A DNA stretch of 64,000 nt from Halomontanus rarus (GTDB lineage: Archaea > Halobacteriota > Halobacteria > Halobacteriales > Natrialbaceae), in contig NZ_CP071598.1 in NCBI RefSeq assembly GCF_017357405.1, positions 992,001 to 1,056,000 of the forward strand. Direction: 5' to 3'. The notes beneath the pieces are model-generated. The model was given only the letters and a program-made list of their open reading frames with translations. It ran no database searches and was not told the DNA's origin. Positions 1 to 64,000 of this stretch are shown piece after piece. Every line of letters begins with the position of its first letter. Within the stretch, counting starts at the first letter, position 1. A program made the position numbers and the translations under genes.

Positions 1-6
1 CGCAGT

Positions 7-1458
7 ATGACCGAACCCGGTACCGGGTCCGACCGCGCGGACGACCGGCACGATCGCATCACGATCGAAAATCGATCGAACCTCGAGCGAACGTCCGCCC
101 ACGAACTCGCGCTCGCGTGTCTCACGGCGGGACTCGAGGCCGCCCACCCCGAGCGCGTCGTCGCCGAGCGACTCGCCGTCGACGACGGCGTCCTCTCGGT
201 TCGCGACGTCCGCGGCGGGACGACCCGGTACGAGCTGGCGTCGTACGACGACGTGGTCGTCGTCGGCGGGGGTAACGCCGCCGGCCACCTCGCGAGCGCA
301 CTCGAGAACTGTCTCGGCGACCGACTGACTGGCGGCGCGGTCGTCACCGACGATCCGGCACCGACCGATCTACTCGAGGTGCTGCCGGGCGACCATCCCG
401 TCCCCAGCGAGCGCGGTCGGGAGAGCACCCGGCGCGTGCTCGAGATCGCACGCGATGCCGGCGCGGACGACCTCGTGCTGGCGTGTATCGCCGGAGGCGG
501 GAGCGCACTCATGGTCGCACCGGCCGGGTCGTTGTCCGTCGACGACCTCCGCGCGGTCACCGACGCACTGCTGCGAAGCGGCGCGTCGATCGGCGAGATC
601 AACGCCGTCCGCAAACACTGTTCGGCGATCAAAGGCGGCGGGCTCGCCGAAGCGGCCGGCCCGGCGACCGTCGTCGGATTCGTGCTGAGCGACGTCGTCG
701 GCGACGACCTCGGCGTCGTCTCGAGCGGCCCGATCTCGCCGGACCCGACGACGTACGGCGACGCGCTAGCCGTCCTCGAGCGCTACGGAATCGACGGCCC
801 CGAGGCCGTCCTCGAGCACCTCCGGCGGGGCGATCGAGGCGAGTTCGCGGAGACGCGGGTCGAAGGCGAGAGCGAGGGGGAGAGAGCGGAGACGTTCGAC
901 GACGTCACACCCCACCTGCTCGCGAGCGCGACGACCGCGATCGACGCCGCGGCCGAGGTTGCGACGGACCGCGGTTACGATCCGCTCGTGCTCTCCTCGG
1001 GGATCAGGGGCGAATCGAGCGAGGTCGCGACGGTCCACGTCGCGATCGCGGAGGAGTGTCTCGCGACCGGCAATCCCGTCGCGCCGCCGGCCGTCCTGCT
1101 CTCGGGCGGCGAAACGACCGTCACCGTCACGGGCGACGGCGGTACCGGCGGTCCGAACCAGGAGTTCGCGCTGAGCGCCGCCCTCGAACTCGCGGACGAG
1201 GAGGTCGTCGTCGCGAGCGTCGACTCCGACGGGATCGACGGCTCGACGGACGCGGCGGGCGCCATCGTCGACGCGTCCTCGCTCGAGGTAGGCGACGTCG
1301 CGTTCGACGAGGCCAGGACGGCACTCGCGGAAAACGACGCACAACCGCCGCTCGAGGCGATGGGGGCGCTCGTCCGAACTGGGCCGACGGGGACGAACGT
1401 CAACGATCTTCGCGTCGTGGTCGTCGCCGACGCGGCGGGGGGCGACTCGAGTTCCTGA
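7..1458 (+). CDS. Glycerate 2-kinase, MOFRL family
   Basis: Predicted cytoplasmic kinase that phosphorylates glycerate with ATP, giving 2-phosphoglycerate for lower glycolysis. The N-terminal two thirds match the DUF4147 domain: a glycine-rich VVVGGGNAAGH near residue 85, IAGGGSALM near 160 and INAVRKHCSAIKGGGLA near 200. The C-terminal third matches the MOFRL domain (LLSGGETTVTVTG, GPNQEFALS, SVDSDGIDGSTDAAGA), and TGTNVNDL lies near the end. Its 483 residues are slightly more than usual because of an acidic insert around 275-300. The start is only 6 bases inside the window, so an upstream start cannot be excluded. It converges with the two small membrane-protein genes that follow. In the semi-phosphorylative Entner-Doudoroff pathway of haloarchaea glycerate is not the main intermediate, so a role in sugar-acid or glycerate salvage is an inference. 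Confidence 0.9.
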   Translation: MTEPGTGSDRADDRHDRITIENRSNLERTSAHELALACLTAGLEAAHPERVVAERLAVDDGVLSVRDVRGGTTRYELASYDDVVVVGGGNAAGHLASALENCLGDRLTGGAVVTDDPAPTDLLEVLPGDHPVPSERGRESTRRVLEIARDAGADDLVLACIAGGGSALMVAPAGSLSVDDLRAVTDALLRSGASIGEINAVRKHCSAIKGGGLAEAAGPATVVGFVLSDVVGDDLGVVSSGPISPDPTTYGDALAVLERYGIDGPEAVLEHLRRGDRGEFAETRVEGESEGERAETFDDVTPHLLASATTAIDAAAEVATDRGYDPLVLSSGIRGESSEVATVHVAIAEECLATGNPVAPPAVLLSGGETTVTVTGDGGTGGPNQEFALSAALELADEEVVVASVDSDGIDGSTDAAGAIVDASSLEVGDVAFDEARTALAENDAQPPLEAMGALVRTGPTGTNVNDLRVVVVADAAGGDSSS

Positions 1459-1518
1459 TCGAGGTCGGCGGTTCGGAGTCGGTATCGACGGTGGCGGGGT
1501 CGATGCTGGTGCCGAGAT

Positions 1519-1794
1519 TCACGAACCGGACTGCGAACTCGTGGCGCTATCCTCCATAAACAGCGGTGACGTCAGTTTCAGGATCAGGAGCGACCCGTAG
1601 CCGACGGCCGCGAAGAGAAACATCGTAACGCCGTACATGCCCAGAAATCCAGCCGCATCCGGGATGCCGGCGAAGTCCGCCGCGAATCCGATCAGTAACA
1701 TGGCGACGCCGACGAGGACGAGCCAGCCGATCGCCGGATGATCGACCTGTGTGTTGAACCGCTCGAGCATGGTTCGATCGTCGATATCCATCAT
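1519..1794 (-). CDS. Small two-helix membrane protein
   Basis: About 91 residues with two hydrophobic segments: IGWLVLVGVAMLLIGFAADF, then after the short PDAAGF loop GMYGVTMFLFAAVGYGSLLI. The tail is short, Ser-rich and acidic. Two adjacent ATG codons (1794 and 1791) are the best starts. The frame remains open upstream, but that extension is Ser/Arg-rich and unlike a haloarchaeal N-terminus. Family not recognised. It lies just downstream of a second small membrane protein in the same direction and may be cotranscribed with it. Confidence 0.6.
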   Translation of the reverse strand: MMDIDDRTMLERFNTQVDHPAIGWLVLVGVAMLLIGFAADFAGIPDAAGFLGMYGVTMFLFAAVGYGSLLILKLTSPLFMEDSATSSQSGS

Positions 1795-1873
1795 AATTAA
1801 TATTGCGACGATGTTCAGCTTTCGCTTACGATCGAAGCTGCCCCGCCAGGACGAGGACGAGGACGACCGGCGC

Positions 1874-2137
1874 TCACTCACCCTCGAACGTCTCGAGTTC
1901 TTTGGCTCGCTCGAGTTCCCGTTCGCGCCCGACCTTGCAGCGGTACAGGATCGACACGTTTCCCGCCAGCAGGACGCCCAGCACGACGAAATTGAAGAGG
2001 GTAATGTAGTACGAGTCGGTTCCCGACTCGACGAACCCGACCGAGAACACGGAGATGGTCAGCAGGATCATGATCACCGCGAGCGTGATCCGCCAGAGCG
2101 GGGTGACGCCACAGAGCCAGTCCCAGAGTCGATCCAT
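1874..2137 (-). CDS. Small two-helix membrane protein
   Basis: 87 residues starting MDRLWDWLCGVTPLW. Two hydrophobic stretches (ITLAVIMILLTISVFSVGFV and YITLFNFVVLGVLLAGNVSI) are followed by a charged, probably cytoplasmic tail rich in Arg, Lys and Glu. The ATG at 2137 is preferred because the upstream open frame is Arg-rich and lacks haloarchaeal composition. It sits 77 nt downstream of the fused ABC ATPase on the same strand, so it could be the tail of that operon. Function unknown; it resembles generic haloarchaeal small membrane proteins. Confidence 0.6.
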   Translation of the reverse strand: MDRLWDWLCGVTPLWRITLAVIMILLTISVFSVGFVESGTDSYYITLFNFVVLGVLLAGNVSILYRCKVGRERELERAKELETFEGE

Positions 2138-2214
2138 CGATCCTCGTGTATTATGCCATCTATTATGTAGTTTGGGATCGAGGGGAACGTCCGCGGTCGA
2201 AATCGTGGGAGTCG

Positions 2215-4479
2215 TTACTCGTTCGCGTGGCCCCACGACCCGGACTCGTCGTCGGCGGTGGCGTCCGCGTCGTCCTCGACGACCGGCTCGCTGTCCCAGT
2301 ACTCGTGCGACTCGTCGTACTCGCGAAAGCACGCGGTCTCGTGTTCCGTGCCGTCGCCGTGGCCGCCCAGCGTCGGCTGCTCTCGAGTACACGCCTCGCG
2401 GGCCTCCGGACAGCGGGTGTGGAACCGACAACCGCTGGGCGGATCGACCGGGTCCGGAATGTCGATCCCCCGCAGCGGCGGGTCTTCGACCGTCTCCTCG
2501 ATATCCAGATCGGCCGTCGACCACCGAAGCACCTTCGTGTAGGGATGCTGAGGGTCGTTGATGATCTGTTCGGCCGGCCCGATCTCGACGAGCTCCCCGA
2601 GGTACATCACGCCGATTCGGCCGCCGGCCTTGCCGGAGAAGTACCGGGCGTTCGAGAGGTTGTGGGAGATGAACACGTACGAGGTGTCGAACAGGTCCTG
2701 GAGCTCGAGCATGAGGTCCATCACCTCCACCCGGAGGGAGACGTCGAGCGCCGACACGGCCTCGTCGGCCAGGATCACGTCCGGGTTCATCAGCAGCGCC
2801 CGGATCAGCGCTACCCGTTGTTTTTCGCCTCCCGAGAGCTGGTGAGGGTACCGTTGGGCGTAGTCTCCCGGCGGGGACATACCGACGTACTCCAGGAGAC
2901 TGAGGATCCGCTCCTGGCGGTCGTCGGGATCCATGTCCGGCTCCCAGCGTTTCAACGGCGCCTCGAGGCTCGCCTGCACCTTCCGGTTGGGGTTCAGCGA
3001 ACTCCCCGGATCCTGGTGGATCATCTGCAGGGAGCGGCGAATGTGTTCGTAGGGGATATCAGCACCCCGACGACTGTCTTTGGCCTCCCAGATATCCTGG
3101 CCGCGGTAGGCGACGGTCCCGTCCGTCGGCCGCTGGGCGCCGATCACGGCTTTCCCCAGCGTGGTCTTGCCGCAGCCGCTCTCACCGACGAGCGTGACGA
3201 CGTCGTTCTCGTAGACATCGAGGGAGATATCGTCGACCGCGTGGACGGTGTCCGGCTCCTGGAAGACGCTCAACAGGCCGCCGTCGGCCACCTGATCGAA
3301 GTGGACGTCGACGTTCTCGAGGGAGACGACCGGCTCGTCGGACTGGTTGCCGGCGAACGCCCGCATCTCTCCGTCTCCGCCCCCTCGTTCGTCGCCGCCG
3401 GTCGACAGCGGGATCGCCTCCGCGGAGTCCTCCCAGTGGAAGCAGGCGCTCTGGTGGTCGGGCGAGACGCTGTGATACGCCGGATCCTCCGCGCGGCAGG
3501 TCTCGTCCGCCAGCGGGCACCGCGGATGATACGAGCAGCCCTGCGGGACGTCGACCGGATCGGGAGCCATCCCGTCGATCGGCCGCATCTCCGCCAGCGG
3601 CGTGTCGAGGTTCGGGACGGCCTTCAGCAACGATCTCGTGTACGGGTGCGTCGGGTTTCCGATGAGGTCACCGGCCGGACCCACCTCGACGAACTCGAAC
3701 GCGTACATCACCGCGAGGCGGTCGGCCAGTCCAGCCACTAGCGGGAGGTCGTGCGTGATGAAGACGATCGAGAGATCGTACTTCTCCTGAAGGTCCTCGA
3801 GCAGGCTGAGGATCGATCGCTGCATCAGCAAGTCCAGCGCCGCCGTCGGCTCGTCCATCACCAACACGTTCGGCTCGAGGACGAGGCTGAGCGCGATGAG
3901 GGTTCGCTGTTGCATCCCGCCGGAGAGTTCGTGGGGGTAGGAGTCGAGGACCCGGTCGGGGTCCATGTAGAGGTCGGAGAGGAGTTCGCGGGCGTGGGCC
4001 ATCGCCTGCTCCATGTTGTAGTTGTGCGCCTCGATCGTCTCCTCGAAGTGAGCCCGGATCGTGATCGTCGGGTTGAACGAACTCTGTGCGCCCTGGAACA
4101 CCATCGAGATCTCCTCCCACCGGAGCTCGCGGAGTTCCTCGGGTGAGAGTCCCAGCACGTCGACTTCCGCGTCTCCACGCGGACGGTACGTGACTTCACC
4201 GGAGAGGATTCCGGGGTTGACGACCGCGTCGAGCAATGCCGACGCGAACATCGATTTCCCGGACCCGGATTCACCGACGATCCCGAGGATCTCGTCCCGT
4301 TCGATGTCCAGCGAGACGTCGTCGAGGACGCGAGACTCGCCGCGTTCCATGTCGAAGGTGACGCTCGCGTTCCGGATCTCCATAATCGGATCGTCGACTC
4401 GGATCGACGTGCGGTCGGTTCCCGTTCCTGTCCTTGTCCCTGCCGTCGTCGGCGTCTGTGTGTCGTCGGTTTTGCTCAT
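2215..4479 (-). CDS. Fused double ATPase of a dipeptide/oligosaccharide ABC transporter
   Basis: 754 residues holding two complete peptide/nickel-type ABC ATPases in one chain, equivalent to DppD followed by DppF. The first half has Walker A GESGSGKS (residues 69-76), signature LSGGMQQR and Walker B VLVMDEPTAALD. The second half has GESGCGKT (about 430), LSGGEKQR and VILADEAVSALD. Each half ends in an oligo_HPY-type tail with four cysteines (GCSYHPRC...C...C and GCRFHTRC...C...C), which in a bacterial DppD structure binds an iron-sulfur cluster. The N-terminus is Thr/Gly-rich and probably disordered. It begins 24 nt after the permease gene, so it is the last transporter gene of this operon. 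It powers import; the substrate is not evident, and oligosaccharides are as likely as peptides given the neighbouring glycosidase. Confidence 0.93.
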   Translation of the reverse strand: MSKTDDTQTPTTAGTRTGTGTDRTSIRVDDPIMEIRNASVTFDMERGESRVLDDVSLDIERDEILGIVGESGSGKSMFASALLDAVVNPGILSGEVTYRPRGDAEVDVLGLSPEELRELRWEEISMVFQGAQSSFNPTITIRAHFEETIEAHNYNMEQAMAHARELLSDLYMDPDRVLDSYPHELSGGMQQRTLIALSLVLEPNVLVMDEPTAALDLLMQRSILSLLEDLQEKYDLSIVFITHDLPLVAGLADRLAVMYAFEFVEVGPAGDLIGNPTHPYTRSLLKAVPNLDTPLAEMRPIDGMAPDPVDVPQGCSYHPRCPLADETCRAEDPAYHSVSPDHQSACFHWEDSAEAIPLSTGGDERGGGDGEMRAFAGNQSDEPVVSLENVDVHFDQVADGGLLSVFQEPDTVHAVDDISLDVYENDVVTLVGESGCGKTTLGKAVIGAQRPTDGTVAYRGQDIWEAKDSRRGADIPYEHIRRSLQMIHQDPGSSLNPNRKVQASLEAPLKRWEPDMDPDDRQERILSLLEYVGMSPPGDYAQRYPHQLSGGEKQRVALIRALLMNPDVILADEAVSALDVSLRVEVMDLMLELQDLFDTSYVFISHNLSNARYFSGKAGGRIGVMYLGELVEIGPAEQIINDPQHPYTKVLRWSTADLDIEETVEDPPLRGIDIPDPVDPPSGCRFHTRCPEAREACTREQPTLGGHGDGTEHETACFREYDESHEYWDSEPVVEDDADATADDESGSWGHANE

Positions 4480-4503
4480 AGTGTGTTCGTTTCGTACATA
4501 CGG

Positions 4504-5604
4504 TTATCCTCGAATGTGCGTCGCGACCTCGCCGCTCATATCGTCGTCTCCCTCCTCGGGGTCCGCTGCAGAGGTGTGTCTGGCGCGCACGCGTGGGTTG
4601 AATACGCGATCGGTCCCCTGCGAGAACAGGATCAACCCGAATGAGAGGATCACGATGGTGATCATCGGCGCGAGCAGCCAGTGTGCGGTCTCCCACGTGT
4701 ACAGGGCCCCGCCGGTCTCGTAGGAGAGGTTCATCATCACTCCCCAATTGAGTTCGGTAAAGGGGAGGATGCCGAGGAAGTACAGCCCGACGGACGCGAA
4801 GATGACCGACCGCGCCGAGTTGACGAAGTTGACGAGGATGTACGGCATCAACCCCGGCATGATGTCTTTCATCACGATCTGAGGCGTCGAGATTCCCATC
4901 AACCGCGAGGCCTCGACGTACGACTCCTCACGCAGTGTCAGTACCTGCGAGCGGATCGCCCGGGCCAGCCCCGCCCAGGCGTTGACCGTGATGATGACGC
5001 CGACGAGCCACGGGCTGCGGGGCTCGAGGATGACCGCGATGACGATCACCAGCGGGAGGCCGGGGATGGTCATCAGAATGTCGTTGAACGTCATCAACAA
5101 CTGATCCGTTCGTCCACCCTTGTACCCCGAGAGGGTGCCGACGACGACGGCCATCACCGTGGTGAAGACGGCGCCGGCGACGATCATCTCGAGCATCGGT
5201 GGCGTCGCGTGGACGATCTGGGCGAAGATATCGTTCCCCATGTTGTCGGTGCCCAGCGGGTGCGAGAGGTCCTCGAACGGCGAGACGAGCCGGTCACCCT
5301 CACCGACTCTGGGGGGATCGACGACGCGAACGCCGACGGTCCCCATCAGCACGTACGCCAGGATGATGAGCGAGCCGACGCGGGCCCGCCAATCACTCCA
5401 CAGGATCTTGAAGGGAGCGACGACCCACTCGTTTACGAGCATCTCGTACCGATCTCGGCGGGACATCGTCCCCGAGGAAACCGTTCCGAACGGCGTGTCA
5501 GCCGAGGCTTCGTCGCCGGCAATCGTTCCGCCGTCGGCGATCGTTTCCTCGAGCGACGCCGGGGGTCGGTCGTCGGTCTCCTCAGTACGCTTCACGGTTC
5601 CCAC
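4504..5604 (-). CDS. ABC transporter permease, DppC type
   Basis: Inner-membrane permease of the dipeptide/oligosaccharide transporter, 366 residues. A hydrophilic N-terminus of about 75 residues precedes the first helix (VGSLIILAYVLMGTVGV). The binding-protein-dependent permease fold follows, including GTDNMGNDIF, typical of DppC/OppC, and the EAA loop around ASRLMGISTPQIVMKD that contacts the ATPase. The first codons overlap the end of the DppB-type gene by 23 nt, which implies translational coupling. It would pair with that gene product to form the channel. Confidence 0.93.
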   Translation of the reverse strand: MGTVKRTEETDDRPPASLEETIADGGTIAGDEASADTPFGTVSSGTMSRRDRYEMLVNEWVVAPFKILWSDWRARVGSLIILAYVLMGTVGVRVVDPPRVGEGDRLVSPFEDLSHPLGTDNMGNDIFAQIVHATPPMLEMIVAGAVFTTVMAVVVGTLSGYKGGRTDQLLMTFNDILMTIPGLPLVIVIAVILEPRSPWLVGVIITVNAWAGLARAIRSQVLTLREESYVEASRLMGISTPQIVMKDIMPGLMPYILVNFVNSARSVIFASVGLYFLGILPFTELNWGVMMNLSYETGGALYTWETAHWLLAPMITIVILSFGLILFSQGTDRVFNPRVRARHTSAADPEEGDDDMSGEVATHIRG

Positions 5605-6601
5605 CTCCGGAGCCGGCGCGCGGGTCGAGTTTCCCGTATGTCAGGTCGGCGACGTAGATGCCGACGACCACCGCGATAGTGATGATGAGGAACGCGCCCA
5701 TCATCAGCGGATAGTCACGGGCCATGATTCCCCGGAACATGTAGTAGCCGATCCCGGGATAGGCGAAGATTTCCTCGAGAATGACCGAACCGCCGAACAT
5801 GAACCCGATCGCGATCATCATGCCGGTGTACATCGGCAGGATCGCGTTGCGACCCACGTACCGTAGCGCGATGTCGTGAGGCGCGAGTCCGCGGAGGCGT
5901 GCGACCCGAATGTAGTCCTCGCCGAGCACGCGGATGCTGTTCCCGCGCATCGCGAGCGCCTGAATCCCGAACCCGGTGATCACGAGCGAGGCGATCGGGA
6001 GGGCCGCGTGATAGAAGGCGCTCTGGAGGAACGCGAGGTTCATTCCGGTGGCGACCTCCGAAGAGACGCGACCACCTGTCGGGAACCAGTTGAACTGGTA
6101 TCCGAGGATGTAGACGAGTACGATCGCCATCACGTAGTAGGGAATCGAGTTCAGGAAGATCGACACCAGCGTCGTGCTGACGTCGAACCGGCTGCCTTCG
6201 ATGTAGGCCATCACCGCCCCGAGCGTGATCCCGAGACCGAACGTCAATACCAGCGAGATCGACATGACGAAGACGGTCCACGGGGCCGCCGACGCCAGAA
6301 TCATCGTCACCGGATCGTTGTAGAACATCGACACGCCGAGGTCGCCCTGGAGGAGCGACGTCATGTACTCGAGGTACTGTACGTACAGCGGATCGTCCGG
6401 TGCGACGTTCGTGTACACCTCCACCAGCGCGTTCACCTGTTCCATGTCGACCTGATTGCCCTGTTGCTGGACCAGTTGCGAACGAATGTACGAGACCGGT
6501 CCGCCGGGCATCAGACGAATCATCCCGAAGGTCATCGTCACGACTGCGAACACGGTAAAGACCGCTTGTGCGGTCCGTTCGATGTAATATTTATTGATCA
6601 T
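5582..6601 (-). CDS. ABC transporter permease, DppB type
   Basis: 339-residue membrane permease. It starts with a hydrophobic helix (AVFTVFAVVTMTFGMIRLMP) followed by GGP, the typical N-terminus of DppB/OppB proteins. The cytoplasmic EAA loop is RLRGLAPHDIALRY, and PGIGYYMFRGIMARDYPLM is the usual C-terminal family motif. It lies 97 nt downstream of the binding-protein gene and overlaps the DppC-type gene, so all are probably one transcript. It forms half of the transmembrane channel. Confidence 0.93.
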   Translation of the reverse strand: MINKYYIERTAQAVFTVFAVVTMTFGMIRLMPGGPVSYIRSQLVQQQGNQVDMEQVNALVEVYTNVAPDDPLYVQYLEYMTSLLQGDLGVSMFYNDPVTMILASAAPWTVFVMSISLVLTFGLGITLGAVMAYIEGSRFDVSTTLVSIFLNSIPYYVMAIVLVYILGYQFNWFPTGGRVSSEVATGMNLAFLQSAFYHAALPIASLVITGFGIQALAMRGNSIRVLGEDYIRVARLRGLAPHDIALRYVGRNAILPMYTGMMIAIGFMFGGSVILEEIFAYPGIGYYMFRGIMARDYPLMMGAFLIITIAVVVGIYVADLTYGKLDPRAGSGGGNREAY

Positions 6602-6698
6602 TCATCTCCTCCGCACCGTCCTCGTACGTAGACGTTCGTTCCTGCTATGTCTTATCATAATTTTCATAGTATGGGGTCGAATTTCCAGTTCCAACCGC

Positions 6699-8582
6699 TT
6701 ACTCGACGCTTCGGGGCCAGCCACGGCGGAACAGTTCCTCCTGTGCGAACGCCATCTTCGTGTCCAACGACTCGAGGTCCGGCCACTCCCAGTCGGACGT
6801 GTTCAGGAACATCTGACCGTAACGGAACCAGATCGGGATCTGGGGAACGCTCTGATTGTACGCCCACGCGAGCTCCTGAACGATCTCCCGGTTTCGGTCT
6901 TCGTCCGAGCTCGTGGACAGTTCGTCCATCAACCCGTGAACGTCGATCGTATCGAGCGAGCCGTCGGGATCGCCGACGGGCATCGGAACCTCGACTTCGG
7001 CGGGATGGTTGGTCGTGATCCAGTTCCGCGGCGCGTTGTAGAACGGCATCTGATACTGATCGTACGGGTGGACGTTCTCTCCCCAGTACCCGGTGCACAT
7101 GCCGAAATCACCCTCGTACATCCTATCGAAGAAGGTGCTCGCCTCCCCGGTCGTCACCTCCGCCTGAATTCCGAAGTCGTTGAGTTGTTGCTCGAGTGAC
7201 TGACTCGCGCGGACGAATTCCCCGAAGTCACCGACCGTGTCGACCTCTATCGTGAGCGGCTCGCCGCTCTCGTCGACCCAGGAGTCGCCGTCGCGCTCGT
7301 AGCCGGCCTCCTGTAGGAGTTGCGTGGCCTCGTCGGTCCGCATTTCGTTCACCCCGTACGTGTTCAGGCTCTCGAGGAACTCGTCGTCGAACCACGCATC
7401 TTCGCCAACGTAGACGCCGTGGAGGTGCTCCTGAGGGTTCCGAACCTGCCCCCAGTCACCCTCCTCGTACCCGCCTGCCTTGGTGGCCATATCTCGATCG
7501 ATGAGATACGCGAGTGCCTGCCGAACCTCTCTCTTACCGAACATGTCATCTTCGTGGTTAAACGTGAGCGCGAGCGCGTTCAACCAGTGAAAGCGCATCA
7601 TGAAGTCGAAGGTTTCGGTATCGAGGATGCCCTCGATAGTCTCCTTCGGGGTTCCCGACTCCATCATGTCACACTCGTCGCTCAGTGCGTACTGCCACTT
7701 GCTCTCGTTCGTGGTGTGTGCAAGCGCCTCAACGCCTTCGATGTCCATCTCCCCGCCGACCGGATGCTCGTCGTGGACGTCGAACGTGAACGACTGTTCG
7801 CTCATCTGGGCGAGCTTGTACGGACTCGTCCCGACCGGCTCGTCGAGGTCCCACGTGGCGAGTTCGCCCATGATCTCGTCTACTTCTTCGTCGGAGGAGG
7901 CGTCCTCGAGTTGCTCGATCCAGTCCTCGTATAGATCGTACTTCGTGTTCATGTCGACACGCGCGAGCACGTCCTCGAACACCTCCTCGTTGATGTCCCG
8001 ACTGAGAGTGAGTTCGACGGTGTCGCCGGCGACTTCGACCTCGTCCATGTAATCGCCGATGAGCGATCCGAACGCCTCGTCGAGGACGAGTTTCGCGTAG
8101 ACGTCCTCGGCCGTCACGTCGTCGCCGTCGTGCCACGTCCGTTCGCTGTTGGGGTGGAGCGTGACGACACCGCCCTCCGCCGGTTCGGAGATCGACCAGT
8201 CCTCGAGTCCGCGGTAGAACCACTCTCGCTCGCCGTCGTCGATGAACGTCTGGAGGTTGAAGTGAGCGAACGACTCGAAGATAGCCGTTCCGTAGTAACT
8301 CTCGACGTTGTACGGATTGAACTGGAACCGAGTGGGGTCGGCCTCGCCAAGCCAACTCACGAGTTGGAAGACGTCCCCGTCCGCGCTCCCGTTTCCACCG
8401 GGATCGCCGTTTCCGTTCCCGCCACCGTTCCCGCCGCCGTTTCCTTCGGGGTCTTGGCCCGCACATCCCGCGATCCCGACCGCACCAGCACCGGCGGCAC
8501 CCTGCACGAACCGACGCCGTGATAGCGCTTCGAGACTTCGACGCCGCGTCTGCGTTGACTTTGGGTTGTCACTAGATCCCAT
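6699..8582 (-). CDS. ABC transporter substrate-binding lipoprotein, family 5
   Basis: Extracellular solute-binding protein of the dipeptide/oligosaccharide transporter, about 627 residues. The N-terminus has a twin-arginine motif (RRRFVQGAAG) and a lipobox (GIAGCAG), so it should be exported folded by Tat and anchored by lipid. A Gly/Asn-rich linker follows. The family 5 fold is visible in WHDGDDVTAEDVYAKL, GTSPYKLAQ, REVRQALAYLIDRDMA and ATQLLQEAGYERDGDSW. The ATG at 8582 is chosen over the open extension to 8630 because a TATATATA element is centred 26-27 nt before it, as for a leaderless transcript. As first gene of the operon it likely sets the specificity, which cannot be read from sequence. 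Confidence 0.93.
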   Translation of the reverse strand: MGSSDNPKSTQTRRRSLEALSRRRFVQGAAGAGAVGIAGCAGQDPEGNGGGNGGGNGNGDPGGNGSADGDVFQLVSWLGEADPTRFQFNPYNVESYYGTAIFESFAHFNLQTFIDDGEREWFYRGLEDWSISEPAEGGVVTLHPNSERTWHDGDDVTAEDVYAKLVLDEAFGSLIGDYMDEVEVAGDTVELTLSRDINEEVFEDVLARVDMNTKYDLYEDWIEQLEDASSDEEVDEIMGELATWDLDEPVGTSPYKLAQMSEQSFTFDVHDEHPVGGEMDIEGVEALAHTTNESKWQYALSDECDMMESGTPKETIEGILDTETFDFMMRFHWLNALALTFNHEDDMFGKREVRQALAYLIDRDMATKAGGYEEGDWGQVRNPQEHLHGVYVGEDAWFDDEFLESLNTYGVNEMRTDEATQLLQEAGYERDGDSWVDESGEPLTIEVDTVGDFGEFVRASQSLEQQLNDFGIQAEVTTGEASTFFDRMYEGDFGMCTGYWGENVHPYDQYQMPFYNAPRNWITTNHPAEVEVPMPVGDPDGSLDTIDVHGLMDELSTSSDEDRNREIVQELAWAYNQSVPQIPIWFRYGQMFLNTSDWEWPDLESLDTKMAFAQEELFRRGWPRSVE

Positions 8583-8604
8583 GCCACAAAACACCATGAA
8601 ATTG

Positions 8605-8612
8605 TATATATA
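8605..8612 (-). promoter_or_regulatory. TATA element of the dpp-type operon
   Basis: TATATATA centred about 26 nt upstream of the binding-protein ATG at 8582, at the spacing expected for archaeal leaderless transcription. It supports the chosen start and an operon promoter here. Confidence 0.6.
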
Positions 8613-9754
8613 CATTACCCTTCCATTCATAGTTTGGAAAATAACGAAAACAGTCGATCAAGACAGTATTGGAAAAATTATAATCGCTACCGAAACTAAT
8701 AATCAAACCGATAATCCGATCTTGTCAGATCCACTGGGCAGTAGTATGGTGACGCACTCACGAGAGTACATCTGGAGCTTCGACATCCATCGGGACCGAG
8801 GTGGTAGCGTGTTACTATCGGGTTGTTTAGACCAGAAGGAACAATGTAGTCTCGTCAGCCGCCCCTCTCGAGGACTCGAGTTCTCTCCCTGCAGTGTTCG
8901 TAAGCCGAAATATATTGATCTCTAGCCCACATTTTTACATTTACATTCGTAGGGTAGTAATATACGGGTTATAGTGAGTCGCTCGACGAACGAGCTCGTC
9001 GCAGTGACACCGTCCCGTGTAGCACCTCCAATAGAAAAATCTCAAGTTTGTTATTTATACAACTATCACTCGTTATAGTAGTGTATAGATTGTTCAAATT
9101 ACCTCCTCCCCCCGACACTCGTTCAACTGCCATCCATAGGTTGTGCCAGCAGTCGACTTACATTTCAGGGTGTGACCCTACTTTTTCGAGAAGATTTCGG
9201 TCGACACAGTCGAGAAAGGACAGTCAGATAACCGTCGCTATCGACCAGAAACGCCGTGTCGGTACGTTCGCGTTTCTCGGTCAATTGAGGCGAGAACGCT
9301 GCGGCTGGATCGGTTCCTCGTCGTCCGAAGACTGCGATATTGAGCATCCACTTTGACTCGAGTATATTGTACCATCTAACCAATACTATTCTCCGATTTG
9401 TTTTAGCAGTTATTTTACTAATAGTGGTCCACGATGACTGCGCCGCTCGCGGAACTCGACGAGTTCCGATGTGGAGGCGACTTCACGATTCACCGACCAC
9501 TCGAAAGTGGTGTTCATACGAGCGTCGTATTCGAACGATATCAGCGGCGAGGGACACGATGTCGAATCGGGGGTACAACTCCCGGAGAAGCCCGCTGGCG
9601 AAGCGGTGATCGGCGCGGTCGCTGTACGGTAGATCAACGCGGGAGGTGAACGAGTCGTTCCCCACGGTCTTCGACTGCCGACCGCGATTTCCAGAAGCGT
9701 CGCCTCGTTCGTAGCGTGAAACGACGGTTCGATCGGGGGGTCGACGCATCGTAA
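8613..9754. other. AT-rich intergenic stretch without intact genes
   Basis: About 1.1 kb, much richer in A/T than its surroundings, with no convincing intact gene. It holds a decayed transposase (listed separately). It also holds a plus-strand reading frame at 9438-9632 with native-looking GC-ending codons that reads SGEGHDVESGVQLPEKPAGE and ends at TAG. That frame has no plausible start and may be the C-terminal scrap of a lost gene. The region looks like a former insertion site between two sugar-uptake operons. Confidence 0.5.
9115..9383 (-). pseudogene. Decayed insertion-sequence transposase fragment
   Basis: Read on the minus strand, the frame contains VFGRRGTDPAAAF, LTEKRER and TAFLVDSDGYLTVLSRL. 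These resemble the catalytic core of a haloarchaeal DDE (rve-like) transposase as I recall it. A frame change around 9190-9205 continues the homology as LDCVDRNLLEK, then an in-frame TAA, then VDCWHNLWM, matching the family pattern DRN-EKW ... RVDRFHN-W. The N-terminus and the C-terminal end are not recognisable. It is a frameshifted, stop-interrupted relic, not an active element, and no terminal repeats were found. The exact IS family is uncertain. Confidence 0.55.
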
Positions 9755-12700
9755 TTACGGGAGTTCGAGGACGAGCGTCCGGATGTCGAACGCCTCGAGG
9801 TCGAGATCGATCGTCCCGTCCTCGACGGCGAGATTCCCGGTTCTGTCTTCGACGAGATTCGCTTCCGCGGCCGATTCGACGGGGAACCCGAACGAGAGGC
9901 TGGCATCCGTTTCCCGACCCCACGCCTCGAAGAGTCGGACGACGAGTCGACCGTCGGAGCTCTCGGCGCGTTTGATAGACTCGACGACGACGCCGGGTGT
10001 ATCGACCTCGAGCGGCGCGTACTCGACTTTCTCTTCGACGGGGACGGTGTGGACCGGTGTGTTCACGTCGTACCCCGCTTCGACCACGCCGCCGTCACGG
10101 AGATCATCTTCGTGGGGGAACACGGCGTACCGGAACTCGTGGTGGCCGCGGTCGGCCTCAGGATCCGGATAGGTCGGCGCTCGCAGGAGCGAGAGGCCCA
10201 CGTCGGTCCCGTCGACGTGCACACCGTACTTGCAGTCGTTGAGTACGGCGATGCCGTAGTCGTGTTCGGAAACGTCGACCCACTGCCGGTGGGGTTCCTC
10301 GTACCGGGCGACGTCCCAGGACGTGTTGTCGTGAGTCGGCCGCTCGATGTGGCCGAAGTGAGTGTCGTAGGTCGCCTCGGTCGCGTGGACGTTCATCGGA
10401 AAGTGGACCTTGAGGAACTCCTCGTCCTCGCGCCACTCGACTTCGGTCCGGACGTCGATCCGCTCGGAATCGCGCTCGAGCGAGACGTCCTGCACGAGCG
10501 TCGAGTCGCCGAACTCGCGAGTCTGGCGCACCGTCGCCCGGACGGGTCCCGTCTCGACCACTTCGACGCTCGAGGGTGTGGGAAGGTCCTCGCCGACCTC
10601 GTAGAGATCGCCTTCGACGTCCCAGGCGTCGTACTGTTCCGGGTGATCTCGGTAGCGAACGAGTCGGTTCCCGGTACCGTCGAACAGTTGCCGATCGGCC
10701 TCGCGGTCGTACGCGGTGATCGTTCCGTCCTCCTCGAACTCGACCCGAAGCCTGGCGTTCTCGAGGTGCGACTTCGAGACCTCGAGATCGTCGGGCGAGT
10801 CGTCAGATGCGTCACCGGTCGGGGCATCGAACTCGACGGTCGTGATCCCGAAGGCGGGGACGTCCGCGGGCTGAAACAGGTACGTGTCCGTCTCCTCCGT
10901 CTGCACTCGCTGGACGGGGAGTTCGGTTCCGTCGGCCGCGAACGCGACGGGTGCGTCCGCGTCGACTGTGACTTCGTTCGCCTCGAGTTCGACGACCGGA
11001 TCGCGCGACCACGGAAGCGAGTTCGTCACGCTCACGAGGTCGGACTCGTCGGTTCCGTCGACGAGCGCATCGAGAGCTTCCGTCGTGGTGGCGTCGGTCG
11101 TCTCGAAGACCTGCTCGTAGTCGCGGTCGGCGTCGGCGTAGACGTCCGTGACCGACGATCCCGGTAGAATGTCGTGGAACTGGTTGAACAGGAGCACCTT
11201 CCACGCGCGCTCGAGGTCCGCGTGTGCGTACTCGAAGTCGTCGGCCGTCGCGAGCGCGAGCGACGACCAGATTTCGGCCTCGCGGAGCGCGAACTCCCCC
11301 TTGCGGTTGTTGCGTTTCGTCCGGGCCTGCGTCGTCAGCGTTGCGCGGTGTTTCTCGAGGTAGAGTTCGCCGGTCCACGTCGGTAGTTCGACGTCGGCGT
11401 CGGCGAGGCGATCGAAGTAGTCGGTGAGCGATCCCATCTCGATATCAGGCAACGACTCGATCTCGTTGATCACCGTCCGCCGCTCGAGCATCTCCCGGGT
11501 CGGACCGCCGCCGCCGTCCCCCCAGCCGTAGAGGTAGGCGCTCTCGTCGAGGACGTCGTTCTGTTCGTGGTTCGTGACCGCACCCCGGACCTGATCGATA
11601 CTCAGGACGCCGTTGTAAGTGTCTGCCGGCGGGAAGTGCGAGAGGACCGACGAGCCGTCGATCCCCTCCCAGTGAAACGTCGAGTGGGGGAAGTCGTTGT
11701 GCTCGTTCCAGCTCATCTTCTGGGTGAAGAAGTACGGACAGTCGGCGGCCTGGGCGATGCCGGGGAGTCCACCGCTGTAGCCGAAGACGTCGGGGATGAA
11801 CGTGATCGTGGGGTCGACGTCGAACTCCTCGCGGAAGTACCGCTTGCCCAGCAGGTACTGCCTGGCGAGCGCCTCGCCGCCGGCGACGTTGATGTCGGAT
11901 TCGACCCAGAGGGCGCCGGTCGGGTGCCAGGATCCCTCGTCGACGCGTTCGTGAATCCCTTCGAAGACGCTCGGGTATCGGTTCCGCACGAGTTCGTAGA
12001 GGTGGGGCTGGGACTGGAGGAACGTGAACTCGGGGTACTCCTCCATGAGTTTCAACACGTTCGAGAACGAGCGAGCGCCCTTTCGGACGGTCTCGGACCA
12101 CGGCCACAGCCACGCCAGGTCGATGTGAGCGTGGCCGACGGCGAGCAGTTCGTACCCCGAGAGCTCCGACCGCAGGTCGGCCTTGCAGTCGTCGAGGCGC
12201 TCGAGCGCGGCCTCGGCGGTGCGTTCCATCTCCGCCTCGTCGTCGGTCTCGAAGGAGAACTCGTGGCTGGCGTCGGTCAGCGCCCGCAGGATCTTCCCGC
12301 GGTTGAGCGAGTCCTCGGGGAGCTCTTTTTGAAGTTCGTTCAAGATCGAGACGTTCCGAGAGAGATCTTCGACGGCGGGTCGGGTCGCGTACAGTTCCGC
12401 CGCGTCGAGGACGAACTCCTCGACGTCGAGGAGGCCCCAGAGCGTCGTCGTCCCCGCCTCGACGAGGAGGTCGAACGCCTCGCCGCCGTCAGCGTCGTCG
12501 GTTAGAACCAAATCCTCGTGGCCGTCGTCGAACGCCTGCCAGGGTTCGCCGTCCCGATAGCAGAGACACTCCAGTCGCGGCGGGCCCATCCCCCCTTCCG
12601 GTTGCGGGACCGGCTCGACGGCGAACCGAAGCGTAACCTGCCGACCCGCCATCGATTCGGGGATCTCGAACCGGAGCCAAAACCAGACGTTTTCGCCGAG

Positions 12701-12964
12701 CGCCAGTTCGTCAGGGAGGTCCGTCACGTTCGTCACGTCGACGTCCGCTTCCCGACGGTCGTCCGGGGTCGTCCGTCGGTTCCGGTCCCACCCGAAACCG
12801 ACCTCGCACGGTTCGAACTCCGCGAGCGGAAGTTCGTCCGGCTCCGCGAACCGCGACGTTTTGTAGTAACTGATTCCCTCGAGTTCCCGCGTTTCGTACC
12901 TCTCGAGGGATTCGAGTCGCCGTTTGGCTTCCGCCGCTCGTTTCTCACGAATCGTCTCCGACAT
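9755..12964 (-). CDS. Alpha-mannosidase, glycoside hydrolase family 38
   Basis: 1069-residue GH38 enzyme that hydrolyses terminal alpha-mannosides. The catalytic domain starts near residue 275 with the metal-binding GHAHIDLAWLW. The presumed nucleophile Asp lies in FIPDVFGYSGGLPGIA near residue 392, and FNQFHDILPGSSV closes the domain. The beta-rich C-terminal half is the usual GH38 C-terminal region. There is no signal peptide, so it acts in the cytoplasm on imported oligosaccharides. It lies between two transporter operons and diverges from the MalK-type gene across 220 nt. An ACTTATCA-like TATA element sits about 27 nt upstream of the start. Activity on other alpha-linked sugars is possible for bacterial-type GH38. 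Confidence 0.93.
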   Translation of the reverse strand: MSETIREKRAAEAKRRLESLERYETRELEGISYYKTSRFAEPDELPLAEFEPCEVGFGWDRNRRTTPDDRREADVDVTNVTDLPDELALGENVWFWLRFEIPESMAGRQVTLRFAVEPVPQPEGGMGPPRLECLCYRDGEPWQAFDDGHEDLVLTDDADGGEAFDLLVEAGTTTLWGLLDVEEFVLDAAELYATRPAVEDLSRNVSILNELQKELPEDSLNRGKILRALTDASHEFSFETDDEAEMERTAEAALERLDDCKADLRSELSGYELLAVGHAHIDLAWLWPWSETVRKGARSFSNVLKLMEEYPEFTFLQSQPHLYELVRNRYPSVFEGIHERVDEGSWHPTGALWVESDINVAGGEALARQYLLGKRYFREEFDVDPTITFIPDVFGYSGGLPGIAQAADCPYFFTQKMSWNEHNDFPHSTFHWEGIDGSSVLSHFPPADTYNGVLSIDQVRGAVTNHEQNDVLDESAYLYGWGDGGGGPTREMLERRTVINEIESLPDIEMGSLTDYFDRLADADVELPTWTGELYLEKHRATLTTQARTKRNNRKGEFALREAEIWSSLALATADDFEYAHADLERAWKVLLFNQFHDILPGSSVTDVYADADRDYEQVFETTDATTTEALDALVDGTDESDLVSVTNSLPWSRDPVVELEANEVTVDADAPVAFAADGTELPVQRVQTEETDTYLFQPADVPAFGITTVEFDAPTGDASDDSPDDLEVSKSHLENARLRVEFEEDGTITAYDREADRQLFDGTGNRLVRYRDHPEQYDAWDVEGDLYEVGEDLPTPSSVEVVETGPVRATVRQTREFGDSTLVQDVSLERDSERIDVRTEVEWREDEEFLKVHFPMNVHATEATYDTHFGHIERPTHDNTSWDVARYEEPHRQWVDVSEHDYGIAVLNDCKYGVHVDGTDVGLSLLRAPTYPDPEADRGHHEFRYAVFPHEDDLRDGGVVEAGYDVNTPVHTVPVEEKVEYAPLEVDTPGVVVESIKRAESSDGRLVVRLFEAWGRETDASLSFGFPVESAAEANLVEDRTGNLAVEDGTIDLDLEAFDIRTLVLELP

Positions 12965-12986
12965 ACGTACAGCAGTTACGGACAGG

Positions 12987-12996
12987 GTGATAAGTG
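12987..12996 (-). promoter_or_regulatory. Probable TATA element of the GH38 gene
   Basis: On the minus strand ACTTATCA is centred about 27 nt before the ATG at 12964, consistent with a leaderless mRNA. The match to the haloarchaeal TATA consensus is imperfect. Confidence 0.4.
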
Positions 12997-13146
12997 TTCA
13001 CAATCATCTCTCGAACGTCGCGGACACCTGGTGGGTGATGGGAACGTCGAAACGATCACAGCAGATCCTCGGTTTCGGAACCCGCGACGAAATTCGCCCC
13101 GTCCGACCGTAGAACGGTCGCGTTCGACGGTGCGAAATTCGACCGG

Positions 13147-13164
13147 GGTAATACTTAACTTACC
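13147..13164 (+). promoter_or_regulatory. TATA element inside a short inverted repeat, upstream of malK-type gene
   Basis: GGTAA and TTACC arms (8-nt spacer) flank the AT-rich tract TACTTAAC, centred about 29 nt before the ATG at 13185. The distance fits a leaderless start at 13185 and is too short for the in-frame ATG at 13170. A repressor bound to the arms would cover the TATA element; this is an inference. Confidence 0.4.
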
Positions 13165-13184
13165 GTGGAATGTCAACATTCAAC

Positions 13185-14312
13185 ATGGCGGCTCTGGACA
13201 TCGACGGACTCGTGAAACGATTCAGCGCAGGGGACGGAGAAATCGTCGCGGTCGACGACGTCGATATCTCGATCGAAGACGGGGATTTTCTCGTACTCGT
13301 CGGACCGTCCGGCTGTGGAAAGTCGACCACCCTCCGCTGTATCGCCGGTCTGGAAGAAATTTCTGAGGGTGATATTCGACTGGGTGATACGTCGATCGTC
13401 GGCCGAAAACCGATGGATCGAAACATCGCGATGGTCTTCCAGAATTACGCGCTGTACCCACACATGACCGCTCGCGAGAACATGAGCTTCGGTCTGAAGA
13501 TGGGGACCGACCTTTCCAAGGCGGAAATCGACTCGAAAGTCGAGGACGTAGCCCGCATGATGGGTATCGAGGATCTCCTCGAAAAGAAGCCGAGAGCACT
13601 CTCCGGGGGCCAACAGCAGCGTGTGGCGCTCGGGCGAGCAATCGTCCGCGATCCGGACGTCTTCCTGATGGACGAACCGCTGTCCAATCTCGACGCGAAA
13701 CTCCGGACGACGATGCGAACCGAACTGCAGAACCTTCAGCAGGAACTGGGCGTGACGACGGTGTACGTCACTCACGATCAGACCGAGGCGATGACGATGG
13801 GCGACCAGATCGCCATCCTCAACGACGGGAAACTCCAGCAGATTGGGACGCCCCTCGAGTGTTATCATCAGCCGGTAAATCAGTTCGTCGCGGGCTTCAT
13901 CGGTGCGCCGAGTATGAACTTTTTCGACGTCACGCTCGACGGAGACTCGCTCGAGCACGATGCGTTCAGCTATCGCCTCTCGCCGGAGACACTCGAGAAC
14001 GTCGACGACGAGACGACGCGACTCACACTCGGCGTCCGACCGGAGGATATCGAAATTGTCGACGAGAGAGAACCGAACTCGTTCCGGGCGATCGTCAGCG
14101 TTACCGAACCGATGGGCAGTAGTACTCACCTGTCTCTCGCGATCGGGGACCGCCAGTATACGGCGACGGTCCCCGGTGACGTTCTCATCGCCCCGGACGA
14201 CCAGATCACGGTGACGTTTTCGGAGGAAAATACTCACCTCTTCGACGCGGAGACGGGACGAGCGGTGAAAAACCGAGAGCACGTTCGTCCCGATACAGAG
14301 GTGCAGGTCTGA
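13185..14312 (+). CDS. Sugar ABC transporter ATPase, MalK/UgpC type
   Basis: ATPase subunit of a CUT1 sugar importer, about 375 residues. Walker A GPSGCGKST, Q-loop MVFQNYALYPHM, signature LSGGQQQR, Walker B VFLMDEPLSNLD and H-loop VYVTHDQTEAMTM are all present. The C-terminal 130 residues form the TOBE regulatory domain. An ATG at 13170 adds five residues, but MAALDIDGLVKRF matches family N-termini, and the TATA spacing favours 13185. It precedes its binding-protein gene by about 100 nt; that gene has its own TATA element. It has a close paralogue at 31535-32659. Confidence 0.95.
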   Translation: MAALDIDGLVKRFSAGDGEIVAVDDVDISIEDGDFLVLVGPSGCGKSTTLRCIAGLEEISEGDIRLGDTSIVGRKPMDRNIAMVFQNYALYPHMTARENMSFGLKMGTDLSKAEIDSKVEDVARMMGIEDLLEKKPRALSGGQQQRVALGRAIVRDPDVFLMDEPLSNLDAKLRTTMRTELQNLQQELGVTTVYVTHDQTEAMTMGDQIAILNDGKLQQIGTPLECYHQPVNQFVAGFIGAPSMNFFDVTLDGDSLEHDAFSYRLSPETLENVDDETTRLTLGVRPEDIEIVDEREPNSFRAIVSVTEPMGSSTHLSLAIGDRQYTATVPGDVLIAPDDQITVTFSEENTHLFDAETGRAVKNREHVRPDTEVQV

Positions 14313-14384
14313 GGTAGTTGCGTTCGACGGATATCCGACACCATCGTGACGGTAATATCCGTTCGACCGGCGCTTTCCCGATAA

Positions 14385-14391
14385 TTATTTA
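14385..14391 (+). promoter_or_regulatory. TATA element of the binding-protein gene
   Basis: TTATTTA centred about 28 nt before the ATG at 14416. It implies a nearly leaderless transcript and that the binding protein can be expressed independently of the upstream ATPase gene. Confidence 0.5.
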
Positions 14392-14415
14392 TGGCAGTCT
14401 GTAGCACGTAAGACT

Positions 14416-15849
14416 ATGCCATGCGATAGCATGCGACGGCGTAGTGTAGTCAAGGCTCTCGCAGCCGGTGGGATGCTCACGGTGGCTGGGTGTGTCGGTG
14501 GTGACGACGAAGAGGGTGGAAACGGAAACGGTGGTAACGGTGGTAACGGCGGTAACGGTGGTAACGGCGGAAACGGTGGAAGCGATATGGACCCGTCCGA
14601 ACTCGTCACGCACCAGCAGTTCGGTTCCGACGACGCCACGCCGCTGACCTTCTGGGCGTTGCCCGGATCGACGCCGGATCCGGACGAAAATCCGGATTCT
14701 GCGGTGTCTTCGGAGGCGTTCCGCCCCATCTACGAAGATTGGGTCGAACGCAACCCCGACTACCGGATCGACGTCCAGTATCAGACCGATCTGGAACAGA
14801 TGCAGACGCAGCTGTTACAGGCGACCGCTCAGGGGAACGCCCCCGACCTCTCCGAAGTCGATTCATTCTGGATTCCGAACCACTGGGACAACCTCCAGCC
14901 GGTGACGGAGGTCATCGAGGACGAAGACGACTGGTTCCCGTTCGTTCGGGACATCGTCCGCCCGGAGGACGAGTGGCTCGCGGTCTGGCGGAACACGGAC
15001 TGTCGCGCGCTGTACTACCGAACGGACGTCATCGACGAGTACGCGGACGGCGAACCGCCGGCGACGTGGGACGAGCTGTTCGAAGTCGGCAGTGAGATAG
15101 CCGACAACGAGGACATGCAAGCGTTCATGTACAACGGCGGTCGCTGGGAGGCGACGACCTTCGACAACCTCGCGTACTTCTGGGCCCAGGGCGGCGAACT
15201 CGTCGACGACGAGGGTGCACCGGTTCTCGGAGAGGGCGACAACTACGACGCGCTGTTGAACGTCTTCGAGTTCTTCCGGGACACGATCGACGAAGGGATC
15301 ACGCCCGAGCGGGTCGTAAACATCGACGATTACATCCTTCTGGCGGAGGAGGCCCTCTCCGACAACCTCGCGATGTTCCTCGGCGGGAGCTGGCAGATCA
15401 ACACCGACATCCGCCCGGAACTGGACAACGCCGACGAACTCTGGGAGGTCGCGCCGATCCCGATGCCCGAAGCGGACATGGCGGCCACCGGAACCGGCGG
15501 CTGGACGTACGGGATGTTCACGGAGGACGAGAACCTCCAGGAGCCCGCGCTCGACTTCGCCGGCCGGTTCCGCGATCCGGAGAACATGGCCACGTACTGT
15601 GAGGTCGCCGGACAACTCCCGACCAAGCCGTCGGTGTACGAGGAGAGCGATTACTTCGCCGAGGACAAGTACATGCAGACGTACTCCGACCTCCTCGAAA
15701 ACGGTGTCGCACGGCCCGGCTTCCCGATCTACCGCACGATCTCCGCCGAGTGGCAGGTCGCAGCCGGCCGCGTCATTACGGGGGACTCGGCTCCGCAAGA
15801 TGCGGTCGACAACATGATCAACAACATCAACTCCGAATACGACGGATAG
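14416..15849 (+). CDS. Sugar ABC transporter substrate-binding lipoprotein, family 1
   Basis: 477-residue extracellular solute-binding protein of the first CUT1 transporter. The N-terminus carries a Tat motif (RRRSVVKAL) and lipobox (TVAGCVGG), then a GGN-repeat linker, then the family 1 fold (LTFWALPGS, DLSEVDSFWIPNHWDNL, TDVIDEYADGEPPATWDELF, FLGGSWQINTDIRP). The start at 14416 is backed by the TATA element, although the ATG at 14431 immediately before the arginines is also possible. It is followed after 33 nt by the first permease. It selects the imported oligosaccharide; the ligand is unknown. Confidence 0.93.
   Translation: MPCDSMRRRSVVKALAAGGMLTVAGCVGGDDEEGGNGNGGNGGNGGNGGNGGNGGSDMDPSELVTHQQFGSDDATPLTFWALPGSTPDPDENPDSAVSSEAFRPIYEDWVERNPDYRIDVQYQTDLEQMQTQLLQATAQGNAPDLSEVDSFWIPNHWDNLQPVTEVIEDEDDWFPFVRDIVRPEDEWLAVWRNTDCRALYYRTDVIDEYADGEPPATWDELFEVGSEIADNEDMQAFMYNGGRWEATTFDNLAYFWAQGGELVDDEGAPVLGEGDNYDALLNVFEFFRDTIDEGITPERVVNIDDYILLAEEALSDNLAMFLGGSWQINTDIRPELDNADELWEVAPIPMPEADMAATGTGGWTYGMFTEDENLQEPALDFAGRFRDPENMATYCEVAGQLPTKPSVYEESDYFAEDKYMQTYSDLLENGVARPGFPIYRTISAEWQVAAGRVITGDSAPQDAVDNMINNINSEYDG
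14530..14580 (+). repeat. In-frame 9-bp tandem repeat (GGN linker)
   Basis: Five full copies of GGTGGTAAC-like 9-mers plus a partial copy, encoding a (Gly-Gly-Asn)n linker just after the lipidated cysteine. It probably spaces the binding protein from the membrane. Similar linkers are common in haloarchaeal lipoproteins. Confidence 0.8.
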
Positions 15850-15882
15850 CGGGACGAACACTTCACCCTCAGACACCTATCA

Positions 15883-16833
15883 ATGGCAACCGAAACCGAC
15901 AGACGGTGGACGAACGTCGCGGCGGTCAGGAGCCGGGCATCCCGGTGGTTCTCCGATATCCAGGAGCACCCATTCTTCTGGATTCTGCCAGCAGCACTCT
16001 TCCTCGGCGTCTTCCTCCTGTACCCGCTCGTCGAGGCGTTCCGGATGAGTGTCACGAACATGACGTTGCTCGACCCGACGGACTACTCGTACGTCTGGCT
16101 GGACACCTACGTACGGATCTTCGAGTCGCCGGACTTCTGGGGAATGACGAGGGTGACGCTCATCTTCGTGACCGCGAGCGTCGTTCTCCAGCTCGTCGGA
16201 GGAATGATTCTCGCACAAGCGATCGACTACGGCGTCAATCGGGGACTGCACGGAAGCATCTTCACCCGCATTTCCGTGTTGTCGGCGTGGGTCATCCCGG
16301 GAATCGTCATCGGCATCGTCTGGAAGATCATGCTGATCGAGACGCGGTACGGCGTGATCAACTACATCATCCTTCAACTGGGTGGAGACGTGGTCTCGTT
16401 CCTCTCGGACGGACAGATGGCCCTCCTATCGACCATCGTCGCGAACACGTGGCGCGGGACGGCGTTCTCGATGATCATGTTGTACGCCGGGCTCCAGCAA
16501 GTCCCCGACCAGTTGAAAGACGCCGCCCGGATCGACGGCGCGTCGCCGTGGCAGCGGTTCAGACACGTCACGCTGCCGCTGTTGAAGCCCGTGTTGTTCA
16601 TCAACATCGTACTGATCACGATCTACACGATCAACACGTTCGATATGATCCTCGCACTGACCGGCGGTGGACCCGGTCGGGCGACCGAAGTACTCGCCCT
16701 GTACATGTACTTCGAAGCGTTCGAGCGGTTCAACCTCGGCACCGCGGGGGCGATCGCCGTCGTCATGTTAGTGGTAAACGTCTTCATGACGATGATCTAC
16801 ATCAAGTACCTGCTCGGGGAGGATGAGTTCTAG
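15883..16833 (+). CDS. Sugar ABC transporter permease, MalF/UgpA type
   Basis: 316-residue CUT1 permease with about six helices. The first is FWILPAALFLGVFLLYPLV. The cytoplasmic EAA loop AARIDGASPWQRFRHV docks the MalK-type ATPase, and ALTGGGPGRATEVLALYMY is the typical C-terminal family segment. The last 11 nt overlap the start of the partner permease, so the two are translationally coupled. Confidence 0.94.
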   Translation: MATETDRRWTNVAAVRSRASRWFSDIQEHPFFWILPAALFLGVFLLYPLVEAFRMSVTNMTLLDPTDYSYVWLDTYVRIFESPDFWGMTRVTLIFVTASVVLQLVGGMILAQAIDYGVNRGLHGSIFTRISVLSAWVIPGIVIGIVWKIMLIETRYGVINYIILQLGGDVVSFLSDGQMALLSTIVANTWRGTAFSMIMLYAGLQQVPDQLKDAARIDGASPWQRFRHVTLPLLKPVLFINIVLITIYTINTFDMILALTGGGPGRATEVLALYMYFEAFERFNLGTAGAIAVVMLVVNVFMTMIYIKYLLGEDEF

Positions 16834-17680
16834 TATGTCCACCGGACACGGCTCCCGGTTCGATCTCAACCGGTACGATCTGGCGACGTACCTCGTGTAC
16901 CTGCTGGCGGTCGCGTTCTTTATTTTCCCGATCTTCTGGGTGCTCTCGATGAGCCTGCGTCCCGAAGGTGACGTGCTCACCTATCCCGTCCAGTTTATTC
17001 CGGACGAAATCACTCTCGCGGCCTACGAGCAGGTGTACGGTCCGGCGACGACGTGGTTGTGGAACTCGACGAAAATCGCCGTGCTCGAGGCGATCGGCAT
17101 CCTGCTGGTCTGCGTTCCGGCGGCGTACGCCTTCTCGCGATTCGAGTTCCGCGGACGGCGCCACGTCCTCTTCGGGATCCTGCTGTTCCAGATGATCTCG
17201 CCGGTCGTCATCGTCATTCCGATGTACAGCGTGATGAACACGCTGGGACTGTTCGACACTCACTTCGGGCTCATCTTGCTGTACATCGGGCTGCAAGTAC
17301 CGTTCTCGACGTGGCTTCTCAAGAGCTACTTCGATACGATTCCGGACCAGCTGGACGACGCGGCCGCCATCGACGGCTGCAGCCGGCTCCAGACGCTGTG
17401 GCACGTGATCCTCCCGTCGATGCTTCCGGGGATCGCCGTCGTCATCATCTTCAACTTCGTCTTCTCGTGGTCGGAGTTCGTGATGGCGTTCACGGTGCTT
17501 CAGAGCAGCGACCTCTTCACGATTTCGGTCGGCGTCTTCGCCTTCCAGGGCCAGTACTCAACGTCGTGGACGCTCATCGCGGCGGTGAGCATCCTCGCGA
17601 TCTTGCCGCTGATCGTGATGTTCGTCGCCCTACAGCGGTACTTCATCCGGGGACTCACCGAAGGAGCCGTGAAGGGGTAA
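16823..17680 (+). CDS. Sugar ABC transporter permease, MalG/UgpE type
   Basis: 285-residue CUT1 permease that pairs with the preceding gene product. The first helix (LVYLLAVAFFIFPIFWVLSM) is followed by the usual periplasmic-side loop. The EAA loop is AAAIDGCSRLQTLWHV, and the C-terminus RYFIRGLTEGAVKG is the hallmark of this family. The ATG overlaps the upstream gene by 11 nt. A 141-nt gap separates it from the oxidoreductase gene downstream. Confidence 0.94.
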   Translation: MSSSMSTGHGSRFDLNRYDLATYLVYLLAVAFFIFPIFWVLSMSLRPEGDVLTYPVQFIPDEITLAAYEQVYGPATTWLWNSTKIAVLEAIGILLVCVPAAYAFSRFEFRGRRHVLFGILLFQMISPVVIVIPMYSVMNTLGLFDTHFGLILLYIGLQVPFSTWLLKSYFDTIPDQLDDAAAIDGCSRLQTLWHVILPSMLPGIAVVIIFNFVFSWSEFVMAFTVLQSSDLFTISVGVFAFQGQYSTSWTLIAAVSILAILPLIVMFVALQRYFIRGLTEGAVKG

Positions 17681-17788
17681 TTCGGCTGCTGGGACTGACC
17701 GCTACCTTCACACGTTCGTTCTGTCATCTATCGAAATGGTATGACACCCAGTAGGCGATCGGCCTCGGTGGTCTCCACGATCGGAATC

Positions 17789-17796
17789 GTTATTTC
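17789..17796 (+). promoter_or_regulatory. Possible TATA element of the oxidoreductase gene
   Basis: GTTATTTC centred about 29 nt before the ATG at 17822. It suggests the oxidoreductase can be transcribed apart from the transporter. The match to consensus is modest. Confidence 0.35.
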
Positions 17797-17821
17797 TCTG
17801 TCTCCCGATAGCATATAGCGC

Positions 17822-18868
17822 ATGTCTGACGCGCTACGGATAGGTATCATCGGTACCGGCGGTTGGGGAACCCACATCGCAGAACAGTTCCACGAAAATC
17901 CCGACGCGGAGGTCGTCGCGCTGACCGACGTCGTCGCTGAAAACCGCCAACGAGCGGGTGAGACGCTCGCGGTGGGTCCGGACCACCGGTACGAGGACCA
18001 CGAGGCGATGCTAGACGGCGAGGAACTCGACGCCGTCCAGATCACCTCTCCCCACGACTTCCACTACGCTCACACCGTCGACGCGCTCGAACGCGACCTC
18101 CACGTGTTCTGCGAAAAACCGTTCACGCCCGGCCTCGAGCGGGCGCGGGACCTCGCTCGACGAGTCGAGGAGAGCGACCGGGTGCTGATGGTCGGCTATC
18201 AGCGCCACGTCAATCCGGCGTATATCGAAACGCGCGATGCGGTCGCCGGCGGCGAGATCGATCCGAAGATCGTTACCGCCGAACTCACCCAGAACTGGAT
18301 CCAGAACGTCGCCGGAACCTGGCGCGTCGATCCCGATCTCAGCGGCGGCGGACAGCTGTACGACAGCGGCAGTCACCTGCTCGACGCGATCATCTGGATG
18401 ATCGGCGAGGTCCCGACGCAGGTCACCGCCGAGATGGAGTTCGCGGACGACGAAAACCGAGTGGACGTTCAGGCCGCTCTCACGGTTCGATTCGACGGCG
18501 GCACGGTGGCGAGTATCGCCGTCTCCGGTGACTCGCCGGACGTGTACGAGCGGATCACCGTCCGCGGTGACGGCGGACGAAGCGTTCTGGAGGGAACGGG
18601 CTGGTCCCACCGCGAGGTATCGATCACCGACGGCGAGGGCGAGGAGCGAACGGCGGTCGAGGGCGACCTCTCGTCGTACCGAAAAGTCGACGCCTTCGTT
18701 CGGGCAGTTCGAAACGACGAGACGCCCCCGGCGACCGCGACGAACGCGCTGTATGCAACGGCGTTGACCGAAGCAGCCTACGAATCCGCCCGATCCGGCG
18801 AGCGGGTAACGGTCGACGTCGAACTGCCGCGGGCGGAAGACGCGGGCGTTCGAGAACCGAATCGGTAG
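17822..18868 (+). CDS. Gfo/Idh/MocA family oxidoreductase
   Basis: 348-residue NAD(P)-dependent sugar or inositol dehydrogenase-like protein. The Rossmann fold starts with IGIIGTGGWGTH. The catalytic-lysine motif is CEKPF near residue 100, and GGGQLYDSGSHLLDAIIW is the conserved substrate-domain segment with the Asp/His pair. It diverges from the three other family members in the window, which are closer to one another. Its position right after the transporter suggests it processes the imported sugar. Substrate unknown. Confidence 0.9.
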   Translation: MSDALRIGIIGTGGWGTHIAEQFHENPDAEVVALTDVVAENRQRAGETLAVGPDHRYEDHEAMLDGEELDAVQITSPHDFHYAHTVDALERDLHVFCEKPFTPGLERARDLARRVEESDRVLMVGYQRHVNPAYIETRDAVAGGEIDPKIVTAELTQNWIQNVAGTWRVDPDLSGGGQLYDSGSHLLDAIIWMIGEVPTQVTAEMEFADDENRVDVQAALTVRFDGGTVASIAVSGDSPDVYERITVRGDGGRSVLEGTGWSHREVSITDGEGEERTAVEGDLSSYRKVDAFVRAVRNDETPPATATNALYATALTEAAYESARSGERVTVDVELPRAEDAGVREPNR

Positions 18869-18905
18869 GACCGCCGTTCCGGTCGGTTTCGCCGACCGAA
18901 ATCGC

Positions 18906-19310
18906 TCAGAGACGCGATTCCGCGACCGGAACCTCGACCTCGAGTTCTACCAGCGGGGTGTCGCTCGCGAGGCTCGCGACGCCGATCGCCGTGTGGCACG
19001 GATACGGTTCGGCCGCGAAAACGTCACGGTAGACGCCGCTGAACGCGTCGTAATGCGTTCGAATGTCGACCAGATAACTCGTCACCTTGACGACGTCGTC
19101 GAAGTCTTTTCCGACGGCCTCGAGGATGGTCCCGACGTTGTCGAAGGCCTGTCGCGCCTGCGTTTCGACGTCGTCTCCGACGTAGCAGCCGTCCTCGTCC
19201 GTCCCCACTTGCCCCGACATGTAGAGGGTTCCGTTGGCGACGATCGCGGGCGTAAAGTGGTGGTCGGTCGGATCGGACAGTTCGTCCGGCAGAATCTCGG
19301 TTCGATCCAT
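18906..19310 (-). CDS. Rid-family (YjgF/YER057c/UK114) protein
   Basis: 134 residues with the Rid fold: PAIVANGTLYMSGQVGTDEDG near residue 25, VKVTSYLVDIRTHYDAFS, and a C-terminal beta strand VELEVEVPV. Canonical RidA imine deaminases carry an arginine in a PAR(S/T) motif. Here the aligned stretch reads EPYPCHTAIGV, with His in place of Arg, so classical 2-aminoacrylate deaminase activity is doubtful. A GTTATACA element is centred about 25 nt before the ATG. It lies on the opposite strand between two sugar oxidoreductases. Rid-like proteins of other subfamilies act in catabolic pathways, so a role in the local sugar route is possible. Confidence 0.85.
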   Translation of the reverse strand: MDRTEILPDELSDPTDHHFTPAIVANGTLYMSGQVGTDEDGCYVGDDVETQARQAFDNVGTILEAVGKDFDDVVKVTSYLVDIRTHYDAFSGVYRDVFAAEPYPCHTAIGVASLASDTPLVELEVEVPVAESRL

Positions 19311-19331
19311 GCCGAGTCCACCAGAGCGAGT

Positions 19332-19339
19332 TGTATAAC
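19332..19339 (-). promoter_or_regulatory. TATA element of the Rid-family gene
   Basis: On the minus strand GTTATACA is centred about 25 nt before the start codon at 19310, fitting a leaderless transcript. The rest of the 340-nt gap up to 19654 shows nothing else recognisable. Confidence 0.5.
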
Positions 19340-19654
19340 AGTTCGGCCGGGGGAGGAGTGGGTGACCGTCGACAGCAACGAGCGGGACACTGACGGAGAG
19401 CCGTTTACCACCGCCTACCGAGAAGTGGCTCAGTCGGTCGTACGTTCATTTCCCCGTTACCGGGATATACCGCCGTCCGTAACCGGCACTATCGCCTCTA
19501 TCTCGTGCGTACCCTGCTCGAGACCCGCGAGTCGCTCGAATCGCCCGTCGACCGAGTAGCGCTCCCGACGGAAACGCCTCTAAAGAGTACCCGTTAGGGG
19601 GTTCGAAGCCACCGTAGCGAAACAGTTAGGACTTCGGAACGACGACGACGGAGC

Positions 19655-20812
19655 ATGTCGAACACAGGGGACGACCTCACCATCGGACTCGCCGGCCTCG
19701 GCGCACAGGGGATCGCCTACGCTCATCGATTCGGCCGGTTCGATCACACGTATATCGGGGCCGACTTCGATTCGAGCGCCAGGGCCGAGTTCGAGAACGT
19801 TGTCGGCGGAGCGGTCACCGAGAACCCGAAAGACCTGCTCGAGTACGATCTGGACGGATTGATCATCGCACTCCCGCCGAAGTTTCACGAACCGATCGCC
19901 ACTGCGGCGCTCGAATCGGGCGTCGACGTCCTGATCGAAAAGCCGGTCGCTCACACGCTCCACAGCGCTCGGCGGATCGAAAATGCCGCGGACGAGAGCG
20001 ACGCGAACGCGATGGTCGGGTTCTACACCAAGTTCTACAAATCTAGCTCGATTTTGCTTGGATACGTCGCCGACGGCTACTTCGGCGACGTAACGCACGT
20101 CGATGCCGTCATCGAGCGTCGACGCGGCTTGCCCGGTCGCGGGACGTGGTTCACCTCGCAAGATATCGCCGGCGGCGGTGCGCTCATCGACATCGGAATA
20201 CACGCTCTCGACCTCGTGATGGCAATCTACGATTACTCCCCCATCGAATGGACCTGGGGCCAGACGACGACGCAGTTCGGAAACAAAGACGATTATCTGT
20301 ATCTGGAGACGACATCCGAACACAAAGATACCGACCTGTTCGACGTCGAAGATGCGGCCTCCGTGGTAATCGAGTTCGCCAACGGCGGAACGGTGAATCT
20401 CAGGGTCGCGTGGGCGACGAACAACCGCGAACGACACGAGTATCGAATCCACGGAACCGACCGCGGCGCTCGTCTCGATCTGACGCAGGTGTACACGGCA
20501 ACCGTCGGTCGAGAAGAGACGGATATCGTCCAAGAAGACGATATTACCGATCGGGAGATACTCGAACTGTACGACGTTCGGTCCATCGGAGAGAATCACT
20601 TCGTCGATTCGCGGGTCGTCGCCAAGGGTGTCGACGCGTACGAACGGCAGTTGTCGGCGTTCTTCGACGGGATCGGCTCGAGGACTCCGTACGAGAAAAA
20701 CTCGATACGACACGGTGTCAAAGTGCAGGAGGTCGTCGACTCGATCTACCGATCCGCCAGCAAAGGCGAACCGGTACCGACGGATTCGTTCGACGATATC
20801 GACCGCCGGTAG
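19655..20812 (+). CDS. Gfo/Idh/MocA family oxidoreductase
   Basis: 385-residue NAD(P)-dependent dehydrogenase-like protein. It starts with a Rossmann segment (IGLAGLGAQGIAYAHRFG). The catalytic-lysine motif is IEKPVAH near residue 95, and DIAGGGALIDIGIHALDLV is the substrate-domain motif. It shares RRG-PG-G-WFTS and the C-terminal I-RSA pattern with the genes at 23687 and 26061, so the three form one subfamily. An internal segment around YLYLETTSEHKDTDLFDVED is longer than in the other two. The IclR gene follows after 31 nt, with its TATA element abutting this stop codon. Confidence 0.9.
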   Translation: MSNTGDDLTIGLAGLGAQGIAYAHRFGRFDHTYIGADFDSSARAEFENVVGGAVTENPKDLLEYDLDGLIIALPPKFHEPIATAALESGVDVLIEKPVAHTLHSARRIENAADESDANAMVGFYTKFYKSSSILLGYVADGYFGDVTHVDAVIERRRGLPGRGTWFTSQDIAGGGALIDIGIHALDLVMAIYDYSPIEWTWGQTTTQFGNKDDYLYLETTSEHKDTDLFDVEDAASVVIEFANGGTVNLRVAWATNNRERHEYRIHGTDRGARLDLTQVYTATVGREETDIVQEDDITDREILELYDVRSIGENHFVDSRVVAKGVDAYERQLSAFFDGIGSRTPYEKNSIRHGVKVQEVVDSIYRSASKGEPVPTDSFDDIDRR

Positions 20813-20820
20813 ACTTATAC
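20813..20820 (+). promoter_or_regulatory. TATA element of the IclR-family gene
   Basis: ACTTATAC begins immediately after the stop codon of the upstream oxidoreductase and is centred 27 nt before the ATG at 20844. The regulator therefore has its own leaderless promoter despite the tight spacing. Confidence 0.55.
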
Positions 20821-20843
20821 AACGATGTTCGTTATCATCGAAC

Positions 20844-21635
20844 ATGAACGAGGCACCCACGTCGGAACGGGCGGCGCGGACGATCAAGGCGACTCGAGTC
20901 TCTCTGACGATCCTCGAGGAACTGAAGACGCGTGACGGTGCCACGCTCTCCGAACTGGCGACGGACCTGTCGCCGTCGAAGAGTACGCTCCACTGCCACC
21001 TCGGAACCCTGCTCGACGAAGGGTACGTGATCAAAGAGAACGGAGAATACGTGCTGAGTCTCAAGAGTCTCGACCTCGGCGGATACGCCTGTGAGCGAAA
21101 GAACGGCTACAAGAGCGGACAGGAAAACGTGGACAAACTGGCTCGGCAAACGCACCAACCCGTTCAGTTCGTCGTCGCCGAAAACGGCTGGGCGAGCTAT
21201 CTGTACCAGAAGGCAGAACGCGTTCACGAGGTCCCGACGCGGGTCGGATTCACGACGCACCTCCACTGTACCGCTGCGGGGAAGGCGATCCTCGCGAACC
21301 TGTCGGAAGAGACCGTCCGCAAAATCGTCGCAGAACGCGGCCTGCCCGCGTATACGGACCGAACGATTACCACTCGAGACGAACTATTCGACGAACTTGA
21401 ATCTATTCGCTCGGACGACATAGCGTTCGACGTATCCGAACGCTGGGACGGGATCCAGTGCGTCGCAAAACCGGTGCGAACCGCCGACGGCGAAATCCTC
21501 GGCTCCATCAGTATTTCGGCCCAACGCGAGATGGTAACTGAAGAACAGTTCAAGGAGACGTATCCCGCGAAATTAGCGAATTCCGCGAGCGTGATCAGCA
21601 TCAACGCGTCCTACGAATCGATCTATCCAGACTAG
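20844..21635 (+). CDS. IclR-family transcriptional regulator
   Basis: 263-residue DNA-binding regulator. The N-terminal winged helix-turn-helix (residues about 10-65) contains LTILEELKTRDGATLSELAT and SPSKSTLHCHLGTLLDEGYV. The IclR effector domain follows (GFTTHLHCTAAGKAILANL near 150 and GIQCVAKPVRTADGEILGSI near 210). The frame is open far upstream, but the TATA spacing and family alignment fix the start at 20844. In haloarchaea such proteins control local sugar-catabolic genes, so the neighbouring oxidoreductases and transporter are the likely targets. Confidence 0.92.
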   Translation: MNEAPTSERAARTIKATRVSLTILEELKTRDGATLSELATDLSPSKSTLHCHLGTLLDEGYVIKENGEYVLSLKSLDLGGYACERKNGYKSGQENVDKLARQTHQPVQFVVAENGWASYLYQKAERVHEVPTRVGFTTHLHCTAAGKAILANLSEETVRKIVAERGLPAYTDRTITTRDELFDELESIRSDDIAFDVSERWDGIQCVAKPVRTADGEILGSISISAQREMVTEEQFKETYPAKLANSASVISINASYESIYPD

Positions 21636-22058
21636 CCTCGAGCAGTTCGTTGGGGTCTCGAGGGTCGTACCATCCCTAAATTACAAACATATGATTGTAA
21701 TGGCAGAGGTAACGTATCGTTGTCGCGGTGTGGCGTTCGACGGTTAGATCCGAGTGATTCGAGTTGTCGTACGAATCCGTCTAACACCGTTTTACCGCCG
21801 GGAAAACGTTCGGCTTACAATCGTGTGGTCTCGATTGGGGAGTGGTTCACTTCTCGCATCGGTGCAAAAAGAACGGGCGGACGTGTTCGATCGAAGGGAC
21901 ACCAGTAGCCGTACGATATCGTTATACCGAACGTGTCGAACCGCTGGAGACGCCCGGATGCTCGAACGACCGTCCGACGGCCGTGCGATCGGTATAGAAA
22001 TAGTGTCAGTCGGGACGGGCGAACGCCGTCTGGGCGCGGGAGACGAGAATGTGCGAAA
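21636..22058. other. Intergenic region between convergent regulators
   Basis: About 420 nt between the ends of the IclR-family gene (plus) and the TrmB-family gene (minus). Apart from the near-perfect palindrome at 21680-21701 I see no gene. The short open frames are basic and Arg-rich and have no haloarchaeal composition. Confidence 0.5.
21680..21701. promoter_or_regulatory. 22-bp AT-rich near-perfect palindrome
   Basis: ATTACAA, A, CATATG, A, TTGTAAT: an inverted repeat with a single mismatched pair around the central CATATG, about 45 nt after the IclR stop codon. It could be an operator for a dimeric regulator, or a hairpin limiting read-through from the IclR gene. No obvious downstream gene uses it as a promoter. 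Confidence 0.45.
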
Positions 22059-23123
22059 TTACATTTCACGACGCTCGAACCGAATCGTCACTGCTTCATA
22101 GTCTTCCAGAAATGCGCTGTTTCCGCCCACGCTGACGATGCCATCGTCCGTCCGGAGGTCGATCGCGTTCTCGATCACGGATCCTTTCATCGGGTCGATC
22201 AACTGCTGTCGGATGTCGACGACCTCCCCCTCGAGCCACTCCGTCGGCCCGGGGTCGTCCGTCGGTCGTGCCTCGACCGTCGCGTGCAAGTCGGTGCCGT
22301 GGTGCGTGTGAATCGTGGCTTGCATCGTCGCGAATCGGAAGTGCGAGTAGGTTTTCGGCAACGGCTCCGGCGGGTTGACGTAGAGTTCCTCGGCGAACTG
22401 CCACTCGTTGCTCAGGAACGACCCGGAGATAACGGGTTCGATGTAGGGCTGTCCGAAGGCGATCGCCTGCGTTTCCGTCCCCGGGTTCGACAGCAACGTG
22501 CGGGGGGCGACCAGTCCGAAATTACGGTCGACGGTGAGCTGGATGGGAAGCGGGTCCCACCGAACGCGAACCGCGTGGGCGACTCCCTCGAGGGAAATAT
22601 CGCTGCCGTACTCCGCTTCGTCCGTCTCCTCGTACACGATCAACAACACGAATACGTCCCTCTCGACGGCCGCCGACAGGTGACTCTCCAGATCGGACAG
22701 CAGCGAGGAAGGGATCGCGATGGACGTATTCACCTCCGCTTCGTCGACGAGTTGTTGCATTCGCTTCACCAGCGTCGCCCTCGATTTCAGGACTTCGACG
22801 TTTTCGAAGTCCTTCTCCGACCGATTGAACCGGTCGACGAGCTGCCCGTGTAACGTCTCTACTTCGGCGTGCAATTGCTCTTCGACCCGGTCTGGCGGAA
22901 CCGGCCGAAGCTTGGTCGGGGTGACGAAGTCGTTGATTTCGACGAAGTTGCGTTTTTTCAGACGGACTGCGGTGTTGTAGATGTGGCGCTTCGATACCCC
23001 GGCCTGAGCGGCGACCGCACTGGCGGTCGTCTCCCCGCTCTCGAGGATCGCGAGATACGTGTCGATCTCTTTGCTCGTCAGGCCGAACGATCCCAGCGCG
23101 TCGGTCAGATCCTCGTCGGTCAT
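22059..23123 (-). CDS. TrmB-family transcriptional regulator
   Basis: 354 residues. The N-terminal TrmB helix-turn-helix (about 1-75) reads SFGLTSKEIDTYLAILESGE then AQAGVSKRHIYNTAVRLKKR. A linker helix with FNRSEKDFENVEVLKSRATL and a C-terminal effector domain typical of sugar-sensing TrmB proteins follow, ending in VSVGGNSAFLEDYEAVTIRF. Such regulators bind sugars or glycolytic intermediates and control uptake and central-metabolism genes. A TATATAAA element is centred 26 nt before the ATG. It stands alone between two sugar gene blocks and could regulate either transporter. Confidence 0.92.
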   Translation of the reverse strand: MTDEDLTDALGSFGLTSKEIDTYLAILESGETTASAVAAQAGVSKRHIYNTAVRLKKRNFVEINDFVTPTKLRPVPPDRVEEQLHAEVETLHGQLVDRFNRSEKDFENVEVLKSRATLVKRMQQLVDEAEVNTSIAIPSSLLSDLESHLSAAVERDVFVLLIVYEETDEAEYGSDISLEGVAHAVRVRWDPLPIQLTVDRNFGLVAPRTLLSNPGTETQAIAFGQPYIEPVISGSFLSNEWQFAEELYVNPPEPLPKTYSHFRFATMQATIHTHHGTDLHATVEARPTDDPGPTEWLEGEVVDIRQQLIDPMKGSVIENAIDLRTDDGIVSVGGNSAFLEDYEAVTIRFERREM

Positions 23124-23145
23124 GCGCGAGTGATTATTGTCGAAG

Positions 23146-23153
23146 TATATAAA
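23146..23153 (-). promoter_or_regulatory. TATA element of the TrmB-family gene
   Basis: On the minus strand TTTATATA, a near-consensus archaeal TATA box, centred about 26 nt upstream of the ATG at 23123. Confidence 0.6.
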
Positions 23154-23686
23154 GTCTCATTCGAGAGGGTCCGCGAACGGTCGATCTACTCACCGGTCGT
23201 GGCGACGGATTATCCCACCGTACGCCGGTGAAAGAGCCTAATACGGCGGTATTTCGCTGTCGCGTTCCGGTCCCGACGAACCGGTATCGTCCGAAGACCG
23301 ACCGCGGCGACCGAAATTCAATTTCGCAGATTTATCACGATGGTTGATTCTCTCGGAGTCGCACTCGCGGTCACGCTCGAGTGCTAAACCGCCGGGCGAA
23401 CGACCCGGCGTCCCGTTCGAGTAACGCATCGCTTACGCGATCGCTTCCGCCAGTACTCGCTCGAGTAGCACGTCGTTAGTGACACACTATCGATCCCCGT
23501 GACACACCCACGTTCCAGCACTCACTGCAACGAATTTCCCACGTTTCGCGCCTCAGTTCGGCTATTCTCGGTTGGATTTGACGTCGCGGACCCGTCGGGA
23601 GCTTCGTCCAACCGAACGGTTCCCACCGGCTAATACGACCGGAGCCCGAATACATATACGGTCGGTGGAAAGACTTGGGATCGATA
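23154..23686. other. Intergenic region upstream of an oxidoreductase gene
   Basis: About 530 nt between divergent genes. An ACATATAC element at 23652-23659 lies about 31 nt before the ATG at 23687 and is a plausible TATA box. No gene, tRNA or clear repeat is visible in the remainder. Confidence 0.4.
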
Positions 23687-24850
23687 ATGAACGCTTCAGA
23701 ACGAGTGAGAGTTGGCGTCGTCGGTCTCGGGGGAATGGGGACGAATCACGCCGGAAACGTCGTCGACTTCGGACACGAGGTCGTCGCCGGAACGGACGTC
23801 GTCCCGGAGATTCGGGACGCGTTCGCCGCGGAGTTCGACGTTCCGACCTACGAGACGTACGAGGACATGTACGTCCGAGAGGACCTCGACGCGGTCATCG
23901 TCACGACGCCGAACAAGTTCCACGAACCGGCGACCGTCGCCGCCCTGGAATGTGACTACGACGTGCTCTGTGAGAAGCCGCTCGCGGACGACCTGGCGGG
24001 CGCAGAGCGGATCGCCGACGCCGCCACGGAGTCCGAGGGGTTCTGCATGGTCGGCTTCCACAACCGCTTCTCGACCCCGATGACACTCTTCAAGGAACAG
24101 CAGGCCGCCGGGCGGTTCGGAGAGATCACTCACGTCGAAGCGAACTACGTCCGCCGCCGGGGCATTCCCGGCGTCGGGTCGTGGTTCACCTCGAAGGAGC
24201 TCGCCGGCGGCGGCGCGCTGATCGACATCGGCGTCCACATCCTCGACCTCGCACTCCACGCCCTCGAGTTTCCGGAGATCGTCGAAGTGACCGGCGTCAC
24301 CCGCTCGGACTTCGGCGGCCGAACCGACTACGCCGATCCGGACGGCTTCGCCGATCACTGGGACGGCGACGGCGAGACGTTCGACGTCGACGATTCCGTC
24401 ACCGCGTACGTTCGCTGTGCGGACGGAACGACGATCTCGCTGAACGTCTCGTGGGCCGCGAATCGAGCGCCGAAAGACGACCTCGTCGTCCAGGGAACCG
24501 ACGCCGGTGCGGAGTTCTCGCTCCACGACGACGCGCTGACAATCTTCGAAACCGGAACCGAAGGCGGCGACCACTACGCCGACACCGAACTAACCGGATC
24601 GCTCGAACCAGCAGGCCACGCGGCCGAAGACCGACGGTTTCTCGAGGCCGTCCTCGCCGGCGAGGCGCCCGATATCAACACGGTCGAGCAGGGACTGACC
24701 GTCCAGCGCGTCATCGACGCGATCTACCGCTCGAGCGAAGACGGGGAGGCCAAGCGACTCGCACCGATCGGTGGTGCCGAAGACGAGAGCGCAGACGACG
24801 GGACGGACGAAAGCGAACCCGATCGGGACGCGAAGCCGTCGACCCGCTGA
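23687..24850 (+). CDS. Gfo/Idh/MocA family oxidoreductase
   Basis: 387 residues. Rossmann motif VGVVGLGGMGTNHAGN at the start, lysine motif CEKPLADD near residue 98, and SKELAGGGALIDIGVHILDL in the substrate domain. The acidic C-terminal tail (DESADDGTDESEPDRD) is probably disordered. It is very similar along its length to the convergent gene at 24946-26061 (shared segment NYVRRRGIPGVGSWFTSKEL), so the pair looks like an old duplication. It likely oxidises or interconverts a sugar or cyclitol using NAD(P). The start at 23687 removes four extra residues because MNASERVRVGVVG fits the family better. Confidence 0.9.
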   Translation: MNASERVRVGVVGLGGMGTNHAGNVVDFGHEVVAGTDVVPEIRDAFAAEFDVPTYETYEDMYVREDLDAVIVTTPNKFHEPATVAALECDYDVLCEKPLADDLAGAERIADAATESEGFCMVGFHNRFSTPMTLFKEQQAAGRFGEITHVEANYVRRRGIPGVGSWFTSKELAGGGALIDIGVHILDLALHALEFPEIVEVTGVTRSDFGGRTDYADPDGFADHWDGDGETFDVDDSVTAYVRCADGTTISLNVSWAANRAPKDDLVVQGTDAGAEFSLHDDALTIFETGTEGGDHYADTELTGSLEPAGHAAEDRRFLEAVLAGEAPDINTVEQGLTVQRVIDAIYRSSEDGEAKRLAPIGGAEDESADDGTDESEPDRDAKPSTR

Positions 24851-24945
24851 ATCGGCTCCGTCGCGGAATCGTCGGTCCCGTTCGATGACCGTATCTATCG
24901 CATCTGTCGACGGTACGGCCCGTCCGTGTCAGGCCGCTCGGGCGC

Positions 24946-26061
24946 TCACCGACGCTCGTCCGATGGTTCCGACGGTTCCCCCTCGCCGACCGAAACGCAC
25001 GTCCCGCGCTCGGCGGACCGATAAATCGCGTCGATGACGCGTTGGACGGTCAACGCCTGTTCGACCGTGTTCAGGTCGGGGGCGGTTCCCATCTCGACAG
25101 CGTCCAGAAAGAGTTTGTCGCTGCCGGCCCAGCCGCTGTGGTCGATCGACCCCTCGTCGATCGTGGAATCGACGAGGTGATCGGTCCCCTGTTTGCCCGC
25201 ACGGTACAGCGTTAGCTCCTCGCCGCCGAGTTCGAGCTCGGCGCCGGCTCCGGTCCCCCGGACGACGAAATCGTTCGTTTCGGCCTGGTTCGCGGCCCAG
25301 GCGACCTCGAGCGAGATCGTCCGATCGTCGGCGCAACGAATCATGGCGGTCGCCGAGTCTTCGACGTCGAACACCGCCTCCTCGGTCTCGTCGTACCAGT
25401 CGCCCGGGTCCACGTAATCGTCCCGGCGTCCGAACTCCGTCCGGGTGACGGCGAGGACCTCCTCGACCGGTGGGAACGCCATCAGATAGAGCGCCAGATC
25501 GATCGCGTGAACGCCGATATCGACGACGCAACCGCCGCCGGCGAGCTCCTTCGAGGTGAACCACGATCCGACGCCGGGAATGCCTCGGCGGCGGACGTAG
25601 TTGGCCTGAACGTGAGTCACGTCGCCGAAGAATCCCTCCGCCTGGTAGTCTTTGAAGATCTCCGCGGCGGTCGAGAGCCGATTGTGGAAGTTCACCATGC
25701 AGAAGCCCCCGGATTCGGCGGCGGCGTCGGCGATTCGTTCGGCACTCGCCAGATCGTCCGCGAGCGGCTTCTCACAGAGCACGTCGTAGCCCCGCTCGAG
25801 CGCGCTGACGACCGCCGGTTCGTGGAACGTGTTCGGCGTGGATACCGCGACGGCATCGAGGTCTTCGGCGTCGTACATCTCGTCGAAGTCCTCGTAGGTC
25901 GTCGCACCGTAGGTTTCCGCGAACTCCGTTCGAGCCGCGTCGACGAGATCGGCGCCGGCGACGACCTCGTGTCCGAAGTCCGCGGCGTTCGTCGCGTGGG
26001 TCTGTCCCATGAATCCGAGTCCGACGACTCCGAGCCTGACCGAATCGTTTCTCTGGCCCAT
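24946..26061 (-). CDS. Gfo/Idh/MocA family oxidoreductase
   Basis: 371 residues starting MGQRNDSVRLGVVGLGFMG. Lysine motif CEKPLADD, substrate-domain motif ELAGGGCVVDIGVHAIDLAL, and C-terminal LTVQRVIDAIYRSAERG. The frame is open to 26193, but the upstream residues are Arg/Pro-rich and unlike the paralogue. It converges with its close paralogue at 23687-24850 with a gap of about 95 nt. The Cys in GGGCVV replaces Ala of the paralogue, a small active-site-proximal difference that might alter specificity. Confidence 0.9.
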   Translation of the reverse strand: MGQRNDSVRLGVVGLGFMGQTHATNAADFGHEVVAGADLVDAARTEFAETYGATTYEDFDEMYDAEDLDAVAVSTPNTFHEPAVVSALERGYDVLCEKPLADDLASAERIADAAAESGGFCMVNFHNRLSTAAEIFKDYQAEGFFGDVTHVQANYVRRRGIPGVGSWFTSKELAGGGCVVDIGVHAIDLALYLMAFPPVEEVLAVTRTEFGRRDDYVDPGDWYDETEEAVFDVEDSATAMIRCADDRTISLEVAWAANQAETNDFVVRGTGAGAELELGGEELTLYRAGKQGTDHLVDSTIDEGSIDHSGWAGSDKLFLDAVEMGTAPDLNTVEQALTVQRVIDAIYRSAERGTCVSVGEGEPSEPSDERR

Positions 26062-26189
26062 TGGAAGGCGTTCCACAACGTCAGTGAAAAGGTTGATTAT
26101 TGCGGAAAAGCCCTCGCGGGCGAGCGGGCGACGGCGTCGGGGAAGCAGAGAGGTCGAGGGCGAACTCGCGACCGGGGACCGGGGACCGG

Positions 26190-26981
26190 TCACTCGGTGT
26201 CTGGATCGTCGACGACGAGGTCTGCGGTCAGCGGCACGTGATCGGACCGGAAGCGCTCCGCTCGAGGTTCGAGCGCCCGATACCTGCGGACGGAGACGTC
26301 AGGCGAGACGAACACGTAATCGATGCGATCCCGAAGCTCGCCGGTGAAGCCGTGGAAGGTTCCCTCGGGACCTCGAACGGCGCTCGCGACCGCTCGAGCG
26401 TCCGCGAGGCCGCCGTCGGTGACGGTTTCGTACGGGCTCGAGTCTGACGTGCAGTTGCAGTCTCCGGTGACGACGACGGATCGATCGTCCGCCCGTCGTC
26501 GGTCGGCCCGCTCGCGGAGTAGCCGGGCGCTCCCCCGGCGCGCTCGCTCACCCGCGTGATCGAAGTGCACGTTACAGATCCACAGCCGCTCGCCGGTCTC
26601 GCGAACCAGGTCGACCCAGCTCGCGATCCGCGGTAACGCGGCGTCCCACCCGACGCTCGGCTCGTCGGGCGTCTCCGAGAGCCAGAACGTTCCCGTCTCG
26701 ACGGCTTCGTACCCATCCGGTCGCCACGCGATCGGCGCGAGCTCGCCCTCTCGATCGCCGTCCGCCCGCCCCACACCGTACCACTCGTAGCCCGGTAACG
26801 CGTCCTCGAGGTCGTCGTACTGGGTTGCAGTCGCCTCCTGCAAGCCGAGCACGTCCGGATCGAGACGCTCGACCGCCTCGACGACGCGCCGGCGGCGCCG
26901 GGCCCACGGCTGATCGTCGTCGGGCGCGTCGTAGCGGATATTGAAGGTCGTCGCGCGTATCGGGTCGGGTTCGAGAGCCAT
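26190..26981 (-). CDS. Endonuclease/exonuclease/phosphatase family hydrolase
   Basis: 263-residue metal-dependent hydrolase of the DNase I-like fold. Conserved blocks are TTFNIRYDAPDDD, DVLGLQEA (metal-binding Glu), WICNVHFDH, VVVTGDCNC (Asp and Asn), RDRIDYVFVS and RFRSDHVPLTADL with the catalytic SDH. There is no signal peptide. It lies about 112 nt downstream of the second transporter operon on the same strand and could be its last gene. Family members cleave nucleic acids, phospholipids or sugar phosphates, so the substrate is open. Confidence 0.88.
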   Translation of the reverse strand: MALEPDPIRATTFNIRYDAPDDDQPWARRRRRVVEAVERLDPDVLGLQEATATQYDDLEDALPGYEWYGVGRADGDREGELAPIAWRPDGYEAVETGTFWLSETPDEPSVGWDAALPRIASWVDLVRETGERLWICNVHFDHAGERARRGSARLLRERADRRRADDRSVVVTGDCNCTSDSSPYETVTDGGLADARAVASAVRGPEGTFHGFTGELRDRIDYVFVSPDVSVRRYRALEPRAERFRSDHVPLTADLVVDDPDTE

Positions 26982-27093
26982 CGTCGAGTGCCGATCGACA
27001 GCACAGGTGCCAGCCACTTCAGCTTCACTCTCACGGCCAGCTTTCGGTGACGAGCGGTCTGTGCGGGACCTCGCTCGAAACTCGAGATTCGAA

Positions 27094-27552
27094 TCACGTG
27101 TACTCGACCGGAACGCCGACGAGCCACGGGATGAACGCGACGGAAAGGTAGAGAAACCACTGCGCGAACCACGAGAGGCCGAACCACATGAGCCCCCACG
27201 GCGCCGACCAGATCGAGGGCCGGACGGGCCACTCCGCACCCGGGTGGGTCTGGGTCTTCGGCGCGACGTAATCGAACACGAAGTGTAACGCCATTCCAAG
27301 AGTGACGAAGTGAATCCCCGTGTACACCGCCTCGGACCGAACGCCGGCGACGAGCGCGAGCTGGTAGACGATCGCCGGCGCGAGGAACGTGTGGAAGAGC
27401 CACGAGCGGTGGAACCGGCGGTCGACGGTGTCGACCTCCGGGAGCAACACGCCCGCGACCAGCGCGACGAAAAAGATCGGATGATAGCCGAGGACGAGCG
27501 CCAACAGCATCGTCGGGAGCGTCGAGAGGACGTGAACTTTGCGAGTCGTCAT
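27094..27552 (-). CDS. Membrane-bound metal-dependent hydrolase-like protein (DUF457-like)
   Basis: 152 residues with several hydrophobic helices. The GVLLPEVDTVDRRFHRSWLFH segment (Asp and His residues) and ALHFVFDYVAPKT resemble the YdjM/DUF457 family of predicted membrane metal-dependent hydrolases. The ATG overlaps the stop of the upstream DUF624 gene by 4 nt, so it belongs to the second sugar-transporter operon. Function in that setting is unknown. Confidence 0.7.
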   Translation of the reverse strand: MTTRKVHVLSTLPTMLLALVLGYHPIFFVALVAGVLLPEVDTVDRRFHRSWLFHTFLAPAIVYQLALVAGVRSEAVYTGIHFVTLGMALHFVFDYVAPKTQTHPGAEWPVRPSIWSAPWGLMWFGLSWFAQWFLYLSVAFIPWLVGVPVEYT

Positions 27553-28202
27553 TGGAACGTCGTGAGGTAGTATCGAATCGGTGATTCGGCCGCGTCGCTC
27601 GCCTCCTCGTAGAGGAGGATCTCTACCACCGCTGCGACGCCCGGGAACAACATCAGGACGAACGGCGGAAGGACGATCGAAAGCGCCAGCAATCCGACGA
27701 ACAGGCAACTCTGCAGGACGAAAAAGTACGGGTAGGCCCGGGACGCCTCGATCGCTCGTCCGAAGGCCGTAAGCGAGTCCTGCTCGAGGTCCGCTGCGAG
27801 CACGTTCGCGACTCTGAACGTGAACACGAGCACCACCAACGTGGCGTAGATCCCGAGCAGGCCGGCCAGCAGGAAGTAGCCCGACCGCTCCGAGAGCGCG
27901 ATTCCGAAGTGCAACAGCGTTGCGAGCGGAACGCCGACGGCGAGTGCAGAGAGCGGGAGGCCCGGCCGGAGGCTGCGTCGGACGTCCCGAAAGTACGCCT
28001 TCAGGAAGCCGAAATCGGAGCGGTGCTCCTCGGGCACTCGTCGGATCGTCCGAAACAGCGCAATCATCGCGGCACCGACCGTCACCACGAACGCGGAAAC
28101 GAGCCAAAACGAGAGGCTCAAGAGCACGAGAAGTACGATCTGTCGATACGTGAACTTCATCGCGGTGACGAGCGAACCGGTGAGGTCTGGAATCCGTTCC
28201 AT
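27549..28202 (-). CDS. DUF624 (YesL-like) membrane protein
   Basis: 217-residue protein with about five helices. In Bacillus the YesL/DUF624 family is regularly encoded inside CUT1 sugar-transport operons. The charged motif RRVPEEHRSDFGFLKAYFRD follows the second helix. The ATG at 28202 lies 15 nt after the MalG-type permease; the upstream in-frame ATG at 28217 would nearly abut that gene and is less likely. It overlaps the next gene by ATGA. A role as an accessory to the transporter or in sugar signalling is an inference from context. Confidence 0.78.
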   Translation of the reverse strand: MERIPDLTGSLVTAMKFTYRQIVLLVLLSLSFWLVSAFVVTVGAAMIALFRTIRRVPEEHRSDFGFLKAYFRDVRRSLRPGLPLSALAVGVPLATLLHFGIALSERSGYFLLAGLLGIYATLVVLVFTFRVANVLAADLEQDSLTAFGRAIEASRAYPYFFVLQSCLFVGLLALSIVLPPFVLMLFPGVAAVVEILLYEEASDAAESPIRYYLTTFQ

Positions 28203-28217
28203 GGTAGGGTTTTGCAA

Positions 28218-29078
28218 TTACCCTTTCACGCCGCTGAGGGTCATGCCGCGAATGAAATACTGTTGGGCGGAGAGGAACGCGACGATGATCGGGATCACCA
28301 TGATCGCGGCCGCCGCCATCACCAGGCCCCAGTTGTCGGTGTACTGTCCCTGAACGAGGAACAGCGCGACCGGCAGCGTGTACATGTCGTTCGAGGTCGC
28401 GATGATCAGCGGCCACTCGAAGTTGTTCCACGCGCCCATGAACGCGAAGATGCCGAGCGTCGCGACCGCCGGTTTCGCCAGCGGCAGGTAGATGTGGTAG
28501 AACGCCTGGAACTTGTTACAGCCGTCGATCCGGGCCGCGTCGCCGAGCGACGACGGGAGGCTCTTGAAGTACTGTCGGAGCAGGAAGATCCCGAACGGAC
28601 TCGCGATCAGCGGCGCGATCAACCCCCGATAGGTGTTCACCCAGCCGAGTTCCGAGAGGATGATGTACACAGGGATGAGCGTCACCATCCCCGGAATCAT
28701 CATCGTCCCGATGAACAGGAGGAAGATCTTCTCGCGGGCGAAGAAGTCGAGTTTTGCGAACGCGTACCCGGCCAGCGTGTCGAACGTGACGTTGAAGAGG
28801 GTGACCGCACCCGCGAAGATGAAGGCGTTGATGAACCACCGTTGGACCGGATACTCGGCGAACAGGGCCCGGAAATGCTCGAAGGTGACCGTCTCGGGGA
28901 TGATCGTCACGATCCCGGAACTCGGGTTCGCCGAGAGCGCCGTCGTGACCGTCCAGTAAAACGGCGCGACCATCCAGAGTACGCCGAAGATCACGCCCGC
29001 GTAGAGCGAGATAGTCTTGAACCAGTACACCGGTCCGGATCTGTCGTAGCCGGGGTAATCGTAACTCGAGCGGGGCAT
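28218..29078 (-). CDS. Sugar ABC transporter permease, MalG type
   Basis: 286-residue CUT1 permease of the second transporter. First helix ISLYAGVIFGVLWMVAPFYW, EAA loop AARIDGCNKFQAFYHI, C-terminus QQYFIRGMTLSGVKG. It shares one nucleotide with the end of the MalF-type partner, indicating translational coupling. Confidence 0.94.
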   Translation of the reverse strand: MPRSSYDYPGYDRSGPVYWFKTISLYAGVIFGVLWMVAPFYWTVTTALSANPSSGIVTIIPETVTFEHFRALFAEYPVQRWFINAFIFAGAVTLFNVTFDTLAGYAFAKLDFFAREKIFLLFIGTMMIPGMVTLIPVYIILSELGWVNTYRGLIAPLIASPFGIFLLRQYFKSLPSSLGDAARIDGCNKFQAFYHIYLPLAKPAVATLGIFAFMGAWNNFEWPLIIATSNDMYTLPVALFLVQGQYTDNWGLVMAAAAIMVIPIIVAFLSAQQYFIRGMTLSGVKG

Positions 29079-30055
29079 CAGTAGGTCACCTCGTCGTTAC
29101 CGCGCATTCGGTACTGGTAGTAACTGAACAGGAAGATGATGCTGAACAGTAACATCGCCATTCCCGCGGCAGCACCCATGTTGTCGTGCTGGAACGCCTC
29201 CTGATAGATGAGCACGACGATCGTGGTCGTCGCGTAGTACGGGCCGCCTTCCGTGAGCGCCCAGGCGATTCCGAACACCTGGAACGAGGAGATGATCGCC
29301 AGCACGATGACGAAGAAGTAGGTGTTCTGCAAGTTCGGCCACGTGACGTGTCTGAACCGCTGCCACTTGTTCGTCCCGTCGATGCGGGCAGCCTCGTACA
29401 GTTCGTCGGGGATGTTCTGCAACCCGGCGAGGAAGATGATCATGTTGAATCCGATGCCGATCCAGACGGCAATGAGCATGATCACGCCGAGCGCGGTGCT
29501 CGGATCGCCGATCCAATTGTGTGCCAGTCCGACCGGTGCGAGGAAGTTGTTGACGATCCCGTTGAGGTTCAGCATCCATCCCCAGATGATCGCGCTGATC
29601 GCACCCGAGAGCATGACCGGGAGGAAGTAGCCGGCCCGAAAGGCCTTCTTGAACCGGATCCGCTTGTCGAGGACCAGCGCGACGCAGAGGCCGCCGGTGA
29701 TCGAGAACGGGACGACGCCGAGCGTGTAGATCATCGTTCGCGTGACGGCCCACCACCACAGGTTCTGGGTCGGAACCTGGAGGACTCGCCAGTCGTTTTC
29801 CCAGGGCAGCGGGTAGAGGATATCCCGGTAGTTTTCGAGTCCGACGAACGTGAGGTCGCCGGTGAGGATCTGCCACTCGGCGAACGAGAGGTACACCGCG
29901 AACAGGACGGGAAGGAACAGGAACGCGACGAACACGATGATGTTCGGAAGGATGAACAGAAACCCGGCGAGGTTGTCCTCTCTCCGGATGGAACCGAGAA
30001 ACCGATCTCGCGTCCGCGTGGTTTCCGCCGTCGATTGAGATTCTTGTGTTGCCAT
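29078..30055 (-). CDS. Sugar ABC transporter permease, MalF type
   Basis: 325-residue CUT1 permease. An N-terminal hydrophilic stretch of about 35 residues precedes FLFILPNIIVFVAFLFLPVL. The EAA loop is AARIDGTNKWQRFRHV, and ALTEGGPYYATTTIVVLIY is the typical C-terminal segment. It lies 50 nt downstream of the binding-protein gene, across a short hexamer-like repeat. Partner of the MalG-type protein. Confidence 0.94.
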   Translation of the reverse strand: MATQESQSTAETTRTRDRFLGSIRREDNLAGFLFILPNIIVFVAFLFLPVLFAVYLSFAEWQILTGDLTFVGLENYRDILYPLPWENDWRVLQVPTQNLWWWAVTRTMIYTLGVVPFSITGGLCVALVLDKRIRFKKAFRAGYFLPVMLSGAISAIIWGWMLNLNGIVNNFLAPVGLAHNWIGDPSTALGVIMLIAVWIGIGFNMIIFLAGLQNIPDELYEAARIDGTNKWQRFRHVTWPNLQNTYFFVIVLAIISSFQVFGIAWALTEGGPYYATTTIVVLIYQEAFQHDNMGAAAGMAMLLFSIIFLFSYYQYRMRGNDEVTY

Positions 30056-30083
30056 GTGGATATGGATGTGAATGTGAATGTGA
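30056..30083. repeat. Short GAATGT-like hexamer repeat
   Basis: About four imperfect hexamers (GGATAT, GGATGT, GAATGT, GAATGT) fill the gap between the binding-protein and MalF-type genes, right at the permease start. It may affect ribosome access to that start, or be a neutral microsatellite. Confidence 0.5.
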
Positions 30084-30105
30084 CCCTACTGACGGATGTC
30101 CGTGG

Positions 30106-31413
30106 TTACTCGAGGATGCCGTTGACTTCGTTCTCGATCGTCTCGAGCGTCTGTTGAGGATCGATTTCACCCTGGTAGAATCCCTCGAGTTGCGGATTGA
30201 TCGTGTTGATGATCTCCTGGGTATTGGGGCCGTACTCTTGGGCGGTGAGTCGGGGGAACTCGCTGAATTCGAACCACTCCTGATACCGTTCGTCCTCCTC
30301 GTAGAGGTCCACCTGATCGCGGTGGGATTCGCGAATCGAGAGGGCGATTCCCGTCTCGAGCCACGGCATGATACCGTCACCCATCAGGTAGTTGACGAGG
30401 TCGAGGGATTCGTCGTGGTACTCCGTCTCAGTGGAAATCGAGTAGCCCGCACACAGGATGAGCGTACCCGGTTCCTCGCCTTCGGGATACGGTGGCGCCG
30501 CGATGTCGGCGACCTCGTTAACGTCCTCGTACCCGGATTTGAGTTCTGCGAGGATCCACCCGCCGCCGTAGACCATCGCAGCGTCCCCCTCTCCGAGTTG
30601 CGCGAAGTCGCCGTCGGAGGCGACTTCGTCGGGAAGGCCGAGCAGGTCGTCCTCGCGCAATCCCCGAATGTACTCGAACGTCTCGACGTTTTCTTCGGAG
30701 TTGATCACGCACTCGGAGCGATCGTCGTTCATCACCTGCCCGCCGTTCGCGGCGATGAGAGCGAAGGTTAGCCAGTACGGATCCCCGTTGACGACCGGAT
30801 ACTCGACTTCCCCTTCGTCTCTGACGGCCTCGAGCATACTGCGGAACTCCTCCCAGTGTTCGGGAAATTCGTCGTATCCGGCGTTGGAGAGAACTTCCGT
30901 GTTGTGTACGAGCGCGTTGTACTGGAAGTCCTTCGGGAGGTAGTACAGTCCCTCCCGTGGAGAGACGGCATCCATCACCGATTGATCCATGTCGTCCAGC
31001 AGTTCCTGATCCAGTTCCGGTTGGAGGTCGACGAGGACCTCCTCGAACGAGCCCGATGCCTCCATCCCCATGTAGAACGTGTCGGGCGCTTCGCCCGCAC
31101 CGAACTGCGTTCTGAGCCGGTCTTCGTATCCGTCGGGGACGTGCTGGTAGTTGATCGCGATTTCGTCGCGCTCTTGGGCGAACGATTCCAGCATCCCTTC
31201 GACGGTCTCGCGTTCGACACCATCCCCCCAACCAGCGAACTCCATTTGCTTTTCTCCGTCGCCGAGTTCGACTTCTTCGACGTCGGACTCGTTGCCGTTT
31301 CCGCCGTTCCCACCGTTTCCGCCGAGACCTCCGATACAACCGGATAGTCCGAGCACTGACGATGCTGCAGTAGCTGCAACTACCTTTCTTCGGGTTAATC
31401 GCTCGTCGACCAT
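30106..31413 (-). CDS. Sugar ABC transporter substrate-binding lipoprotein, family 1
   Basis: 435-residue extracellular binding protein of the second CUT1 transporter. The N-terminus has a Tat-like motif (TRRKVVAATAAS) and lipobox (GLSGCIGG), then a Gly/Asn linker and an acidic stretch. Fold markers include MEFAGWGDGVERETVEGMLE, FYMGMEASGSFEEVL, DAAMVYGGGWILAELK and ILCAGYSISTETEYHD. A TTTATTAA element is centred about 25 nt before the ATG, so it has its own promoter even though the ATPase gene lies 121 nt upstream. Ligand unknown. Confidence 0.93.
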   Translation of the reverse strand: MVDERLTRRKVVAATAASSVLGLSGCIGGLGGNGGNGGNGNESDVEEVELGDGEKQMEFAGWGDGVERETVEGMLESFAQERDEIAINYQHVPDGYEDRLRTQFGAGEAPDTFYMGMEASGSFEEVLVDLQPELDQELLDDMDQSVMDAVSPREGLYYLPKDFQYNALVHNTEVLSNAGYDEFPEHWEEFRSMLEAVRDEGEVEYPVVNGDPYWLTFALIAANGGQVMNDDRSECVINSEENVETFEYIRGLREDDLLGLPDEVASDGDFAQLGEGDAAMVYGGGWILAELKSGYEDVNEVADIAAPPYPEGEEPGTLILCAGYSISTETEYHDESLDLVNYLMGDGIMPWLETGIALSIRESHRDQVDLYEEDERYQEWFEFSEFPRLTAQEYGPNTQEIINTINPQLEGFYQGEIDPQQTLETIENEVNGILE

Positions 31414-31433
31414 GGATTACCGTTTCTGCCGTT

Positions 31434-31443
31434 CATTAATAAA
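31434..31443 (-). promoter_or_regulatory. TATA element of the second binding-protein gene
   Basis: On the minus strand GTTTATTAATG, centred about 25-27 nt upstream of the ATG at 31413, matches a leaderless archaeal promoter. Confidence 0.55.
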
Positions 31444-31534
31444 CATTAGGTATCCTGTCATCAATGTGGTGAATTAGTGATGAAATAATACATCATTTAT
31501 AATCGGCGCGCTCGAGGCGAGAACGAACGGCCGT

Positions 31535-32659
31535 TCAGCTCGGAACGCTCTGGACTTCCCGCTGACTGTTCTTGATCGCCTCCCCCGTTTCGGAGTCGAA
31601 GAGGTGGATCCGATCCTCGGGGAAGATTACCTCGAGGTCGGTCCCGATTTGGATGGGGACGTCGCCGCTCACCGTCGCCGTGAGTTGCGTATCACCGAGT
31701 TCGAAGTGGACGTACGTGAGGTCGCCGACCGGTTCGACGACGGTCGGTTCGATCCTGATCGCGTTGTGATCGTTCGCTTCGTTCGTAATTCGAATGTCCT
31801 CCGGTCGAATCCCAAGCACGAACGCGTCGTCGACGTCCTGGAGTTCCGACGCCATCGCATCGGATAGCTCGTAGGTGAACGCTTCGTGCGTCAACACCTG
31901 CCCATCGTTGACGACGTCGACGAAATTCATGCTCGGGGAACCGATGAACCCTGCGACGAACTTGTTGTTCGGTTGCTGGTAGCACTCGAGCGGGGTTCCG
32001 ACCTGCTGGATGGTCCCTTCGTTGAGAACGACGATTCGGTCGCCCATCGTCATCGCTTCAGTCTGGTCGTGGGTCACGTAGACGGTCGTCGTATCGAGAC
32101 GCTGCTGGAGATCCTGTAACTCCGTTCGCATCGTCGTTCGGAGTTTGGCGTCGAGGTTACTCAGCGGTTCGTCCATGAGGAACACTTCCGGTTCGCGGAC
32201 GATTGCCCGTCCGAGCGCCACGCGCTGTTGTTGTCCACCCGAGAGCTCTCCCGGTTTGTCGTCGAGTAGGTCCTGAATACCCATCATCTCGGCGGCTTCC
32301 TGGACTTTAACGGCGATCTCGTCCTCGCCGAGATCGGTCGTCATCTTCAGCCCGAACGCCATATTTTCTTCCGCGGTCATGTGCGGATACAGCGCGTAAT
32401 TTTGGAAGACCATCGCGATGTTCCGGTTCTTCGGTTTCTCGTCGGTGATATCCGTCCCGTCGAGAACGATGTCTCCGTGAGTTACCTCCTCGAGCCCGGC
32501 GATACACCGCAACGTCGTAGATTTCCCACAGCCGGATGGACCGACGAGAACGAGGAACTCGCCATCTTCGATCGTGAGATCGATATCGTCGACGGCGATG
32601 ATCTCGCTCCCTCGCTCGCCGAATACTTTGGTCATCCCTCGCAAGTCAATCTGACCCAT
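31535..32659 (-). CDS. Sugar ABC transporter ATPase, MalK type
   Basis: 374-residue ATPase of the second CUT1 transporter. Walker A GPSGCGKST, Q-loop MVFQNYALYPHM, signature LSGGQQQR, Walker B VFLMDEPLSNLD, H-loop YVTHDQTEAMTMGD, then a TOBE domain. It is closely related along its length to the ATPase at 13185-14312, and each heads a cassette in the same gene order. In some haloarchaea one MalK serves several transporters; here each system has its own. A GTTATAAG element is centred 25 nt before the start. Confidence 0.95.
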   Translation of the reverse strand: MGQIDLRGMTKVFGERGSEIIAVDDIDLTIEDGEFLVLVGPSGCGKSTTLRCIAGLEEVTHGDIVLDGTDITDEKPKNRNIAMVFQNYALYPHMTAEENMAFGLKMTTDLGEDEIAVKVQEAAEMMGIQDLLDDKPGELSGGQQQRVALGRAIVREPEVFLMDEPLSNLDAKLRTTMRTELQDLQQRLDTTTVYVTHDQTEAMTMGDRIVVLNEGTIQQVGTPLECYQQPNNKFVAGFIGSPSMNFVDVVNDGQVLTHEAFTYELSDAMASELQDVDDAFVLGIRPEDIRITNEANDHNAIRIEPTVVEPVGDLTYVHFELGDTQLTATVSGDVPIQIGTDLEVIFPEDRIHLFDSETGEAIKNSQREVQSVPS

Positions 32660-32673
32660 ACCTCTACATTTAC

Positions 32674-32688
32674 GTTATTTCTTATAAC
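32674..32688 (-). promoter_or_regulatory. TATA element within an inverted repeat upstream of the second malK-type gene
   Basis: GTTAT and ATAAC arms separated by 5 nt overlap the TATA element GTTATAAG, centred about 25 nt before the ATG at 32659. Protein binding to the repeat would block TBP access. The arrangement resembles that at 13147-13164, but the arms differ. Confidence 0.45.
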
Positions 32689-33524
32689 TGCTACGCTGCT
32701 GTGAAGAGATTGGTGACCGGTACAACTCGGTTATGGAACCGATATCTCGGCCAAGACGGGGGATACGTGGCGTTCAGTGGAGACTCGAGCAGCCGTGGTC
32801 GCTCGTCACGGTCGTCGCCGTTCCGATTCGTCGGCGTTCCGTATCGCCCCGAGAACCGATCGGGCGACGTTACCCCTCCGATCGACAGGTCTCGTCGTTC
32901 CTCGAGACGAGCGATTCTCCGTCGAGACACGAGTCGAATCGCTTCGCGGCCAGTACGGAATACGTTTCGAAAAGTAAGCAGGTGTTCGTACACAATATCA
33001 CCCTAATAAACACACAGGTGAATAAGGAGGATCGAGATAATTACCGTCGAAAAGTGCTTTGCAGAACGCATCAGTTTAACGTCAGTTGTGTCGATACCTC
33101 GGTGAAACGGTCCGATGGATCCCTGAGCCGGTTCTCGACGACGACTTCGAACGCAGTCGTTCCATTCAACCAGAATTCTGAAATACCTGTCCGATAGAAG
33201 AGACCTGAAACGATAGTAGTCACTGACGTCACTGCACACCTGCTCGCGCGACTGGAGCGCGGTCGGAACGCACTGCGAGCGAGACTAGCGGACTATGCGA
33301 TCGGTGTGTCAATCGTTTCAGTTGTTAGTGTATTCGTGGTCTCCGATGAACGGACATCGCGCACACGATAGGCGGCAGAACGCCTGTAGATTCGCGGATT
33401 TGGGACGTATCTCCCGCAAACCGTTCGACCGGACGAGGTAGCCCGTCTCGGTGGACGACGAGTGAAAATTTGTATATCGGTATAGGATTTACAGCGGTGG
33501 GCCACGTCAGCGCAAAAACGACGA
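32689..33524. other. Intergenic region, no gene recognised
   Basis: About 830 nt. Several open frames exist on both strands, but none has haloarchaeal codon use, an acidic product or a recognisable motif. AT-rich patches around 32995-33035 and 33465-33485 could be promoter-like but face no gene. It may be degenerate DNA next to the recombinase locus. Confidence 0.4.
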
Positions 33525-33758
33525 TTACCCATCGTCACCGTGGCGATAAATCGCTAGATAGATCGAAGACATGGCACACACGATTCCCGCGACGAACGCG
33601 AGACTGTACACCGAGTCTCCGGCGAACGGGTCAGCACCCGTTGCGACGATTCCGGTGAATCCCACGACGAGGAGTCCGACCGCCCCATAGCGTAGTATCG
33701 TCGGAAGCGTCCACAGGCTGGCCCCGGAATCGGTTCCGTCGTCGCTCTCCGAGGACAT
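33525..33758 (-). CDS. Small two-helix membrane protein
   Basis: 77 residues. An acidic N-terminus (SSESDDGTDSG) is followed by helices ILRYGAVGLLVVGFTGIVAT and YSLAFVAGIVCAMSSIYLAI, and a short charged tail. The composition is haloarchaeal, and the start follows no clear TATA element. Family not recognised. It lies 70 nt downstream of the recombinase gene on the same strand. Confidence 0.6.
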   Translation of the reverse strand: MSSESDDGTDSGASLWTLPTILRYGAVGLLVVGFTGIVATGADPFAGDSVYSLAFVAGIVCAMSSIYLAIYRHGDDG

Positions 33759-33827
33759 ATTCCGTGCCGGTGAAGACGAGCGCCAGCGACGTGAACCTGT
33801 GCATCAGTCTCGGTCGAACCGGCGACG

Positions 33828-34955
33828 CTACGGCTCGTCCTCGAGTATCTCACTCACCCGGTCGGCCACGTCTGCGGTCTGAATGTCCGAATAGGACTCG
33901 TGAGTGACGTCGACCGACTGGTGGCGCAGCGCCGACTGTGCGAGTTCGGCACTCCCCCTCGTGTACAGTTCGTGACCGAGTCCACGGCGTGCACCGTGGG
34001 GTTTCAGGTACACGTTTTCGTCCTCGTCGTACTCGATTACGTCGCTTTCGTCCGCAATCCGCGCCGTGAGCCGCTTCAGGATCGACCGCACGCCGTTCGT
34101 CGATAGCGACGGCGGCGCGAGTTCGTGCTCGCGGAGCAGTTCGTCGATATCGCGCCGCTCGAGCATCGTTTCGAGACGTTCGTCCGAGAACGCCTCAGCG
34201 AGCGCTCGCCGTTTGGACGGGTAGTGATTCGTCGGAAACACCGGCCACGTCTCGGTCGGCGGCTCCAGAACCCGTCGGTATCGCTCGAGTGCCGACGCCG
34301 CCCGGTCCGGAAGCTGTGCCGTCTGGTAGGACTGGGACTTCCCGAAGACGGTGATGGTGTTTCCCTCGACGTCGACGTCGGCCCAGGTGAGGCCGTCGCG
34401 TCGGTCGTCACCCGGAACGGCGAAGACCTCCGCGCCGCGGACGCCCGTGAATCCGAGCACCGCAACGATCGCCCGGTCGCGCAGCCGTTCTCGAACGATC
34501 GAAGAGGGGGCGATGGGGGGATCGAGGGCGCTGTCGACTCGCCGGGTGCAGTACTCGAGGGCGACTCGCCGTTCCCCGGGCGTCCAGAACTGTCGCTCGC
34601 GCTTGCCGTCGTCGTCGGGGAGCAGTTCGGTCGCCCGGTTGGCGTCGGCCGGATTCGTGTCGAGGCAGTTCTCCCGGACGGCGAACGAGAGGAACGCCCG
34701 CACGTACGCGAAGTACGTTCTGGCCGTCCCGGCCGAGAGGTCTCGGTCGTCGCGGGCGACCTGCCGGTTGAGATACCGGCTGTACTCGCGACAAAGATCG
34801 GTGTCGACCGCGTCGAACGTCTCGAGTGCGAACTGCTCGCGCCACTCTCTGAGGACGGGTTCGACGACGAGTCGCGAACGATCGGTCAACGTCTCGAGGT
34901 AGTGGTCGACGACGGTGTCGACGGGCTGTACCCCCGGGGTAGTGTGTTCAGTCAT
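33828..34955 (-). CDS. Tyrosine-type site-specific recombinase/integrase
   Basis: 375-residue XerC/D-like recombinase. The N-terminal SAM-like domain (about 10-110) contains SAGTARTYFAYVRAFLSFAV. The catalytic domain retains the full set: Arg in FTGVRGAEVF, Lys in VFGKSQSYQ, HxxR in KPHGARRGLG, the second His in LRHQSVDVT and the nucleophile Tyr in HESYSDIQ. It cuts and rejoins DNA, probably for integration or dimer resolution. The start at 34955 (MTEHTTPG) is preferred to the open extension to 35030. A 28-bp 11-6-11 palindrome lies about 130 nt upstream and may be its target. A related but altered gene is at 51370-52590. Confidence 0.9.
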   Translation of the reverse strand: MTEHTTPGVQPVDTVVDHYLETLTDRSRLVVEPVLREWREQFALETFDAVDTDLCREYSRYLNRQVARDDRDLSAGTARTYFAYVRAFLSFAVRENCLDTNPADANRATELLPDDDGKRERQFWTPGERRVALEYCTRRVDSALDPPIAPSSIVRERLRDRAIVAVLGFTGVRGAEVFAVPGDDRRDGLTWADVDVEGNTITVFGKSQSYQTAQLPDRAASALERYRRVLEPPTETWPVFPTNHYPSKRRALAEAFSDERLETMLERRDIDELLREHELAPPSLSTNGVRSILKRLTARIADESDVIEYDEDENVYLKPHGARRGLGHELYTRGSAELAQSALRHQSVDVTHESYSDIQTADVADRVSEILEDEP

Positions 34956-35083
34956 GGTGGTCTCGGAAATCGTGTCGGCAGTCGCCCGGCAGTGGAAGTT
35001 CCGGCCCGAATCGGCGGTCGATCCGCGCACTCGGCGGAATTCGTTCCTTGGAATCCGCGTACGGCACCGGCCTACCTAAAGGT

Positions 35084-35111
35084 ACTGTGTCAAACTCGTC
35101 TTTGACACAGT
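35084..35111. other. 28-bp 11-6-11 palindrome, dif-like recombination site candidate
   Basis: Two perfectly complementary 11-bp arms, ACTGTGTCAAA and TTTGACACAGT, flank an asymmetric 6-bp centre CTCGTC. Complementarity stops exactly at both edges of the arms. XerCD/XerA dif sites share this 11-6-11 architecture, and the site is 129 nt upstream of a complete tyrosine recombinase gene. Alternatives are an operator for the recombinase gene or a hairpin. The other bases between 34956 and 35361 show no gene. Confidence 0.5.
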
Positions 35112-35361
35112 GGATGTTCGAACTCGAGCTCGGCCGTCTCGAACCTCGTGGGGCGGAAATCTTCGCGAATCGGTAGGTTGTAAATTCTATGATGATATAC
35201 CAAATTGGCGTGCGGAGAGAGCGAGGCGACAGCCGAAGAGAGCGCTCGAAATGCGCGATCTCGGAGACTGAGCGAAGAAAAACGACTCCGCGAGAGTGTC
35301 GACTGATCGAGCCGTCTCGAGAAGGTGACGAGAACGGGCGCCTCGCCGATTTGCAGAGGAT

Positions 35362-36375
35362 TCAGCCGGTTATCTCCTCGAGGTGGCGGCCCAGTCCAGT
35401 TCCGATCGCGTCCATCCCGGCATCTCCCGGATGGAGCACGTCCGCCGTCAACCCGGAGAGATCCAGCAAATCGGTCCCCTCTACGAGAGAGAGGTTGGTG
35501 TGAGACGAGTCCGCGACGACGTCGCGTACCACCTCGCGGAACGCCTCGGCGCGGTCGGCGTCGCCCGACTCCGTCGCGTCCGCGAAGTACGGGAAGAGGG
35601 TGATACACGCGATCGGCTTTCGCGGGTGTGCGCTCGCGACCGTCTCGACGAACGCCTCGACCCGGTCGTGGAACTCCGCCACCGAAAACTCGGCGTTAGC
35701 CATGTTCACGGACATCGCGAGCGTCGCGACGTCCCAGTCCTCGCGGCTCGCGATGTACTCCGCCATCGCGGATTCGCAGTACGCGGACCCGGAGCAACCG
35801 AAGTTCAGCGCGTCGTATCCGCAATTCTGAGCGACGTGCGTGACGTAGTTCGTGTGCGTGGCCGAGGCCGCTGCGCCCTCGGTGATGGACGTCCCGTACG
35901 CGAGGTAGCGCCGGTCGGGCAGTTCCTCGGGTGCCGGCGGCCGACAGTCGCCGGTGACGTCGTGGAGGGCGACCGCGGGTACGCGCTCGAGCAGGACCCG
36001 ACAGACCCGCGGATCGAATCGTCCCGTGCCGTCGGTGACGGTGAGTTCGCGGAGTCGGTCCGGAACGCCGAACGTGAGCGTCCGGGGCGTCGGACCGATC
36101 TCGGTCGGCTCCCACGGCTGGAACGCCCCCCAGAACGGACGCACCTGCGTCGGTTCGGGCGCCGAGAGAGTGATCTCGACTTCCGCCCCCGCCTCGGGAA
36201 CGAACCGGATTTCGCTCCCGGTGGGGTGTCGAACGCGGCCGCGGGCCATTTCGTTCAACTCCGCCCCCACTGTAGCGGGAACGCGACACAGTCGATCGCC
36301 GCTCTCGTCCCACTCGGCGGGCACCGTTTCCGCGACGTTGTGCAGCGAGACCGAGGGATACTCCGCTAGTTCCAT
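35362..36375 (-). CDS. SGNH/GDSL-type hydrolase
   Basis: 337-residue predicted esterase or deacetylase. The N-terminal 140 residues form a beta-rich domain (ETVPAEWDESGDRLCRVPAT...) like that of SsfX3-type GDSL enzymes. The catalytic domain starts with YGTSITEG (nucleophile Ser near residue 162), then NFGCSGSAYC, MSVNMANAEF and DVLHPGDAGM with the Asp-His pair near the end. No signal peptide, so it is cytoplasmic. It diverges from the GH2 gene across about 140 nt. It could remove acetyl groups from imported oligosaccharides; this is an inference from context. Confidence 0.88.
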   Translation of the reverse strand: MELAEYPSVSLHNVAETVPAEWDESGDRLCRVPATVGAELNEMARGRVRHPTGSEIRFVPEAGAEVEITLSAPEPTQVRPFWGAFQPWEPTEIGPTPRTLTFGVPDRLRELTVTDGTGRFDPRVCRVLLERVPAVALHDVTGDCRPPAPEELPDRRYLAYGTSITEGAAASATHTNYVTHVAQNCGYDALNFGCSGSAYCESAMAEYIASREDWDVATLAMSVNMANAEFSVAEFHDRVEAFVETVASAHPRKPIACITLFPYFADATESGDADRAEAFREVVRDVVADSSHTNLSLVEGTDLLDLSGLTADVLHPGDAGMDAIGTGLGRHLEEITG

Positions 36376-36517
36376 CTGAATCGAATGAGCAGTGGAGTAG
36401 CAGTCACATTGTTCTGTTGGAACGCCCTCGAGTCCCGCGGTTTCCGAACCCGCGTCGAACCGTCGGCGACGCCGACGCATCGGCAGCGTAATGAACCGTC
36501 CTGCGGAATGCGAGCGT

Positions 36518-38905
36518 ATGTCAACTGAAACCGAGCCGACAGCGGAACACCGACGCTCACGTCGTCTGGAGGCGGGCTGGCGGTTCCACCGCGGCGACGT
36601 CGACGACGGCGCCGACCCGGAGCTCGAGGACGACGACTGGAAAGCCGTCGACGTCCCCCACGACTGGAGTATCGAAGGTCCCTTCGACCCGGACAACCCG
36701 GGCGACCAACAGCAGGGCTTCGCCCCCGGAGGCGTCGGCTGGTACCGCCGCGAACTCCCCGAGGATATCGACGGCGAAGCGACCGTCCGCTTCGACGGCG
36801 TCTACCGCAACTTCGACGTGTACGTCGACGGCGAGCACGTCGGCCACCGCCCGTACGGCTACTCGACGGTAACCTACGACCTCGCCGAGTTCGGCGTCGA
36901 AGGCGGCGAGACGCTCGCCGTCCGCGTCGACAACGACGAGTACCCACACAGCCGCTGGTACACCGGCTCCGGCATCTACCGCGACGTCCACCTCGTCGAG
37001 ACCGACCCTGTCGCCGTCACGCCGTTCGGTACCGACGTTCGGACGACCGCCGTCACGCGCCACAGCGCCGACGTACAGGTGCTGACCGAGGTCGAAAACG
37101 GCGAGTCGGACGCGGTCGAGTGTACGCTCGAGACCGAGATCGTCGGCCCCGACGGCGACGTGGTCGCGACGACGGAGAGCGAGGCGACCGTCGAGAGTGG
37201 CGGAAACTACGAGTTCGACCAGCACCTCTCGATCGCCGACCCCGAGCGGTGGACGCTCGAGGATCCGACCCGATATTTCGCCCGCAGCGTCGTGTATCGC
37301 GAGAGCGCGACGGCCTCGCCGTCGCGGAACGACGAGGGCGGCGAGGCCGCCCTCGCTGTCGACGACTACGTGACTCCCTTCGGCATCCGCACGTTCGAGT
37401 GGACGGCCGAGGCGGGCTTCTTCCTCAACGGCGAGTCGGTCGATCTGAAGGGCGTCAACCTCCACCACGACGCGGGCTGTCTCGGCGCGGCCGTCACCGA
37501 GCCCGCGTTAGAGCGCCGCCTCGAGACCCTCCAGGAACTGGGCTGTAACGCGATCCGAACGGCGCACAATCCGCCCCAACCCGAACTGCTCGACCTCTGC
37601 GACCGGCTGGGCTTTCTCGTCGTCGACGAGGTGTACGACAAGTGGCGCCACGAGGGCGTCGACGAGTGGTTCGACGAGTGGTGGCGCGAGGACCTCGCGG
37701 CGATGATCGACCGCGACCGCAACCACCCGTCGGTCGTCTGCTGGAGCGTCGGCAACGAGAACTACGATCAGGGTGACGATCAGATGATCGAGGACCTCGC
37801 CACGTTGACGGAGGCCACCGCCGAGATGGACCCGACGCGGCCGGTCACCTACGGCAACCCGCCGTGGGGCGACGGCACCGAGGGTGTCGTCGAGAACATC
37901 CGGCGCGTCGCCGAACACGTCGACGTGCTCTGTGGCAACTACCAGGAACACTGGTACGACGACTACCGCGAGGCCGGCATCGACCTCCCCATCCTCGGCT
38001 CGGAGAACCGCCGCTTCTTCCGCGGTTCCGGCGACGACCCCCTCGCGTTCGTCCCGCGCAACCCCTGGTACGACGTGGCCGAGCGCGACGACGTCTGCGG
38101 GCAGTTCCTCTGGCCGGGCATCGACTACCTCGGCGAGTCCCGCGAGTGGCCCAGCAAGGGCTGGCCGACCGGCCTCGTCGACACCACCGGCGCGATCAAG
38201 CCCGTCGGGCGCTTCCACCAGGCGGCCTGGTCTGACGAACCGACGGTCTTCGCCGCGGCGGTCGACCACGAGCGCGAGCGGCCGGCGTGTCGACCGGAGT
38301 GGAGCGGCCCGCCGCTGTCGGCCCACTGGAACTTCCCCGACCGCGAGGACTCGCAGGGATTCGTCAACGTCTACACGTTCACGAACGCCGAGTCCGTCGA
38401 CCTCTACCAGAACGACGAGTTGCTCGGCACCCAGCGCGCCGACGACTTCGGGCCCCGCCCGATCGAGTGGTACGTCCCCTACGAGGCCGGGACGCTCCGT
38501 GCGGTCGCGAAAGACGACGACGGCGAGGTCGTCGGCGAACACGAACTGAAGACGGCGGCCGAGCCCGCCCGGATCGAACTCGAGGCCGACCGCGAGACGA
38601 TCGCCGCGGATGGGCGCGACCTGGTCTACGTCAGGGCGACCGTCACTGACGACGACGGCGTGCGCGTCCCCCGCGCGGACCACGAGGTTCGATTCAGCGT
38701 CTCGGGTGCGGGCGAGATCGCCGGCGTCGACAACGGCGACCTCGACAGCGACGAGTCCTGGGTCGGTAACACGCGGTCGGCGTACCGCGGCACTTGCATC
38801 GCCGTCGTCCGGGCCGACCGCGACGACGGGACGCTCGAGGTCGAAGCCGACGCGGACGGACTGACTGAGGACAGCGCAAGCGTGACCGTCGAAGACGCGG
38901 CGTAA
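36518..38905 (+). CDS. Glycoside hydrolase family 2 (beta-galactosidase-like)
   Basis: 795-residue GH2 enzyme. Domain order: N-terminal sugar-binding jelly-roll (about 1-165, with VPHDWSIEGPF and FDGVYRNFDVYVDGEHVG), immunoglobulin-like domain (about 170-275), TIM barrel (about 280-590) and C-terminal Ig-like domains including DUF4982-like and invasin-like segments. The acid/base Glu is in WSVGNENYD near residue 413 and the nucleophile in ILGSENRRFF near 495. LKGVNLHHDAGCLGA opens the barrel. No signal peptide. Beta-galactosidase is the default call, but beta-mannosidase or beta-glucuronidase activity is possible within the family. The ATG at 36491 would add nine residues. Confidence 0.9.
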   Translation: MSTETEPTAEHRRSRRLEAGWRFHRGDVDDGADPELEDDDWKAVDVPHDWSIEGPFDPDNPGDQQQGFAPGGVGWYRRELPEDIDGEATVRFDGVYRNFDVYVDGEHVGHRPYGYSTVTYDLAEFGVEGGETLAVRVDNDEYPHSRWYTGSGIYRDVHLVETDPVAVTPFGTDVRTTAVTRHSADVQVLTEVENGESDAVECTLETEIVGPDGDVVATTESEATVESGGNYEFDQHLSIADPERWTLEDPTRYFARSVVYRESATASPSRNDEGGEAALAVDDYVTPFGIRTFEWTAEAGFFLNGESVDLKGVNLHHDAGCLGAAVTEPALERRLETLQELGCNAIRTAHNPPQPELLDLCDRLGFLVVDEVYDKWRHEGVDEWFDEWWREDLAAMIDRDRNHPSVVCWSVGNENYDQGDDQMIEDLATLTEATAEMDPTRPVTYGNPPWGDGTEGVVENIRRVAEHVDVLCGNYQEHWYDDYREAGIDLPILGSENRRFFRGSGDDPLAFVPRNPWYDVAERDDVCGQFLWPGIDYLGESREWPSKGWPTGLVDTTGAIKPVGRFHQAAWSDEPTVFAAAVDHERERPACRPEWSGPPLSAHWNFPDREDSQGFVNVYTFTNAESVDLYQNDELLGTQRADDFGPRPIEWYVPYEAGTLRAVAKDDDGEVVGEHELKTAAEPARIELEADRETIAADGRDLVYVRATVTDDDGVRVPRADHEVRFSVSGAGEIAGVDNGDLDSDESWVGNTRSAYRGTCIAVVRADRDDGTLEVEADADGLTEDSASVTVEDAA

Positions 38906-38928
38906 CGCCTCGACGGCAGCCGGTTCTA

Positions 38929-39642
38929 TCACTCCGACGGAGACGGCTGTGACCGTGAGTTCGGGAGTGGCGGCCAGGTTGGAGCCACCGTCTCCTGGAT
39001 GAGTTGGGTCTGCGCGCGACGGAGGCGCTCGGATACCGAGGACGGAGCGATGTCCAACTCCGATGCGATCTCCTGTAAGGATACTCGTCGTGGAATGTCG
39101 AAATAGCCGAGTTCGTAGGCCGTTCGGAGCGCCTCGTGTTGGCAGTCGGTTAGTCCGTCACCCGGCGGTTCGGGATCGCAATCCCGAGTGAGGCGGTGCA
39201 ATCGGAACCCGCTGTGACGCTGCCAGAACGACGAGAACGCCTCGAACGCGTCCCGGTCGGCGAACCACCCCGTCTGTCGCCACCCGTCCGGTTCCACCAC
39301 GATCCGTTCGATGATGGCGTCGGCCGTGGCGAGAGCCTCGAGGCCCTCGAGATCGTCGATCCGGTCGCCGAGTTGTTCCTCGAGACTCAGTGCGGGGATC
39401 ATCTGGTACCGACGGGTGTCGCCGGCCCGCCCGATCAAAGTCCACCTCGCGACGTCGAACGCGTCGTCGAATGCGTCCTCGATCGCGGTCCGGGAACTCC
39501 CGGTCACGGTGGCGAGAAACAGCGGTCGGCCGCCGTGATTGTACTGAAGATCGAGAAGGAGTCGCGCCTCCGGCACTGCCGCCGACGCCTCGACGAGCGG
39601 GAGAACGTCACAGCGGATCTCGAATTCAGCGACGAGGGCCAT
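38929..39642 (-). CDS. Bat-type HTH-10 transcriptional regulator
   Basis: 237 residues. The C-terminal bacterio-opsin-activator helix-turn-helix (about 165-220) reads LTDCQHEALRTAYELGYFDI then SLQEIASELDIAPSSVSERL. The N-terminal part matches the GAF/HTH-associated domain of haloarchaeal Bat-like regulators. A CATTAACA tract lies about 24 nt upstream of the start on the minus strand. It sits between the GH2 gene and an alpha/beta hydrolase and may control either. Signal sensed unknown. Confidence 0.9.
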   Translation of the reverse strand: MALVAEFEIRCDVLPLVEASAAVPEARLLLDLQYNHGGRPLFLATVTGSSRTAIEDAFDDAFDVARWTLIGRAGDTRRYQMIPALSLEEQLGDRIDDLEGLEALATADAIIERIVVEPDGWRQTGWFADRDAFEAFSSFWQRHSGFRLHRLTRDCDPEPPGDGLTDCQHEALRTAYELGYFDIPRRVSLQEIASELDIAPSSVSERLRRAQTQLIQETVAPTWPPLPNSRSQPSPSE

Positions 39643-39776
39643 GCGGTATCGTTCCTGTCAGTGTTAATGGGCGTATCGGAATCGGCGTTCGATCCGCGCC
39701 GATCGCTACCCTCGACTTCAATAGCCGTATCACTGAGAGAACCGCTTACTCCGGTTGACCTCGAATGCAGCGGTGT

Positions 39777-40574
39777 ATGCAGACGACACAGTCCGCAGAC
39801 GGTACCGAGGTAGTCTACGAACGGCGCGGCGACGGCCGGCCGTTGCTCTTCCTCCACGGGGGCATGGCTCCCGCGGAGTACTGGGAGCCGGTCGTTCCCC
39901 GCTTCGACGAGTACGCCGCGGTCGTCCCCCAGCGGCCCGGGTTCGGCACCTGCCTCGACGGTCCGACGGAGACGAGCGCAGACGAGGTGCTGGACCGTGA
40001 GGTCGGATACGTGCGAGCGCTCGTCGACGACGTCGACGTGGACGGCGATCCGATTCTGTTCGGGCACTCGTTCGGCGCACTGACCGCGATCGAAGCGGCG
40101 ACCGATGCGGCCGTCGAGGCGGTCGTCGCCTATGAACCGGCAATTCTCCCCGAGGACTTCCGCAAGCGGGCCGATCTCGCCGACCGTATGGAAGCACTCA
40201 TCGAGGAAGGCGAACGCCGCGAGGCGGTAAAGCGGTACGTCGAACTGGTGCTCCATCCGGAGGGGGTCGAGGACCTCGAGGCGTGGTTGACGGCGTGGCC
40301 GGTCTGGCCGGAGTGTGTCGAACTGGCCGAGGAGGTCGTCCGGATGAACCGTGCCGTCGAGAAGTACGAGATTCCCGATCGGATCGACGTCGACGCCCCC
40401 GTGCTCGTGCTGACCGGCACCGACGGTCCGGATTTCCTCCGCGAAAGCGCTCGCGCCGTCCACGAGGCGCTTTCGCACAGCCGCCTCGTCGAGTTCGACG
40501 GCGTCGGTCACGGCGGCCCCAGCGAAGCGCCGGATCTGATCTCGGCGGAAGTCCGTTCGTTCCTTCGCGGCTGA
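39777..40574 (+). CDS. Alpha/beta-fold hydrolase
   Basis: 265 residues. Oxyanion loop LFLHGGMAPAEYW, nucleophile elbow FGHSFGALTA (Ser near residue 98), Asp in VLVLTGTDGPDF and catalytic His in DGVGHGGPSE. The lid region contains an acidic helical insert. An in-frame ATG at 39765 would add four residues, but MQTTQSADGTEVVYERRG is the natural family N-terminus. It diverges from the Bat-type regulator. Substrate unknown; esterases, lactonases and peptidases are possible. Confidence 0.88.
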   Translation: MQTTQSADGTEVVYERRGDGRPLLFLHGGMAPAEYWEPVVPRFDEYAAVVPQRPGFGTCLDGPTETSADEVLDREVGYVRALVDDVDVDGDPILFGHSFGALTAIEAATDAAVEAVVAYEPAILPEDFRKRADLADRMEALIEEGERREAVKRYVELVLHPEGVEDLEAWLTAWPVWPECVELAEEVVRMNRAVEKYEIPDRIDVDAPVLVLTGTDGPDFLRESARAVHEALSHSRLVEFDGVGHGGPSEAPDLISAEVRSFLRG

Positions 40575-40599
40575 TCGAGATCGAGATCGGAATCGGTGG
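40573..40599. repeat. GAGATC-like hexamer repeat
   Basis: About four imperfect hexamers (GATCGA, GATCGA, GATCGG, AATCGG) begin at the stop codon of the alpha/beta hydrolase gene. The 120-nt gap to the convergent ABC exporter gene has no other feature. Confidence 0.5.
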
Positions 40600-40698
40600 T
40601 GGACGGGAGACGACAGTCACGACGCCCCGTCAGTCTCTCCGGGACACCGGAGTCGCCGTTTCGAATCGACGATGGGAATCGACTCGAGAGAGCGTCCC

Positions 40699-42603
40699 TC
40701 AGTCCTCGAGGACCCGATCAGCCCGTCGTTCGACTCGCTCGAGAAATGCGTCGGGAAGAGACTGCACGTCGCCGGCCTGGACGTTCCAGAGGTTCGCGTA
40801 CAGTCCGTCTCGCGCGACGAGTTCCTCGTGACTACCCTGCTGGACGACCCGTCCGTCGTCGAGTACGAGGATACGGTCGGCGTCCCGGACGGTCGAGAGT
40901 CGGTGGGCGACGGTAAACGTCGTCCGGCCCTCGACGACGTCCGCGATCGACCGCTGAATGAGCGCCTCGGTCTCGTTGTCGACGTGGCTCGTCGCCTCGT
41001 CGAGCACCATGATCGAGGGATCGTGGAGGAACGCCCTCGCCAGACAGAGTCGCTGGCGCTGGCCGCCCGAGAGCTTGACACCGCGCTCGCCGATCTGCGT
41101 GTCGTAGCCGTCGGGGAGGTTCTCGACGAACGTCGTCGCGCCGGCGACCTCGGCGGCCTCGCGAACCGCACCGTCGTCCGCGTCCTCGAGACCGTAGGTG
41201 AGGTTCTCCCGGACGGTCCCGGCGAACAGAAACGGCTCCTGGCTGACGTAGCCGATCGATCGCCGGAGGTCCCGAATCGAATACGCCCGCAGGTCGTGGC
41301 CGTCGAGCCGGATCGATCCGCCGTCGGGGTCGTAAAAGCGCAGGAGGAGCGTGACCAGCGTCGACTTCCCCGCCCCGGTCGGGCCGACGATACCGACCGT
41401 CTCCCCCGGCTCGATTTCGAACGAGACGTCCGAGAGGACCGGCTCGTCGGCGCTTCGATAGCCGAAGGTGACGCCGTCGTACTCGACTCGACCGTCCGGG
41501 TCCTCGAGGGCTATCGCGTCGGCCCGTTCGGGGACGGGACTCGCGGCAGCCTGCAACCCGAGGATGCGCTTGGCCGACGCCCGGGCGTTCGTGAACTCGT
41601 CGACGATGCCCGGAATCGCTCCCAGCGGCCCGCCGAGTTGCTGTGAGTACAGGAGGAACGTGACCAGGAGCCCGGGGGTCAACGGAGCCGTGTACGGACC
41701 GGGCGGCCCGACGATCACCCAGTAACCGCCGACCCCGAGCGTCAGGAGGAGTGCCGCGCGAGAGACGAGGGTGTTGGCGTGTTGGTAGCCGATCCTGATT
41801 TTCAGCGCGTCGAGCTTCCGCCGATAGTGGGCGCGCGAGGCGCGCTCGACGCGGTCCGATTCGAACTCCTCGGCGGCGTTGGCCTTGATTACCGAGATCC
41901 CGCTGACGTTGTTCTGAAGGCGAGCGTTCAACTCGCCGACCGCCTGCTGGATCCGGTCGTGCGCCCGTTCGATCACCACGGAGAACCGGGCCGAGAGCAC
42001 CAGAATGATCGGCATCACGGCGAAGATCACGGTCGCGAACTGCCAGTGGAGCACGAGCATGAACCCGCCAGCCCAGAGGAAGAAGCCGGCGGCGTACAGG
42101 AACGTCCCGGACCCGGGGATCCCCTCGAACTCGTTGACGTCGTTGTTGAGCACGCTCATGATCTCGCCCGCCCGATGGTCGTCGAAGAATCCCATCTCGA
42201 GGCGCTGGGCGACGTCGTACGTGCCGGTGCGAACGTCGTGCTGGAAGTTGTAGTTGAACTTCCCCCAGGCGAGTCCCCGAACGTACTTGAGGACGCCGCT
42301 GAGCACCACCAGCAGCGCGAAGATGGCGACGATCGCGTACAGCTGTCCCGCCTCCGTCACCGGAAGCCAGCGGTCGGGGACCAGCGGGAGGGCGAACGGC
42401 CGCTCGTCGGCCAGCACCGCGTCGAAGGCGAACCCGACGACGGCCGGAATCGCCTGTCCCGGGAAGTACGCCAGCAACTGGACGACGATACCGACGACCG
42501 CGAAGGGCGCGTAATCGGCGCCGTACCGGCGAAGCAGCGTCAGTACCGGCCAGTCGACGTCGTCTGCTTCGAACGTCGGTTCGGACGCGTCGGCGGCGCT
42601 CAT
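40699..42603 (-). CDS. ABC transporter half-exporter (fused membrane domain and ATPase)
   Basis: 634 residues. A six-helix ABC transmembrane domain (about 30-340) precedes an ATPase with Walker A GPTGAGKST, X-loop TQIGERGVK, signature LSGGQRQR, Walker B IMVLDEATSHVD with an intact catalytic Glu, and switch His in TVAHRLSTV. Its ATG overlaps the stop of the next gene by ATGA, so the two half-transporters are cotranslated and probably form a heterodimer. Type IV exporters of this kind move lipids, drugs or glycolipid precursors. Both nucleotide sites look competent. Confidence 0.92.
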   Translation of the reverse strand: MSAADASEPTFEADDVDWPVLTLLRRYGADYAPFAVVGIVVQLLAYFPGQAIPAVVGFAFDAVLADERPFALPLVPDRWLPVTEAGQLYAIVAIFALLVVLSGVLKYVRGLAWGKFNYNFQHDVRTGTYDVAQRLEMGFFDDHRAGEIMSVLNNDVNEFEGIPGSGTFLYAAGFFLWAGGFMLVLHWQFATVIFAVMPIILVLSARFSVVIERAHDRIQQAVGELNARLQNNVSGISVIKANAAEEFESDRVERASRAHYRRKLDALKIRIGYQHANTLVSRAALLLTLGVGGYWVIVGPPGPYTAPLTPGLLVTFLLYSQQLGGPLGAIPGIVDEFTNARASAKRILGLQAAASPVPERADAIALEDPDGRVEYDGVTFGYRSADEPVLSDVSFEIEPGETVGIVGPTGAGKSTLVTLLLRFYDPDGGSIRLDGHDLRAYSIRDLRRSIGYVSQEPFLFAGTVRENLTYGLEDADDGAVREAAEVAGATTFVENLPDGYDTQIGERGVKLSGGQRQRLCLARAFLHDPSIMVLDEATSHVDNETEALIQRSIADVVEGRTTFTVAHRLSTVRDADRILVLDDGRVVQQGSHEELVARDGLYANLWNVQAGDVQSLPDAFLERVERRADRVLED

Positions 42604-44510
42604 CGCTCCACCTCCCGCGCTCGAAGCTCCTCGAGGTACGACTCCGGGAGGGCTTTGACCGCGCCCACCTGAACCTGCCAGAGGGTCGCGTACAGCCCGT
42701 CGCGCTCGAGTAACTCCTCGTGGGTACCCCGTTCGACGATCGCACCGTCCTCGACGACGAGGATGACGTCGGCGGTTCGCACCGTCGAGAGGCGGTGGGC
42801 GACGAGGAACGTGGTTCGTCGCTCGCTGGCGCGCTCGAGCGCCCGCTGGATCACCACTTCGGTCTCGTTGTCGACGTGGCTCGTCGCCTCGTCGAGGAGG
42901 AGGATCGGCGGGCTCCCGACGAGTGCGCGGGCGAGCGCGAGCCGCTGGCGTTGGCCGCCGGAGAGTTTGACCCCGCGCTCGCCGACCTCGGTCTCGTAGC
43001 CGTCGGGGAGGTCGGTGACGAACTCGTGGGCACCGGCCAGCCTCGTCGCCCTGACGACGTCGGCCTCGTCGAGGTCCGGCCGCGCGTAGGCGACGTTCTC
43101 CCGGACCGTTCCCGAGAACAGGAACGGGTCCTGACTGACGTAGCCGATCGACTCCCGCAGACTCGAGAGCTCGAGGTCGCGAACGTCGGTGCCGTCGAGT
43201 TGGACCGTGCCGCCGTCAGGTTCGTAGAACCGGAGCAGGAGTTTCGTCAGCGTCGATTTGCCCGCTCCGGTCGGCCCGACGATGCCGACGGTCGTTCCCG
43301 GATCGACCGCGAAGGAGACGTCGTCGACGGCTCGCTCCTCGGCTTCCGGGTAGCTGAAGGTGACGTGTTCGTACGCGACGGCTCCGTCGACGTCCTCGAG
43401 TTCGATCGCGGCGTCTCGGTTGGCCTCCGTCCTCGTCTCCGTCCCCGTCTCCGTTTCTGCCCCCGTCCCCGCCGTTTCCAGCTCGACGATCCGGGTCGCC
43501 GCCGCCTTCCCGTTCTGGTACCCGTCGACGATGTTCGGGAGCCACCGCAACGGCTCGGTAAAGCGTCCGGTGTAATCGAAGAACGTGTACAGCGCGCCGA
43601 CGGTGAGCGTCCCCGTGAGAAACAGCGGCGGGCCGAAGAGCACCCAGTAGCCGCCGATCAGCAACAACAACACGCGCCCCGCGCCGGTCGTCACTTCCAT
43701 GGTCGGGCGGAAGGTTTCCTTGGTGGTCAACAGCTCCCACTGGGCCGTGCGGTGCCCACGGGAGGCCGATTCGACCCGTTCTCGCTCCCGATCTTCCGTC
43801 CCGTAGGACTTGACGACCGAGATACCCTCGATGGCGCTGTTCAACCGATCGTTGATCTCCCCGACTCGCTCGCGAACCTCGAGGTGTTCGGGTTCGATGC
43901 GACTCGACATCCAGAAACTGAGCCCGACCAGCGCGACCGGGACGAGAAACAGGAACGTGGCGAGCTGGGCGTTGAGCCAGAAGAGGAGGGCGTAGATCAC
44001 GGCCGCCATGGTCGCGAGGTTCACCAGCCCCGTCGCCGAGCCCACCAACCGCTCGAGTTGTCGGACGTCGTCGTTGAGGACGCTCATGATCTGGCCGGTG
44101 CCCCGCTCGTCGAAGACGGTCGATTCCAGCCGCTGGACGGTGTCGTAGGTGTCGACCCTGACGTCGTGCTGGAATCGTTCCATAAAGACGCCCATCGACC
44201 AGCGAGAGGCGATCCCGACCGCCGTGCCCAAGAGGTACAACGCGATCAGGAGCCCGATCGTCATGAGCAACTGATCCAGTCTCCCCGACGGAATCCACGC
44301 CTCGGGCACCAGCGGGAGGGCGTACGAACCCGACTCGTACAGGAACGCGTCGATCGCGACCCCGATTATCAGTCCCGGAAGGAGTTGCGGGACGCGACCG
44401 AGCAGTCCGAGTCCGAACCCGACGACGAAGTGCCCCGCGTGCGGTCTGCCGTAGCGGAGACAGAGGTCGACGACCGGGTTCGACGCTGACTGCTGGGTAC
44501 TCCCGGACAT
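42600..44510 (-). CDS. ABC transporter half-exporter (fused membrane domain and ATPase)
   Basis: 636 residues, first gene of the pair. Membrane domain about 20-330, then a Thr/Glu-rich linker (GAETETGTETRTEANRD) and an ATPase with GPTGAGKST, TEVGERGVK, LSGGQRQR, ILLLDEATSHVDNETE and the switch His in LVAHRLSTV. It translationally overlaps its partner by 4 nt. A CTTTAGT tract about 26 nt before the start is a weak TATA candidate, and the upstream 44511-44776 gap also holds AT-rich sequence near 44610-44635. Placed between two glycosidases, it may export a glycan-related compound, but that is only context. Confidence 0.92.
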   Translation of the reverse strand: MSGSTQQSASNPVVDLCLRYGRPHAGHFVVGFGLGLLGRVPQLLPGLIIGVAIDAFLYESGSYALPLVPEAWIPSGRLDQLLMTIGLLIALYLLGTAVGIASRWSMGVFMERFQHDVRVDTYDTVQRLESTVFDERGTGQIMSVLNDDVRQLERLVGSATGLVNLATMAAVIYALLFWLNAQLATFLFLVPVALVGLSFWMSSRIEPEHLEVRERVGEINDRLNSAIEGISVVKSYGTEDRERERVESASRGHRTAQWELLTTKETFRPTMEVTTGAGRVLLLLIGGYWVLFGPPLFLTGTLTVGALYTFFDYTGRFTEPLRWLPNIVDGYQNGKAAATRIVELETAGTGAETETGTETRTEANRDAAIELEDVDGAVAYEHVTFSYPEAEERAVDDVSFAVDPGTTVGIVGPTGAGKSTLTKLLLRFYEPDGGTVQLDGTDVRDLELSSLRESIGYVSQDPFLFSGTVRENVAYARPDLDEADVVRATRLAGAHEFVTDLPDGYETEVGERGVKLSGGQRQRLALARALVGSPPILLLDEATSHVDNETEVVIQRALERASERRTTFLVAHRLSTVRTADVILVVEDGAIVERGTHEELLERDGLYATLWQVQVGAVKALPESYLEELRAREVER

Positions 44511-44776
44511 CTCACGACCGCCTCGCCTCCGCTTTAGTTGTCACCGGTCTCTCGAGAACTCGGCGGTCGAGGCTAGATTTCATAGTGCAGGTGTAGGACA
44601 CCTTACGAATACAAAATAAAATATCTAATGATTACGTTCGGTCTCGAGGCGTGAGTGAGAGCGGGCGGTCGAACGGGGTCACGAATCGATCACTCCCGGG
44701 TGCTCGGCGGCGACATCGTCGCTTCGAACGGCCGTCGGAGAACGGCCGAATCCACCGGTCGATCCGATTCGTCCGC

Positions 44777-46798
44777 TCACGCTTCGTCGTCGATATCGAC
44801 ACTGACCCCGTGAGCCGGTCCGTCGACGACCGCCAGATCCCGGCCGGGAACCGTCGTATCGCCGAGAACGACGCTCCCGGAATCGGGATCGATCGACACG
44901 GCGTCGGCGCGGAAGTTAGTGATCCACGTGTGGCCGTCGCGCTCGGTGAGTCGGACTCGTTCGGGTAGCCGCTCGCCGACGGGTAGGCCCGCGCGCTCGA
45001 GCAGCGCCACGACGATCGCGTCCGCGAGACCGTCCTCGGGCCAGACGCCGACGTAGGTGAGGTGACCGTCGCCGGAGGCGTTACGGACGATCGCAGGTTC
45101 TCCGTCGGCGGCTCCCGATTCGTGATGGCCGACGACGGTTCCGCCGTCGGGCCGGAGCCACTCGGCCCACGTTCGGTAGTCGTACGTCTCGCCCTCGTAG
45201 CTCACCCGCGTCTCCAGCCCCGGAGAGAGACTCTCGTGTTGCTCGACGCGGGCCCCGAGGGCGTCCGCCAGCGGCCCCGGGGCGAGTTCGTCGCGGAGCC
45301 GGTGGTGCTCGTCTTTCGTCGCCGACCGAACCGTCAGTAGGAGTTCGCCGCCTCCCTCAGCGTACGCCGCGAGCCGGTCGGCGAGGTCGTCGGCGACCAG
45401 GTGCAACGACGGTGCCACGACGGCCGCGTACTCGTCGAAATCGGCACTCGTGGAGACGAGATCGACGGTGGTCCCGCGTCGTCGAAACGCCCGATAGTAG
45501 GTCCGAAGGTGGGCCCAGTAGTCGAAGTCGGGCGCGTGACGCTCGGAGTGGAGCGCCCACATGCTGTCGTAGTCGACGAGGATCGCGACGTCGCCGGACG
45601 GAGCGTCGAGATCGGGGAGCGAATCGAACTCCGCGGCGGCTTCGGCGGCCTCCTCGAGGCCGCGATCCGGCGAGCCGTCGTAGTTGTTCAGCGCGCCCCA
45701 GTACTGTTCCTGACCGAACTGACAGCGTCGCCAGCGGAAGTACGAGACGACGTCTGCACCGTGAGCGGCGGCCTGGTGGGTCCACAGCCGGATCATTCCG
45801 TCGTCGGGTTCCGCCGAGTAGGGGAACGCCCGAATGTCGCCGGCCTGGTTCTCCATGATCCAGAAGGGGCCGCCGCTCACGCCTCGGTACAGCGCGTGGT
45901 TCATCCCGGTCACGTCGGGATCGCCGGCGCGGTGGAGGTCGGCTCCGGCATCCTCGGGTGCGGGCGTATCCGGGGCCTGCTGGGTGTGGAGCGTCGGGTA
46001 CGAGTCCCAGGCGGCGAAGTCCAGGTCCTCGGTCACGTCGAACGCGTCCAGCGGTTCGAAATCGCCCATGAAGTTGTGCGTGACGAACCACTCGTCGTCC
46101 GCCTCCCGAAGGAGGTCTGCGTGGAGTCGGTTGTACTCGACGACGCTGTCGCTCGCGAACCGGTGGTAATCGAGCAATCGAGTGGGGTGGTGCTCGGCGG
46201 GCGTCGGTACCGGGACGTCCACCTCTGCGAAGCCGGTGTACTCCTGACTCCAGAAGGCGTTGCCCCACGCGTCGTTGAGCGCGTCGACGGAGTCGTACGT
46301 CTCGCGCAGCCACGTTCGAAACGCCGACGTGCAATCGTCACAGTAACACCGCACCGTGTCGTGACAGCCGAACTCGTTGTCGGTCTGCCAGCCGGCGACG
46401 GCCTCGTTTCCGGCGAATCGGTCGGCCAGTCGCTCGATGATACGGCGACTCTCCCGCCGGTACTCCGGCGAGTTGAAGCAGTAGTGGCGACGACTGCCGA
46501 ACTCCAGGGGCGTCCCGTCGGGTCGTTCCTGACGGATACCCGGGTACTGCGCTACGAGCCACTTCGGCGGCGTCGCCGTCGGCGTACACAGCACCGCTCG
46601 CATCTCGTGGTCACCGACGAGGTCGACCGCCTCCGCCAGCCACTCGAACTCGTATTCGCCAGGTTCCGGTTCCATGCGATTCCAGGCGAATTCGGACATA
46701 CGGACGTACTCGATACCCGCCTCGGCCATCCGCTCGATGTCGGCTTCCCATCGCTCACGCGGCCAGTGTTCGGGAAAGTAGCACACACCAGTTTGCAT
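44777..46798 (-). CDS. bgaH: Beta-galactosidase, glycoside hydrolase family 42
   Basis: 673 residues, close in length to the Haloferax BgaH enzyme. The N-terminus MQTGVCYFPEHWP is typical. The acid/base Glu is in WQTDNEFGCH near residue 142 and the nucleophile Glu in WIMENQAGD near 315. The four zinc-site cysteines known in Thermus GH42 are conserved: Cys106 in HYCFNSPEY and CYCDDC around 150-155. A beta-galactosidase trimerisation-like domain and a C-terminal beta domain follow. No signal peptide, so it hydrolyses imported galactosides in the cytoplasm. A TTTATTTG element is centred about 27 nt upstream of the start. Confidence 0.94.
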   Translation of the reverse strand: MQTGVCYFPEHWPRERWEADIERMAEAGIEYVRMSEFAWNRMEPEPGEYEFEWLAEAVDLVGDHEMRAVLCTPTATPPKWLVAQYPGIRQERPDGTPLEFGSRRHYCFNSPEYRRESRRIIERLADRFAGNEAVAGWQTDNEFGCHDTVRCYCDDCTSAFRTWLRETYDSVDALNDAWGNAFWSQEYTGFAEVDVPVPTPAEHHPTRLLDYHRFASDSVVEYNRLHADLLREADDEWFVTHNFMGDFEPLDAFDVTEDLDFAAWDSYPTLHTQQAPDTPAPEDAGADLHRAGDPDVTGMNHALYRGVSGGPFWIMENQAGDIRAFPYSAEPDDGMIRLWTHQAAAHGADVVSYFRWRRCQFGQEQYWGALNNYDGSPDRGLEEAAEAAAEFDSLPDLDAPSGDVAILVDYDSMWALHSERHAPDFDYWAHLRTYYRAFRRRGTTVDLVSTSADFDEYAAVVAPSLHLVADDLADRLAAYAEGGGELLLTVRSATKDEHHRLRDELAPGPLADALGARVEQHESLSPGLETRVSYEGETYDYRTWAEWLRPDGGTVVGHHESGAADGEPAIVRNASGDGHLTYVGVWPEDGLADAIVVALLERAGLPVGERLPERVRLTERDGHTWITNFRADAVSIDPDSGSVVLGDTTVPGRDLAVVDGPAHGVSVDIDDEA

Positions 46799-46821
46799 CG
46801 TCGTCAGTACTCGAGGGAGTA

Positions 46822-46830
46822 CAAATAAAC
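46822..46830 (-). promoter_or_regulatory. TATA element of the GH42 gene
   Basis: On the minus strand GTTTATTTG, centred about 27 nt before the ATG at 46798, consistent with a leaderless transcript. Confidence 0.55.
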
Positions 46831-46981
46831 GAGTTGGTCATCGAGGTGACTTTCGAGTGAGCTGGGTCGTGGAAGCCGGAACCAGTCGGCGAGTTCGAGA
46901 ACGGAGCGTCGACGACGCGACTGACGGTTCCGAGAGTTGGTTGGCAACAATAATCAAGAGGGCGGACTTACAAGGGGACCT

Positions 46982-48982
46982 ATGTCCGGGACGGACCCGT
47001 CGACGAGAGAGCGGGAAAAGAGTCCGGAGCGGTCGCTCGGCTCGCGACTCGCGCGCTCGCTGCTTCCCGGCATCGTCCGCCGGAACTACGCGCTAAAATT
47101 CGCCCTCGCACTCCTCGTCGTCGTCGTGCTGATCGCCGTGATCGGTATCGTAAGCTTCGTCCAGATTCAGGGGATCATCGAAACCGACGCGGAGAACACG
47201 CTTCGGTCGACCGCGGGGATCCAATCGGACGCCGTCAGTGAGTGGACCGCCGGCATGGAGAGTCAGACCCGCGGAATCGCAGCGTCGGACGTCTACGGGA
47301 CTCGAGACCGCGAGCGGATCCGGAACCACCTCCGGGACTCCCGGACCCTGGCCGGACCCAATATCGTCGGCGCTCACTACGTCGGAGCGGACCACGACGA
47401 GATCGTCGCGAGCACGAATTCCGACTACGAGGGACGGTCGGTCGGGACGACAGCTCCCGCGTGGCGTGACCCGATCGAGCGGGCGACCGACGAATCGGGC
47501 GGCGGAAGCGGCGTCGCGATGTCCGATCGCGCCTACGAGCACAACGGCCAGCTGCTGGTCACGTTCGCGCGACCCGTTCGTGTCGGCGACGGCGTGCTCG
47601 TCCTCGTCGCCGACGTCCGACAGGGCTTCGAGCGCCTTCATCGAACGGACACGATGGCGACGACGAGCGTGTTGAACACCGACGGTCACGAGGTGGCAGC
47701 CCCCCGACAGACCTGGCCGGTGGAACTGGCGGACACACCGGCGTTCGAGACCGCCCGCGAAGGCGAGATGGAAATCCACGAACGCGAGTCCGACGTCGTC
47801 GCGTTCGCCCCCGTCACCGGCACCGACTGGATCGTCGTCGCCGAGGCGCCGAAGGCCCAACTCTACGAGGCCAGCGAGACCGTCGGACGGAACGTGGGCG
47901 TGCTGGTCGTATCGTCGCTCGTCGCGCTCGCGCTCGTCGGACTCGTTCTGGGCCGCGGGACCGTCCTCCCGCTGATCCGTCTTCGCGAGCGAACCCAGGA
48001 ACTCGAGGCGGGAAACTTCGACGCCGATCTCCGAACCGATCGCGAGGACGAAATCGGACGCCTGTTCGTCTCGTTCGGGCAGATGCGAGACGCGCTGCAG
48101 GAACAGATCCGCGAGACCGAAGCGGCCCGAGAGCGCGCCGAGCGGTCCCGTCGCGAGGTCGCGCGCCAGAACGAACGCCTCGACCAGTTCGCGAGCACGG
48201 TGAGCCACGATCTGCGCAATCCGTTGAACGTCGCGGACGGCTACCGGGAGATGCTCGAAGCAGACCTCGCCGAAAACGAGGCGATCGATCGCGAGACCTA
48301 CCGGGAGTACGTGACGCGGATCGGCGAATCTCACGATCGAATGGGCGCGATCATCGACGACGTCCTGGCACTGGCCCGAGAGGGAGAGAGCATTGACGAC
48401 GCCGTCGAGGTCGACCTCGAGGAGCTCGCGACCGCCGCCTGGTCGAACGTCGATCACGGGGACGCGACGCTCTCGGTCGTCGGAACGCGTCGGTTCGAGG
48501 GCGACCGTAATCGGCTGCTCCGCGCGTTCGAGAACCTCTTTCGGAACGCGATCGAACACGGCGGGCCGGGGGTGACCGTCGAAGTCGGTCCCGCGGAGAG
48601 TGGCTTTTACGTCGCCGACGACGGGAGCGGGATTCCGCCGCACGTCGTCGACGACGTCTTCGAATACGGGCAGACGACCGCCCAAGAGGGGACGGGGTTC
48701 GGACTGGCGATCGTCGAGGCGATCGTGACGGCCCACGACTGGACGGTCGCGGTCGACGAGACGGCCACGGAGGGAGCGAGGTTCGTCGTTTCGGGTGTCG
48801 ATTCCGACGAGACCGTCAGCGAGGGAGCGACCCTCGAGTTCGGGGACTCGAGTGGCGACGACGGACGAGACGAACGAGACGAGCAAGACGTGCAAGACGA
48901 ACGAGACGAGCAAAACGAGCAAGACGTACGAGACGAACGAAACGTGCAAGACGATCGAGCGCAGTCGACGCACGATTCCTGA
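46982..48982 (+). CDS. Membrane sensor histidine kinase with Cache and HAMP domains
   Basis: 666 residues. TM1 (LALLVVVVLIAVIGIVSFVQ) and TM2 (NVGVLVVSSLVALALVGLVL, about 305-325) bracket an extracellular double-Cache-like sensor. HAMP follows (RERTQELEAGNFDADL), then HisKA with phospho-acceptor His409 in VSHDLRNPLN, and HATPase_c with NLFRNAIEHGG, DDGSGIP and GTGFGLAIVEAI. The C-terminal tail is a (Asp-Glu-Gln/Arg)n repeat. The ATG at 46982 is preferred over the upstream in-frame start at 46937. No response regulator lies next to it. The signal is probably an extracellular small molecule. Confidence 0.9.
   Translation: MSGTDPSTREREKSPERSLGSRLARSLLPGIVRRNYALKFALALLVVVVLIAVIGIVSFVQIQGIIETDAENTLRSTAGIQSDAVSEWTAGMESQTRGIAASDVYGTRDRERIRNHLRDSRTLAGPNIVGAHYVGADHDEIVASTNSDYEGRSVGTTAPAWRDPIERATDESGGGSGVAMSDRAYEHNGQLLVTFARPVRVGDGVLVLVADVRQGFERLHRTDTMATTSVLNTDGHEVAAPRQTWPVELADTPAFETAREGEMEIHERESDVVAFAPVTGTDWIVVAEAPKAQLYEASETVGRNVGVLVVSSLVALALVGLVLGRGTVLPLIRLRERTQELEAGNFDADLRTDREDEIGRLFVSFGQMRDALQEQIRETEAARERAERSRREVARQNERLDQFASTVSHDLRNPLNVADGYREMLEADLAENEAIDRETYREYVTRIGESHDRMGAIIDDVLALAREGESIDDAVEVDLEELATAAWSNVDHGDATLSVVGTRRFEGDRNRLLRAFENLFRNAIEHGGPGVTVEVGPAESGFYVADDGSGIPPHVVDDVFEYGQTTAQEGTGFGLAIVEAIVTAHDWTVAVDETATEGARFVVSGVDSDETVSEGATLEFGDSSGDDGRDERDEQDVQDERDEQNEQDVRDERNVQDDRAQSTHDS
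48861..48959 (+). repeat. Eleven tandem 9-bp repeats in the kinase C-terminus
   Basis: Eleven contiguous copies of ACGAACGAG/ACGAGCAAG/ACGTGCAAG-type 9-mers, in frame, encode (Asp/Asn)-(Glu/Val)-(Arg/Gln) triplets after the ATPase domain. Copy-number change would keep the frame and only lengthen or shorten the acidic tail. Confidence 0.85.
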
Positions 48983-49049
48983 CGGCGGTCACGTCGACGA
49001 GAGATTCCGGGCCGCCAACGTTATGGGCGATACCGAACGAGTATGTCCA

Positions 49050-50981
49050 ATGCACCGCCGTCGGTTTCTGGCAGCGCTCTCGACCGGTTCGCTGGCCAGC
49101 GTCGCCGGGTGTTCCGACCGGAGACTCGAATTCGGCGAGTCGAGTGCGGACGGACCACCCCGACCTCGAGTCGACGGACGGTGGCTGCTCGATCCGGACG
49201 GAAATCCGATCGTCCTCCGCGGAGTGAGTGCGGTCGACCCGGTATGGGGTGTCGAGCAGACCGAATCGCGAGGCAAGGACTACTGGGAAACGCTCGAGCT
49301 GGCGACCGACGCGTCCGCAGGGTGGCACGCCCGGGTGCTTCGGATTCCGATCGAGCCGCGGTCGATCCGGACGGTCGGACTCGACGTCGTCGTCGAAGAG
49401 TATCTGGACCGCGCAGTCGAGTTCGCGGCCGAGAAAGGGGTTTACGCGCTCGTCGATTACCACGCGATCGAGCGCTACGACACGCCGTCGATCGACCGGC
49501 GATTGCGCGCGTTCTGGAACCGGGTCGCACCCCGGTACGCCGACGAGTCACACGTCCTCTACGAACTGTTCAGCGCACCGAGCGAGCCCGCGTCCGGCGG
49601 GATCGAAGCCTGGCGGACCTGGCGCGATCACGCGTCCCCGTGGGTGTCGCGCATCCGCACTCACGCGCCAGACACGCCGGTCGTCGTCGGCTCCCCGGCG
49701 TGGTCGTCGATGACGGCCTACGCCGCCGAGGAACCGTTCGAGCACGACGAGGTGCTGTACTCCGCTCACATCTACCCATCGTGGGATCCCCGGTCGTGGG
49801 AGCCCGCGTTCGGCACGCCCGCGTTCGACGTGCCCGTATTCGTGACCGAGTGGGGCTACGCCAACGTCGAGACAGCACGTCGAGCGGACCACGTCGTCGG
49901 TACCACCGAGGAGTGGGGTGAACCGTTTCGCGAGTGGGTCGACGCTCACGAGAACGTCCACTGGTGCGCGACGACGTTCGACACCAGTCGACAGCCCGCC
50001 ATGTTCGACGACGACTGGGCTCCCCTGGACGGCAACGACTACATGGGAGCGCTGGTCAAAGACTGGCTCGCCGAGAGACGCGACGACCACCAACCTGGCG
50101 AGCCGACGGCCATCCCAACCGATGAGGGATCACCACCGGCGCCCCCGAGTTCGATCAATATCCTCCAGGTTAACGAGACCGGGGCCACGGCGTGGTGGTC
50201 GACGGTACGGGATTCGGACGGTGACGACGCACTCCAGTACCGCGTGACCGTCGACGGTCGCGACCCGGAGATCCTTCGGGGCGTCGAACAGTCGACAGAG
50301 TTACGGGACCTCGAGCCGGGCCGGAGCTACGAGGTTTCCGTCACGGCGGTCGACAAACGCGGCCTCGAGTCGGAGCCGACGGTCGCCACGTTCCGGACGC
50401 TCGAGCGGGGGGATCCGGAGGCGATGATCCCGCGGACGGACACGCCCCCGACGATCGACGGCAACGACGCCGAGTGGCCGGTCGGCGATACGCACCCGGT
50501 AAACCTGTTCCTCTGGGGAGACCGAGCGGCCGAAATCGCTGCCGGGTGGCGGGCAGCGTGGGACGAGAACGCGCTGTACGTGCTCGTCGACGTGATCGAC
50601 CGGGACTGGGGTGACGGGCGACCGAAAACGACCGTGGATCTCTACCTCGATCTGGACAACAGCGGCGAGAAGACCTACGACGGCGAGAACGACCTCCAGT
50701 TCCTGGTCGAACGGGGTACGGAGCGCGTCGACGGCGGTTCGCACTCGCTCCTGCCAAGCGAGGGAACCGTAGCCGGAACGGTCGAGACCGACGACGGGTG
50801 GCGGACGGAGTTGGCGATACCGTGGACGGAGTACGGTATCCAGCCTATCGTCGGCCACCGATTCGGAATGGACGTCCACGTTATCATCGGCGACCGTAGT
50901 GCCAAAATCGGCTGGTTCGACGAGTCCGACGAGGCCTGGGAGAATCCAGGAGCGCTAGCCACCGTCGAACTCGACGAGTGA
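49050..50981 (+). CDS. Secreted GH5-like lipoprotein with Fn3 and CBM9-like domains
   Basis: 643 residues. The N-terminus MHRRRFLAALSTG with lipobox SVAGCS indicates Tat export and lipid anchoring. A GH5-like TIM barrel (about 45-335) shows LRGVSAVDPVWG, RIPIEPRS, LVDYHAIERYD, AHIYPSWDPR and the nucleophile motif VTEWGYAN near 268. The position where GH5 enzymes have NEP reads ELFSAPSEP (near 175), so the usual acid/base Glu is absent. A fibronectin type III domain (about 360-455) and a CBM9-like carbohydrate-binding domain (about 460-640; DGNDAEWPVGD, YLDLDNSGEKTYDGEND) follow. The CGTTATGG tract about 28 nt upstream supports the start at 49050. It may bind rather than cut polysaccharide. 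Confidence 0.8.
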   Translation: MHRRRFLAALSTGSLASVAGCSDRRLEFGESSADGPPRPRVDGRWLLDPDGNPIVLRGVSAVDPVWGVEQTESRGKDYWETLELATDASAGWHARVLRIPIEPRSIRTVGLDVVVEEYLDRAVEFAAEKGVYALVDYHAIERYDTPSIDRRLRAFWNRVAPRYADESHVLYELFSAPSEPASGGIEAWRTWRDHASPWVSRIRTHAPDTPVVVGSPAWSSMTAYAAEEPFEHDEVLYSAHIYPSWDPRSWEPAFGTPAFDVPVFVTEWGYANVETARRADHVVGTTEEWGEPFREWVDAHENVHWCATTFDTSRQPAMFDDDWAPLDGNDYMGALVKDWLAERRDDHQPGEPTAIPTDEGSPPAPPSSINILQVNETGATAWWSTVRDSDGDDALQYRVTVDGRDPEILRGVEQSTELRDLEPGRSYEVSVTAVDKRGLESEPTVATFRTLERGDPEAMIPRTDTPPTIDGNDAEWPVGDTHPVNLFLWGDRAAEIAAGWRAAWDENALYVLVDVIDRDWGDGRPKTTVDLYLDLDNSGEKTYDGENDLQFLVERGTERVDGGSHSLLPSEGTVAGTVETDDGWRTELAIPWTEYGIQPIVGHRFGMDVHVIIGDRSAKIGWFDESDEAWENPGALATVELDE

Positions 50982-51369
50982 GACGGTCTCCCGTGAATCA
51001 GTTCCAGCGTAACCGCGACCGACCTGCGGTTGCACCAGAAAATCGGGACAGCAAACCGCCTGAGCTGATGCCCGGCTTTCGAGTCTCGAGCGTGTTCTCG
51101 AACCGAGTCGAGTCGGCGTGGACTCCCCCGCCATCGCACTTCTCGAGCGTACATCTTTACAGGGGTGGAGTGCGTCGATGTCACCAGATGAACGACGGCT
51201 GTCTCGTCGCCGGTCACGGTCGTTCGCGTCCGTGTCCGTGCTTGTGTTCGTGTCCGAACCCACGATATCCAGACACCTCACGAAGGGGGACGAGCAACGC
51301 CGGAACGGTCGTCGGTCAGCCCGCGAACGAGACGCGATCGCGACCGACCGCAATCGGAGTGATCGACCC

Positions 51370-52590
51370 GTGACGACCGTCGAAGACACGATCGACACCT
51401 ACCTCGAGCGCAAAGCCGTCGGCGATCCCGACGGACCGGGTGCAGGTACCTACGCCTCGAACGCCGAGTCCATCCTCCGGCGGTGGGGCGAGTGGCTCGC
51501 CCACGAACACGACGTGACTTCGATCTTCGACCTCGAGACCGAGCACATGCGATCGTACGCTGTCGAACTCGACGAGCGGACCGAGGCGGGGACGTACACG
51601 GCGTCGACCGCGGGAACCTACTACGCGGTCGTCCGGGCGTTTCTCTCCTGGTGCGTCCACGGCGGCATCCTCGAGACGAATCCCGCCGCGGTCGACAGTG
51701 CGACCGAGGCCCTGCCGACCGACGACGACGCTCGCTCGCGAGGCCAGTTCTGGACCAGCGACCAGCGACGCGCCCTCGAGTCCGCCGTCCGAGAGCGGGC
51801 GCTCGAGGCGACCGACGCGGCCCGAAGCGAGCGGATCGGGCGACTGCGCGACTACGCGATGGTGGCCGTCCTCGCACACAGCGGCGCCCGCGGCGCCGAA
51901 CTCTTTCGGGTTCCAGAAGACGACCGGCGGACCGGGGCGACGTGGGCCGACGTCGACTTCTACACCGGCTCGATTCGCGTACTGGGGAAATCACAGCGAC
52001 TCGAGGATGCCCCCCTGCCGGCGGCGGCGCGGACGCCGCTTCGTCGGTACCGCGTCGTGCTCGACCCGCCGTCGAACGAGTGGCCACTGTTTCCGACGCG
52101 TCACGCCCCGTCGATCGCCCGACGGGTCCGATCGGTGTTGGCGGATCGAGATCACGGAGCGGACGAAGTCGACGCGATCCTCGAAGGAAAGACCGCCACG
52201 GAGGTCGCTCGCGAGCGTTCGATCGCCCCGCCGGCGATCACTACCGAAGGTGCGCGGTCGATCCTCCGACGACTCTGCGAGACCGCGGACGTCGACGTCG
52301 ACGGCGACTACCTCAAGCCCCACGGTGCACGTCGGGGGCTCGAGGAGGAACTGTACCGTCGGGATCCGACGACCGCCCAGACCGCGCTGCGTGAGACGTT
52401 CCTCGAGCAGTCGATCGCGGTGGTTGAAGAGGGTCAGGGCTACGGCTACGGACAGGGGCAGGGGCAGGAGCAGGGCCAGAAACAAGGTCAGAGCCGGGAC
52501 CGCGGTCGGAGTCGCGGACAGGAACGAGGACCGCCGGAACTCGAGTTCAGAACCGAAAGCCGAGCCGACGAGCACGACGACGACGAGTGA
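51370..52590 (+). CDS. Tyrosine recombinase-like protein lacking the catalytic C-terminus
   Basis: About 406 residues from the GTG at 51370 (VTTVEDTIDTYLERKAV). It parallels the recombinase at 33828-34955: SAM-like domain with STAGTYYAVVRAFLSW, Arg in HSGARGAELF, Lys in LGKSQRLED, HxxR in KPHGARRGLE. Where the paralogue has RHQS and HESY, this one reads TALRETFLEQSIAVVEEG, so the second His and the nucleophile Tyr are missing. A Gly/Gln/Arg-rich tail (GYGYGQGQGQEQGQ...) and an acidic end follow. The frame is open to ATG 51178 and beyond, but that extension is Arg-rich; an ATCTTTA tract at 51152-51158 would suit a start at 51178, so the start is uncertain. The 388 nt before 51370 hold no other gene. 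Confidence 0.8.
   Translation: MTTVEDTIDTYLERKAVGDPDGPGAGTYASNAESILRRWGEWLAHEHDVTSIFDLETEHMRSYAVELDERTEAGTYTASTAGTYYAVVRAFLSWCVHGGILETNPAAVDSATEALPTDDDARSRGQFWTSDQRRALESAVRERALEATDAARSERIGRLRDYAMVAVLAHSGARGAELFRVPEDDRRTGATWADVDFYTGSIRVLGKSQRLEDAPLPAAARTPLRRYRVVLDPPSNEWPLFPTRHAPSIARRVRSVLADRDHGADEVDAILEGKTATEVARERSIAPPAITTEGARSILRRLCETADVDVDGDYLKPHGARRGLEEELYRRDPTTAQTALRETFLEQSIAVVEEGQGYGYGQGQGQEQGQKQGQSRDRGRSRGQERGPPELEFRTESRADEHDDDE
52434..52486 (+). repeat. In-frame CAGGGC-like hexamer repeat encoding a Gly/Gln tail
   Basis: Repeated CAGGG(C/G)-type hexamers encode alternating Gly and Gln where the recombinase paralogue has its catalytic tyrosine region. Similar short-period tracts recur at 51223-51262 and in the noncoding stretch 52613-52675 after the gene. 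Confidence 0.6.
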
Positions 52591-52716
52591 GTCGCTGGGC
52601 GGTTCCCGATCTCGACCTCGACTTCAATTTTGATTTCACAACTTCGACTTCGGTTTCCGACGGGGCCGCCAACGGTTATTCTCAGTTGTTAGATGCGAGC
52701 GCGGTCACGGTCACGG

Positions 52717-53796
52717 TCACTGGGAGACCTGCGCCGGCCGCGGAACGGACCGGCGGACGCCGTCGGCCTGCGCCGCGAGCAGTTCCGTGACGAACCCGGT
52801 GACTTCGATTTTCTCCTCGAGCAGCCGGTCGCGCCGCTGTCTCCAGACGCGAGTGATATCCTCGTCGGCGACGAGTTCCTCGACGTACGCGAGGGCCGTC
52901 TCCTCGTCGGCGGTCGACCGGAGGAGGTCGTACTCGGTCTCGAGTTCGACGAAGTTGCTCATGTCCCGTTCTCTGGCGGCGAACGACTGGATTCGGACGG
53001 CGGGCGTGCCGAGAACCGCAGCCTCGGTCGCCATCGTCGCCGAGTCGCCGGCGTAGAGGTCCGCGTGATAGAGCAGGTCGTGGACGAGGTGGGGCGGAAC
53101 CGGCAGCCGGTGGCGCTCGAGCGCCGGCGGCAGTTCGTCGGTACTCGTGATGTAGACCCGTCCGTGCTCGGCGAGGATCTCGACGAGGCGCTCTTTGCCC
53201 CGCTGGGAGAGGCCGCGTTCGCCGACGTCGTGGAGCGCGTCCCACTTCTTGAACCGCAACAGGAAGTATCGTTCGTCGGGGTCGATCCCGTACTCGCGCA
53301 GGCGATCCGGGGAGGGGTCGAACCGGTCGGGGTGGAGGTACGCGAGTTCGTGATACCCGTTGTATCGGAGGTGTTTGGCGCCGTAGTCCTCTTCGAACCG
53401 TTTCGGCGTGCAGACGACGTGAGCCAGCGGCGTCGTGATCCGGTGGGAGGTGATCCCCTCGTTGTCGATGAAGACGACGCTTCGGGCCCCCACCAGTCGA
53501 GCGACGTGGGAGACGGCGACGCCGCCGATCGCGGTCATCACGTCCGGTTCGATCTCCATCGCTCGACGGAGCAAGCGCAGTTCGTAGGTCGCCTGCACCT
53601 TCGCGAGCCCGAACAGGGAGTCTTGCGGGCCGGCCAGGACCTCGTGTGGAATGTCGTAGCGCTCGAGCAACGGCACCGCGAGGTCGTTCTCGCGGGCGAA
53701 GACGTGGACCTCGTCGCCGTTGTCCTCGAGCTGGTCGATAACGTGTCTGTAGAAGTGGACGTGTGCGGGATGTTGAATCGTGATGATCACCTTCAT
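52717..53796 (-). CDS. DUF354 family protein (glycosyltransferase-like fold)
   Basis: 359 residues. The N-terminus MKVIITIQHPAHVHFYRHVI is diagnostic of the DUF354 family, whose fold resembles UDP-GlcNAc 2-epimerases and GT-B enzymes. Other markers are AIGGVAVSHVARLVGARSVV, DNEGITSHRITTPLA, CTPKRFEEDYG and DLYAGDSATMATEAAVLGTP. The ATG at 53796 overlaps the upstream GT2 gene by 4 nt, so both are made together, probably for assembly of a cell-surface glycan or exopolysaccharide. The frame continues open upstream in a non-acidic sequence that is antisense-like to the GT2 gene. Confidence 0.88.
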   Translation of the reverse strand: MKVIITIQHPAHVHFYRHVIDQLEDNGDEVHVFARENDLAVPLLERYDIPHEVLAGPQDSLFGLAKVQATYELRLLRRAMEIEPDVMTAIGGVAVSHVARLVGARSVVFIDNEGITSHRITTPLAHVVCTPKRFEEDYGAKHLRYNGYHELAYLHPDRFDPSPDRLREYGIDPDERYFLLRFKKWDALHDVGERGLSQRGKERLVEILAEHGRVYITSTDELPPALERHRLPVPPHLVHDLLYHADLYAGDSATMATEAAVLGTPAVRIQSFAARERDMSNFVELETEYDLLRSTADEETALAYVEELVADEDITRVWRQRRDRLLEEKIEVTGFVTELLAAQADGVRRSVPRPAQVSQ

Positions 53797-54866
53797 TCGA
53801 TAGTCACCACCATTTCCTCGTTTTCGGCTCGATCGAACGTCATCGCGAGCAGCACGCAGAGTCCGGAGACCATCGCCACGAGGACGGTCGTCAGCAGTCG
53901 TCCCGGCAGCGATTCGGCGTCGGCCCTGGCGTTCACGGCCGCTCCGAGACCGGCGAGGGCGATTCCGGCACCGACCGTCCCGACGAGGTACATGAACGCC
54001 AGCGGGTGAAAGTCCGTCAGGACGTACCGGATTCCGAGTCGCCGACAGAACCGGCGGAGCAAGAGCCACGAGAGGTTCGGAACGAACGACCGGTACTCGA
54101 TGTGGCTCTCCTCGTCGCCGTAGACCGCGGGCATCGAGACGTCCGCGATCCGCAGTTGGCGCGTGTTCAGGGCGACGAGGAGATCGTTCGTAAAGCCGTA
54201 TTCCTCGTAGAGGTTCTCGATATCGACCCGCTCGAGCGCCTCGCGCGAGATCGCGGTGTAACCGTTTTGCGGGTCCATCATCCCCCAGTAACCGCTCGAG
54301 ATCTTCGTCAGAAACGAGAGGGTAAAGTTGCCGAACAGCCGGAACGAGGACATTTCCTCGACGTACTGGTGGCCGCTCAGGCGGTTACCCTTCGCATAAT
54401 CGGCCGCACCCTCGACGATCGGATCGAGCAGGCGATCGAGCTGGTCGGGGTCCATCTGTCCGTCGCCGGCCATGACCGCGGTGACGTCCATCCCGTCGGC
54501 CAGCGCGCGTTCGTAGCCGTGTTTGATCGTGCCGCCGACGCCGCGGTTCTCCTCGTTGCGGAGCGGGACGACGGTCGGCCCGGGTTGGGTCGTCGCGCCG
54601 CCGTCGGCGACCGCGCCGGATTCGGTCGGCGGGTCGTGGCTGCGGGCGTCGGCGTCACCGCCGTCGCCAGCGACGACGTCGAGAACGCCGTCCGAGGTAG
54701 CGTTGCGGACGATCTCCGCCCACGTATCGTCGGTCGAGCAGTCGTCGATGGCGTACACGCGGTCGACGAACGCCGGCATCGTCTCGATGACGTCGCCGAC
54801 GAACCCTTCCTCGTTGTACGCCGGAACGACGACCGCCACTGTATGTTCCTTGTACATCGGGTTCAC
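53793..54866 (-). CDS. Family 2 glycosyltransferase (dolichol-phosphate mannosyltransferase-like)
   Basis: 357-residue membrane-anchored glycosyltransferase. GT-A motifs: AVVVPAYNEEGFVGDVI, AIDDCSTDDTW, VMAGDGQMDPDQL (nucleotide and metal binding) and YAKGNRLSGH. Two C-terminal helices (LAFMYLVGTVGAGIALAGLG and LLTTVLVAMVSGLCVLLAMT) hold it in the membrane. An acidic, Gly-rich insert of about 35 residues around residue 75 is unusual for the family. Start at 54866; MYKEHTVAV at 54857 is equally plausible. It is coupled to the DUF354 gene by ATGA overlap. Donor sugar unknown. Confidence 0.9.
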   Translation of the reverse strand: MNPMYKEHTVAVVVPAYNEEGFVGDVIETMPAFVDRVYAIDDCSTDDTWAEIVRNATSDGVLDVVAGDGGDADARSHDPPTESGAVADGGATTQPGPTVVPLRNEENRGVGGTIKHGYERALADGMDVTAVMAGDGQMDPDQLDRLLDPIVEGAADYAKGNRLSGHQYVEEMSSFRLFGNFTLSFLTKISSGYWGMMDPQNGYTAISREALERVDIENLYEEYGFTNDLLVALNTRQLRIADVSMPAVYGDEESHIEYRSFVPNLSWLLLRRFCRRLGIRYVLTDFHPLAFMYLVGTVGAGIALAGLGAAVNARADAESLPGRLLTTVLVAMVSGLCVLLAMTFDRAENEEMVVTIE

Positions 54867-55404
54867 TCCGATTCCTCGACCGTCGCGATACCAGTGTAGC
54901 CGTCCGAAAACACGCGTCGTGCCAGCTGTCTCACGTGTACCTTCATCTAGTCGATGCTGTCCGTTCGACGGGTAATTGTAATCCTTCGCTTGTCGGTCTG
55001 TAAGGGGACCCTAGCGCTCGATGGGTGCTCGAGCGGGCCGCCCTCCAGCGATCGAGACGCCGTCCGACCTCGGCCGACTGCCACGCCAGCGGCCGTTGTG
55101 TCGGCCCCGTACGAGCCCTATTGGTCGAAATCCCGCGAGTAAGCACCGCCTGCACGGCGGACACGGAACCGCGACCGAGACTGGCCGGTGAAGACGAACC
55201 GCGCCAGCACGGCGAACGGACGACCGCGAGGCGGTGACCGGTTACGCTGAGACCGGCCGTGTCGGCGGCGCTCGAGCGGTTCGATCCCGTGATACGGACC
55301 GCCGTAACTGTGTATGTTCACCGGTGAAACCGCAGATGGATTGAGTTACACCAAAAATAGTTACAGCGGACCGTCCGAAACGATCGGTGACAGCGCGAGA
55401 GCGA
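54867..55404. other. Intergenic region, no gene recognised
   Basis: About 540 nt between the GT2 start and the end of the antiporter operon. AT-rich patches near 54972-54985 and 55345-55370 are visible; the latter, just downstream of the operon stop on the minus strand, could include its terminator. No tRNA or small acidic protein was found. Confidence 0.4.
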
Positions 55405-57171
55405 TCAGAGCGACACCAAGAGCACGACCGTCATCGCGAGGATAACGAGGAAGACGCCGATACCGATTCCGGCGCGTTTCTCGAGCGCGACCGAGAGCGC
55501 CCGTTCGACGGCCGACGCGGGTTCCCCTCGAGAGTCGGCTTCCGACTCCGACGGACCGTCGCCGGCCGCGCCCCTCGCGGCGGTCACCGTCCGCATGCCG
55601 CCGAGGACGGCTCGAGACGAGCCCCGGTCGAGTACGCCGATTGCGGCGTTGACCGCTCGGAGCGCGCCGCGCATCGCGCCGACCGAGAGGGGGTTGTACG
55701 CGAGGTCCAGATCGGGAATCTTCGGAATCCGGGAGAGCGGTTCCTTCACGAGCGCGAAGATGACCAGACCCGCAACCGCCAGCGCGAACCCTTCCGCGAG
55801 GTGGGTGAGACCGAAGACGTGGAAGTCGGCGGCGTCCGCCTGGAAGGGGAGGATCGAGACGAGCGCGTCGGGGTAGAGCCCGTAGCCGAGACAGAGGAGT
55901 GCGACCGATCCCATCGCGACGGACTGGCCGAGGTTGGCGCGTTCGACCTCGTGGGTCTGCTCGCCGTAGAAGAAGACGTAGTACCCCAGTTTGATGAACG
56001 ACATGAAGGTGCCGACGCCGCCGAGAAGCAGCATGTACCACAGCGGTTCGTACTTGCTGTAGTGGTGGGCCTCGTAGAGGATCATCCCCTTGCTGACGAA
56101 GCCGTTGAACCCGGGGAAGCCGGCGATCGACAGCGCGGCGATCGTGAAGGCGACGAACGTAACGGGCATCGCGTGGCGCATCCCGTGGATCTTCTTCAGG
56201 CTCTCGGCGCCGGTGCGGTAGATGACGACGCCGACGGTCATGAACAGCAGTCCCTTGTAGAGGATGTGGTTGAAGACGTGGGCGAACGCGCCCGCCGCGG
56301 CGAGTTCGGTCCCGATCCCGACGCCGGCGACCATGTAGCCGACCTGCGACTGGATGTGGTAGGAGAGCAGTCGGCGCATGTCGTTTTGGAACAGCGCGAA
56401 CGTGACGCCGAAGACGGCCATCGCCCCGCCCATGTAGGCGATCCAGAGGTGTCCATCGGGGAACGCTCGGTAGAGCGCGTAGACCCCCGTCTTCGTGGTG
56501 TAGACGCAGAGAAAGACGCTCGCGGCGACGTGCGGACGCGGATACGTGTCGGGCAGCCACGCGTGGAAGCCGACGAAGGCGACGTTGACGCCGATCCCGA
56601 GGGCGGCGAGGATCATCGCGACCTCGCCCTCGATGCCGGCGCCGGTGATGAGGAACGACCCAGCTTCAGCGTAGTGCCAGATGACCGCCGCGATCAGAAT
56701 ACTCCCGCCGATCCCGTGGAAGACGGCGTACCGAAAGCCCGCGCGGATCGCCCGTCCGCCGTAGTGCCAGACGAGCAGCGTCGAGGTCACCGCCATCAGC
56801 TCCCAGCAGAACACGAGCGTCAGCCAGTCGCCGGCGAAGACCGCGCCGAAACTCGAGCCGACGTACGCGAGCGCGTAGCCGGTCTGGATGGGGTCGGCGT
56901 CGGTCGACCACGAGTAGACGACGGCGACGAGGCCGATGAAGCCGAAGATCAGTCCCATCAGTCTCGAGAAGGGGTCGACCGAGACCAACACGATGTCGAA
57001 CTGGCCGAACGCCGTCGTCGCCAGTTCGTAGCCGTCGGGGACGAAGACGGCGTAGGCGAACGCCAGCCCCGTCGCGAGCGCACCCACGGGGTGGATCAGT
57101 CGCGGACGGACGGCGAGGACGATCAACGCGGCCAGTACGATCAGGATCGGCGGAATCGTGAAGACGTCCAT
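55405..57171 (-). CDS. Mrp-type Na+/H+ antiporter subunit D-like protein
   Basis: 588-residue proton-translocating membrane protein of the NuoL/M/N-MrpD family, with about 14 helices. Ion-path residues are visible: Glu in VFCWELMAV, HAWLPDTYPRP, Lys in YTTKTGVYAL, and FAHVFNHILYKGLLFMTVG. It is the last gene of the operon and shares one base with the preceding D-like gene. Together with the other subunits it would exchange Na+ for H+ across the membrane. The C-terminal soluble stretch (RGAAGDGPSESEADSRGE) lies before a final helix. Confidence 0.9.
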   Translation of the reverse strand: MDVFTIPPILIVLAALIVLAVRPRLIHPVGALATGLAFAYAVFVPDGYELATTAFGQFDIVLVSVDPFSRLMGLIFGFIGLVAVVYSWSTDADPIQTGYALAYVGSSFGAVFAGDWLTLVFCWELMAVTSTLLVWHYGGRAIRAGFRYAVFHGIGGSILIAAVIWHYAEAGSFLITGAGIEGEVAMILAALGIGVNVAFVGFHAWLPDTYPRPHVAASVFLCVYTTKTGVYALYRAFPDGHLWIAYMGGAMAVFGVTFALFQNDMRRLLSYHIQSQVGYMVAGVGIGTELAAAGAFAHVFNHILYKGLLFMTVGVVIYRTGAESLKKIHGMRHAMPVTFVAFTIAALSIAGFPGFNGFVSKGMILYEAHHYSKYEPLWYMLLLGGVGTFMSFIKLGYYVFFYGEQTHEVERANLGQSVAMGSVALLCLGYGLYPDALVSILPFQADAADFHVFGLTHLAEGFALAVAGLVIFALVKEPLSRIPKIPDLDLAYNPLSVGAMRGALRAVNAAIGVLDRGSSRAVLGGMRTVTAARGAAGDGPSESEADSRGEPASAVERALSVALEKRAGIGIGVFLVILAMTVVLLVSL

Positions 57172-58898
57172 CAGAGACTCACCTCCATCGCGTTCTCGAC
57201 GATCGACAGGATCAACTCGAGGAAGACGACTCGGTCGGGGACGAGACCGAGCACCAGTGCGCCGACGGCGGCGACGACGATCGGCCCGAGCATGAACCAG
57301 GTGCTCTCGGTGCGCCAGGTGCGCCGTTCCCAGCGGGAGTCGCCGTGGGCGTGGGTGTGGGTCTGACCGTGGCCGGAAGCATCGGTCGTCGCGTGCGTAT
57401 GACCACCGTGATCGTGGCCGTGCTCACCGGAGCCGGATTCGGCGCTCTCGTCGTGTGCGAGGTCGGTAATCGACCCGCCGTTGGGGATCGGCGTCCCACC
57501 GGTTCCGTCGGCCGTCGGGGCCACTCCGCCGGCGGGGTACTCGAGGAGCGGTTTGGGGTCGGGGTCGGTCTCGTCCTCGAAGAACGCCTGGTAGACGACG
57601 GGCCAGTAGTAACCGACGTTGAGGATGCCCGACAGCAGGAGGACGGCGGCGAAGATCCAGGCGTCGATCGAGACGGCGCCGACGACGAGGAACCACTTAC
57701 TGACGAACCCGGCTAGCAACGGCATGCCGGCCATGCCTGCAGCACCGACGGTGAACGCGGTCATCGTCAGCGGCATCCGCTTGCCGATGCCGGCCATCTC
57801 GCTGATGTAGTCCGTGTGCGTCTCGACGTGGATGGCGCCGGCGCAGAAGAACAGGGTGATCTTCATGAACGCGTGGGCGGGGATGTGCAGGAGTGCGCCG
57901 ACGAGCGCGTACTCGTGGAACAGCGCCAGTCCGAGGACGATGTACGAGAGCTGCGAGATCGTCGAGTAGGCGAGCCGGCGCTTGAGGTGGTCCTGTTTGA
58001 GCGCGATGATACTCGCCGTAATGAGCGTGATCGCGGCGACCGCGGCCAGCGGGATGCCGACGCCGAGCTGGTCGACCGTCTCGGGCCCGAAGACGTCGAG
58101 GACGACCCGAGCGATGGCGAAGACGCCGCTCTTGACGACCGCCACGGCGTGGAGCAGGGCGGAGACCGGCGTCGGGGCGACCATGGCGTCGGGTAGCCAC
58201 GAGTGAAACGGCATCAGCGCCGCCTTCACGCCGAACCCGGCGACGAGCAGGGCGAACGCGGCCTGCGCGAGGGCCGTGTCGCTCGAGGCGAGGTCGGCGA
58301 TCCCGCCGGGCGTGAACGCGGTCGTGCCGGTCAGCGTGAAGACGATGATCGTTCCCGCGAGGATGGCGACCCCGCCGCCGAAGGTGTAGATGAGATACTT
58401 CCGGCCGGCCCAGATCGCCTCGTCGGACTCGTCGTGGGCGACCAGCGGATAGGTCGCGACGCTGAGGAGTTCGTAGAAGACGAACAGCGTGAGCAGGTTC
58501 GAGGCGAACGCGACGCCCATCGCAGTGGCGATACTGGCCGCGAACGCGGCGAAATAGCGCGTCTGATCGTGTTCGTCGAGTCCGCGCATGTAGCCGACGC
58601 TGTAGGCGCTCGTGATGATCCAGAGGAAACTGGCGAGCAAGGCGAAGAGGACGCCAAGTCGATCGGCCCGTAAGCCGAACTCGAGGCCGGCCACGTAGGT
58701 CCCGAGGTCGGTGGTGTAAACGGTCCCGGAGAGCACGTCGGGGACCATGCTGGCAACGGTGGCGAACGTCGCCAACGCGGCGAGGAAGGTCCACCCCTCT
58801 CGAACGTTCGGCCGGCGCCCGGACGCCAAAATGAAGGCGACGGCGATAGCCGGAATCGAGACGGCGAGCAGCGGTCGGAGTGAGGAGACAGGATCCAT
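57171..58898 (-). CDS. Mrp-type Na+/H+ antiporter subunit D-like protein with His-rich loop
   Basis: 575 residues from MDPVSSLRPLLAVS. The family helices include Glu in VFYELLSVATYPLV, HSWLPDAMVAPTPVSALLH, Lys in VAVVKSGVFAI and IPAHAFMKITLFFCAGAIH. Between the last two helices lies a hydrophilic loop of about 75 residues with many histidines (EHGHDHGGHTHATTD, GHGQTHTHAHGD) that could bind a divalent metal. It starts 7 nt after the preceding D gene and overlaps the next one by one base. Confidence 0.9.
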   Translation of the reverse strand: MDPVSSLRPLLAVSIPAIAVAFILASGRRPNVREGWTFLAALATFATVASMVPDVLSGTVYTTDLGTYVAGLEFGLRADRLGVLFALLASFLWIITSAYSVGYMRGLDEHDQTRYFAAFAASIATAMGVAFASNLLTLFVFYELLSVATYPLVAHDESDEAIWAGRKYLIYTFGGGVAILAGTIIVFTLTGTTAFTPGGIADLASSDTALAQAAFALLVAGFGVKAALMPFHSWLPDAMVAPTPVSALLHAVAVVKSGVFAIARVVLDVFGPETVDQLGVGIPLAAVAAITLITASIIALKQDHLKRRLAYSTISQLSYIVLGLALFHEYALVGALLHIPAHAFMKITLFFCAGAIHVETHTDYISEMAGIGKRMPLTMTAFTVGAAGMAGMPLLAGFVSKWFLVVGAVSIDAWIFAAVLLLSGILNVGYYWPVVYQAFFEDETDPDPKPLLEYPAGGVAPTADGTGGTPIPNGGSITDLAHDESAESGSGEHGHDHGGHTHATTDASGHGQTHTHAHGDSRWERRTWRTESTWFMLGPIVVAAVGALVLGLVPDRVVFLELILSIVENAMEVSL

Positions 58899-58905
58899 TG
58901 TGTTG

Positions 58906-60513
58906 TTAGTCGAACAGGGTGTTGACGGTCGGTTCCAGAATCGATTCGATCCCCGCACCGGCGAAGCCGAGCACGAGGCTGGCGACGGCCGCGACGATCA
59001 CTACGGCCACGATCGCCGGTCCGGGGTGGTGGGACGCGGCGGGGCCGGGGGCGGGAGTAGCACCGGACGCGGAGTCGGATCCGCCATCGGAACCAGACGT
59101 GGATGCCGACGACGACGACGACGACGGAGGCTCACCCCCGTCGGCGGCGGCCGGCGTCGCCCCCTCGAGCGACGCGGGAGAAGTGAAGTACATCCGCTCT
59201 AAGAGTCGGAGGACGTAGCCGAGCGTGAGCACCGTGCTCACGACGATGACGGCCACGAGCGGCCACGCCCCCTCGTTGACCGCGCCGATGGCGATGTAGA
59301 GTTTGCCGACGAAGCCGACCGTCGGCGGCACGCCGACGAGCGAGATCGCCAGCACCGCGAACGCGGCGCTGGTGTACGGTGCCCGTTCGCCCAGTCCGTC
59401 GTAGTCGTCGACGGTGGTGGCGCCGAGCGCGCCGGCGAAGACGGCGACGCCGAGGAAGAGCCCACCCTTGATGATCGCGTGACCGACGAGGTGAATGATC
59501 GCTCCGACGAGCGCGAACTCCTCGAGCAGGCCGATCCCGAGGACGACCAGCCCGAACTGGGCGACCGAGGAGTACGCGAGCATTCGCTTGACTCGAGTCT
59601 GGATGACGGCGAGGACGCTCCCCGCGACGACGCTCGTGGCGGCGATCGCGAGCAGCGCCTGCTGGACGATCGGGTTCGTCGCGAAGAACTCGACGGTGAA
59701 CACCGTGAAGACGATCCGCGCGAGCGCGTAGGCGGCCGTCGTCGAGACGAGCGCGGCGATCAGCGCGGTCACTCTGTCGGGTGCCTCGGTGTAGGCGTCG
59801 GGTTGCCACGTGTGAAGCGGGAAGAGCGCGATCTTGATCGCGAAGCCGGTCGCCATGAACGCGAAGGCCGAGAGCACGAGCGGATCGGCGTAGCCGACCT
59901 CGGCCAGCAGCTCCGAGAGGTCGTACATGTTGAGAACGCCCGTCGACACGTAGGCGTAGCCGATCCCAATCAGGTACAGCGAGGCGCCGACGGTCCCTAC
60001 GATGAGGTACTTCAGCGCCGCCAGCGCCGACCGACCGGTCCCGTCGCTGGCGATCAGCGCGTAGGCCGTGAGACCGCTGATCTCGAGGAAGACGTACATG
60101 TTGAAGACGTCGCCGGTGACGCAGACCCCCGAGAGGCCGGCCACGAGCAGCAAGTAGAGGCTGTAGAACGTGTTTTGCCGGCGGTCGTCGAGGCTCGCGA
60201 CGGCGACGGCGAAGCCGACGACGGCGATCAGGGCGACGACGACCGCCGACATGCCGTCGACGGCGAGTTCGATGCCACCCTGGGAGGCGGGGAAGCCACC
60301 GATCTCGGTGACGATCCGCTCGCCACCGGAGAGCGTCACCCACGCGAGCACGCTCGCGATGACGGCGTTGACGGCGCTGGCGACGAGCGCGACCCCGACG
60401 CCGACGCTATCGGAGAGTCGACCGAACGCGAGCGGGAGCACCGCTGCGAGAATCGGCACGACAACCACGAGGATCGAGAGGAGCGCGACCGGGCCGCCGA
60501 CGGCTTCAGTCAC
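58906..60513 (-). CDS. mnhD: Mrp-type Na+/H+ antiporter subunit D
   Basis: 535 residues, the D subunit directly next to subunit C as in bacterial Mrp operons. It retains Glu in VFLEISGLTAYAL and the HTWQPDAYTEAPD segment. The helix that normally carries the transport lysine reads ALVSTTAAYAL, without Lys. A Ser/Gly/Pro-rich acidic insert lies before the last helix. Its start overlaps the end of mnhC by 8 nt. Confidence 0.92.
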   Translation of the reverse strand: MTEAVGGPVALLSILVVVVPILAAVLPLAFGRLSDSVGVGVALVASAVNAVIASVLAWVTLSGGERIVTEIGGFPASQGGIELAVDGMSAVVVALIAVVGFAVAVASLDDRRQNTFYSLYLLLVAGLSGVCVTGDVFNMYVFLEISGLTAYALIASDGTGRSALAALKYLIVGTVGASLYLIGIGYAYVSTGVLNMYDLSELLAEVGYADPLVLSAFAFMATGFAIKIALFPLHTWQPDAYTEAPDRVTALIAALVSTTAAYALARIVFTVFTVEFFATNPIVQQALLAIAATSVVAGSVLAVIQTRVKRMLAYSSVAQFGLVVLGIGLLEEFALVGAIIHLVGHAIIKGGLFLGVAVFAGALGATTVDDYDGLGERAPYTSAAFAVLAISLVGVPPTVGFVGKLYIAIGAVNEGAWPLVAVIVVSTVLTLGYVLRLLERMYFTSPASLEGATPAAADGGEPPSSSSSSASTSGSDGGSDSASGATPAPGPAASHHPGPAIVAVVIVAAVASLVLGFAGAGIESILEPTVNTLFD

Positions 60514-60865
60514 GCTCGAGCACCTCCACGACGACGTCCTCGCGGATGCTGCCGTACTCCTCGTGGATGCGGACGACCAGCGCGAGCGCGAGGGCGGTGA
60601 GGCTCACGCCGACGACGATGGCGGTGAGGATCAGCACGTGCGGGAGCGGGTTGACGAAGGTCCCCTCGCCGCCGTGGGTCACGGCCGGCGAGCCGCCGTC
60701 TCGGACCGCGACCGTGATGAAAAACAGGAAGATGCCGGTCTGGAAGATGTTCAGACCGATCACCTTCTTGACGAGGTTCTCGTCGTCGATGACGATGTAC
60801 AGACCGATACCCAGCAACAGCGCGAAGACGACGTAGTTGTAGCGAAGCAGGAAATCCTCGATCAC
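60506..60865 (-). CDS. mnhC: Mrp-type Na+/H+ antiporter subunit C
   Basis: 119-residue, three-helix NuoK-like protein. Helix 1 NYVVFALLLGIGLYIVIDDE, helix 2 KKVIGLNIFQTGIFLFFITV, and helix 3 PHVLILTAIVVGVSLTALAL. The usual acidic residue region follows (RIHEEYGSIREDVV). It overlaps mnhB by ATGA and mnhD by 8 nt. It forms part of the membrane arm of the antiporter. Confidence 0.93.
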   Translation of the reverse strand: MIEDFLLRYNYVVFALLLGIGLYIVIDDENLVKKVIGLNIFQTGIFLFFITVAVRDGGSPAVTHGGEGTFVNPLPHVLILTAIVVGVSLTALALALVVRIHEEYGSIREDVVVEVLERD

Positions 60866-61410
60866 GCGTTCTCACCTCCGTCGGTCGACTCGGCGGACGG
60901 CGACGCGGAGCCGTTGCCGCCGTCGGTTGCGGCCGCTTCGTTTCCTCCTCTCTCGGTATCGGCGTCGGTCTCGCCGGCGGGCGGCATCGCACCGCGTGCG
61001 AGCGCGAAGAAGAGACTCACGATGACGCCGGTAACGATCATGGCGATACCGACTTCGACGAGTTCGATCCCGTACTTGACGGCGTCTTTTACGGGATACA
61101 CCGCGAGTTCGAGGAACTGACCGCCCAGGAGGACGGCCCCGAGCGCGATGCCGCCGAAGAGCGCGACGCCGCCGGCGGTGATGCCGACGAGGACGCGCTT
61201 GTCGAGCCACTCCCAGGTGAGGTCGATCCCGTAGGCGAACGAGAGCATGACGATCACCGAGGCGACGATGACGCCGCCCTGGAACCCGCCGCCGGGCGAA
61301 CTCGCCCCGTGGAGCGTGACGAAGATGCCGAACGTCAGGACGAACGGGGCGACCAACCGGACCGTCGACATGATAACCGGGCTCTCGACGTACGGACGAC
61401 GGGACGTCAT
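60862..61410 (-). CDS. mnhB: Mrp-type Na+/H+ antiporter subunit B
   Basis: 182 residues beginning MTSRRPYVESPVIMSTVRLV. The MnhB signature LHGASSPGGGFQGGVIVA is present, with four helices and a Gly/Ser/Glu-rich C-terminal tail (ERGGNEAAATDGGNGSAS). The frame remains open far upstream, but the ATG at 61410, overlapping the DUF4040 gene by ATGA, gives the normal family length. Confidence 0.93.
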   Translation of the reverse strand: MTSRRPYVESPVIMSTVRLVAPFVLTFGIFVTLHGASSPGGGFQGGVIVASVIVMLSFAYGIDLTWEWLDKRVLVGITAGGVALFGGIALGAVLLGGQFLELAVYPVKDAVKYGIELVEVGIAMIVTGVIVSLFFALARGAMPPAGETDADTERGGNEAAATDGGNGSASPSAESTDGGENA

Positions 61411-61949
61411 TCGAACACCTCCCGGCGGAGCACCGTCAGTACCGCGACGCCGGCGGCGAAGACGACCGTCGCCTCGCCGAACGTGTCGAACCCGCGGTAG
61501 GCCACGAGGACCGCCGTGACGACGTTCTCGACGTGCGTGTCGTCGTAGGCGTTCTCGATGTAGTACGACGACACCTCGCCGAAGGCGGGGTTCGCCTCCG
61601 GACCGGCGCCGACGGCCGGTAACGCCGGCACCGTCGCCAGCACCGCGAAGACGAAGACGACACAGAGCACCGCCGCCGACCAGTTCACGTCGACGGTGGT
61701 CACCTCGAGGCCGGTCATTCGAGTCGTCCGGGCGATGGTCACCAGAAAGAGGACGGTCATGACGCCCGCACCGACGGCGGCCTCCGTCAGGCCGACGTCG
61801 GGCGCCTGGAGGACGACCCAGAGGATGGCCATTCCGAGGCTGTAGCCGCCGAAGACGATGATCGCCGCGAGGACGTCGCGCAACATCGCCGTCATCAGGG
61901 CCGTGAGAACGACGAACAGCAGTAAGCCCCCTTCGATCCAGGTGATCAC
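61407..61949 (-). CDS. DUF4040 antiporter subunit (MrpA C-terminal/MbhD-like)
   Basis: 180 residues. The N-terminal half matches the DUF4040 domain found at the C-terminus of MrpA and as MbhD (ALMTAMLRDVLAAIIVFGGY, QAPDVGLTEAAVGAGVMTVL). The second half (VENVVTAVLVAYRGFDTFGE) corresponds to the MbhE/MrpB-like portion. With no full-length MrpA in the operon, this protein supplies that C-terminal module. It overlaps both neighbours by ATGA. Confidence 0.88.
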   Translation of the reverse strand: MITWIEGGLLLFVVLTALMTAMLRDVLAAIIVFGGYSLGMAILWVVLQAPDVGLTEAAVGAGVMTVLFLVTIARTTRMTGLEVTTVDVNWSAAVLCVVFVFAVLATVPALPAVGAGPEANPAFGEVSSYYIENAYDDTHVENVVTAVLVAYRGFDTFGEATVVFAAGVAVLTVLRREVFE

Positions 61950-62260
61950 GACTCGTCACCCCGCTGCCACGGTTCGATATCCTGGTCGTGTGCCGCCCGC
62001 GCGATTGCGTGTGCGGCCGTCGGACTCGTAATGAGCATGAACAGCGCGAGCAGGGCGACCTTGATCGTCGCAGTATCGACTCCGAAGGTGACACCGACCG
62101 CCGCGAGCGCGAGCAGAGCGCCGAGCGTGTCGCTCTTCGACGCCGCGTGTGTTCGCGTGTAGAGGTCCGGCAGCCGGTAGATTCCGACGACGGCGACGAA
62201 CGTGAAGAAGAGGCCGCTGACGACCAGCGCGCCGACGGCAACAGTTCCGTACTCGACCAT
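61946..62260 (-). CDS. mnhG: Mrp-type Na+/H+ antiporter subunit G
   Basis: 104 residues from MVEYGTVAVGALVVSGLFF. The conserved LPDLYTRTHAASKSDTLG segment identifies MnhG. Three helices and a short charged end (RAAHDQDIEPWQRGDES). The start shares its A with the mnhF stop codon (TGATG), and the end overlaps the DUF4040 gene. Confidence 0.93.
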   Translation of the reverse strand: MVEYGTVAVGALVVSGLFFTFVAVVGIYRLPDLYTRTHAASKSDTLGALLALAAVGVTFGVDTATIKVALLALFMLITSPTAAHAIARAAHDQDIEPWQRGDES

Positions 62261-62562
62261 CAGAGGACACCCCCGCGTTCGACGGTGAACTTCGAGATCG
62301 CGATGCTCATCAGGAAGTTGAGCAGGGCGTACACCAGCGCGATGTCGAGAAACGCCGGTTCGTCCATCGCCCCCGCCAGCAGCGCGATCACGATGACGGC
62401 GTTCGAGCCGATGACGTTGAGGGCGATGACCCGGTCTTGCATCGTCGGCCCGAGCATCACTCGGCCCAGCAACAGGACCGACACGAACACGACGCCAACT
62501 GCGCCGGCGAGCAGCAGCGTCGACCCAGTGCCACCGGTTCCAATTCCAATTCCCTCGATCAC
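62260..62562 (-). CDS. mnhF: Mrp-type Na+/H+ antiporter subunit F
   Basis: 100 residues with three helices. MLGPTMQDRVIALNVIGSNA is the typical MnhF loop and FLDIALVYALLNFLMSIAIS the last helix. A short GIGIGTGGTG tract lies at the N-terminus. The ATG overlaps the mnhE stop (ATGA). Confidence 0.93.
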   Translation of the reverse strand: MIEGIGIGTGGTGSTLLLAGAVGVVFVSVLLLGRVMLGPTMQDRVIALNVIGSNAVIVIALLAGAMDEPAFLDIALVYALLNFLMSIAISKFTVERGGVL

Positions 62563-63713
62563 GACGACTCACCCGCGGTTCCGTCGTCATCGCCCGCAGC
62601 AGCGTTGCCGGTCCCGGTTTCAGTCTCGGCCCCACCGTCGCTCGCGTTCGCCTCGGTATTCACGGCGAGTCGTTCACGCGGTGACGGATACCGCATCGCG
62701 CTGCGACCGTAGAAGACGAATCTGACGGCTCGCTCGAGTCCGCCGTCTAACAGGTCTTCGCGAGAGCCGGAGGTCAACGAGTGAACGACGAACTCGCGGT
62801 TTCGGACGTCGACGGTGAGGGTTCCGGGCGTGAGCGTGATGCTGTTCGCGAGGGTCGTCGTCGCCGTCCCACCCCAGACGCCCGCCTCGAAGCGTTCCAT
62901 GGTTGGATCGATCGGGAGGGACGGATGGAGCACGACGTACGCGATCTGAACGTTCGCCGTGACGATCTTCCAGAGTAAATAGGGAACGTAGAGGAGCCAC
63001 CGCCAGGCCGTCGTCACTACTCGAGTGGGCTGAGGCGTTTGCTCGAAGGTAATCCGCGAGAGAACACCGGCGACCAGCAGCGCTGTCACACCGCCGGTAA
63101 CGAGATCGAACATCACGTCTCCGAAGCCGCCGAGTACCAGGTAAAATCCGAACGAGAGTCCCGCGACCGACAGAAACTGCGCGAGTCCGCCGCGAGTGAC
63201 GAGTCTGCCCTTCCGGGCTGGCCGTTCGACTGGAGCCATCTCGAGATCGAACCCCCTGATGTCGCGGAGTTCCGTCTCGATCGAGCGGCCGATCGGCGTC
63301 TCGACGGGCATCCGGTGATCGGGATCGACGATGACCGTCTCGATTTCCCGTTCGTCGGCGACGGCGACGATAGCGTCGACGTATTCGACCGGGTTCGGTG
63401 GATATCGGGCGAGTTCCGGCATCGCTGTCCTGACGTCGACCGACCCCTCGGGATCGGTCATCTCGAGCGTGTCGGTGGCGACCGCTGCAGCACGCTCGAG
63501 CAGGTGGTCGACGTCGTCACGATCGGTCACACCTGGCGGGCCGTCGGGCGTGATCGGCGCGACTAGAAAGAGATCGACGTGTTCGTCGGTTTCCGCGGCG
63601 ACTTCTCGGGCTTCGCGGGCCGCGTACTCGACGGTTTCGTCGAGGGTCGGCGAGTCGGAGACGGGGACGAGAAAGCCGAAATCTGCGTCTCCACTCCCGA
63701 GTTCGGTAGTCAT
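62559..63713 (-). CDS. mnhE: Mrp-type antiporter subunit E with N-terminal UspA-like domain
   Basis: 384 residues, first gene of the nine-gene antiporter operon. The N-terminal 165 residues are soluble and UspA-like (FGFLVPVSDSPTLDETVEYA, VDLFLVAPI, ETVIVDPDHRM). The MnhE domain (about 175-345) follows: two helices, then WRWLLYVPYLLWKIVTANVQ, ITLTPGTLTVDV and FVVHSLT. The tail is acidic and low-complexity. Bacterial MnhE lacks the N-terminal domain, so it is either a regulator or an assembly part particular to haloarchaea. No strong TATA element is visible before the start. Confidence 0.92.
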   Translation of the reverse strand: MTTELGSGDADFGFLVPVSDSPTLDETVEYAAREAREVAAETDEHVDLFLVAPITPDGPPGVTDRDDVDHLLERAAAVATDTLEMTDPEGSVDVRTAMPELARYPPNPVEYVDAIVAVADEREIETVIVDPDHRMPVETPIGRSIETELRDIRGFDLEMAPVERPARKGRLVTRGGLAQFLSVAGLSFGFYLVLGGFGDVMFDLVTGGVTALLVAGVLSRITFEQTPQPTRVVTTAWRWLLYVPYLLWKIVTANVQIAYVVLHPSLPIDPTMERFEAGVWGGTATTTLANSITLTPGTLTVDVRNREFVVHSLTSGSREDLLDGGLERAVRFVFYGRSAMRYPSPRERLAVNTEANASDGGAETETGTGNAAAGDDDGTAGESS

Positions 63714-64000
63714 TGCGCGGAGATTTCCACCGAGTGACCTTCAATGTTCTCGTTTCCCACAACAGACGTGCCCGTTTCCGACGGACAGGCGATTATGCAC
63801 GGAAGAATACGGCAGGTATGATTGCCCGCGAGTTTGTGTAATTTTTATACGGTTGTTCGAGGCGAATCACACTATTTCGCGCGACCGTCCCCGGTCGAGA
63901 AGTGCGTCGAACCGACCCTGTGTATCGCTACCGAGTCGGTCCAGAGAGCGTCGCGAAAACGAGACGCGAGGGTCGTGAATCGAATGCGCCCGATCAATCG
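63714..64000. other. Upstream region of the antiporter operon, edge of window
   Basis: Contains TTTTTATAC at 63842-63850, a good plus-strand TATA element predicting a transcript starting near 63873. The open frame there is basic and not convincing, so the gene it serves probably lies beyond the window. The antiporter promoter should lie around 63735-63760 but no clear TATA match is seen. Confidence 0.4.

Follow-up and report, generated by a model that had tools for sequence, protein, structure and literature searches.

Several site-specific recombination systems offer close comparisons for the locus described here. In the accounts of the archaeal XerA/dif system of Thermococcales and Sulfolobales, a single recombinase acts with a 28-bp site of two 11-bp arms and a 6-bp core, and in Sulfolobales the predicted dif site lies close to xerA (PMC2958812, PMC8371274). 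The bacterial recombinases XerS and XerH are given as 356 aa and 354-362 aa (PMC5357621), against 375 aa for the protein studied here. Cre/loxP is described as belonging to the P1 plasmid prophage (PMC11724359), and the Vibrio cholerae sites dif1 and dif2, on replicons of one cell, are described as differing in their central regions (PMC2533119). For haloarchaea, a 2020 review of Haloferax volcanii takes 12 xerC/D-like genes to suggest possible dif sites, with a role in replication termination that, in its words on the subject, remains to be determined (PMC7776575). In the open-access literature, among the titles and abstract beginnings of the matches listed, no recombinase-linked dif-like site on haloarchaeal plasmids was described.

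The locus lies in a window of 64,000 nt (the whole stretch of DNA analysed, C2:992001-1056000) of Halomontanus rarus, whose 5.17-Mb genome comprises two contigs, C2 of 1.144 Mb and another of 4.0 Mb. A palindromic site and the tyrosine recombinase gene beside it probably form a plasmid-borne, single-recombinase Xer/dif-like module, and its task would probably be multimer resolution.

The window site and its recombinase

Table 1. Coordinates of features in the window
Feature	Position	Strand	Remark
28-bp dif-like site	35084..35111	(-)	single-copy, dif-type geometry, member of a site family
Left arm (forward strand)	35084-35094		second arm in recombinase sense
Core	35095-35100		6 bp
Right arm (forward strand)	35101-35111		first arm in recombinase sense
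TATA-like TTTA, putative recombinase promoter	35077..35080	(-)	3 nt downstream of the site, recombinase sense
Tyrosine recombinase, 375 aa from ATG	33828..34955	(-)	Phage_int_SAM_5 and Phage_integrase
GDSL-type esterase/lipase gene	35362..36375	(-)	ends 250 nt before the site; context only
Paralogue of the recombinase	51463-52401	(+)	49% identical, same family
Further perfect inverted repeat	20063-20092		11-bp arms, loop ≤12

On the forward strand the site reads ACTGTGTCAAA-CTCGTC-TTTGACACAGT, its coordinates checked as exact, and in the sense of the recombinase gene ACTGTGTCAAA-GACGAG-TTTGACACAGT. As the original prediction held, it is a perfect 11-6-11 palindrome (11/11 arm pairs) in which pairing ends at the arm edges, the flanking bases 35083 (T) and 35112 (G) being unpaired, and it lies 129 nt from the recombinase ATG at 34955; an alternative GTG start at 35030 would give a recombinase of 400 aa. 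Two 11-bp inverted arms around a 6-bp core are the mark of dif-type sites, as is a single copy per replicon. No other copy with ≤3 mismatches was found in the 64-kb window or the whole 5.17-Mb genome, which is thus free of scattered copies, and 100 shuffles of the window gave 0 with a match. The site also adjoins its own recombinase gene, as XerS- and XerH-type sites do.

With no second copy in the genome, the site is neither half of an attachment pair nor part of a switch, and two roles named in the original prediction fall away. An attachment site of an integrated element calls for an attL/attR pair bounding the insertion; here there is one copy, with the gene order of Halomontanus rarus TS33 on both sides. 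An invertible or excisable switch under recombinase control would be in keeping with the nearby tyrosine recombinase, but it requires a second copy in the same molecule, and none with ≤3 mismatches exists, which makes this reading extremely improbable.

The neighbouring gene encodes a tyrosine recombinase by its score for PF00589 (34.5 bits against a cut-off of 27.1) and by its catalytic residues, R173, K206, H320, R323, H345 and Y355. In an alignment of 40 sequences the first four are invariant and H345 and Y355 are present at ≥90%, so the complete catalytic set predicted for it was confirmed; roles were assigned by the R-K-H-R-[H/W]-Y rule as given in PMC2958812. By NCBIfam NF040815 it is not a XerA, with 40 bits against a cut-off of 220, and none of the 11 matches to this profile in the genome exceeds the cut-off (0/11), the top one, at 137.5 bits, lying on C1. 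A single-sequence search with the window recombinase returned no relatives of solved structure; a profile search matched XerD and XerA chains to it at E 1e-7 to 6e-3. Its paralogue in the window has no recognisable palindrome within 400 nt upstream, and the gene in the matching TS33 stretch carries the annotation recombinase XerD.

A chromosomal dif on C1 was also considered. Seven of the eight recombinase-matching loci there were scanned and held no comparable palindrome, the best having 8 or 9/11 pairs at scattered positions, and the candidate was dropped.

Sites before related haloarchaeal recombinases

The palindromy of the window site is by itself unremarkable, as the 64 kb hold one further perfect inverted repeat of this kind (Table 1). 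It stands out from chance because related recombinases are preceded, at a similar place, by sites with this geometry. Relatives at E ≤1e-80 occur in 49 of 125 Natrialbaceae genomes, and 83 of 114 matched frames were kept, the rest duplicating the first 150 residues of kept ones. A family-type 28-mer lies ≤400 nt upstream of 68 of the 83 recombinases by a criterion fixed only once sites had been seen; for the same criterion, 50 dinucleotide shuffles gave 0.9 of 83 on average and never more than 3. For the other 15, including the window paralogue, the 400 nt upstream contain no recognisable site. Left arms differ within this common geometry, and ACTGTGCATAA, ACTGTGTATTA, ACTGTACTAAA and ACTTGGTTAAA, among others, were found upstream of relatives. 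The predicted dif geometry and its link to a recombinase therefore extend to the family, most members of which have a site beside them.

Searches by site pattern gave a similar picture. With ≤3 mismatches, the window pattern was found in 7 of 125 genomes (exact in 5; 0 sites for the reversed control) and the ACTTGGTTAAA pattern in 42 of 125 (1 site for the reversed control). A recombinase domain in the same orientation starts ≤900 nt downstream of 65 of the 73 sites found by pattern, a few of these domains being low-scoring and decayed in appearance. Seven of the remaining eight have no such gene in the stretch read; the other, on G047:C62, is followed by what by eye resembles the decayed start of a recombinase gene, and an intact relative lies 3.3 kb further on. 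Viral contigs contained 0 matches to three exact site patterns, and a viral origin of the sites was rejected on this result.

These counts bear on whether the palindrome is a transcription terminator or a product of chance, a reading that its position downstream of the GDSL-type gene and the similar-sized palindrome elsewhere in the window might suggest. No T run follows the site, however, the genes upstream of sites that stand before recombinases vary, and 68 of 83 were found where chance gives 0.9. When one genome from each of 84,980 species was searched, the exact window arms were found in three stretches, two from haloarchaea and one from a Bacteroidaceae MAG. In the MAG the stem continues beyond the window-type arms, and the 6.6-kb stretch yielded no such recombinase. 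A terminator or chance origin is accordingly hardly credible for the window site.

The arrangement is also found outside the Natrialbaceae. Twelve further named plasmids were hand-picked from 60 of 261 records, 11 of them from outside this family, and seven have ≥9/11 pairs at -66 to -68 of the annotated start; the seven come from five other families, Haloarculaceae, Haloferacaceae, Haladaptataceae, Halococcaceae and Halobacteriaceae. A Natronococcus plasmid has 8/11 pairs at -67 and a Halobacterium plasmid 9/11 at -311. The other three have no upstream 11-6-11 site among the best palindromes listed, and one of these, from Halorussus, has 8/11 pairs around an 8-nt loop at -68. A ParA gene lies ≤1 kb from the recombinase in 3 of the 12, with about 1.2 kb read on each side.

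Some individual loci depart from the common arrangement. At L138, L139, L140 and L149 (G019:C18, G064:C3, G105:C6), the recombinase frames after the sites score only 195, 195, 52 and 29 bits and have a truncated or decayed appearance; a site, it would seem, can outlive its gene. On G019:C18, two sites before poorly scoring frames lie 35 kb apart. L147 (G047:C7) and L146 (G041:C25) carry ACTTGATTAAATCAGAGTTTAACCAACC sites and no family recombinase was found in the stretch; on G047:C7 two such sites are 90 bp apart, and ACTTGATTAAATCAGAGTTTAACCAACC sites perhaps belong to another system. At L067 (G042:C10) the recombinase start is adjoined by ctgtctcttatacacatct, which we take to be a transposase-adapter sequence and which is possibly an assembly artefact. 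The family recombinase at L010/L011 (G001:C11) appears to be split in two, and the stretch holds a 14-bp inverted repeat, GCGACTCCTCCTTG...CAAGGAGGAGTCGC.

Promoter, arms, core and replicon context

Features around the site were compared in 54 other loci chosen by a letter pattern. Since the pattern does not admit ACTGTGTCAAA, ACTTCGTCAAA and similar arms, the set lacks the window's own clade, and loci whose top-scoring palindrome was another are omitted as well. TTTA stands exactly 3 nt past the site in 51 of the 54, the same offset as in the window, and 53 of 54 have an ATG or GTG between +36 and +40 (reading frame unchecked); the ATG used in the window lies farther off than in these loci. 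TTTA with a nearby start is presumably a leaderless haloarchaeal promoter. A protein bound at the site would overlap the expected position of TFB and cover the expected BRE, and since the site ends 3 nt before the TATA-like TTTA, autoregulation of the recombinase through the site is likely.

The operator, named in the original prediction as the main alternative, is thus probably also true as a second role. That it is the only role, the recombinase binding the palindrome solely to repress its own promoter while acting elsewhere, is unlikely: the fixed promoter spacing and the covered BRE would fit it, but the 11-6-11 geometry with an unpaired core would not, nor would a genome that offers the recombinase no other such site (≤3 mismatches) on which to act.

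The arms and the core evolve differently. Among the 54 sites the arm pairs match in 31-54 and the three inner (core) pairs in 8, 1 and 12, chance being about 13.5; the outer edge is blurrier, with 36, 23 and 12 for the next three pairs and 38 two pairs farther out. Arm differences follow recombinase divergence with rho 0.75 (Mantel p 0.001), a correlation that reflects shared descent in part and for which flanks were not used as control; for core differences, rho is 0.10 (p 0.065). In pairs with a 4-fold divergence of 0.05 the core differs by 0.58 per nt (4 pairs), and at 0.16 by 0.48 (73 pairs), the close pairs being non-independent and the lowest band consisting of 4 pairs. The arms differ by 0.00-0.04 per nt in the same pairs. 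Rapid change is not restricted to the core, because the 40 nt left of the site, at 0.30 and 0.36 per nt, also exceed the 4-fold sites; this left-flank divergence arises from cassettes that sit in different surroundings. In 64 pairs chosen for similar left flanks, the core differs by 0.46, the left flank by 0.19 and the right 80 nt by 0.09. L019 and L020, the clearest pair, 99.5% identical to the left and 97.8% to the right over 1.2-1.3 kb, have identical arms and cores that differ at 3/6 positions. Cores that diverge beyond 4-fold sites in close pairs speak against an operator as the sole role.

Of the recombinases that have the window's exact arms, 6/6 keep core GACGAG, although these are 55-99% alike; the G103 recombinase, 64% identical to that of the window, has other arms and core TACGAG. 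A simple core-password prediction, in which replicons of one cell avoid equal cores, failed: identical cores occurred in 5 of 27 within-genome pairs against a permutation mean of 2.6, and so were not rarer than chance, and in identical-arm pairs alone 1 of 13 was identical against 1.8 expected (P 0.41). G027 carries identical 28-bp sites on two contigs (G027:C3:214607 and G027:C4:57465), a ready-made natural case for asking if replicons with equal sites exchange.

Some cassettes are of mixed origin. Left of the site, L136 (G056:C8) shares 98.2% identity with L135 (G056:C5) across 1.2 kb, the match reaching 2.6 kb, against 78.2% to the right; compared with L137 (G058:C90), it is 98.6% identical right of the site and has no match beyond 51 nt to the left. 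With L135 the change-point maps somewhere from -1 to about +54 relative to the site; with L137 it coincides with the left edge of the site. Judged from these alignments, the L136 cassette is a mosaic whose parts join at the site; homologous recombination in the conserved leader could also account for the L136/L135 breakpoint. Hybrid sites were also seen, one on G047:C62 with one window-type arm and the other of the ACTTGG type, and one on G111:C2 with a window-type arm and an arm unlike any type seen. A breakpoint at the site and unlike arms within one site are further points against a pure operator.

The modules reside largely on secondary replicons. In 26 genomes of ≤10 contigs, 38 of 39 recombinases lie on contigs ≤1.15 Mb (a hand count, with contig counts partly rounded), and haloarchaeal replicons as large as 1.1 Mb have a recombinase of their own. 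The exception, L134 (G088:C1:1132790), is on a chromosome-sized 4.0-Mb contig, and its cassette could be an integrated plasmid. On TS33, recombinases of three of the four plasmids checked have arms of their own, ACTGTGCATAA (916 kb), ACTGTGTCAAA (402 kb) and ACTGTGTATAA (59 kb); unnamed3 (323 kb), whose recombinase is outside the 83-frame set, has no such palindrome. A plasmid from another strain, KZCA124, offers no more than 8/11 pairs, at -279.

Two 25-kb pieces of the window match the 402-kb TS33 plasmid, unnamed4, at 97.6% and 97.4% (100% and 93% covered). Both neighbours of the window site are the same there, the GDSL-type gene thus being present in TS33 too. Three of six C2 stretches compared match the 916-kb plasmid and three the 402-kb plasmid, a comparison to which three searched stretches, of 14 fetched, contributed. 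On these matches C2 combines stretches of two separate TS33 replicons. It carries two cassettes, the second with different arms and a counterpart on another TS33 plasmid, where its surroundings are also matched (87% covered). Both cassettes keep their TS33 surroundings, so neither site was the point at which the replicons were rearranged. Rearrangement at the window site was rejected, the flanking gene order on both sides being that of unnamed4; gene order compared between the strains is thus conserved and reveals neither a rearrangement nor an attachment pair at this point.

These results also weigh on a site for replicon fusion, integration or excision, one that joins or transfers plasmids with dimer resolution as a secondary effect. 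The mosaic cassettes and hybrid sites would suit it, as would the occurrence in other genera of sites identical to the 28-bp window site and the union of stretches from two TS33 plasmids in the window's replicon. Yet the site is single-copy, without an attL/attR pair, the TS33 comparison places the rearrangement away from both cassettes, and only 1 of 39 recombinases is on a chromosome-sized contig, so that fusion as the main role is quite unlikely.

Proposed function and known systems

Multimer resolution by a plasmid-borne Xer/dif-like module remains the preferred reading. Two recombinase protomers would bind the 11-bp arms of the palindrome, and the strands would be cut, to judge from XerA/dif, where the 6-bp core meets the arms. 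A dimer formed by homologous recombination between replicon copies would contain the site twice, and a crossover between these two sites would give monomers back. With the TATA-like box directly beside the site, recombinase bound to the site probably represses its own gene as well. A replicon with its own enzyme need not depend on that of its host. We infer binding, strand exchange and resolution from other systems, and by analogy with XerA/dif, XerS/difSL, XerH/difH and Cre/loxP, resolution is the most likely outcome. The chromosome-dimer resolution site of the original prediction thus stands in part: resolution is the best-supported option, and the replicon is the 1.14-Mb secondary contig, not the 4.0-Mb one.

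A broader view, possible but doubtful, is that the family forms an addressable recombination code in which each replicon has a recombinase and private arms, the fast-changing 6-bp core acts as a password for exchange or fusion, and the site doubles as a BRE-proximal operator, the enzyme being made only while its own site is free. If true, such a code would set the rules by which these archaea merge, split and stabilise megaplasmids.

The analysis supplies concrete, testable recombinase-site pairs for many haloarchaeal replicons. Such pairs, which recur on other haloarchaeal plasmids, may keep joined circles separable, and the resolution module, if right, would explain how large archaeal plasmids stay monomeric. 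It would also provide recombination tools of differing specificities that should function in high salt, and markers for tracing the joining or splitting of replicons.

Among known systems, XerS/difSL of streptococci and lactococci and XerH/difH of epsilon-proteobacteria likewise unite one recombinase and an adjoining site in a single module. Those systems are bacterial and chromosomal with imperfect arms, whereas the haloarchaeal module is mostly found on secondary replicons and has its 11-6-11 site against the promoter. XerA/dif is chromosomal, and with 40 bits the window recombinase falls well short of the 220 that NCBIfam requires for XerA. Cre/loxP of P1, which is used for P1 multimer resolution, is also a case of a plasmid with its own tyrosine recombinase and site; the likeness noted is one of organisation, and loxP has 13-bp arms and an 8-bp core, unlike the 11-6-11 site here. 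In Vibrio cholerae one XerCD pair serves both dif1 and dif2, whereas haloarchaeal replicons bring their own recombinases, and no avoidance of equal cores within a genome was found among them. The haloarchaeal module is probably a variant of this known kind of system that is plasmid-borne and promoter-abutting and has a single recombinase.
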